Source of the DNA: Guyparkeria sp. SCN-R1
Lineage (GTDB): Bacteria; Pseudomonadota; Gammaproteobacteria; Halothiobacillales; Halothiobacillaceae
Reading direction: 5' to 3'
NCBI RefSeq assembly: GCF_003932495.1
Contig: NZ_QZMT01000018.1
Location: 1 to 37,189, forward strand
DNA length: 37,189 bases
Shown here piece after piece: positions 1-37,189 of this stretch. The notes below the pieces were generated by a model that was not told the DNA's origin, did not search any database, and saw only the letters and a list, made by a program, of their open reading frames with translations. The translations under genes and the position numbers were made by a program. Every line of letters begins with the position of its first letter. Positions within the stretch are counted from its first letter, which is position 1.

Positions 1-55
1 GACTCAGGCCTTGGTGCCCGCCTAACCAACCGTCCAACTTTTGGGGGTCAGTTCA
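1..55 (-). mobile_element. Probable terminal end of an IS3-family (IS150-like) insertion sequence
   Basis: Read on the minus strand from position 55, the sequence begins TGAACTGACCCCCAAAAGTT, which has the TG...CA terminus and general look of IS3-family (IS150-like) inverted repeats as I remember them. Only the outermost 55 bases lie in the window, so no transposase can be seen. The glycerate kinase stop codon lies about 50 bp away, so no gene here is visibly broken by it. The family assignment is from memory of the end sequence, not from a database search. Confidence 0.45.
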
Positions 56-108
56 CTGGCCGGGGGGTTTGTCGTCTGGGTTGTCCTCTTGACCGGCGCT
101 TGCGCCGC

Positions 109-1260
109 TTACCCGGTGCGCGCGAGGTAATCCTGCATCAGGGCCTGCGTGCGGGCGGTGATCAGGCGGGCCGGTTCGGCCATGGCCTGCTCCAGCGTGG
201 TCGAGCCGTCGCAGAGCGCCCGGGCGTCGGCCAGGCCGAAGGTGGTCAGTTCCGCCTCGCTGCAGGCGATGCTGCCGGCGATCGCCATGACGGGCACGTC
301 CAGTCGTCCGGCACGGCGCACCACCTCGGCGACCACCTTGCCGCGCGAGGTCTGGCCGTCGATCTGGCCCTCGCCGGTGATGACCAGGTTGGACTCGGTG
401 ATGGCCGCGTCCAGGCCGATCAGCTCGGCGATGTAGGCGGCACCCATGCGGGCGGTGCCCCCCAGCACGCAGTCCAGCGCGAAGCCGAGCCCGCCGGCGG
501 CCCCGGCGCCCGGGGTGTCCACCGGGCGCTCGAGGTGACCGGCGGTCTCGATGCAACTGGCCAGTCGGTCGAGGTGACGGTCCATCGCCTCGATCTCCGA
601 CTCGGCCAGACCCTTCTGCGGACCGAACACGGGGCTGGCCCCGTACGGGCCGGTCAGCGGGTTGTCGACATCGTTGAGCACGGTGATCTCGACCTCCGAC
701 AGCCGCGTATCCAGCGCGGAGAAATCGACCCGTGCCAGGGCACGCAGCGCCGAGGGGTGCGCATCCAGTGCCTGTCCGTCGGCATCGAGAAAGCGCACGC
801 CCAGCGCGGCGAGCATGCCCGCGCCGCCATCGACCGTGCCGCTGCCGCCCAGGCCGATCAGCAGATGACGCGCGCCGGCATCCATCGCCGAACGCATCAG
901 TTCACCCACGCCACGGCTGTCGAGCTGCCACGGGTCGCGACGATCCGGGGGAACCAGGTCGAGCCCGCAGGCCGAGGCCACGTCGATCACCGCGCGCCGG
1001 TTGGCGGGGTCGAAACCCCAGCCGGCGGTCAGGTGCGTGCCGGTCGGCCCGTGGACGTCGGACAGGTGCCACTCCCAGCCCAGCGTATGCGTGATCAGAT
1101 CCGCGGTGCCCTCGCCGCCGTCGGCCATGGGCAGGGCGCGGATCTGCGCCTTAGGGCGGGCCGCGTGAACGCCGCGCGCCATGGCGGCTGCCACGGCGTC
1201 GGCTTCCAGGCTGCCCTTGAAGCTGTCCGGGCAGAGGACAACGTGCAGGTCGTCAGACAA
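109..1260 (-). CDS. garK: Glycerate kinase (GarK/GlxK family)
   Basis: This 383-aa cytoplasmic enzyme phosphorylates glycerate using ATP and feeds glyoxylate/glycerate carbon into lower glycolysis. The family is recognised from the N-terminal DSFKGSL motif (about residues 11-17), the MADGGEGT segment (about 45-52), the LGGSGTVDGGAGML glycine-rich segment (about 136-149) and the C-terminal GEGQIDGQTSRGK motif (about 295-307). The length matches the family's usual 370-380 residues. Its ATG at 1258-1260 overlaps the 3' end of the upstream permease gene by 8 bp, so the two are almost certainly co-transcribed and translationally coupled. Pairing with a GntP permease suggests uptake and phosphorylation of glycerate or a related sugar acid. 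Whether the product is 2- or 3-phosphoglycerate cannot be read from sequence. Confidence 0.93.
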   Translation of the reverse strand: MSDDLHVVLCPDSFKGSLEADAVAAAMARGVHAARPKAQIRALPMADGGEGTADLITHTLGWEWHLSDVHGPTGTHLTAGWGFDPANRRAVIDVASACGLDLVPPDRRDPWQLDSRGVGELMRSAMDAGARHLLIGLGGSGTVDGGAGMLAALGVRFLDADGQALDAHPSALRALARVDFSALDTRLSEVEITVLNDVDNPLTGPYGASPVFGPQKGLAESEIEAMDRHLDRLASCIETAGHLERPVDTPGAGAAGGLGFALDCVLGGTARMGAAYIAELIGLDAAITESNLVITGEGQIDGQTSRGKVVAEVVRRAGRLDVPVMAIAGSIACSEAELTTFGLADARALCDGSTTLEQAMAEPARLITARTQALMQDYLARTG

Positions 1261-2620
1261 GGATCAGCCCCAGGATGTAGATGGTGATCATGGCGCTGAT
1301 ACCTTGCAGCAGGGTCGCCGTGGTGAAGGTCTTGTAGGCGGTGGAAACCTTCATGCGGCTGAACTGGGAGACTACCCAGAAGAAGCTGTCGTTGGCGTGC
1401 GAGACGGTCATCGCGCCGGCGCCGACGGCCATTACGGCCAGGACCATGCCCATGTCCGAATCCAGGCCGAGGTCCGGCAGCAGCGGGGCGACCAGGGTGG
1501 AGGCGGTGACCAGCGCCACGGTCGACGAGCCCTGGGCGGACTTGAGCGCCGCGGCGATGATGAACGGCACGAACAGCCCCAGGCCGAGACCGGTCAGCAT
1601 CACTTCCAGCTGGCCGCCCAGCGGAGTCGCCTTCAGCACGTTACCGAACGCACCACCGGCGCCGGTGATCAGGATGATCGGCGCGGACAGCAGGATGCCG
1701 TCGACGGTCATCTGGTGAAAGCGGTCCTTCTTGTCGCCGCCCTTGATCAGGGTCAGCGCGAAGATCACGCCGATGGCGAGTGCGACGACCGGTTGGCCGA
1801 AGAAAGTGAAGATGTTGGCGATCAGGCCGGGTTCTTCGGCGCCACGCGTGGCTAGGCTCGCGATCGAGCCCAGGCAGATCAGCGCGATCGGGGCGATGAT
1901 CGGCATGAACGAGGCCAGGGTCGACGGCCGATGGGCCATGTCCGGCTCCGGCTCCTCGATCTCCTCGCCGACCGCTTCGCTGATCGGGTCCGGCTCGAGC
2001 AGTTCGGCCTCGTTGGCCGGGTCGGAGTAGCGGCTGGCCCACAGCGCGCCGACGATCGCGGTCACGGCGGCGACCAGCAGGCCCACCAGGATGACCAGGC
2101 CGAGCGAATCGGCAATGCCCAGGTTGGCGGCCGCGGCGATCGGGCCCGGCGTGGGCGGCACGAAGTTGTGGGTGGCGAACAGGCCGGTGGCCAGCGCCAC
2201 GCTCATGGCGACCACCGAGGTGCCGGTCTTCTTCGCCATGGCGTTCTTGAGCGAGTTGAGGATCACGTAGCCCGAGTCGCAGAACACCGGGATCGACACG
2301 ATGTAGCCGATCAGCGAGACGGTGAAGTTGGGGAAGCGATCGGACAGCAGGCGGATGATCGCCTCGGCCATCACGATGGCCGCGCCGGTGCGCTCGAGGA
2401 TCACGCCGATGATCGTGCCCAGCGCGATGACGATGCCGATGTAGCCCAGCGTGCCGCCGAAGCCGTCGTTGATGATGCTGATGGCCTCTTTCGGCGCGAT
2501 ACCGCCGGCCAGGGCCATGGCGAAGGCGGCCAGCAACAGGGCCAGGAAGGGGTGCATGCGCAGTTTCGCTGTCGCGAACACCAGAGCGATCACCACGATG
2601 ATCAGGCTTGCGATAAGCAT
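1253..2620 (-). CDS. GntP-family gluconate/glycerate:H+ symporter
   Basis: This 455-aa inner-membrane protein has about 12 hydrophobic segments and belongs to the GntP gluconate permease family, which imports gluconate, glycerate or related hydroxy acids with protons. Signatures are SIPVFCDSGYVIL (about residues 109-121), ATHNFVPPTPGPIAAA (about 149-164), GSSTVALVTA and HANDSFFWVVSQF near the C-terminus. A charged cytoplasmic loop rich in Glu and Pro (about 200-230) splits the protein, as is usual in the family. The ATG at 2618-2620 has a strong AAGGAG ribosome site 10 nt upstream, which fixes the start. The overlapping glycerate kinase downstream makes glycerate the most likely substrate, but that is inference from context. 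Confidence 0.92.
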   Translation of the reverse strand: MLIASLIIVVIALVFATAKLRMHPFLALLLAAFAMALAGGIAPKEAISIINDGFGGTLGYIGIVIALGTIIGVILERTGAAIVMAEAIIRLLSDRFPNFTVSLIGYIVSIPVFCDSGYVILNSLKNAMAKKTGTSVVAMSVALATGLFATHNFVPPTPGPIAAAANLGIADSLGLVILVGLLVAAVTAIVGALWASRYSDPANEAELLEPDPISEAVGEEIEEPEPDMAHRPSTLASFMPIIAPIALICLGSIASLATRGAEEPGLIANIFTFFGQPVVALAIGVIFALTLIKGGDKKDRFHQMTVDGILLSAPIILITGAGGAFGNVLKATPLGGQLEVMLTGLGLGLFVPFIIAAALKSAQGSSTVALVTASTLVAPLLPDLGLDSDMGMVLAVMAVGAGAMTVSHANDSFFWVVSQFSRMKVSTAYKTFTTATLLQGISAMITIYILGLILV

Positions 2621-3144
2621 GGCGCTCAGTCTCCTTGATGGTTGATCCGTTCTTGTTTTCGGTCGTCGATCGACTCGTTTTTCTGCCGCACACCCCGCCG
2701 ATGAGGTGTGATGACAAGGGCCGAGTGTAGACAGGCTTTTCGAGCGCCGCGATGACAGTTTGCCTATCGGGGGATTAAATACATTGCATCGCTAGCAGAG
2801 ACGTGATGCATGCGATCCGCATTTTGCATGAAAACGGCTGACTCGGCGACAAGCCGAAAATCGCTATTTCGGATTACACAGTCGGGCGCGTGCGTCACGG
2901 AACGTGGGCTCGACACGGCGGAACGCACGCCTCGTGTTGCTTGCGGTGCCGGCCTCCACGTCACCCGATGCTGGCGGGAACTAATCCGGCTGGCCTGCGT
3001 CAGGTTGTGGGTGAGGGTATATCCGAGCCTTGCGGTTGGTTCTAGGCTCATGACTCTCTGACCGGCCATCTCCGGTCGCCGTCCTGTCGTGTCGATGGCC
3101 AACCCGATGTCGCAATTGCCCGGCCTGCCCGGAAAGAGGACGAA
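2621..3144. promoter_or_regulatory. Intergenic control region between gntP (-) and opgG (+)
   Basis: This is 524 bp without a convincing gene between two divergent transcription units, so it must hold both promoters. The two overlapping ORFs of 83 and 112 codons here have no ribosome sites and unconvincing protein sequence. I see an inverted repeat ATGCG-ATC-CGCAT at 2810-2822 embedded in several TGCAT words (2806-2829), a plausible repressor or activator site for the sugar-acid operon. No clean sigma-70 hexamer pair stands out on either strand. Confidence 0.4.
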
Positions 3145-4758
3145 TTGTCAGTGTTGACCCGATTCAGCATCTACCCCTACCCCGATGTGCGCCGTCAAGT
3201 GGACAGGTGCTCGTGGCCCCGGCATCTATGCGCCGCGCTCTGCGTGGTGCTGGGCCTACTGGCGGCGCCGAACGTGTTCGCGTTCAGCCTGGAGCAGGTC
3301 GACGCCGTCGCCCAAGCGCTTGCCGAGCGCGAACACGAGCCGACTCCACCGATTCCTGAGGCACTGGGCAAGATCGATGCCGACACCTTCGGCCAGATCC
3401 GCTACAAGCGGGGTTCACGGCTGGACTGGACCGGCGCCCGGTTTTCCATTCGGCCGGTCTCGGCCGGGCATGTCTATCGACACCCGGTCGAGTTGTTTGA
3501 GGTTGTCGATGATGAGGTGCAGCAGGTTGCGTTCACCAAATCGGACTTCGACTGGCCGAACGAGTCGTTTGCCCGCAAGGTGCCGGCCGATCTGGGTTTC
3601 GCGGGATTCGATATCCGTTATCCCCTGCAACGCCCGGATGCGCCGGAGACGGTCGTTCGCTTCCTGGGCGGCGCCCTGTTCCGTGCGGTGGCCCATGACC
3701 AGGTGATGGGGGCTCATGCCCGGGGCCTGGCGATCGACACGGGTCTGCCTGCCGGCGAGGAATTCCCGGCATTCCGGCGATTCTGGCTGGTTCGTCCGGA
3801 GCCGGGCGCGCGCCGCATGACCCTGTACGCGTTGATGGACAGCAAGTCGCTGACCGGGGCGTACCGCTTCGTCATCGAGCCCGGAGCCGACCAGACGATA
3901 ATCCGGGTAAAGGCCAGGCTGCATGCTCGGCGGCCCGTCGACCGACTGGGCCTGGCGCCGATCTCGTCGATGTACTTCTACGGTCGGAACGAACGGCCGG
4001 ACGATTCGCACTGGCGGCCGGCCGTGTTCAGTTCCAGCGGGCTGCTGATCCACGAGGGCGAGGGGGACTGGTTGTACCGGCCGCTGCGAAACCCGCGCGA
4101 GTTGCGTTTGGACCAGTTTCCGGCCGACGGGGTGCGTGGCTTCGGTCTGATGCAGCGCGATACCCGCTTTGGCACGTTCGAGGATCCCGTGGGCCGTTTC
4201 GAGAAGCGTCCGTCCGTGTGGGTGACGCCTCAGGCGGGTTTCGGTGGCGGCACCCTCGACCTGGTGCAGCTCCCGGTAAACAGTGAACGTCACGAGAACC
4301 AGGTGGTCTTCTTCGAGCCGCATGAACCGCTGAAGCCGGGCGATCCGATCGGCGTCGCCTACGACGTGAGTTTCGGCCAGCGTGACGCGGTGGCCGAGGA
4401 GGTGGCCCAGGTGCGGGGTGTGCTCATTGGTGTCGAGGGCGCCGAGGAGCAGGGAGGGGAGCAGTCGGCTCCCGCGTATCGCGTCAACGTGGATTACACC
4501 GGCGGTGCGCTGTCGTCCCTGTCCGACAGTGCACCGGTGGTCGCCTCGATTTCCCGTGAACAGTCGGTTCGCGTGCTCGAGCAGTCCGTGGCGCCGTTGC
4601 CAGCCGGAGGCTGGCGCTTGTCGATGCTGCTGCAGCCGACGGGCGAGCAGCCGTTGAGGGTGCGTGCGTCCCTGGCGCTCGAGGGCAAGACCATTTCCGA
4701 AAGCTGGCAGGACACGCTGCCCGGCCAGGTCGGCCGCTATCTGGAGGAAGGAAAATGA
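3145..4758 (+). CDS. opgG: Periplasmic glucan biosynthesis protein OpgG (MdoG family)
   Basis: This 537-aa periplasmic protein acts in making osmoregulated periplasmic glucans, working on the beta-1,2-glucan backbone that OpgH delivers. A basic N-terminus followed by a hydrophobic stretch ending in VFA gives a Sec signal peptide with likely cleavage after residue 46. The mature part has the long MdoG beta-sandwich domain, including a conserved RGFGLMQRDTRF segment (about residues 331-342) and RPSVWVTP (about 354-361), then a C-terminal Ig-like domain. E. coli OpgG and OpgD have been assigned to beta-1,2-glucanase family GH186. The start is TTG at 3145 behind a GGAAAGAGGA ribosome site; GTG at 3151 is an alternative. 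Its stop overlaps the next gene's ATG (ATGA at 4755-4758), so it heads a coupled opg operon. Confidence 0.93.
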   Translation: MSVLTRFSIYPYPDVRRQVDRCSWPRHLCAALCVVLGLLAAPNVFAFSLEQVDAVAQALAEREHEPTPPIPEALGKIDADTFGQIRYKRGSRLDWTGARFSIRPVSAGHVYRHPVELFEVVDDEVQQVAFTKSDFDWPNESFARKVPADLGFAGFDIRYPLQRPDAPETVVRFLGGALFRAVAHDQVMGAHARGLAIDTGLPAGEEFPAFRRFWLVRPEPGARRMTLYALMDSKSLTGAYRFVIEPGADQTIIRVKARLHARRPVDRLGLAPISSMYFYGRNERPDDSHWRPAVFSSSGLLIHEGEGDWLYRPLRNPRELRLDQFPADGVRGFGLMQRDTRFGTFEDPVGRFEKRPSVWVTPQAGFGGGTLDLVQLPVNSERHENQVVFFEPHEPLKPGDPIGVAYDVSFGQRDAVAEEVAQVRGVLIGVEGAEEQGGEQSAPAYRVNVDYTGGALSSLSDSAPVVASISREQSVRVLEQSVAPLPAGGWRLSMLLQPTGEQPLRVRASLALEGKTISESWQDTLPGQVGRYLEEGK

Positions 4759-5042
4759 CCGAGGCTCGAGGTCCGCACGACGATACCCCCGTCATTGTTT
4801 GTCATGACGTGTGCGGGGCACTGCGTCGCTACGGACGCGCCGTGGCGCACGAGATCTCGCTGACCGGCCGGCCGGTAGAGGCCGGGGCGCTCGTCCCGAC
4901 CCGCGCGGCGGCCGATGCGCGTTTGGACGACTCGCTTCGCCGGCTGGTCGAGGCGCCGCGTCGCAGCGGTCGACCGATCCATCGGGCCTCGCTCGGCTAC
5001 GCCAGCACGGCTACCTCCGACAAAGGCCGGGACGAGTCGTGA
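4755..5042 (+). CDS. 95-aa unknown protein between opgG and opgH
   Basis: This small soluble protein is not one I recognise. It starts with an ATGA overlap on opgG and ends in a GTGA overlap (5039-5042) on opgH, so it is locked into the operon at both sides, and its codons have the high third-position GC expected of a real gene here. There is no signal peptide or membrane segment; the C-terminal half is rich in Arg and Ala. OpgH of E. coli carries roughly 130 extra cytoplasmic residues ahead of its first membrane helix, a part linked to FtsZ inhibition, and this OpgH lacks them. The small ORF sits exactly where that extension would be encoded, though in another frame. It may be a detached regulatory partner of OpgH; that is inference. 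Confidence 0.7.
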   Translation: MTEARGPHDDTPVIVCHDVCGALRRYGRAVAHEISLTGRPVEAGALVPTRAAADARLDDSLRRLVEAPRRSGRPIHRASLGYASTATSDKGRDES

Positions 5043-7165
5043 TCGACGCCTGGCGCCGGACGCTCTTTCTTCTGATGGTGCTTGCCCAGACGGCGGCGGG
5101 CACCTGGGGCATGATCTGGGTGCTGCCCTACCATGGCACGCGTCCCCTGGAAATCGCCATCCTCGCGACCTTCATTCCCCTGTACGCCTTCATCACGGCC
5201 GGCAGCTGGATGGCGATCTTCGGCTTCGTCATGCGTCGGGTCTCGGGTCGGGGGGACCGTCACGGTCTGATGCGTCGCTATGCGGATCGCTGGCCGCAGG
5301 CCCCGCTTGCACCGACCGCGGTGATCATGCCGGTCTACCACGAGGACGTCGACCGCGTATACCAGGGGCTGCGGGCCACCCTGGTCTCGCTGCTCGAGAC
5401 CGGCGAGAGCGACCCGTTCGAGTTCTTCCTGCTCTCCGACAGTCGTGACCCGGAGATCTGGCTTGCCGAACAGGCGGCCTGGCGTTCGCTGGTGGCTGAG
5501 TTCGGGTTGGAAGGGCGGCTTCACTACCGCCGGCGACGCGTCAATCTCAAGGCGAAGACCGGCAATGTCTCCGACTTCCTGCGCCGGTGGGGGAGTGATT
5601 TCCGCTACTTCGTGGTATTGGATGCCGACAGCGTCATGTCGGGAGAGGCCCTGACGACACTGGTCCGGCTGATGGAGTGCGACAGCCGCGTCGGCATGAT
5701 CCAGACGGTGCCGCGACTGTTCAACGCCCGCTCGGCCTTCGCCCGGATGCAGCAGTTCGTCACCCACCTGTACGGGCCGCTGTTCACCGACGGGCTGGCG
5801 GCGCTCCAGCGATCGGAGGCGGTCTTCTGGGGGCACAACGCCATCATCCGTACCGAGCCGTTTATGCGGCACTGCGGTCTGCCCCGCATGCGCGGCGTGG
5901 GTCTCTGGCGCGGCGCGGTGTTGAGCCACGATTTCCTCGAGGCATCCCTGATCACGCGTGCCGGTTATCAGGTCTGGCTCGAGGCCGGCATCCCGGGCAG
6001 CTTCGAGGAGTCGCCACCCTCGCTGGATGACGAGCTGATCCGGGACCGCCGCTGGTCCAAGGGCAATCTGCAGCATCTGCGTCATCTCCTGGCCGAGCCG
6101 GGGCTGCGGGTGGCCCATCGTTTCGCCCTGCTCAACGGGATTTTCGCCTATGTCGCCTCGCCGGTCTGGTTCCTGTTCCTGGTGTTCACCACGCTGGAGG
6201 TGGCCCGCTTCAAGCTTGGTGACATCGACTATTTCCCCGACCCGGACGCCTTGTATCCCGCCTGGCCGCAGTGGCATCCCGAATGGGCGTTGCTGCTGGT
6301 CACGAGCACGCTGGTGACGTTGTTCCTGCCCAAGGTCCTGGCGCTGCTGGAAGTGCTCGTCTTCGACCGCGAACGGCTGCGAGGGTTCGGCAGCGCGCCG
6401 CGGCTGCTGCAGGGGTTCTTTCTGGAAAACCTCTTTTCGGTCCTGCTAGCGCCGGTGCGGATGCTGGCCCACAGTGTCTTCGTCGTCACCGCACTGTTGA
6501 ACGTGACGGTGAGTTGGGCAGGGCAGAACCGGGGCAACGAGCTTTCCTGGCGCACGGCGATGGCCCGCCACGTCCCCGGGGCGGTACTGTCGCTCGCCTG
6601 GACGGGGGGCGCGTATCTCATCGATCCCTACTTCTTCTACTGGACCCTGCCCATAACCGTGCCGTTGGTGCTGGCCGTGCCGGTCACGGTCGGCCTGTCC
6701 CGTTTCACGCTGGGCCAACGCTGGCGCCGCAAGGGGATCTGGTTGACGCCGCCGGAGGCGGGCCGTGACGACCCGGTACTGGAGCGTTTCCAGCCGGATG
6801 CCGTTGCGCCACGGCCGGGCGGGGAATCCGGCTGGCTGCTGTGGACGCTGCTCGACCCGGCGCAATGGCGCCAGGCGGCCGCCCATGCACCGCGCCGCGG
6901 CGGCCTGGCACGACGGGCCGCCCAGCGAGTGGCGGAAGATTGGATCGCCGCTGGTCCGGATGGCATGCCGGGCAAGCGAGCTGCCCGGGTGCTCGATGAC
7001 GTCGAGGCGATGCGGCGCGTGCACGAACACGCGTGGCGCGGCGAGGTCGCGGACCCGTGGGGTCGTCTGGCCGAGCGCTATGCCCGGCATGTCTGTACCG
7101 GGGCGGAGGCCGCAGTCGGAAGACCGGCGGTATCAACTGACAAATCAGGAGGGTATGCATCATGA
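5039..7165 (+). CDS. opgH: Glucan glucosyltransferase OpgH (MdoH), short N-terminus
   Basis: This inner-membrane family-2 glycosyltransferase polymerises UDP-glucose into the beta-1,2-glucan backbone and passes it to the periplasm. I place the start at GTG 5039 (708 aa): the first membrane helix begins within ten residues and the start overlaps the preceding stop. An upstream ATG at 4811 in the same frame gives 784 aa, but its extra residues are Arg-rich shadow sequence of the 95-aa ORF. Two helices (about 6-28 and 35-62) precede the catalytic domain, which shows D134 (SDSRD), D195 and D197 (LDADS), D298 (SHDFLE) and R335-W339 (RDRRW). About five to six further helices follow. The E. coli enzyme is 847 aa, the difference being mainly a missing N-terminal cytoplasmic extension. 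Confidence 0.93.
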   Translation: MIDAWRRTLFLLMVLAQTAAGTWGMIWVLPYHGTRPLEIAILATFIPLYAFITAGSWMAIFGFVMRRVSGRGDRHGLMRRYADRWPQAPLAPTAVIMPVYHEDVDRVYQGLRATLVSLLETGESDPFEFFLLSDSRDPEIWLAEQAAWRSLVAEFGLEGRLHYRRRRVNLKAKTGNVSDFLRRWGSDFRYFVVLDADSVMSGEALTTLVRLMECDSRVGMIQTVPRLFNARSAFARMQQFVTHLYGPLFTDGLAALQRSEAVFWGHNAIIRTEPFMRHCGLPRMRGVGLWRGAVLSHDFLEASLITRAGYQVWLEAGIPGSFEESPPSLDDELIRDRRWSKGNLQHLRHLLAEPGLRVAHRFALLNGIFAYVASPVWFLFLVFTTLEVARFKLGDIDYFPDPDALYPAWPQWHPEWALLLVTSTLVTLFLPKVLALLEVLVFDRERLRGFGSAPRLLQGFFLENLFSVLLAPVRMLAHSVFVVTALLNVTVSWAGQNRGNELSWRTAMARHVPGAVLSLAWTGGAYLIDPYFFYWTLPITVPLVLAVPVTVGLSRFTLGQRWRRKGIWLTPPEAGRDDPVLERFQPDAVAPRPGGESGWLLWTLLDPAQWRQAAAHAPRRGGLARRAAQRVAEDWIAAGPDGMPGKRAARVLDDVEAMRRVHEHAWRGEVADPWGRLAERYARHVCTGAEAAVGRPAVSTDKSGGYAS

Positions 7166-8793
7166 GTGATCACTCGATCCATCGGCCGGGGCGACGGGCC
7201 TGGCTGCGCGGCCTGCTCGCCATGGGCGTGGCGGCTGGCAGCGCCCGGTCGCTTAGTGCCATGGCCTCGGAGGCCGTCGATGCCGAGACGGGGCTGGAGC
7301 TGGGAACGGCCGAGCCATTCTCTTTCGAGACGCTCATTCAGCGGGCGGAACAACTTGCCGCCGAGCCGTACGACCCGCCGCCACGCCCGGCTTCCGAGGC
7401 GATCCAGTCGATCAACTACGATGCCGCCGGGAAGATCCATTACCGCCGCGACATGGCGCTATGGCGTGACGGCCCATCGGTCTACCCGATCACGTTCCGG
7501 CCGCTGGGCGAGTACTTCCCCAAGCCGGTGGCCATGCACGTGGTCGCCGGCGATCAGGCGCGACCGGTGCGCTACCGCCCCGACTATTTCGACATGCCAT
7601 CCGACAGCCCGCTGCGAGCCGTGCCCGAGGGAGCCTCGGGTATCGCGGGGTTCTGGGTGCACCGTTCCCGGCGGACACATGACTGGTTCGAGGAGGAGCC
7701 CTGGGCGACCTTCCAGGGGGCGTCCTACTTCCGTGCCGTCTCCGAGACGGGGCAGGTGGGGATGTCCGCTCGCGGTATCGCGGTCAACACGGCCGGCGAA
7801 CAGGAAGAAGAATTCCCCGACTTCCGCGCGTTCTGGTTCGAGCCGGCGGCGAGCGAGGGAGATCCGGTGGTGGTCCACGCGCTCCTCGACGGGCCGTCGG
7901 TGACCGGCGCGTACCGTATCGCCCTGCGCTCGCGGGGTGATACCGAGATAGAAGTCGAAAAGCACCTGTTCGTACGCAAGACCATCGACCAGCTCGGCAT
8001 CGCGCCGCTGACATCGATGTGCTGGTACACCGAGACGCCCAATGTGCACCTGCGAGGCTGGCGTCCCGAGGTGCATGATTCGGACACGCTTGCAATCTGG
8101 AATGGCGCCGGCGAGCGGCTGGCCCGTCCGCTGGTCAACCCGCCCTCCCATGGTTATTCGGCTTTCGCCGACCAAAATCCGCGTGGCTTCGGCCTGTTAC
8201 AGCGCGACCGGGACTTCGGCCATTACCTCGACGGTGTGGGCTACGAGAAACGCCCCTCCGTGTGGGTGGAGCCACTCGGTGACTGGGGTGAGGGTCAGGT
8301 GGCGCTGGTCGAACTGCCCACGAACGACGAGACCTTCGACAACATCGTCGCCTTCTGGCAACCGGCAGGGTCGCAATTGGCCGGCTCGGCGCTGACGTAC
8401 CGCTACCGCCTCTACTGGAGTGTGGACGAGCCGTTTGACCCGGATCTTGCCCGAGCCGTCAGCTTGCGTGCCGGTCCGGGGGGCGATTTCGGCAAGCCCC
8501 GCATAGCGGACACGGTTCGGTTGGTGATTGGCTGGCAAGGGGCGCGGCTGGAGTCTGTCGATCCGGAGGAAGCCGAGTTTCGTGTCGAGGCGAGCCCGGT
8601 GGGTGAGATCAGCAACGTTAGGGTCCGGCAGGTGGCGGGGCACCCGGATCGCTGGCAGACGGAATTCGATCTGCACGTCACCGAGGATGCGCCGGTGGAA
8701 CTGCGTGGCGAGTTGCGCGTTGACGACGAGCCGGTTGCCGAGTCCTGGCTGTACCAGTATCACCGACAGGCGTTTCGTGAGGTGATGCCGTAA
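7162..8793 (+). CDS. opgD: Periplasmic glucan biosynthesis protein OpgD (Tat-exported OpgG paralogue)
   Basis: This 543-aa MdoG-family protein is a clear paralogue of OpgG in the same operon: it has matching RGFGLLQRDRDF and RPSVWVEP segments. Its N-terminus carries a twin-arginine motif (RRAWLRGL, residues 11-18) followed by a hydrophobic stretch, so it is exported folded by the Tat system, as is E. coli OpgD. OpgG here has a Sec-type signal instead. The ATG at 7162 overlaps the opgH stop (ATGA) and has a CAGGAGG ribosome site at 7146-7152. OpgD is thought to modify or limit glucan chain length in the periplasm. Having both paralogues flank the synthase in one operon is unusual for E. coli-type layouts, where opgD is unlinked. 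Confidence 0.88.
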   Translation: MSDHSIHRPGRRAWLRGLLAMGVAAGSARSLSAMASEAVDAETGLELGTAEPFSFETLIQRAEQLAAEPYDPPPRPASEAIQSINYDAAGKIHYRRDMALWRDGPSVYPITFRPLGEYFPKPVAMHVVAGDQARPVRYRPDYFDMPSDSPLRAVPEGASGIAGFWVHRSRRTHDWFEEEPWATFQGASYFRAVSETGQVGMSARGIAVNTAGEQEEEFPDFRAFWFEPAASEGDPVVVHALLDGPSVTGAYRIALRSRGDTEIEVEKHLFVRKTIDQLGIAPLTSMCWYTETPNVHLRGWRPEVHDSDTLAIWNGAGERLARPLVNPPSHGYSAFADQNPRGFGLLQRDRDFGHYLDGVGYEKRPSVWVEPLGDWGEGQVALVELPTNDETFDNIVAFWQPAGSQLAGSALTYRYRLYWSVDEPFDPDLARAVSLRAGPGGDFGKPRIADTVRLVIGWQGARLESVDPEEAEFRVEASPVGEISNVRVRQVAGHPDRWQTEFDLHVTEDAPVELRGELRVDDEPVAESWLYQYHRQAFREVMP

Positions 8794-8841
8794 CGCTCGA
8801 GGTGTGCCGGGATGGTCCGCTGAAATTCAGCGCGACCGGGG

Positions 8842-8894
8842 GAGTGGTGGGCCCAACAGGACTCGAACCTGTGACCAAGCGATTATGAGTCGCC
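8842..8894. repeat. Left attachment repeat (53 bp), orphan 3' fragment of tRNA-Ile(CAT)
   Basis: This stretch is identical over 53 bp to 23673-23725, which is the 3' part of the intact tRNA-Ile gene on the minus strand. Here the homology stops inside the anticodon stem, so the copy cannot make a tRNA. It marks the far end of the integrated element, as expected when an integrase recombines into a tRNA 3' end and leaves the gene intact at the other junction. It lies 48 bp after the opgD stop; a short inverted repeat CGCTGAAATTCAGCG sits just before it at 8818-8832. Confidence 0.95.
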
Positions 8895-8974
8895 GTTTAT
8901 TCATCTATGACCTTCCATCTCGTCAACGCCAATCACGCGCTGTAATGCACGTTCTGGCTGCATTCTGTACACGT

Positions 8975-9006
8975 TTGACAATCCATATCAATTCCCTCGT
9001 AATTGA
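8975..9006 (+). promoter_or_regulatory. Integrase promoter with overlapping inverted repeat
   Basis: A perfect -35 box TTGACA (8975-8980) is followed after 17 bp by CGTAAT (8998-9003), matching TATAAT at four of six positions. An inverted repeat TCAATT (8988-8993) and AATTGA (9001-9006) with a 7-bp gap covers the spacer and -10, so it looks like an operator for a repressor or for integrase itself. Transcription would start near 9010, giving a leader of about 70 nt before the ATG at 9079. Confidence 0.55.
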
Positions 9007-9023
9007 CGGAAATTGATGCCGGG

Positions 9024-9046
9024 AGTTTCCATAGAGTTTCCCCGGA
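9024..9046 (+). repeat. Candidate integrase arm-type site, left
   Basis: This 23-bp segment matches 23584-23606 at 20 of 23 positions in the same orientation; both have the form AGTTTCC, four variable bases, then RGTTTCCCCGGA. One copy lies 130 bp inside the left att repeat and the other 67 bp inside the right one. This is the geometry of arm-type integrase or excisionase sites in a tyrosine-recombinase element. It also contains a shorter internal repeat of GTTTCC. Confidence 0.55.
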
Positions 9047-9078
9047 CCGGGCCCCACGTCGAGCGGCAACAGAACCCT

Positions 9079-10395
9079 ATGAGCAGCGTCCAGCGTTTTC
9101 GATTCACCCCTTCCCGCCTGCGATCGGTCTCTTGCCCAGATGATCGCGACGAAGTGTTCGTGCGCGACACCGATACGAGCGACCTGTGCTTCCGTGTTCG
9201 GGAGAGAAACGGCGCGCGCGTCGAGCGTTTCATGTTCCTGTGCCGGATGAAGGGGAAGTTGGTGAGGATCACGATCGGCGACCCTGAGCGGTGGTTGCTG
9301 TCCGAGGCGCGCGCGGAGGCTCGTCGTCTCAGGGCGCTGGTGGATCGAGGCATTGACCCGCGGTTGGACAAGCAGGAACAGCAGGAAGCGAACGAGCGCA
9401 AGTGGGCGCAGATGGAACGTGAGCGCGTGACGCTGGCGGACGTATGGAGCGAATACGTCGATGCCCGCCGTGGGGATTGGAGCGATCACCATCTAGAGGC
9501 TCACGAGAAGGCGATGCGCGAGCCGGGCCTAAAGCGCCAGCGGTCGAGGAAGCGAACCGTCGCGGGGCCGTTGTGGCCGTTGCGAGATGACCGGCTGGCG
9601 GACCTGACACCCCAGCGGATCGCCAAGTGGTTGGGGAAGGAAACGAAGAAGCGCCCGACGAGCACCGCCCAAGCGTACCGCTTATTTCGCGCGTGCCTGG
9701 TGTGGGTGAGCGAGCAGCCCAAGTACGCCGGCCTGATCGAGCCCCATGCTCTGTTCAACAAAACCGTTCGCCGTGCCGTGCCCTCACCACGGGCAAAGAC
9801 CGACTCCCTGCAACGCGAGCAGCTCCGTCCGTGGTTTGAGGCGGTGCGCTCTTGGAGCAATCCCAGTTTGTCCGCCTACCTGCAAGCCGCCTTGCTGACT
9901 GGGGCCCGCCGCGGCGAGATTGCCGGCCTGCGCTGGAGTGATGTGGACTTCAAGTGGCGGGCGCTTCACCTGCGGGACAAGGTGGAGGGTGACCGGACGA
10001 TCCCGCTGCCGCCTTACTTGGCCCACGTGCTCGCCAGCCTGCCCCGCAAAGGGCCGTTCGTGTTCCATTCGGCCCGGTCCGCCAGCGGACATATCACCGA
10101 TCCGAACCACGATCACAACAAGATCACCGAAGCCGCCGGGCTGCCCCGAATCACGATTCACGGGTTGCGCCGTTCGTTTGGCACGTTGTCCGAGTGGGTC
10201 GAGTGCCCCGTGGGTGTGGTCGCACAAATCCAAGGCCACAAGCCGTCCGCCCTGGCGGAAAAGCATTACCGCCAGCGCCCGCTCGACCTTTTGCGCAAAT
10301 GGCATGTGCGAATCGAGGGTTGGATTCTCGAGCAGGCCGGCATCGAGCAGCCACCGGCGGACGCCGAGCCCGGCAAACTCCGGCTGGTGGAGTGA
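9079..10395 (+). CDS. int: Tyrosine site-specific recombinase (integrase)
   Basis: This 438-aa integrase inserts and excises the element at the tRNA-Ile(CAT) gene. The N-terminal arm-binding domain (about residues 1-95) is of the DUF4102-like type, followed by a core-binding domain (about 115-240) and the catalytic domain. Catalytic residues are visible: R277 (TGARRGE), H361 and R364 (HGLRRSF), H387 (QGHK) and the nucleophile Y397 (EKHYRQRP). I chose ATG 9079 because relatives begin a few residues before the RFRFTPSR segment; starts at 9013 or 9016 would run through the arm-type repeat. The gene sits next to the orphan att fragment, not beside the intact tRNA, and points into the element. Its own strong promoter lies at 8975-9003. 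Confidence 0.92.
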   Translation: MSSVQRFRFTPSRLRSVSCPDDRDEVFVRDTDTSDLCFRVRERNGARVERFMFLCRMKGKLVRITIGDPERWLLSEARAEARRLRALVDRGIDPRLDKQEQQEANERKWAQMERERVTLADVWSEYVDARRGDWSDHHLEAHEKAMREPGLKRQRSRKRTVAGPLWPLRDDRLADLTPQRIAKWLGKETKKRPTSTAQAYRLFRACLVWVSEQPKYAGLIEPHALFNKTVRRAVPSPRAKTDSLQREQLRPWFEAVRSWSNPSLSAYLQAALLTGARRGEIAGLRWSDVDFKWRALHLRDKVEGDRTIPLPPYLAHVLASLPRKGPFVFHSARSASGHITDPNHDHNKITEAAGLPRITIHGLRRSFGTLSEWVECPVGVVAQIQGHKPSALAEKHYRQRPLDLLRKWHVRIEGWILEQAGIEQPPADAEPGKLRLVE

Positions 10396-10453
10396 ACAAC
10401 CGAGTTATCAACCCGGCGCCGAGTGGCGCCACCAATCACCGAGGAGGTGAATC

Positions 10454-10633
10454 ATGACCCCGACCCAAACCCGGACCATCTACTTCATCACTTCCGATGC
10501 TGACCAGCACGGCGCAAACCATCGGGCGATTACGCCCATGTTTGACGAGGCCACTGATGCGGAAGCGGCACTGGCGGATATTCGCCAGTCTGACCCGAGT
10601 GCACGGTTGGTAGAGGAACGACAGTACCGGTAA
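10454..10633 (+). CDS. 59-aa unknown protein following integrase
   Basis: This short ORF has an excellent GAGGAGG ribosome site (10440-10446) 7 nt before its ATG and stops just before a terminator, so I believe it is translated. The product is acidic and soluble, opening with a beta-strand-like TRTIYFITSD segment and containing DEATDAEAALADI, which looks helical. I do not recognise the family. Its place directly after int, 58 nt downstream and ahead of the terminator at 10698, suggests one int transcript. A small DNA-binding excisionase would normally be basic, so that role is unlikely. Confidence 0.6.
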   Translation: MTPTQTRTIYFITSDADQHGANHRAITPMFDEATDAEAALADIRQSDPSARLVEERQYR

Positions 10634-10697
10634 ATGGCCGCACTTTGACCGACGTTGATGCGGTTGAAATTACGAGCATTGATTGAGATTTTCTATG

Positions 10698-10734
10698 GCC
10701 CGGTCGTCTTCGATGATCGGGCTGTATTGTTTTC
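10698..10734 (+). terminator. Rho-independent terminator after int and the 59-aa ORF
   Basis: An 11-bp stem, GCCCGGTCGTC (10698-10708) against GATGATCGGGC (10712-10722), with two G-U pairs and a TTC loop, is followed by a T-rich run (TGTATTGTTTTCTGTTGTT). It would end the integrase transcript and insulate the regulator that follows. Confidence 0.7.
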
Positions 10735-10820
10735 TGTTGTTGATTTAGCACGATCAAAGGCCAGTAAACACGATCAAAACTCATCAATGAATAACGAATT
10801 TTCCTCTTATATGTCTATGA

Positions 10821-10836
10821 AACAAAACGTTTTGTT
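10821..10836. promoter_or_regulatory. 16-bp perfect palindrome, candidate operator
   Basis: AACAAAACGTTTTGTT is a perfect 16-bp palindrome inside the most AT-rich part of the element (about 10650-10836), ahead of a structured leader and the AlpA-like gene. A direct repeat CACGATCAAA occurs twice just upstream (about 10749 and 10770). This is the expected layout for a promoter and operator controlling the element's replication operon. The binding protein is unknown; the AlpA-like product is the nearest candidate. Confidence 0.45.
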
Positions 10837-10838
10837 CC

Positions 10839-10876
10839 GCGGGAGGGGCTAGGGGTTGTCGGGCATTTCCTCCCGC
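10839..10876 (+). ncRNA. Stem-loop in the leader of the AlpA-like gene
   Basis: GCGGGAGG (10839-10846) pairs with CCTCCCGC (10869-10876) around a 22-nt loop, immediately after the 16-bp palindrome. It is the first of three hairpins in a leader of about 250 nt that contains no convincing gene. P4-type satellites place an immunity RNA in a comparable position ahead of their replication operon; that parallel is inference only. Confidence 0.35.
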
Positions 10877-10903
10877 ATATTCTTGATGCCGTCGGCATGG
10901 CAG

Positions 10904-10933
10904 AAAAAAGCCCCGAGGTGCTGCAACACCTCG
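10904..10933 (-). terminator. Hairpin with T-run on the minus strand
   Basis: On the minus strand CGAGGTG, a 6-nt loop and CACCTCG are followed by GGGC and six T residues, which is a textbook intrinsic terminator shape. No minus-strand protein gene precedes it, so it would end an antisense RNA running through the leader of the AlpA-like gene. On the plus strand it still forms a hairpin. Confidence 0.45.
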
Positions 10934-11043
10934 AGGCCGACACCACCAAAGGGGTGGCGAATGGTTCTGGCGAACCTGCCCGGGCTGACCGGGCAACGTT
11001 GACGGTATCGCTCATCAACTAGATGGGCAACTGCCTCGACTTC

Positions 11044-11089
11044 ATTGCCTCCCCTCGGTGGGTAACGACACCCAACTCATGGAGGCAAT
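11044..11089 (+). promoter_or_regulatory. Ribosome-site-masking hairpin of the AlpA-like gene
   Basis: ATTGCCTCC (11044-11052) is perfectly complementary to GGAGGCAAT (11081-11089), and the latter contains the Shine-Dalgarno GGAGG for the ATG at 11093. A smaller hairpin TGGGT/ACCCA (11059-11063 with 11070-11074) nests inside. When folded, the ribosome site is buried in a 9-bp stem, so translation of the regulator should depend on RNA refolding, a bound factor or an antisense RNA. Confidence 0.6.
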
Positions 11090-11092
11090 CTC

Positions 11093-11332
11093 ATGACACC
11101 AACCCCTACCCAAGCGGCGGTTTCAACCGTCCAGCCATCTGTCGTTGTCGATAGCGGCCTGAGCACTGCGGCCCTGGCTTCCGCAATCGGCTACAACACA
11201 CAGAGCATCCACGCTCGCCTTTGCCGTAAAGGTGACTTCTACGGCATCCGCCCGAAGAAGCTGCCAAACGGTCGCCTCGTATGGCCGGCCAATACGGTTG
11301 ATCGTCTACTGGGGGAGAAAGAGGAGGCTTGA
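11093..11332 (+). CDS. AlpA/excisionase-like DNA-binding protein
   Basis: This 79-aa protein has a MerR/excisionase-type helix-turn-helix: STAALASAIGYNTQSIHARL (about residues 24-43) followed by a wing with KKLPNGRLVWPANTVDRLL (about 55-73). In P4-like satellites and genomic islands such small proteins switch on integrase or replication genes, or serve as excisionase. The ATG at 11093 follows GGAGG at 11081-11085, which lies in a masking hairpin. It is the only recognisable transcriptional regulator in the element, and it leads directly into the replication genes. Confidence 0.7.
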   Translation: MTPTPTQAAVSTVQPSVVVDSGLSTAALASAIGYNTQSIHARLCRKGDFYGIRPKKLPNGRLVWPANTVDRLLGEKEEA

Positions 11333-11334
11333 AG

Positions 11335-11742
11335 ATGACTGCGAACCACCAGAACGGCGGTCGCGCAGTCGGAGCAGGCACCTCTGATCTTCGCAATCCG
11401 CCAGCATCAACGAAACCCCAGTTCCACGACGTAATCGCTTGCATGCGGCACCACGGCCTTGCCCCCGCTGCGGCCATTCGATTCATCGACGATGGCGTGG
11501 CCCGTCAGTATCGGGTCGATGGTGACCAGCCAGGAGCGGCGCGTGCGTTCTACATCGCGCTGCCGCGAAATGCCTGGGGTGTTGGCGCCATCGCCTTTGG
11601 CGATCTCGCCGGCGGCACCAAGGCCGTTTGTGCTCCGCAACTGCCGCCGAACCGTCAGGAAGCGGTCAGGGCGTTTGCTGATTGTCAGCTCAGCCACGTG
11701 CGGAACAAGCGCGGAGCGCGTGTTGGGGGGGTGCTGGAATGA
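11335..11742 (+). CDS. 135-aa primase-associated N-terminal-domain-like protein
   Basis: The segment FIDDGVARQYRVDGDQPGAA (about residues 49-68) followed by AFYIAL and AFGDLAGG resembles the short N-terminal module found at the start of many phage and P4-type TOPRIM primases (pattern: hydrophobic-DG, H/Q-R/Y-R-V-x-GD, then FGDW). No TOPRIM or zinc motif is present, so this looks like that module encoded as a separate gene. ATG 11335 is preferred over TTG 11329 because GAGGAGG (11321-11327) is spaced 7 nt from it. It ends in an ATGA overlap with the CHC2 gene, linking it to replication. I hold the family comparison loosely. Confidence 0.6.
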   Translation: MTANHQNGGRAVGAGTSDLRNPPASTKPQFHDVIACMRHHGLAPAAAIRFIDDGVARQYRVDGDQPGAARAFYIALPRNAWGVGAIAFGDLAGGTKAVCAPQLPPNRQEAVRAFADCQLSHVRNKRGARVGGVLE

Positions 11743-12260
11743 CAAAAGCCCCCACCGAAACCGGACAGGGGCCACGCCACGAAGCGCCCCACCAGCATAG
11801 CACCGTCCCGCCGTTCGATTTACTGCTTTCTCGCTGCGACACGACCAAGGCGAGGAAGCAGAGTCCGGCGCGTGGGATGACGCGCTCAATCACTGTTCGA
11901 TGCCTGGCCCATCCCGACAAGAGCCCGAGCCTTAGCGTCAGTGAGAAACAGAACGGCGACGTGGTGTTCCATTGTCACGCCGGATGCTCCAAGGAAAGCA
12001 TCCTCGAGGCGGCGGGGCTCGAGGTGATCGACCTGATCCATCCCGATAATCGCTACGCACAACGCATCAAGCCCCACGCCGGCCCGAAATTCAGCGCATG
12101 GCAAGCCCTGCAGGCCATGGCCACCGACGTGATCGTGGTCGCCCTGTGCGCGGCTGAGATTCGCCGCAATGGCTGGCTGAAGGATGACGACCTCGACTCA
12201 CTGATCGAGGCGGAATCGAGAATCCAGGACACGATCCAGGCTGGAGGGCTGCTGCGATGA
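11739..12260 (+). CDS. CHC2 zinc-finger primase-like protein
   Basis: This 173-aa protein contains a DnaG-type CHC2 zinc ribbon: C55 and H58 (VRCLAHPD), a SPSLSVSEK strand, then C79 and C83 (FHCHAGC). This is the DNA-recognition domain of primases. No catalytic TOPRIM or AEP domain follows; the rest is a helical region ending near the next gene. It therefore probably works together with the neighbouring DUF3987 protein in element replication, a primase split over separate genes. The ATG at 11739 overlaps the previous stop (ATGA), and the stop overlaps the next ATG at 12257. An upstream in-frame start at 11682 would overlap the previous gene deeply and is unlikely. Confidence 0.78.
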   Translation: MTKAPTETGQGPRHEAPHQHSTVPPFDLLLSRCDTTKARKQSPARGMTRSITVRCLAHPDKSPSLSVSEKQNGDVVFHCHAGCSKESILEAAGLEVIDLIHPDNRYAQRIKPHAGPKFSAWQALQAMATDVIVVALCAAEIRRNGWLKDDDLDSLIEAESRIQDTIQAGGLLR

Positions 12261-13873
12261 GTAACGTAGTCAACAAAGCCGAGGCGATGCGTGGCCTGCA
12301 TGTCGAAGAAGAGGTCGACGACCGGGATTACACCATCGCACCACCGAAGGCTGACCCAGCCATGTTTCATGGCCTCGTCGGCGAGGTGGCAGAGGCGGCC
12401 ACCATCGGACGGGAGCCGAACCGCTCGAGCGTAGCCCTGGCCTACCTGACCTGGCTGTCCGCTGCGGCCGGCCGGCATCACTTCATCGCCGTGGGTGATC
12501 AGACCCACCCGCTGCTGATCAACGGTCTGCACGTCGGCCGATCCATGGTCGCGGCCAAAGGCGAGAGCTGGGCCCTGGTCAAACGTATTCGCCGCGCGGT
12601 CGGCGAGATGATGGACGGTGATCCGGTGCATGGCACCGATGACGATGGCGCCGTGATCACGCCGGAGCTGTTCGCCGGCCGGGTTCACTCCGGCGGCCTG
12701 TCTACAGGTGAGGGGCTGGCGGCACAGGTTCACGACGGCTACATGGTTGGCAAGACCGAGCACGCGCCCATCAACGACAAGCGTCTGCTGATCATCGAGG
12801 CGGAGTTCGCCAAGGTGCTTGAGCAAGGCAAGCGTGAAGGCAACACACTGAGCCCGATCATTCGCGACCTGTTCGATGGCGGATCAATCCAGCCGGCCAC
12901 CAAGTCCGCCAGCGTCTGGGCAACCGAGCCCCACGTCGTCATTCACGGCGCGATCACGCCGCACGAGTTGCGGGCCCGCATGGATGCCACGGCCGCATTC
13001 AATGGTCTGATGAATCGGTTCCTCGTCATCTTCGCCGAGCGCACGTGCCTGGTGCCGTTTCCCGAACCGACGCCCGACGAGGTAGTCCGGCGGCTGGCGG
13101 TCCAGTCCCGGGACGTGATCAAGTTCGCCCGGGGTGACTATCCCCGGACCAAGTACACCGCACCGATCACGTTGTCCGACGAGGCCCGGGAAATGTACCG
13201 GGACGCCTATCCCGACCTTCGGCGGCGCGACGGATCCACGCCGATCATCACCTCGCTGCTCGAGCGCCGGGCACCGATCACAATGCGCTTGGCCGGCTTG
13301 TTCGCCATGACCGACCAGACCGCCGTGATCGGCCCGGCTCATATGCGAGCCGCGCTCGCCTGGTCACGGTTCCACCGGGAATCGGTCGCCTACGTTTTCG
13401 GCCATGACATAACCCAGCGTATCGAATCGAGTAAGCGCGACGGTCAAAAACAGAAGATCCTCGAAGGGATCCCCGCCGGCCGATGGATGACGCGGACCTT
13501 CATTCAGCGCGATGTGTTCGCCAAACGGATCACGTCCAAGGAATTGACCGCCGCACTCGATGACCTGCTCGCCGACGGTCTGCTCGAGCAGAGGGAGAGG
13601 CCCAAGCAGAACGGCATCGGCAACCTCAAGGAGTATTCCCGCCCCGCGCAAGATGCGCAGCATGCGCAAGACCGCAACGCGGCGAGCTTTGCGCCGATGC
13701 GCAACAGTGCGCAAGACGCGCAGCAAGGGCGGAGCGGCCCGGAATCCTCGCCCCATGTTGCGCATGTTGCGCAGAGGTGCGCAGACGCTGAAACCCGCAC
13801 CAGAGCAGGCGTTGCGCATGATGCGCATGTTGCGCACGGCGCAGACGGAAATGATGACGAGGTGGTGATATGA
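12257..13873 (+). CDS. DUF3987-family helicase/primase-like replication protein
   Basis: This 538-aa protein matches the DUF3987 (YfjI-like) family found on phages, satellites and plasmids beside CHC2 primase genes. A degenerate Walker A loop, VGRSMVAAKGESW (about residues 93-105), and a Walker B-like RLLIIEAEF (about 176-184) suggest an ATPase; NRFLVIFAER (about 253-262) is another family hallmark. A winged-helix-like segment lies around 395-450. The C-terminal 75 residues are low-complexity (Ala, Gln, His, Asp triplets) and are encoded by a striking array of TGCGCA words in all three frames, a candidate origin of replication inside the gene. Both ends overlap neighbours by ATGA, so it is translated as part of a four-gene unit. 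Confidence 0.8.
   Translation: MSNVVNKAEAMRGLHVEEEVDDRDYTIAPPKADPAMFHGLVGEVAEAATIGREPNRSSVALAYLTWLSAAAGRHHFIAVGDQTHPLLINGLHVGRSMVAAKGESWALVKRIRRAVGEMMDGDPVHGTDDDGAVITPELFAGRVHSGGLSTGEGLAAQVHDGYMVGKTEHAPINDKRLLIIEAEFAKVLEQGKREGNTLSPIIRDLFDGGSIQPATKSASVWATEPHVVIHGAITPHELRARMDATAAFNGLMNRFLVIFAERTCLVPFPEPTPDEVVRRLAVQSRDVIKFARGDYPRTKYTAPITLSDEAREMYRDAYPDLRRRDGSTPIITSLLERRAPITMRLAGLFAMTDQTAVIGPAHMRAALAWSRFHRESVAYVFGHDITQRIESSKRDGQKQKILEGIPAGRWMTRTFIQRDVFAKRITSKELTAALDDLLADGLLEQRERPKQNGIGNLKEYSRPAQDAQHAQDRNAASFAPMRNSAQDAQQGRSGPESSPHVAHVAQRCADAETRTRAGVAHDAHVAHGADGNDDEVVI
13645..13843. repeat. TGCGCA iteron-like array, candidate replication origin
   Basis: Ten exact TGCGCA palindromes start at 13654, 13663, 13698, 13708, 13759, 13768, 13778, 13813, 13822 and 13831, with one-mismatch copies at 13645, 13717 and 13838. 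Within clusters the spacing is 9-10 bp and the gap between clusters is twice 35 bp. The words fall in all three codon phases of the DUF3987 gene (GAT-GCG-CAG, ATG-CGC-AAC, TGC-GCA), so the DNA word and not the protein is being kept. Iterons inside or beside the initiator gene are typical of plasmid and satellite origins. Confidence 0.65.
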
Positions 13874-14256
13874 GAGCCGCCGACATCATCACGACCCTGG
13901 CCGGTCGAGGGATCGCCGTCTCACTGGAGGATGGCCGCATCCATGCCCGCCCCGGGCACCGCCTGACCGATGACTACGTGCGCCTGATCCGCCAGCACAA
14001 ACCGGCCCTGATGCATCTGCTCAGAACCCGGGCCCAGGCCGATGCCGCCGGCGATGCTGTCGCCCATGAATCGCCCCGCGCGCTGTCACCGATCGAGAAG
14101 GCCGGCATCGCTCGGCTTTGCCGCCAGCATTACGACGCCGATGATTCGGCGATCCGGGCAACGATCGAGGACTGCGAAGGCTGCCCAGCGATGCGTGAGT
14201 ATCACCTGGCGCTCGATCGCCTCATGACAACCCACCGTACGGCGGGGGCTACATAA
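13870..14256 (+). CDS. TubC N-terminal docking domain-like small protein
   Basis: This 128-aa protein opens with a compact alpha-beta fold (GRGIAVSLEDGRIHARPGHRLTDDYVRLIRQHKPALMHLL, about residues 12-51) that resembles the TubC N-terminal docking domain. Proteins of this kind often sit directly after DUF3987 genes in phages and islands. A second part carries a CRQHYDADD...CEGCPAM segment with three Cys, possibly metal binding. The start overlaps the DUF3987 stop (ATGA). Its role is unknown; a protein-protein adaptor in the replication complex is a reasonable guess. It ends in an 8-bp convergent overlap with a small minus-strand ORF. Confidence 0.65.
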   Translation: MRAADIITTLAGRGIAVSLEDGRIHARPGHRLTDDYVRLIRQHKPALMHLLRTRAQADAAGDAVAHESPRALSPIEKAGIARLCRQHYDADDSAIRATIEDCEGCPAMREYHLALDRLMTTHRTAGAT

Positions 14257-14353
14257 GCCCCGCCCACTCGAACAGCTTTTTCATACCCCACAGCAGGCCA
14301 AGGAAGAACACCGTCACCACGACGACTTCCAACGGATTGAAGCAGATGGTCAT
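14249..14353 (-). CDS. 34-aa single-span membrane peptide
   Basis: A minus-strand ORF starts at ATG 14353 behind a very strong AGGAGGAGG ribosome site. The peptide has a short N-terminus, one hydrophobic span (LEVVVVTVFFLGLLWGM, residues 8-24) and a basic tail (KKLFEW). It is antisense to the surrounding operon and converges on the TubC-like gene. Such peptides can be lysis factors, toxins or membrane anchors; I do not recognise this one. The ribosome site and typical membrane-peptide architecture support it despite its length. Confidence 0.5.
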   Translation of the reverse strand: MTICFNPLEVVVVTVFFLGLLWGMKKLFEWAGLM

Positions 14354-14526
14354 TGGTGCCTCCTCCTCACGCGCTTGATGCGTAGAGCGTGGCACACCCC
14401 GCCGACCTGAACACCCCTCCTGTCACGGCCACCAGACGCCGGCGAAAACTCATTCTCGAATGCTGGCCTCTCTCCGATCATCAGCTTTAGGGGAAAAGCT
14501 GGCAGACCTTGAGAGGAGGGCTCGAC
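14354..14526. promoter_or_regulatory. Divergent spacer ahead of the ejection-protein gene
   Basis: This 173-bp region separates the minus-strand membrane peptide from the plus-strand ejection gene and should hold both promoters. A hairpin CAGCTTT (14482-14488) with AAAGCTG (14495-14501) stands just before the GAGAGGAGG ribosome site of the downstream gene. It may be a start-site or processing element of the late-gene transcript. No clear promoter hexamers are visible. Confidence 0.3.
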
Positions 14527-15333
14527 ATGGGTGGGAAAGGTTCATCTCCGCCGCCGCCGGATTACAGCCAGTTGGCTGACGCGAGCGAGGAATCGGCTCG
14601 CATCATGGCCGATCTCGGCTATCAGCAGCTAGACGAGGCCCGGCGCCAGTACGAACGCACGTTGCCCCTGATTGAGCGCGTCACCGAGTCGCAGATCGCG
14701 ACGATGGACGAGACGCAGCAGCAGGGGCGCGACTACTACGACTACCAGAGCGAGACGTACCGGCCGCTCGAGAAAGAGCTGGTCGGCGATGCGCGCAACT
14801 TCAGCACGCAAGCCGAGTTCGAGCGTCGTGCTGGGCAGGCTGCCGCGGACTACGAAAAGCAGCAGACGCAGGCCCGGCAGGCGAACGCTCGCCAGATGGC
14901 CTCGATGGGCGTCAACCCCAATTCGGGCAAATACCAGGCGATCCAGGCGCAAAGCGGGCTCACCAACGCGGCGAACAAGGCCGGGGCGATGAACAACGCC
15001 CGCACTCAGGCCGAGAATCTTGGGTACGCACGTCGCATGGATGCGGCTGGCCTTGGCCGCAACCTCGCCGGAGCGTCGCAGGGCGCCTATGGCGTAGCGA
15101 CCAGCGCCGGCAACTCAGCGGCAAGCAACACGCAGCAGCCCGGACAGAACCTGATGGCTGGCATGGGGCAAGGGTCCGCGACCATTGGCTCTGGTCGCGA
15201 CATGATGCAGACAGGACTCGGCACCGCTCTGAGCGGGCAAGCGGACATGTACAACGCGGCCCAGAAGCGTGGCTCTGACAGTTCGGCGGCACTTGGGTCG
15301 GCCATCGGTATGGCCGGCGCGATGATGATGTAA
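14527..15333 (+). CDS. Probable phage internal virion/DNA-ejection protein
   Basis: This 268-aa protein begins MGGKGSSPPPPDYSQLA and continues with a Gln/Ala/Arg-rich helical body, then a Gly/Ser/Ala-rich tail. I associate this pattern with phage proteins encoded beside large polyvalent or internal virion proteins in podovirus-like genomes. The region MASMGVNPNSGKYQAIQ and the later AAGLGRNLAGAS are distinctive landmarks. ATG 14527 follows a GAGAGGAGG ribosome site; the TTG at 14509 lies upstream of that site and is not the start. The gene is followed by the 1803-aa polyvalent gene after 16 bp. The likely job is to travel in the virion and help deliver DNA or the large partner protein into the next cell; this is inferred. 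Confidence 0.65.
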   Translation: MGGKGSSPPPPDYSQLADASEESARIMADLGYQQLDEARRQYERTLPLIERVTESQIATMDETQQQGRDYYDYQSETYRPLEKELVGDARNFSTQAEFERRAGQAAADYEKQQTQARQANARQMASMGVNPNSGKYQAIQAQSGLTNAANKAGAMNNARTQAENLGYARRMDAAGLGRNLAGASQGAYGVATSAGNSAASNTQQPGQNLMAGMGQGSATIGSGRDMMQTGLGTALSGQADMYNAAQKRGSDSSAALGSAIGMAGAMMM

Positions 15334-15349
15334 CGCGAGGAGTCCCCCG

Positions 15350-18300
15350 ATGGCAGAGCAGTACATCCAACCTCGCGAGTTCCTACGCCGGGTCAAAGAG
15401 AAGCGCCCCGACCTGGATGACGAGTACATCCTTCGGTCGTGGGACGAGCACGTTAAGCCGCTGGCCGGCCAGGCGGACGAGGAGGGCGAGGGCACAAGCC
15501 TGTTCGGCATGTCCGACGAGCAGCGCGACCACGTTGCTCGAGGCGGGTATCTCACCGATCGCGCCGATGAAATGCGCGAGCATGACGAAGGTTGGGCGGG
15601 TGACCGTCGGGCTGACCTGAAGGTGGGTGCTGGCGGCTTGGTCGAGGGCATCGGTACGCTGCTCTCCCGCCAGCTTGGCGGAATGGACAACCCGCTCCGT
15701 GCCAAGGGCCAGGCAATGCAGGATGCCGGAGAACGCGAGGTCGGTGACGAGTACGGAAGCGATCTCGAGCGCCGTCAGGCCAGCGTTGAATCCGCTGATG
15801 GTGAGCTTGCGAAGGCTCTGGCGTGGGGTGCTGAGACGTTCACGGATGCTGACCTCGCCGCAGGCATGGTGACTCGGGAGATCCCTTCGCTGGCGGTGGG
15901 TGGTGTCACGGGCTTTGGGGCGAAGAAGCTGGCACAGACCGGCGCACGGAAGATCGGTGCGTCGGATGATGCGGCGCGCAAGGTTGGCAACAAGGTGGGC
16001 GTCGGTACCGCCGTGGGCGTGGAGTCCGCCGAGTCTGGGGCGCTCACCAAGTCCGAGACGTTCGATGAATTGACTGACCTCCCCCACGAGGAGTTCATCG
16101 ATGCGGCCAAGCCCCGGGTGCGTGAGCAGTACGAGGCGTTGCGCAACGGCGGAATGTCCGAACGCGAGGCGGTCGAGCAGATCGCCGACGAGCTTTCCAA
16201 CGTGGCTGGCCTCCGGGCGGCCGGCTTCACTGCGCTCATGCAGGCCCTTCCTGCTTCCCGTTCGATCGAGCGAGTGATTACCGGCTCCATGAAGCGCGAG
16301 GCTGGCGGTTTGGCTGGTGCGGCCAAGGGTGGGGCAAAGGCCGCTGGCGCCGAGGGTGCCACCGGTGCGGCCGATGAGGCGTATCAGACGGCAATCGGCA
16401 ACCTCGCCGTGCAGCAGGTCGATGAGACGCAATCGCTCGCCGAGGGCACGGGCGTGGCCGCAGCCCAGGGCGGCACGTTTGGTGCTGGCATGGGTGGCCC
16501 GGCCGGTGCTCTTGAGGGGGCAGCCGGTACAAAGGGCACAACGCCGCCGGTTGAGAACGAGGGGCGGCCCGCTGATCCGGGCGAGTACGTGGTCGATGCC
16601 GAAGACGGCAAGATCAAGAAGGCAGAGGAGGCCGACCGGCCGGCGGTGGTGGGCGATCCCGATGCCCCGCGGGTAACCGTCGAGGGACTGGGCGAGCGTG
16701 AGCTTGTCTCCGATGCCCTGGGGGATCGCGCCATTGTCCGTGATGAAACCGGCAAGCGCGACGTGGTGGAGATCGTGCCGACGCCTGACGGGCCCACCTA
16801 CCGCCGCATGGGAGACGATGACTCGACCGATTCGGCAGTGAACCGGCGCGCCGCCGAGATCGTCGCCGAGAATGATCCGGACCCCGCACGCGGTGACGCC
16901 ATCGTGCCGCCCGAGGTGTGGGATCAGGCGCAGGCACAGGCACGGGCCGAGATCGAGGCCGCACGCCAGCCGATCGAGCTTAGGGCAAAAGCAGCCGAGA
17001 CGATCAATGAGGCCCGGGAGTCCGGCCCGTTGGGGCGCGCGTCAGCCCCGACGATGGCCACCAATCTCAACCGGCAGATCGAGATTGAGGAGGCCGTGTC
17101 TCGCGCAAGCCGCAGCGAGTCCGAGTCATTGTCGATCGACATCGATCCGGTGGCCCGCCAGCGGGGGCAGTCTGACGGTGTGGCAGACGCCAGATGGAAT
17201 ACCTCGCTACCCAGTGCGGAACCGCAAACGCGGGTTTCACCCACTGCAAAAACCCCGGAAACCAACGTTTCTGATGTTTCTGCGGTGGCCGAAACGGCGC
17301 ATTCGCGTTCGCAGCCGCGCACCGAGGAGGTGATCCGGCGGTCGGATGGCCGCCCGTTCCCGACGCTCGATGCCGCCCGGCGTGCGGCTCGTGCCCAAGG
17401 GGTTGCCCGCACTCACGTGCCCGAGCCGGCGGGGAGCGACGGCTACGTGCTCAATCCCGCCGGGAAGGAGAACGGCGTCGCCGACTTGGGTCGGGATCAG
17501 GTCGAGCCCGGCCAACAGGCCGTAGCCTTTCCCGATGGTGCGCAACCGGCGGCCGCCAGTGGATCACGACAAATGGCGGGCGAGAGCGGGGCAAACGCCG
17601 GCGGCGCTCGGTCAAGTAGCCGACAAGCCACTCAGCGCGCCCAGGCGGCGATCGACCCCCCCCCGGAGACACGCCAACCGGCGGCCCCGCAAGCAGCGCC
17701 CACCCAGTCACGCGAGCCAGAGCCGGGAACGCTCCGGGATTCCCGGATGGTTGGCGAGGATGCCCCCCGCCTGCCTGGCCGCAAGCTCAAACCGATCCGC
17801 CGCCGCGATGGTCAGCCGTTCAAGACGCTGGCGGCCGCCCGCCGTGCGGCGACGAATCATGCCGCGCGCGACACGCACGAGGTGCGCGAGGTGAACGACG
17901 GGGGGTATGAGCTCGCGCCGCTCGGCCGGGTGCGCCCCGTTGTCGCCGAGCAAGACATGCAGCCGGGGCCAACGATCGACGACCAGACACGTGACACGAG
18001 CCGCGGTGTCGATCGCGAGACGGATAAGCCCGGCACCCAGGCGGGTGATCCAGACGAGACCCGCGCCAATGGCGGTTCGAGTGGCAACGGTGGCGGTGTG
18101 CGGTTCAGCCGATCGGCGCCGGAGGGCGAGCCAGCACCCACCCGGAATCACGGCATCACCCGCATTCGCGGCAAGGCCGACAAGGTGATCGACGGCTTTC
18201 TCTATCACGTCGTGGACCGCTTCAAGGATCTGGCCGACTTCCAGAAGGCCGCCGGCAAGGTGCCGGAGACTGCCGACGCGATGATGGCCCAGGAGAACTT

Positions 18301-20761
18301 CGCCGGCCGTGCCCGTAAACGACTCGATGACCTCGATGACTTCCACGTGCGCCCGCTGCTGGATGCGATCAACCGTGGCGGTTTCACGATGGAGCAGGTG
18401 GGTGAATATCTCCACGCCCGTCACGCTCAAGAGGCCAACCGGGTATTGGCGGAGCGCAATCCCGGCCGTGGCGACAACTCGGCCCTGTCTGGCATGACCG
18501 ACATGGAAGCCCGGGCGATCCTCGCCGAGCACGCGGACAACGCCGCGATGCAGGAGATCGGCGAGCGCGTCGATCGGATGAACGCCGAACGCCTCGAGAA
18601 CATGGTGAACGACGGCCTGCTTTCCCCGGAACAGGCGGATAGTTGGCGGTCGATGTACAGCCACTACGTGCCCTTGCACCGTGACGCGATGAAGGGTCCG
18701 GATGGCGAGCTTGCCGATGCCCCGCTGCCGCGGCGAGGTCAGGGCTTCCATATCGAGGGCAGGGAGTCGAAGGTGCGCACCGGCTCAACCAAGCCGGTCG
18801 AGCACGGGTTGGTGATTCCTCACCTGGTCGCGCAGTTCGAGGCCAGTGCCGTGCGAGGGGAGAAGAACCTGGTCGGTCAGGCCCTGCTCGAGCTCGCGAC
18901 GAATCATCCCGATCCGAACGTGTGGGAAATCGAGAAGCCCTACCGGGTTGCGAGTCGCAAGCCCGACGGGACGATCCGGTATCGGGCTGACAACCGCACC
19001 CGCGACAACGAGCTCATGGTGAAGGTGGGCGGCAAGGGAGTGCGGATCTCGTTCAACGAGAAGAACCCGCACGCCGTCCGCCTGGTGCGCGAGATGCGCA
19101 ACCTGTCCCAGCGAGACATGCCCAAGCTGATGCGCTACCTGCATTCGGTGATGCGTTACCTGTCGATGGTGAACACGTCGCTCAACCCGGAGTTCGTGTT
19201 GACCAACTTCGCCCGGGACTTGCAGACGGCGGCCTACAACCTGGGGGACACCGAGCTCGAGAAGGTCGCCATGCAGGTGGTGCGTGACGGGGTAAAGCAC
19301 GGCATCCGCGGCATGTGGCGCAACCTTAAGGGCCACCGTGACACTGAGTGGGCCCGGTGGGCGGATGAGTTCGAGCGCGCCGGCGGCATGGTCGGATGGA
19401 TGGACGTGTACGAGAACATCGAGGACCGAGCCAACGCGATCAACCGGGAGCTCGACATGGTTGGCGGCAAGCACGTCGCGCGGCGCACGGGGCGCAAAGT
19501 CATGGACCTGGTGAGCGATGCGAACAGCGCGATCGAGAACGCCGTGCGTCTCTCCGCCTACGTCCATGCGCGTAAGCGAGGGATCAGCGAGGCGCGCGCG
19601 GCAAACCTGGCGAAGAACCTGACCGTCAACTTCAACCGCCGAGGTGCGTCCGGCCAGACGCTCAACACCTTCTACCTGTTCTTCAACGCGAGCGTGCAAG
19701 GCACCGCGCGCATGTTCTCGGCGATCCACAAGAGTCGGAAGGTCCGGGCCATGGTTGGCGCCACGGTGGTGGCCGCGGCGATCCTCGACATGGTGAACCG
19801 GGCGATCAGCGAGGAGGACGAGGACGGGCTGACGTTCTACGACAAGCTGCCGGATCACGTTCGTGACCGGAACCTAGTGATCTTCTACGGGGGTGGCGAG
19901 ACGGATTACGTCACGATCCCGCTGCCTTGGGGCTACAACGTTTTCCACGTTGTCGGGCAGACCATGGGCCGGGCGATCGATCATCACGCGGGCGATGGCA
20001 TCCCCACGTACAGCATCGCCGATGAGGCGGCGCGGCTGGCGGGCTCGACCATGGAGGCATTCAATCCGGTGGCGTCGTCATCCCCGCTGCTCACGCTTTC
20101 GCCCACGGTGCTCGACCCGGCGGTGACGGTGGCGACCAACACCGCCTGGCATGGTGGGCCGCTGATGCCCCATGACAACCCCTTCTACTCGAAGCCGGAT
20201 AGCCAGCGGTACTTCTCCACTGCATCGGCGCCGTCACGCTGGGCCACCGAGCAAATCAATGAGCTCACGGGAGGCAATGACATTCGCCCCGGAGCGATGG
20301 ACGTTTCGCCCGAGACGATCGACCTGATTTGGAACACCGCCACCGGCGGGGCGGGTCATTTCCTGCTCAACACCATGGACTCGGCATATCGCCTGGCGGC
20401 GCCCGGCAAGGAGGTGGAGTCGGAAAACCTGCCATTCATTCGCAAGCTGAGGGGCAGGGAATACCCATCGTCCGATTTCGAGATGTACTACGACCGCAAG
20501 GATCGAATCGAGGTCTTGCAGCGTGAGATGCGGACTCTAGGGGGCGAGGAGCGCAGGCAAGCCATGCTCCTCAATGCCAACGAGCGCCGAATGATCCCGA
20601 GGCTCAAGGCAGTTGAGAAGCGGCTGAAAATCCTTCGTAAGCGCAAGGACCGGTTGAAGGCCCATGACGCGTCAGACAAGCAGATAGAGGCCGTCGATGA
20701 CCTGATCACTCAGCAGATCAAGCAGTTCAACGGCGTGTACAACCGCGTGGTGCTCGAGTGA
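15350..20761 (+). CDS. Giant polyvalent protein with LPD38-type domain
   Basis: This 1803-aa protein takes up more than a third of the element. The N-terminal 400 residues include Gly/Ala-rich, weakly hydrophobic stretches like those of phage internal virion proteins. A disordered middle carries two copies of a small module, RRSDGRPFPTLDAARRAAR (about residues 662-680) and RRRDGQPFKTLAAARRAAT (about 816-834), each ending near a GY-L-P-G segment. Residues of about 1000-1130 are helical, and 1260-1560 contain the LPD38-like core (NPEFVLTNFARDLQTA; NRRGASGQTLNTFYLFFN). The C-terminus is a charged coiled coil. Polyvalent proteins are known as multi-domain proteins delivered with DNA by phages and conjugative elements to protect it. 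No protease or nuclease motif is obvious to me. GAGGAG precedes the ATG. Confidence 0.75.
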   Translation: MAEQYIQPREFLRRVKEKRPDLDDEYILRSWDEHVKPLAGQADEEGEGTSLFGMSDEQRDHVARGGYLTDRADEMREHDEGWAGDRRADLKVGAGGLVEGIGTLLSRQLGGMDNPLRAKGQAMQDAGEREVGDEYGSDLERRQASVESADGELAKALAWGAETFTDADLAAGMVTREIPSLAVGGVTGFGAKKLAQTGARKIGASDDAARKVGNKVGVGTAVGVESAESGALTKSETFDELTDLPHEEFIDAAKPRVREQYEALRNGGMSEREAVEQIADELSNVAGLRAAGFTALMQALPASRSIERVITGSMKREAGGLAGAAKGGAKAAGAEGATGAADEAYQTAIGNLAVQQVDETQSLAEGTGVAAAQGGTFGAGMGGPAGALEGAAGTKGTTPPVENEGRPADPGEYVVDAEDGKIKKAEEADRPAVVGDPDAPRVTVEGLGERELVSDALGDRAIVRDETGKRDVVEIVPTPDGPTYRRMGDDDSTDSAVNRRAAEIVAENDPDPARGDAIVPPEVWDQAQAQARAEIEAARQPIELRAKAAETINEARESGPLGRASAPTMATNLNRQIEIEEAVSRASRSESESLSIDIDPVARQRGQSDGVADARWNTSLPSAEPQTRVSPTAKTPETNVSDVSAVAETAHSRSQPRTEEVIRRSDGRPFPTLDAARRAARAQGVARTHVPEPAGSDGYVLNPAGKENGVADLGRDQVEPGQQAVAFPDGAQPAAASGSRQMAGESGANAGGARSSSRQATQRAQAAIDPPPETRQPAAPQAAPTQSREPEPGTLRDSRMVGEDAPRLPGRKLKPIRRRDGQPFKTLAAARRAATNHAARDTHEVREVNDGGYELAPLGRVRPVVAEQDMQPGPTIDDQTRDTSRGVDRETDKPGTQAGDPDETRANGGSSGNGGGVRFSRSAPEGEPAPTRNHGITRIRGKADKVIDGFLYHVVDRFKDLADFQKAAGKVPETADAMMAQENFAGRARKRLDDLDDFHVRPLLDAINRGGFTMEQVGEYLHARHAQEANRVLAERNPGRGDNSALSGMTDMEARAILAEHADNAAMQEIGERVDRMNAERLENMVNDGLLSPEQADSWRSMYSHYVPLHRDAMKGPDGELADAPLPRRGQGFHIEGRESKVRTGSTKPVEHGLVIPHLVAQFEASAVRGEKNLVGQALLELATNHPDPNVWEIEKPYRVASRKPDGTIRYRADNRTRDNELMVKVGGKGVRISFNEKNPHAVRLVREMRNLSQRDMPKLMRYLHSVMRYLSMVNTSLNPEFVLTNFARDLQTAAYNLGDTELEKVAMQVVRDGVKHGIRGMWRNLKGHRDTEWARWADEFERAGGMVGWMDVYENIEDRANAINRELDMVGGKHVARRTGRKVMDLVSDANSAIENAVRLSAYVHARKRGISEARAANLAKNLTVNFNRRGASGQTLNTFYLFFNASVQGTARMFSAIHKSRKVRAMVGATVVAAAILDMVNRAISEEDEDGLTFYDKLPDHVRDRNLVIFYGGGETDYVTIPLPWGYNVFHVVGQTMGRAIDHHAGDGIPTYSIADEAARLAGSTMEAFNPVASSSPLLTLSPTVLDPAVTVATNTAWHGGPLMPHDNPFYSKPDSQRYFSTASAPSRWATEQINELTGGNDIRPGAMDVSPETIDLIWNTATGGAGHFLLNTMDSAYRLAAPGKEVESENLPFIRKLRGREYPSSDFEMYYDRKDRIEVLQREMRTLGGEERRQAMLLNANERRMIPRLKAVEKRLKILRKRKDRLKAHDASDKQIEAVDDLITQQIKQFNGVYNRVVLE

Positions 20762-20769
20762 TGAGCCGA

Positions 20770-21072
20770 TCACTTCACGCAGATGCCCCGGAGCTCGCCG
20801 GTTCGTTTCATGCAGTCGAAGCCGACCGGGCAGTCCGTTCCCCATTGGCAGCCCTTCGACTCCTTCACATTGCCATCGACCGAGTAGTCAGGCCGCGCAT
20901 TCCCATACTCGTCACTCGGAGTGACGCAGTTGCCCGTTGCCTGATAGGACCCCTGGGGTTTCACGCACTCCTGGCCCATTGCGCAGTCGTAGTCGCCGTA
21001 GCACCCAGCTTGCGCCACACCAGACGTCGCCATGAACGCGCCGGCAAGCAATCCCATCGTCAGCAGTTTCAT
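20770..21072 (-). CDS. Secreted Cys-rich protein with duplicated four-Cys motif
   Basis: This 100-aa protein has a clean signal peptide (about 22 residues, ending VAQA) and eight cysteines in two repeats of the pattern C-x5-C-x5-C...C: CYGDYDCAMGQEC and CQWGTDCPVGFDC. It should fold with disulfides in the periplasm or outside the cell. I take ATG 21072 because it starts the signal peptide and has GAGG upstream; a start at 21153 would add a tail that overlaps the divergent gene. It is convergent with the polyvalent gene and separated from it by 8 bp. It may be a cargo gene acting on the host surface, for example against superinfection; the function is unknown. Confidence 0.7.
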   Translation of the reverse strand: MKLLTMGLLAGAFMATSGVAQAGCYGDYDCAMGQECVKPQGSYQATGNCVTPSDEYGNARPDYSVDGNVKESKGCQWGTDCPVGFDCMKRTGELRGICVK

Positions 21073-21139
21073 CGTCAACCCTCGTGGTCCGTCACTGAAT
21101 GAGCGACCACGGTAGCAACCAACGACAGGAGCAAACCAG
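21073..21139. promoter_or_regulatory. Divergent promoter gap with inverted repeat
   Basis: This 67-bp gap lies between the minus-strand Cys-rich gene and the plus-strand 155-aa gene. CGTGGTC (21083-21089) and GACCACG (21105-21111) form a 7-bp inverted repeat with a 15-bp gap, a plausible shared operator. The AGGAG at 21127-21131 is the ribosome site of the rightward gene. Confidence 0.35.
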
Positions 21140-21607
21140 ATGTTCAACAACAACCAGCGATATGCCTATGAGCAATTGGGAACCGCCGGCTTCGTGATCG
21201 AGGACTACGCGGTGGCCGAGGAGATCCGGCCTGATTTTCTGTCCAGTCGGTCGAACACCATCACGTTTCCTTCGGATGTACAGCGTGCAGCCAAGGAACG
21301 CCGCGCCACCGCCTATCGCATGAGCATCGGAGGCAAAGACGTAGTGGTGTGGTCGAAGTCCACCAACAACCTCGAGGACCGGATCGAGAATGTCGTCGGG
21401 GCCAAGGTGGTGATGCTGGGCCCGGTGGACGAGGCGCCTGCGGCACCAGAGCAAGGTCACGACTATTGGCAGGCACGCAAGCGGGACCTTGATGCGGCCG
21501 AGGACGAGCGCACGCGTAAGCTCGCCGCCGAGACTCCCCCGGCCCATGACTGCGCTCGTCGCCGGGAGATCCTGGAGGCACGCGAAAAGGTTGGGGGTGC
21601 GGCTTAA
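21140..21607 (+). CDS. 155-aa unknown element protein
   Basis: The protein is soluble, has no signal peptide, and shows a mixed alpha-beta N-terminal half (YAYEQLGTAGFVIEDYAVAEEI; AYRMSIGGKDVVVWSKS) and a charged helical C-terminal half rich in Glu, Ala and Arg. I recognise no family. The ATG is preceded by AGGAG with 9-nt spacing. Its stop shares one base with the ATG of the following small gene, which in turn overlaps the terminase gene, so these three form one operon. A role in packaging or late control is possible from position only. Confidence 0.6.
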   Translation: MFNNNQRYAYEQLGTAGFVIEDYAVAEEIRPDFLSSRSNTITFPSDVQRAAKERRATAYRMSIGGKDVVVWSKSTNNLEDRIENVVGAKVVMLGPVDEAPAAPEQGHDYWQARKRDLDAAEDERTRKLAAETPPAHDCARRREILEAREKVGGAA

Positions 21608-21909
21608 TGCAGCGGATGAGTCGGAGAGAGTTGGTCGAGGCCCTGGCCGAGTTCGGTGTCGGGAAGGATTTCACCATTCGCGACCTGGCCGAGCTTGTCG
21701 GGTCCGATGACTACCCGGTGCGGGGCGCTTTCGCCTGGTGTATCAAGGCGCGCATTGTGGAGCCGAGCGGGGAAGTGACGCGCCGGACGTCGCGAGGCAA
21801 GCCCTACAAGGCGGTGACATACCGCTGGACGGGCTCAACCCGGGCGACCCGCTACACGCAGCCGGTGCCGGTCAACGCGGAATGCGAGGCGTGGCTTCGG
21901 GGTGCGTGA
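21607..21909 (+). CDS. 100-aa winged-helix-like protein
   Basis: The order of predicted elements, a helix (RRELVEALAEFG), a second helix pair (TIRDLAELVGSDDYPVRGAFAWCIKARIV) and a strand-turn-strand (TRRTSRGKPYKAVTYRW), fits a winged helix-turn-helix DNA-binding fold. It lies between an unknown gene and the small terminase subunit with overlaps on both sides (1 bp upstream, 3 bp downstream), so it could help the terminase recognise DNA or regulate late genes. The assignment rests on pattern reading only. Confidence 0.55.
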   Translation: MQRMSRRELVEALAEFGVGKDFTIRDLAELVGSDDYPVRGAFAWCIKARIVEPSGEVTRRTSRGKPYKAVTYRWTGSTRATRYTQPVPVNAECEAWLRGA

Positions 21910-22373
21910 TGGCTTGGCACGATGGCCTGTCAGAGAAGCAGCGTCGATTCGTTGAGGCCTTCGCCGCAAACGGGGGCAATGCGACGAGGGCGGCGATGGC
22001 GGCGGGGTATGCCCACCCGCACGTCAAAGGGTCGCAGACGTTAGAAAAAGTTAGTGTTCGCGAGGCCATCGAGGCACTGCGCTTGGCGACAACGAATCCG
22101 GCCATCGCCACCCGAGAGCAGCGCCAAGTGTTCTGGTCGCGGGTGATACGCGGAGAGGAGACGTACTTCGACCCCAAGCTGGGGCGTGAAGTGCCTTACC
22201 CGATGAAGGCACGACTTCGTGCGTCGGAGCTCCTGGGGAAATCTCAGGGAGACTTCGTGCATCGGCGTGAGGTCGCCGGCCGCGGTGGTGGGGCGCTCAG
22301 GATCGTTCAGGTTCCGCCGAAGGAAGTCGCCCAGCGTGTCGAGGAATTGCGGGAGGCGATCGTGGGCCAATAG
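21909..22373 (+). CDS. terS: Phage terminase small subunit (TerS)
   Basis: This 154-aa protein carries the Terminase_2-type N-terminus LSEKQRRFVEAFAANGGNATRAAMAAGY (about residues 7-34), a helix-turn-helix that binds packaging sites, followed by a helical oligomerisation region and a basic GRGGG linker near the C-terminus. Small terminase subunits choose which DNA is packaged. No large terminase subunit is encoded here: the gene is closed by a terminator 39 bp later and then by opposite-strand genes. An orphan TerS is the hallmark of phage-inducible islands that redirect a helper's packaging motor to their own DNA. The ATG at 21909 overlaps the preceding stop; GTG 21906 is an alternative. Confidence 0.82.
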   Translation: MAWHDGLSEKQRRFVEAFAANGGNATRAAMAAGYAHPHVKGSQTLEKVSVREAIEALRLATTNPAIATREQRQVFWSRVIRGEETYFDPKLGREVPYPMKARLRASELLGKSQGDFVHRREVAGRGGGALRIVQVPPKEVAQRVEELREAIVGQ

Positions 22374-22411
22374 CTGGCCGCCTGCTTACTATGGCCTCGC
22401 TGCTTTGCAGG

Positions 22412-22440
22412 AACCCACCGGCTTTGGTCGGTGGGTTTTC
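22412..22440 (+). terminator. Rho-independent terminator after terS
   Basis: AACCCACCG (22412-22420) and CGGTGGGTT (22429-22437) form a 9-bp stem with an 8-nt loop, followed by a T run. It ends the 155-aa/wHTH/terS transcript, confirming that nothing further, such as a large terminase gene, follows in that operon. Confidence 0.85.
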
Positions 22441-22477
22441 TATGTGCGGTCGCTTTTCCTCTATCCGCGGACGCGCT

Positions 22478-22565
22478 GTCACACCAGTCACACGACCGAG
22501 CACGGGAGGTGTGACGACCCAAGCCCCGCCACCTCGCGGTTGTCACGCACGTCACACGTGTCACA
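22478..22565. repeat. GTCACA iteron-like cluster downstream of terS (candidate pac site)
   Basis: GTCACA occurs at 22478, 22487, 22551 and 22560, GTCACG at 22542, and the inverse TGTGAC at 22510. Neighbouring copies are spaced exactly 9 bp. The array lies between the terS terminator and the 3' end of a minus-strand gene, whose stop codon falls in the last repeat, so most of it is non-coding. A small terminase subunit commonly binds repeats near its own gene; an origin or a regulator site are alternatives. Confidence 0.55.
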
Positions 22566-22908
22566 CCCGGTCTGGGGTTGGTCCGTCTGATCGCTCATCC
22601 GCTGGCGGGTCTGTCACTGCTTCCGCGTCGAGCGCCAGGGCCAACTCCGCAAGCGCCTCGAACAGCGTGCTTGGCCCCAATTTCCCGTCGAACAAATCCA
22701 TGGTTTCGCCGACCGTTGGCGGAGGTGACTCGCCAATGAGCGTCCCGCGCCGCCGATGAATCTCGATGAGCATGGGAAGGCGTGCCCGGCGTTCGCGGAC
22801 AAGTCGCAACGCATCCGGATCGTCTTGGCTGACCCTTTCCAGTTGATCGAGCAGAAGGCGATCGGCGGCGGGCGAATAGGCGGCGCGCCGGTCCTGATGA
22901 ACTCCCAC
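22561..22908 (-). CDS. 115-aa unknown protein after the lipoprotein gene
   Basis: The reading frame starts with GTG at 22908, 2 bp after the lipoprotein stop, and runs to TGA at 22561-22563. The product is soluble and acidic, with a basic helical middle (RLVRERRARLPMLIEIHRRRG) and a C-terminal helix rich in Ala, Leu and Glu (TLFEALAELALALDAEA). I recognise no family. The ribosome site is poor, so it probably relies on coupling to the lipoprotein gene. A much longer frame extends upstream to 23709 but reads antisense through the att repeat and is not real. Confidence 0.5.
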   Translation of the reverse strand: MGVHQDRRAAYSPAADRLLLDQLERVSQDDPDALRLVRERRARLPMLIEIHRRRGTLIGESPPPTVGETMDLFDGKLGPSTLFEALAELALALDAEAVTDPPADERSDGPTPDRV

Positions 22909-22910
22909 GG

Positions 22911-23393
22911 TTAGAACTGGACCTGGTACCGGTTGCCGTCCTGATCCACACCCTCGCCGTGACCTTTCGGCATGATCCCGGGGCGAATGTCCATGTACAG
23001 GGTGATCACCGTGCCCTGATCTCCCCGCAGAAATCCGCGTGCCGTGGCGTTGCTCGGCGGCACGAAGGTTGTGCTGCTGCCCGATACGTTGCCCGAGTGG
23101 CGGTACATGGTGCCGCTGGACGTGTCGCGCGATGAGCCGGAGAAAGAGCCAGTGGAGTTTGTGACGGCGACCCCGCCACCCTGATAGCTGCCCGTGTACC
23201 TGCCCTCGAATGCCTCCCCGGTCTCCGGGTTGTATGCCGTCATGTCTCCTGTGCCGTGGCTCCGCTCGATCTGGAAGTCCATGACGGTGCCGGACTGAAC
23301 GGCAAGGAGATCGCCTTTGATCATCGTTCCGCAGCCGGTAATGAACAGGGCTGCGAGGCCGATTAGGGGGAGGGTCCGCATCGATCGAATCAT
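22911..23393 (-). CDS. Element-encoded lipoprotein
   Basis: This 160-aa protein has a lipoprotein signal: a basic start, a hydrophobic stretch and lipobox ITGC, so Cys at about residue 21 would be acylated and the protein anchored in a membrane. Asp is not at position +2, which favours outer-membrane sorting. The mature part is rich in Gly, Ser and Thr with beta-strand character. ATG 23393 is chosen for AGGA 8 nt upstream; ATG 23381 is possible. Lipoproteins expressed from prophages and satellites often change the host surface or block infection by related phages; that role here is only an inference from context. Confidence 0.7.
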   Translation of the reverse strand: MIRSMRTLPLIGLAALFITGCGTMIKGDLLAVQSGTVMDFQIERSHGTGDMTAYNPETGEAFEGRYTGSYQGGGVAVTNSTGSFSGSSRDTSSGTMYRHSGNVSGSSTTFVPPSNATARGFLRGDQGTVITLYMDIRPGIMPKGHGEGVDQDGNRYQVQF

Positions 23394-23405
23394 TTTGTTC
23401 GTCCT

Positions 23406-23450
23406 GGTCTCGTCTCGTGGTCGGAATGCCGACCGGTTGGAATCGAGACC
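23406..23450 (-). promoter_or_regulatory. Nested hairpin in the lipoprotein leader
   Basis: GGTCTCG (23406-23412) pairs with CGAGACC (23444-23450), and inside it GGTCGG (23419-23424) pairs with CCGACC (23429-23434) over a 4-nt loop. The structure sits 13 nt upstream of the lipoprotein start and may set mRNA stability or translation. From here to the right att repeat (23451-23672) I see no gene, only the second arm-type site. Confidence 0.4.
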
Positions 23451-23583
23451 CGCCCCGCATGGCTGACTTCCCATGTCCCCATGGTGCATCGCCGTCCTGG
23501 CGAGGGGGTCGAATCTGACGATAGCACTTGCCGGCTGAGAACGTTTCGGATGATCGAGAGAGGCGAGCCGGATGGACGAGGGA

Positions 23584-23606
23584 AGTTTCCCCAGGGTTTC
23601 CCCGGA
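23584..23606 (+). repeat. Candidate integrase arm-type site, right
   Basis: This is the partner of 9024-9046, identical at 20 of 23 positions and in the same orientation, ending in GTTTCCCCGGA. It lies 67 bp inside the right att repeat in otherwise empty sequence, so its conservation is not explained by coding. Confidence 0.55.
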
Positions 23607-23672
23607 GAAATACGCCGACTGATTTTGGGTGGGCAATAGGCAGCGTTTCTGCTTGCAACCCATTGATTTTGA

Positions 23673-23725
23673 GAGTGGTGGGCCCAACAGGACTCGAACC
23701 TGTGACCAAGCGATTATGAGTCGCC
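23673..23725. repeat. Right attachment repeat (53 bp) within tRNA-Ile
   Basis: This copy is identical to 8842-8894. All but the first three bases lie in the tRNA-Ile gene, from its encoded CCA end to the anticodon stem. Excision between the copies would release a circle of 14,831 bp and restore opgD next to the tRNA. Confidence 0.95.
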
Positions 23726-23752
23726 TGCTCTAACCAACTGAGCTATGGGCCC
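23676..23752 (-). tRNA. ileX: tRNA-Ile (CAT anticodon, lysidine-modified type)
   Basis: The 77-nt minus-strand gene begins GGGCCCATAGCTCAGTTGGT and ends with the paired TGGGCCC plus discriminator A and encoded CCA. The acceptor stem is 7 bp, and the T arm contains GGTTCGAGTCC. The anticodon arm GCGACTCATAATCGC carries CAT; its strong likeness to E. coli ileX (CTCATAATCGCTTGGTC) marks it as the tRNA-Ile that reads AUA after TilS converts C34 to lysidine, not a tRNA-Met. It follows rpoD on the same strand and is the integration site of the element. Confidence 0.93.
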
Positions 23753-23776
23753 GTACGGCCGTGGTGGAAACCACGA

Positions 23777-23797
23777 AGGCCGGCAAAAAGCCGGCCT
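23777..23797 (-). terminator. Hairpin between rpoD and tRNA-Ile
   Basis: AGGCCGGC and GCCGGCCT form a perfect 8-bp stem with a 5-nt homopolymer loop 10 bp after the rpoD stop. No T run follows the stem on the minus strand, so it may be a partial terminator or a processing site that separates rpoD mRNA from the tRNA. Confidence 0.45.
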
Positions 23798-23806
23798 GGA
23801 AGGGGA

Positions 23807-25618
<1,812 letters not shown>

Positions 25619-25831
25619 CGGCGTGGAACCTGCTCCGGCAATTCGATGAAAACGTCTGAAAGTCGCGCCGCGGGAGTGCAGGCGCCGAGCGCGCCGCGCA
25701 CGGTTGTCGAGCGGGCCGCGTCAGTGGATTCTGGCGGCGCGAGGAGACGTTTGGGCCTCGCGCGGGATGACCCGAAGAGCCGGTCGATTGGACGGGCTGA
25801 TGCGACGGGCGTTCCCGTTGGGGAACACGAA

Positions 25832-25860
25832 ATTGTACCGCTTTTCGGGCATTTCGTCCA
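25832..25860 (-). promoter_or_regulatory. Candidate rpoD promoter
   Basis: On the minus strand TGGACG (25855-25860) is separated by 17 bp from TACAAT (25832-25837), giving four and five matches to the sigma-70 consensus. It sits just after the dnaG stop, so rpoD can be transcribed independently with a leader of about 200 nt. The remaining gap (25619-25831) holds no gene; it contains a GTTCCC...GGGAAC inverted repeat near 25811-25826. Confidence 0.6.
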
Positions 25861-25868
25861 TGTGGCGG

Positions 25869-27488
25869 TCAGTCCCTCGGGGGGCGGCCACCGGCCAGAT
25901 TGGCTCGCTGCTGCCGCTTCTTCTCCGCGAGTGCCTCGCGTTGACGTCGCTTCTCGAGGATGTCACCCAACATGTTGGCGGCGATTTCGGCGTTTTCAAT
26001 GCCGACGAGGTTCTGCGCCTCGGCGGCCTGACGATCCTCTGCGGTCAGGCTGTCGTCGAGCAGACGCTGGATCACGGCCGGCGGTTGGCCTCCATGCCAG
26101 ACCTCCGCAGGGCGCAGGCGGTCGGTCAGGCGAGGGTGGGTCAATGCCAGCCGGAGGATGGCGAGGTCCTCCGAGCGCGCCGGCGGCGGGCGCTTGGCGG
26201 CGGTCGGCCCCGTGGCCTGGTTCTCTTCCCGGAACGGGCGGCCGAACAGGCCGTGGTGGCGGTCGACCTGGCGCGCGGTCAGTCGCTTGAGGCTGCCCGG
26301 GGGCATGCGCTCGATCAGCTGGTGCGCCTGCTTGTTCTTGCGCGCCCGCGCGGCCGTGTCGTCACCCGGAGTGGCCTCGTCGAGGTGCAGGGTCAGAAAG
26401 CGGTCGAAGCCCATCGATTCCTGCTCGACGAAGCGATTGAAGCCCGACTGGCCGTGGGTGCGCACGAAGCTGTCGGGGTCCTCTCCCTCGGGCAGGAAGG
26501 CGAAACGCAGATCGCGTCCGTCCTGCATCAGGGGCAGGGCGACCGAGAGCGCCTTGACCGCCGCGCGCCGACCGGCGGCATCGCCGTCGAAGCAGAACAC
26601 GATCCGCTCGGTCTGCCGATAGAGCAGATCGAGCTGCTCGGCGGTTGTCGCCGTGCCGAGCGTGGCGACCGCATGATGGACGCCGTTCTGCGCCAGCAGG
26701 ATCACGTCCATGTAGCCCTCGACCACGATCAGCTGGTCGGGGCGCTGGTCGACCTGACGCGATTCGTACAGCCCGTAGACGCCATAGCCCTTGTGGAACA
26801 GCTCGGTCTCGGGCGAGTTGAGGTACTTGGGCTCGCCCGGGCCGATCACGCGTCCACCAAAGCCGATCACGTGCCCGCGCGGGTCACGGATCGGGAAAAT
26901 CACCCGATCACGGAATCGGTCGTAGCGGTCACCGTTGTCCCGCTGGATCAGCAGCCCCGTGGCCACCAGCTCGTCGGGCCGTGCCCGTCCGCCCAGTGCC
27001 AATTCAAGGTGGTTGCCGGGCGGGGCGAAGCCCAGCGCAAAGCGGGCGGCCGTCTCGCCGGTCAGGCCGCGCAGCTTGAGGAAGTCGATCGCCTCGCTCG
27101 ATGAGCGCAGGTTGCCGCGAAACCAGTCGCTGGCCATGGCCGTGACCTGACGCAGCCGGCTGATCCGGTCGAGTTTCTCCTGGTCACCCTTCTCGCGCGG
27201 GATCTCGAGGCCCAGCCGGCCGGCGAGGTGCTCGATCGCGGTGGGGAAGTCGAGGTGGTCGAATTCCATCAGGAAGCCCACTACGTTGCCGTGCGCCGCG
27301 CAGCCGAAACAGTGATAGAACTGCTTGTCCGGCGTGACGTAGAACGACGGCGTCTTTTCCTGGTGGAACGGGCAGCAGGCGGCGAATTCCTTGCCCTTCT
27401 TCTTCAGCGGCACGCGCGAGCCGATTACCTCGACGATATCCGAGCGACCGACCACTTCCTCGACGAATGCCTCCGGGATCCGACTCAT
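25869..27488 (-). CDS. dnaG: DNA primase DnaG
   Basis: This 539-aa primase makes RNA primers for chromosomal replication. The CHC2 zinc ribbon shows C39, H42, C59 and C62 (CCPFHQ; HCFGC). The RNA polymerase/TOPRIM core follows with VEGYMDVILL and CFDGDAAGRRA carrying the metal-binding Glu and Asp residues. The helicase-binding C-terminal domain (about 430-539) is somewhat shorter than in E. coli (581 aa overall). I chose ATG 27488, with GGAGG 6 nt upstream, instead of an upstream start that lacks a ribosome site. rpsU, which precedes dnaG in many gammaproteobacteria, is absent here; gltB occupies that place. Confidence 0.96.
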   Translation of the reverse strand: MSRIPEAFVEEVVGRSDIVEVIGSRVPLKKKGKEFAACCPFHQEKTPSFYVTPDKQFYHCFGCAAHGNVVGFLMEFDHLDFPTAIEHLAGRLGLEIPREKGDQEKLDRISRLRQVTAMASDWFRGNLRSSSEAIDFLKLRGLTGETAARFALGFAPPGNHLELALGGRARPDELVATGLLIQRDNGDRYDRFRDRVIFPIRDPRGHVIGFGGRVIGPGEPKYLNSPETELFHKGYGVYGLYESRQVDQRPDQLIVVEGYMDVILLAQNGVHHAVATLGTATTAEQLDLLYRQTERIVFCFDGDAAGRRAAVKALSVALPLMQDGRDLRFAFLPEGEDPDSFVRTHGQSGFNRFVEQESMGFDRFLTLHLDEATPGDDTAARARKNKQAHQLIERMPPGSLKRLTARQVDRHHGLFGRPFREENQATGPTAAKRPPPARSEDLAILRLALTHPRLTDRLRPAEVWHGGQPPAVIQRLLDDSLTAEDRQAAEAQNLVGIENAEIAANMLGDILEKRRQREALAEKKRQQRANLAGGRPPRD

Positions 27489-27568
27489 CGATGCCTCCGG
27501 GGGTGCTCCATCTCGCCGTGAACGCCGGATTCGGTGCCGATGATTTTGCGGCACGCCGACACGACAAG

Positions 27569-27596
27569 ACCGGTCACCCCGGGGAGGGTGACCGGT
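27569..27596 (-). terminator. Strong hairpin between gltB and dnaG
   Basis: ACCGGTCACCC (27569-27579) and GGGTGACCGGT (27586-27596) form a perfect 11-bp stem with a 6-nt loop, about 45 bp after the gltB stop. The T content after it is low, so it may terminate only in part. The rest of the 153-bp gap must contain any dnaG promoter. Confidence 0.55.
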
Positions 27597-27641
27597 CCCG
27601 GTTTGGCGACGGTTCGAGCATTGCCCGATCCGTGCATGGCC

Positions 27642-32105
<4,464 letters not shown>

Positions 32106-32179
32106 GAGTTGCGCAACCTCTTGGATTCTTCCGGCTTGCCGGGCGAGCGACGCTCATCCCGCCCTCGGCTTGGCGGCCC

Positions 32180-32219
32180 GGCTGTCTCGTCGGCGCGCTC
32201 TGACAGCGCGCGGACAGCC
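32180..32219 (-). promoter_or_regulatory. Long interrupted hairpin in the gltB leader
   Basis: GGCTGTC (32180-32186) pairs with GACAGCC (32213-32219) and GCGCGCT (32193-32199) with AGCGCGC (32205-32211), giving two stacked 7-bp stems. It lies in the untranslated region between the proposed gltB promoter and its ATG and may influence mRNA stability or attenuation. Confidence 0.4.
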
Positions 32220-32273
32220 CAGGTGCCGACCGTGGTTCGATGTGCGCCCGTATCCGGGGGATTTGGGCAAAAT

Positions 32274-32310
32274 GGGCCGGAATTTTACCGGCCCGGGGGG
32301 AATCAGGCAA
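32274..32310 (-). promoter_or_regulatory. Candidate gltB promoter with palindrome over the -10 box
   Basis: TTGCCT (32305-32310) and TAAAAT (32282-32287) on the minus strand are spaced 17 bp. A palindrome GGGCCGG-7 bp-CCGGCCC (32274-32294) is centred on the -10 box. It could be a repressor site or the terminator stem of the upstream SPOR gene. The 300-bp gap between that gene and gltB holds no ORF I believe. Confidence 0.5.
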
Positions 32311-32406
32311 ATCGACACACCGGCGCGTCACCGCCGTGGGGCAGGCGGATGATGTGCCGGAGTCGGGTGGGGCGCGGATTGCCTGGCGGCAGCGCCTCGA
32401 GGCCCC

Positions 32407-33897
32407 TTAATCCGCGGCGTCGACGAGCCGGTCCTGAATCGCGCCCACCGAGCGCGGATAGGGCTCGAGCTCGCGCAGCGCGTTCGGCAGGGAGTCGATC
32501 GCGTGCTCGGCTCGTTCGGCCGAGGCGAAGTCGCCGAAGGTTACCGTGTAGAGGAGCTTGCCGTTGATGCTCTGGGTGTAGATGCGCCACTGATCACGCG
32601 GCTGCTCGTCGGTCACGAAGCGATCGATCATCGCCTCGGCGCCGTCGAGATTACCAAAGGCGGCCAACTGGATGGCGGCCCGGGCGCGCGGTTGATCGCG
32701 GAACCAGGCGTTGTCGACGTCCGCCGGTGGCGTGGACGCGGCGGTGCCCTGGGCGTCTTCCGTGACAGGAGCCGTCGTGGCATCGGCCTCTTGTTCGGCC
32801 ACCTCGGCGTTGGACGTCTGGCCGCCGTCGGTCGACTCGGCGGCATTGCTCTCGGCCGAGACGTCATCCGAAGCCTCGGCGGTGGCAGCCGCGCTGCCCT
32901 CGTCGGCGCGTTCCTCCGGGAACGGGACGTGCGGCGGCAGGCCGTGGTCGGGCAGCGCGGCGGTTTCCGTCTCGCTGTTGGCCCCTTCTTCGGTCGGGGC
33001 CTCTGCGGCACTCGGGGCCTCGCTATCCGCCCCTTCGTTAGCCGCTTGCTCCTCGGTCTTCGCGGTGTCGGCCGACGTGGATTCGCCGGTTTGCTCGCTC
33101 GACTCATCCAGCGCGATCGTGCTCTCGGTAGTCGATTGCGTGGGGTCGTCCGACCGGCCGAGCAGGGCGAAGACGCCAATGGCGACGACGGCGAGGCTGA
33201 TGACCGCGGCGATCAGCAGGGTCGGGCTGGCCCACAGCGGGCGACTTGCCGATGCCGGCCGGGGAGACGGGTTGCCAGCCGACGGGGCCGAGGGGGGCGT
33301 CGTGGCGGCGGCCGCGGAGGTCGTGGTATCCGCGTTGCTATTGGCGGTGCCCGCGGCGGCGGTGGGCGCCGCGGCAGCCGCTTGGGTGGTGCCGAGCAAC
33401 TGGGCGCAGTGCAGGTCGGCGACCAGCCCGGCCAGCGGTTGAGCGGTTTCTGCCTGTTCACAGAGACCGGCGGCACCAACCAGGAGGAAGAGGATGCGTT
33501 CGCGTGCGAGCTCGTGCGACTGGGTGATCAGGTCGAACAGGGCATCGGCAGCGCTCGATGCCAGCCAGTGATCGGCGTTTTCCACCACGATCAGGAGTCG
33601 CTCTTGCCCCTCGAGCGCGGCCGTGGCGGCGTTGATCAGCTGGTCGATCGTCTCGATGCCGGCGGACAGTTGCAGCAGGGTGCTCAACTGGTCGATCAGC
33701 GCGGCCGACCCGTTGCCGCTGTCGGCGCGCAACACCACCGGACGGACCTGGCGGGGCAGTTTCTGTCCTATCAGCTTGACGAAGGCGCGACGCTCGGCGG
33801 CCGAGTCCCCCTCAACGACCATGAACCGGTCGGAATACTTGGCGTACTGGACGATTCGTTCGGCCTGTTCCAGGGCGTGTTCCGTCGCTTCGGTCAT
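32407..33897 (-). CDS. DamX-like SPOR-domain protein
   Basis: This 496-aa inner-membrane protein has an N-terminal cytoplasmic domain resembling a degenerate AAA ATPase (RLLIVVENADHWL, about residues 99-111, is Walker B-like, but no proper Walker A is visible). An Ala/Thr-rich linker leads to one membrane helix (LLIAAVISLAVVAIGVFALL, about 232-251). A long acidic, disordered periplasmic stretch follows and then a C-terminal SPOR domain (about 405-490; AIQLAAFGNLDGAEAM). SPOR domains bind denuded peptidoglycan at the division septum, and DamX of E. coli sits at the same locus after aroB. ATG 33897 has AAGGA upstream. Confidence 0.85.
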   Translation of the reverse strand: MTEATEHALEQAERIVQYAKYSDRFMVVEGDSAAERRAFVKLIGQKLPRQVRPVVLRADSGNGSAALIDQLSTLLQLSAGIETIDQLINAATAALEGQERLLIVVENADHWLASSAADALFDLITQSHELARERILFLLVGAAGLCEQAETAQPLAGLVADLHCAQLLGTTQAAAAAPTAAAGTANSNADTTTSAAAATTPPSAPSAGNPSPRPASASRPLWASPTLLIAAVISLAVVAIGVFALLGRSDDPTQSTTESTIALDESSEQTGESTSADTAKTEEQAANEGADSEAPSAAEAPTEEGANSETETAALPDHGLPPHVPFPEERADEGSAAATAEASDDVSAESNAAESTDGGQTSNAEVAEQEADATTAPVTEDAQGTAASTPPADVDNAWFRDQPRARAAIQLAAFGNLDGAEAMIDRFVTDEQPRDQWRIYTQSINGKLLYTVTFGDFASAERAEHAIDSLPNALRELEPYPRSVGAIQDRLVDAAD

Positions 33898-33938
33898 GGC
33901 AGCATCCTTCGTTGCTTAAATCGGTGGTTAATGAGTGT

Positions 33939-35057
33939 TCAGTCGGTGGCCCGCATGGCCTCGATGGTGGCCCGAATGTCCTCGTCTGCCACCCGGTCCA
34001 CCAGGCGTGCCTGGCCGAGCCGGCCCAGCAGGACGAGTCGCAGGCGCCCATCCTCGACCTTCTTGTCACTATCCATCAACTCGCGCAGGCGGTCGGTGGA
34101 TAGGGCGGCCGGGGCCCGGGTGGGTAGACCGGCCGACTCGACCAAGGTTTCGATGCGCCGGACCGTGGGCGTATCGATCAGGCCAAGGCGGTGGGACAGG
34201 TCGGCGGCCATGCACATCCCCGCGCCGACCGCCTCGCCGTGCAACCAGCGGCCGTACCCCATGCCGGCCTCGATGGCGTGGCCGAAGGTGTGGCCCAGGT
34301 TGAGCAGGGCGCGAATGCCGCCTTCTCGCTCGTCCTGGCGCACGATCTCGGCCTTGATCAGGCACGACTGCCGGATCGCTTCGGTGAGTGCGGCGCGGTC
34401 TCGCTGGCGCAGCGCGTCGATGTTTGCCTCGATCCAGTCGAGGAAATCCTCGTCCCAGAGCAGCCCGTATTTGATCACCTCGGCCAGCCCGGCCGAGAGC
34501 TCGCGGTCGGGCAGGGTGTCGAGGCTGGCGGTGTCGGCCAGCACGCAGCGCGGCTGATAGAACGCGCCGATCATGTTCTTGCCGCGCGGGTGGTTGACCC
34601 CGGTCTTGCCGCCCACCGAGCTGTCGACCTGGGCAAGCAGGGTGGTCGGCACCTGGATGAAGGGCACGCCGCGCTGAAAACTCGCTGCGGCAAAACCGGT
34701 GATATCGCCGATCACCCCGCCGCCCAGGGCGATCAAAGTGGTCTTGCGATCCACCTGCTTTTCCATCAGGAAGTCGTAGATGCGCTCGAGCGTCTCGAGG
34801 TTCTTGTATTGCTCGCCGTCGGGCAGGGCGATCATCTCGACACGCTTGTCAGCGGCCTCCAGTGCCTGCGTCAATCGCTCGGCATATAGAGGCGCGACGG
34901 TGGTGTTGCTGACGATCACGGCCCGCGAGGAGGGCACGAACCGGGCGATCTGGTCGCCATCGATCAGTCCGGCGCCGATGAAGATCGGGTAGCTGCGCTC
35001 ACCCAAATCCACGTTGACCGTGGTGGGCTGCGAGATGTGAGCGGCGGGATCGTGCAT
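33939..35057 (-). CDS. aroB: 3-dehydroquinate synthase AroB
   Basis: This 372-aa cytoplasmic enzyme converts DAHP to 3-dehydroquinate in the shikimate pathway, using NAD+ and a divalent metal. The NAD-binding [13 protein letters not shown] (about residues 106-118) and substrate-binding [20 protein letters not shown] (about 131-150) segments are intact, as is the metal-binding HTFGHAIE (about 258-265). The length is normal. It lies 70 bp downstream of aroK and 41 bp upstream of the SPOR gene, a common gammaproteobacterial order that suggests one transcript. Confidence 0.97.
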
Positions 35058-35127
35058 GATCGGTGCCCTGTCGGCTGCGGTTCGTCAGAAATCGACGGCC
35101 CCGTGGGGCCGCCTTCCAAAGTCTACA

Positions 35128-35667
35128 TCAACCCGTCGGGTTGTCGTCGGCGTCGAGCCCACTCTGCCGGCTTGCGGCAAGGATGCGGTCGGCCATCGCG
35201 CGCGGGGTCTGGCCGCCGGTTTCCAGCACCAGGTGGGCCGTTTCCCGGTAGAGCGGATCGCGCTCGTCCATCAGTCGCCGCAGTGTCGCCCGTCGGTCGC
35301 TGTTTTGCAGCAGCGGTCGTTGGGTGTCGTGCTGGGTGCGTTCGAACTGGCGTTCGACCGAGGTGTATAGATAGACGACCAGGCCGTTTTCCCGCAGGAG
35401 TTTCCGGTTGTCCTCACGCAGCACCGCCCCGCCACCGGTGGCCAGCACCATGCCCTTGCCCGCGGTCAGGTTGGCGAGCATGTCGTGCTCACGCTCCCGG
35501 AAGCCCTTTTCGCCCTCGATGTCGAAGATCAGCGGGATGCTCGCGCCGGTGCGCTTCTCGATTTCGCGGTCGGAATCGTGAAACTGCCAGCCGAGGCGGT
35601 TGGCCAGGATCCGGCCGATGGTGGTCTTTCCGGCCCCCATTGGGCCGATCAGGATGATATTGCGCAT
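35128..35667 (-). CDS. aroK: Shikimate kinase AroK
   Basis: This 179-aa enzyme phosphorylates shikimate with ATP. The Walker A loop GPMGAGKTT (residues 8-16), the shikimate-binding DSDREIEKR (about 33-41), the glycine-rich ATGGGAVLR (about 77-85) and the lid with QRPLL (about 117-121) are all present. No Shine-Dalgarno is visible before ATG 35667; instead a TATAAT box ends 8 nt upstream, so the transcript may be leaderless. A terminator separates it from pilQ. Confidence 0.96.
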   Translation of the reverse strand: MRNIILIGPMGAGKTTIGRILANRLGWQFHDSDREIEKRTGASIPLIFDIEGEKGFREREHDMLANLTAGKGMVLATGGGAVLREDNRKLLRENGLVVYLYTSVERQFERTQHDTQRPLLQNSDRRATLRRLMDERDPLYRETAHLVLETGGQTPRAMADRILAASRQSGLDADDNPTG

Positions 35668-35675
35668 GTGATCCG

Positions 35676-35681
35676 ATTATA
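35676..35681 (-). promoter_or_regulatory. Consensus -10 box just before aroK
   Basis: On the minus strand a perfect TATAAT ends 8 nt ahead of the aroK ATG. The -35 position falls within the pilQ terminator stem and is a poor match (GGGTTT at 17-bp spacing). Transcription would begin within about two bases of the start codon. Confidence 0.5.
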
Positions 35682-35696
35682 CCGACAGGGGAAACG

Positions 35697-35719
35697 AAAA
35701 ACCCCGCCGAAGCGGGGTT
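35697..35719 (-). terminator. Rho-independent terminator of pilQ
   Basis: On the minus strand AACCCCGC, loop TTCG and GCGGGGTT are followed by TTTCG, a compact 8-bp stem with a stable tetraloop, 24 bp after the pilQ stop codon. Confidence 0.88.
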
Positions 35720-35742
35720 GGTCTTTCCACTGGGCGACGTGA

Positions 35743-37155
35743 TCAGTTGTTGATCAGCACGCCGCGGTTGTGGTTCGCCAGGTTGTCGCGGTCGACGATC
35801 TTCGGTGTGACGAAGATCAGCAGCTCGAACCGTGAGTCGTCGCGCAACCGGTTCTTGAACAGGTTGCCGACACCCGGCAGGTCACCGAAGAAGGGCACCT
35901 TTTCCAGTTGGGTGACGTTCTCGAACTCGTAGATGCCACCCAGGACCACGGTCTGGCCGTTCTGCACCTGAACCTTGGTCTGCACCTCGCGGGTGTTGAT
36001 CGGCGGTTCGCCATTGATCGCACGGGTGTAGTCCGGCTCTTCCTTCATCACCAGGATGTCCATGATCACGTTGTCGTTGGGCGTGATCTGCGGGGTGACT
36101 TCGGTCTTGAGCAGGGCCTCCTTGAACTCGATGTTCGAGATGGCGCCGCCACCGGAGGCGGTCTGGGACTGGTAGGGGATCTCGACGCCCTGAGAGATGG
36201 TCGCCTTGTGCCCGTTGGTGGTGATGACCTTCGGGTTCGAGACGATCTTGCCAGTGCCCTCGCTCTGCATGGCCTGGAGCTCGAGGTTCAGGAGCACGTT
36301 CGAGCCGAGGATGGCCAGACCTAGCGAACCGGTCGGGTCGCCGCTGATCGGGGTGTTGACCATCCAGCTGTCCTGGCCCTCGAAATAGGTGCCATTGAGC
36401 GTTGATGGGTTTCGTTGGTCGATCGGGAAGGCCGGGCCGTCGCTACCATCATAGGCGCCGCCGCCGAAGCCGACACGTTGCCCGCCTCGATCAAAGCCGC
36501 CCTGAAGACCCCAGCGGACACCAAGCTCGCGCGAGAAGTTGTCGGTCGCGATGACGATGCGGGTCTCGACCAGCACCTGCTTGACCGGGCGGTCGATCTG
36601 CTCGATCAGGCCGCGGACCCGGTCGAGGGCCTCGGCCGTGTCGGTGACGATCAGGTTGTTGGTGCGCGAGTCGACGGTGATCGAGCCGCGACGGCTAAGG
36701 AAGTTGCCGTCGCTCTTTTTCTCGCCCGAGCTCTCGCCCAGGCCCGAGCTCTGGCGTACGAGGGATGCGATGTCGTCGGCCTTGGCGTAGTTGATCTGGA
36801 CGATGTCGGTGATCAACGGTGCCAGTTGCTGGGCCTGTTCGCGGGCGGCCAGCTCGGCCTTGTCGCGCGCGGCGACTTCGTCGGTGGGTGCGACGTAGAT
36901 GACATTGCCGTTCTCACGAGAGGACAGGCCCTTGGTGGTCATGATCAGGTCGAGGGCCTGATCCCAGGGCACGTTTTCCAGTCGCAGGCTGATCGAGCCC
37001 TGGACGGTGTCGCTGACCACGATGTTGTTGCCGGTGAAATCGGCGATCAGTTGCAGCAGCGGACGGACCTGGATGTCCTGGAACTTCAGGGTCAGGCGTT
37101 CGCCGGTGTATTCCGGGTATACGGATTTAATGGTTGATGGGGCACCTTCACCCCA
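35743..37155 (-). CDS. pilQ: Type IV pilus secretin PilQ, 5'-truncated
   Basis: PilQ forms the outer-membrane channel for type IV pili. What remains is the end of the secretin/TonB short N-terminal domain (YTGERLTLKFQDIQVRPLLQ, about 37058-37117 on the minus strand), the N1 domain (VQINYAKADDIASLVRQ) and the whole secretin domain, including VPFFGDLPGVGNLFK near the C-terminus. The AMIN domains and signal peptide are missing. The frame stays open up to 37155 but meets TGA at 37156-37158 with no good start codon before it; the first possible one, GTG 37020, would cut the domain. Sequence beyond about 37120 is more AT-rich and repeat-rich, suggesting an insertion. A sequencing or window-edge artefact is the alternative. 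Confidence 0.85.
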   Translation of the reverse strand, partial: WGEGAPSTIKSVYPEYTGERLTLKFQDIQVRPLLQLIADFTGNNIVVSDTVQGSISLRLENVPWDQALDLIMTTKGLSSRENGNVIYVAPTDEVAARDKAELAAREQAQQLAPLITDIVQINYAKADDIASLVRQSSGLGESSGEKKSDGNFLSRRGSITVDSRTNNLIVTDTAEALDRVRGLIEQIDRPVKQVLVETRIVIATDNFSRELGVRWGLQGGFDRGGQRVGFGGGAYDGSDGPAFPIDQRNPSTLNGTYFEGQDSWMVNTPISGDPTGSLGLAILGSNVLLNLELQAMQSEGTGKIVSNPKVITTNGHKATISQGVEIPYQSQTASGGGAISNIEFKEALLKTEVTPQITPNDNVIMDILVMKEEPDYTRAINGEPPINTREVQTKVQVQNGQTVVLGGIYEFENVTQLEKVPFFGDLPGVGNLFKNRLRDDSRFELLIFVTPKIVDRDNLANHNRGVLINN

Positions 37156-37189
37156 TCAATCTGATACCACCCTCAGATGGTTGATACCA
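37130..37189. repeat. Repeat-rich segment interrupting pilQ, possible mobile-element end
   Basis: ATGGTTGAT occurs at 37130 and 37177, TGATACCA at 37162 and 37182, and TTGATGGGG/CCCCATCAA (37134-37142 with 37151-37159) form a 9-bp hairpin. This density of direct and inverted repeats is foreign to a secretin gene and fits the edge of an insertion sequence or similar repeat. I cannot name the family, and the element's interior is beyond the window. Confidence 0.4.

Follow-up and report, generated by a model that had tools for sequence, protein, structure and literature searches.

A candidate orphan origin-type iteron module beside the small terminase gene of a Guyparkeria satellite

The window, by which we mean the whole 37,189-nucleotide stretch of DNA that was analysed, contains an integrated satellite bounded on both sides by a 53-bp direct repeat of the 3′ part of tRNA-Met, with attL at 8842–8894 and attR, within tRNA-Met, at 23673–23725. 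The element encodes an integrase (Phage_integrase, Arm-DNA-bind_3), a DUF3987 replication helicase/primase (12257–13873, + strand; PF13148, 2.8e-18), a phrog_8003 virion structural protein, a 1,803-aa LPD38 protein and TerS, a Terminase_2 small terminase of 154 aa (terS, 21909–22373, + strand; Pfam PF03592, 6.8e-11; phrog_51). Between the LPD38 gene and a 155-aa gene lies a small ORF (20770–21153, − strand) whose product, judged by eye, is cysteine-rich with a signal-peptide-like start. A terminator-like hairpin, also read by eye, follows terS at about 22412–22439 (+ strand), and about 105 bp beyond terS begins the short repeat array considered here, which meets the 3′ end of a convergent 117-aa ORF (22561–22914, − strand) with no Pfam or PHROG match. 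Part of this ORF matches positions 4062–4229 of a phage locus, L181 (54% over 56 aa), in a frame out of phase with the phage's giant ORF; a search of viral contigs had confirmed no relative of the 117-aa ORF, and that search is not exhaustive, because this weak relative surfaced in L181 only later.

An earlier, sequence-only reading of this DNA described five direct copies of a short word (four GTCACA, one GTCACG) and one inverted copy, and all six are present where it placed them. The direct copies begin with a pair at 22478–22483 and 22487–22492, followed by the inverted copy at 22510–22515 (− strand) and by a further three at 22542–22547 (GTCACG, the sole departure from GTCACA), 22551–22556 and 22560–22565 (all + strand). 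The array thus consists of two 9-bp-phased groups, of two and three copies, with the single inverted copy in between, a layout we write as '++ - +++' (22478–22568, + strand; consensus TGTCACACC; offsets 0, 9, 32 for the inverted copy, 64, 73 and 82). Its placement in mostly non-coding space between the terS terminator and the convergent gene is likewise confirmed, with only the last copy touching that gene, at its TGA stop (22561–22563). The inner spacer (22516–22541) has 27% A+T, compared with 36% in the element, and holds no AT-rich melting region. GTCACA is not over-represented in the whole window (9 occurrences against 15.75 expected); the improbable part of the array is its clustering and geometry, not the frequency of the word. 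A word-free detector, which seeks six 7-mers in the order ++ - +++ with spacings variable within a range and has a maximum of 42, scored 41 at 22478, compared with maxima of 32–35 over both strands in 60 dinucleotide shuffles of the 14.9-kb element. Searches with the array in Rfam, with the array region against phages (blastn) and with its '+++' part against viral contigs (near-exact) returned no match.

The second array with a different word that the earlier reading mentioned is also present, at 13643–13838, and proves to consist of two six-copy modules that mirror each other, in this same layout but more tightly spaced. Its first half (13643–13723, − strand; TTGCGCATC/G; score 37) lies inside the 3′ end of the DUF3987 gene and is followed by the mirrored half (13758–13838, + strand; TTGCGCATG; score 40), with A+T inside the pair likewise low at 26–33%. 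Because the DUF3987 gene carries two TTGCGCATG modules at its 3′ end, the initiator-type helicase of the element has its own sites, and since TGTCACACC is a different word from TTGCGCATG, the GTCACA module does not match this resident initiator. The module lies 8.6 kb from the end of the DUF3987 gene, and the genes adjoining it are terS and the 117-aa ORF.

The two words also fare differently among relatives. A sister satellite in the same genus (G004:C17), with a DUF3987 protein 94% and a TerS 92% identical to those of the window, retains the TTGCGCATG modules and has lost the GTCACA array: blastn pieces ending at 22485 and starting at 22562 of the window join with a 6-bp overlap, and one degenerate iteron copy is left at the deletion point, as would be expected from recombination between the first and last iteron. 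About 1 kb beyond the deletion point the sister carries a worn '+++' fragment with similar flanks. The TTGCGCATG pair is kept together with DUF3987 in L005 (94% identity) and in L153 (86%, a 7-kb fragment only), and is worn and degenerate in G003 (75%). The stretches compared of the 94%, 86% and 75% DUF3987 relatives, 7 kb in the case of L153, yielded no intact GTCACA module. In these comparisons it is the TTGCGCATG word, not the GTCACA module, that accompanies DUF3987.

A counterpart of the GTCACA module is found in a different terS-bearing satellite of the genus (L007; G004:C2, about 11000–18000), which encodes a DUF927 helicase (PF06048, 1.2e-88), a Toprim protein and a Terminase_2 TerS. 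Here two '++ - +++' modules with the word TGTACCACC face each other in mirror orientation, one within the helicase ORF and the other just past its 3′ end. This word agrees with that of the window at 7 of 9 positions, the d1/d2 values of the two modules are 33/65 and 31/64 (31/64 in the window), and their spacers, at 24–30% A+T, are not AT-rich either.

The detector was also applied to 58 DUF3987 and DUF927 loci drawn from the class (30 and 28, respectively, some being the same place). A score of at least 39 was reached on 7 of the 116 locus-strands, all at five DUF927 loci (5 of 28, with the same caveat that some loci coincide), while 116 shuffles gave 35 or less and no strand of the 30 DUF3987 loci reached 39. 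The words at the five loci (L116, L117, L118, L125 and L129) are TGATACGT, TGTAACGCC, TGTTACGCC, TGTTCCACC and TGTTCCGGT. Only one of 18 VapE loci from the class exceeded the null, with a score of 38; the layout is thus not a general property of VapE loci.

GTCACA modules with window-like spacing occur at seven places in the genome collection: Aidingimonas, Salinicola, Halomonas, one Magnetococcales MAG, two in a single Microvirga assembly, and Phaeobacter. Six of them score 41–42 and the Phaeobacter module (L146) 35. In five, the module is at the 3′ end of a gene for VapE (L144, L145, L149, L150) or DUF927 (L147), and Aidingimonas, Salinicola and Halomonas account for three of these five helicase-linked places. 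The Halomonas-group prophages (L144, L149, L150) share the word core with the window, and their offsets (0, 9, 32, 63, 72, 81) nearly repeat its own (0, 9, 32, 64, 73, 82); unlike the window array, theirs follow a VapE gene and have an AT-rich spacer, and L149 carries an additional, weaker mirrored set (score 37). Across seven measured relatives, A+T between the inverted copy and the '+++' group is 62–79% in five and 46–50% in two.

A broader set of 82 GTCACA-array loci (73 viral loci, two further loci and the seven from the genome collection) points in the same direction. A replicase ORF lies within 400 bp of the array in 42 of the 82, compared with 15.5 expected at random positions, a count for which three query proteins were taken from loci under test (L029, L035, L068). 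The array is at the 3′ end of the replicase in all 42, which comprise 24 AAA_25, 10 VapE, five L068-type, two DUF3987 and one DUF927 locus; the 24 AAA_25-type arrays have a layout other than '++ - +++'. No replicase was recognised in the other 40 loci. Six of the 73 viral loci reach a score of 39, two of these on another word or strand (L029, L040), and the pairs L036/L144 and L047/L149 are not independent, because the arrays are identical within each pair.

One further module resembles that of the window in its surroundings. In the Microvirga assembly, a GTCACACCG module scoring 42 of 42 follows a DUF927 gene (L147, 7754–7843), and on a separate scaffold a second GTCACACCG module, also 42 of 42, is placed about 100 bp beyond a phage integrase of the Arm-DNA-bind_3 family (L148, 1475–1564), with no helicase seen in the 5.8-kb locus. 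The two loci have only the 102-bp module in common, at 79% identity, and the two scaffolds may be parts of one element. Like the window, L148 has a six-site module with a word close to TGTCACACC and no helicase beside it; unlike the window, it has an AT-rich spacer (by eye) and a matching DUF927 module in the same assembly. The Microvirga case looks like the situation in the window with the partner present, and its pair of modules, one with a helicase and one without, may be a second case of the origin capture considered below.

Together, these sequence comparisons support the assignment of the array to a class of initiator sites, show that its geometry is conserved and that it does not fit the resident initiator, and make it probable that the array is an iteron module of initiator type. 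The sequence-only reading had offered a second origin as the main alternative to a packaging site. The kind of site that it named is supported, in that the array shares both layout and word with the iterons that initiator helicases have at replicase 3′ ends; a working origin at this locus is a hypothesis. Our preferred reading, to which we give a probability of about 0.5, is that the array is an orphan origin-type module, most likely taken from elsewhere, for an initiator of the DUF927 or VapE kind that the element does not encode. That the module is still used in trans is a more tentative proposition, somewhat below even odds.

Known satellite origins offer a partial precedent. According to PMC7581432, Rep helicases of the SaPI type use their C-terminal domain to bind iterons immediately downstream of rep, appear to do so as two hexamers, and have a relative, Cch, that contains DUF927; PMC6092414 describes the origins of Gram-negative PICIs as two iteron sets flanking an AT-rich region. 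The window array resembles PICI and SaPI origins in its short iterons, arranged as two groups around a spacer, and in a geometry that recurs at DUF927 and VapE initiator-helicase genes. It differs from them in having no AT-rich spacer, no rep gene beside it, and a word other than that of the resident initiator's own pair. Because it has the binding sites yet lacks both a melting region and an adjoining initiator gene, we refrain from classing it as a PICI origin and call it an initiator-binding module of that kind. In the titles and abstract openings consulted, neither the six-site geometry nor an orphan module in a satellite was met, which is no proof that either is unpublished.

We hypothesize that the six sites of the module receive a ring-forming initiator helicase of the DUF927 or VapE kind, the probable source of the module being a satellite or phage of that type. 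When such a satellite or phage is active in the same cell, its initiator would bind the six sites and, once bound, would open or divert replication on this satellite. We infer all three steps of this model, namely that an initiator binds the array, that this initiator is foreign, and that replication starts upon binding. The near-perfect copies suggest a recent arrival or continued use. It is possible, though we consider it doubtful, that the satellite holds two sets of initiator modules, its own TTGCGCATG pair and one keyed to the GTCACA-type initiator of another mobile element, which would constitute origin capture between parasites. If so, the helicase of a competing satellite or phage could replicate this satellite in trans, or be titrated by it. 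The analysis makes a would-be packaging site into a testable question of replication. The six-site geometry is common to some DUF927 and VapE loci and, in a tighter form, to this DUF3987, with words that appear interchangeable; interchangeable words would make initiator specificity legible in the sequence, so that satellites and phages could be matched by it, and an orphan module would directly trace initiator swapping or cross-replication between parasites.

A GTCACA-type origin with a recognised helicase was sought in the host genome and 26 others of the order. The search required two perfect adjacent copies, and none of the 10 loci inspected among those it gave was recognised as such an origin. 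VapE was found in one of the 27 genomes, not in the host, and the DUF927 search covered part of the 27. We do not take a GTCACA-type partner to be absent, because the family search is not exhaustive; the same kind of search missed the window's own DUF3987.

The strongest competitor of an orphan module in use is that the array is a relic, without present function, of a DUF927- or VapE-type origin that belonged to some earlier or recombined satellite or phage, which we regard as a serious minority possibility. It fits an element without a cognate helicase, a GC-rich spacer, and the failure to find a mirror partner of the GTCACA module anywhere within the element. It also fits the sister satellite, in which the same stretch, from about the first to the last iteron, is gone and the degenerate '+++' remnant persists about 1 kb on. 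However, copies that score 41 of 42 are unexpected in an old relic, unless it arrived recently.

Considerably less probable is that the array serves the element's own DUF3987 initiator for copy control or as a second origin, as crr serves the alpha protein of P4. The ori1 and crr sites of P4 carry the same iterons. P4 is a precedent for a satellite with more than one iteron cluster, the clusters lying far apart, and L007 has two modules with one word. In P4, however, one word serves one initiator, whereas the window has two words, TGTCACACC and TTGCGCATG, and DUF3987 relatives at 94%, 86% and 75% identity keep the TTGCGCATG sites or traces of them, with no intact GTCACA module in the stretches compared. 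We rejected such a control site on the mismatch of the words.

The reading that the earlier note found attractive, a packaging (pac) site beside an orphan terS, fares no better. Under it, the satellite's TerS would bind the array and so provide the element with its own packaging start. The array adjoins terS, as would a pac site of a terS-bearing satellite, and several GTCACA arrays lie near terminase genes, with TerL within 4 kb in 21 of the 82 loci. The SaPI precedent is apt as well, since, as stated in PMC6092414, SaPIs have their own TerS and pac, and their TerS proteins recognise the pac site on their own genome. Against this, the sister TerS, 92% identical overall, is identical to that of the window at 68 of 70 N-terminal residues, and the array is nonetheless deleted there, so the array is not kept even with a near-identical TerS. 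The layout is also found with other TerS families or with none in view: it is met close to helicase genes where the terminase belongs to another family (Terminase_4 in L149, gpA in L068), and it occurs in DUF927 loci.

The closest virion genes found for the satellite are in a 54-kb IMG/VR phage record, the one behind L181, with matches to the 274-aa virion protein (90% over 270 aa), the neighbour of terS (54% over 98 aa) and TerS (67% over 142 aa). In this record terS runs straight into terL. The array, whose word the earlier note proposed to look for in candidate helper phages and in sister satellites, is gone from the sister, an absence from a similar satellite that the note itself had listed as refuting a pac site, and the phage record, which may be incomplete, contains no match to GTCACNNNNGTCAC; the only six-copy module scoring at least 36 in it is a low-complexity GAC repeat. 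The array is therefore missing from a phage record with a related TerS, which still leaves room for a satellite-specific pac, as such a site needs no copy in the phage. The sister comparison counts against a satellite-specific pac too, and we rejected a pac site on the sister and phage comparisons, as unlikely and of very low probability.

Slightly less probable still is a decoy role, in which the array would titrate the initiator of a GTCACA-type competitor, phage or satellite, and thereby slow the replication of that competitor. A lone, near-perfect cluster without a melting region or adjoining helicase is what such a decoy might look like, but no GTCACA-type competitor was recognised in the 27 genomes of the order, and a single six-site cluster would be a weak sponge unless highly replicated. 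Finally, arm sites for the integrase or an excisionase were rejected on distance and are very improbable. The short 9-bp repeats, the Arm-DNA-bind_3 integrase of this integrating element and the position of the L148 module after an integrase of that family might point to them. However, the array lies 1.1 kb from the attR core, whereas arm sites would be expected a few hundred bp at most from each att core; the sole GTCACA near attL sits inside the 53-bp tRNA repeat, and the other modules of this layout have helicases rather than integrases as neighbours.

Several minor features were noted alongside. A separate locus (L200–L214; G022:C32, about 49300–49455) has about 18 tandem GTCACACCT copies beside ABC-transporter-like genes (named by eye), forming a simple 9-bp tandem in a locus without a helicase match. 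A conserved non-coding element of 60–85 bp lies near the right end of the satellite (23443–23527) and, in L007, just after terS (11076–11134); in all, three satellites of the genus have it, and G009 carries it at three additional places (C21 and C29). It had seemed a better pac candidate than the array and was dropped, because the three G009 copies sit without the satellite, phage or helicase homologs tested and the phage record contains nothing that matches it; its appearance is that of a promoter or leader, or of a small RNA. Lastly, the 1,803-aa LPD38 protein of the satellite (14509–20761) aligns with a 4,065-aa giant ORF of the phage (L181, 413–12607; L188) at 51% in its N-terminal part and 68% in its C-terminal part. 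Judged from this alignment it looks like an internally shortened version of the giant ORF, apparently a reduced ejection protein of the helper type that the satellite has kept for itself.
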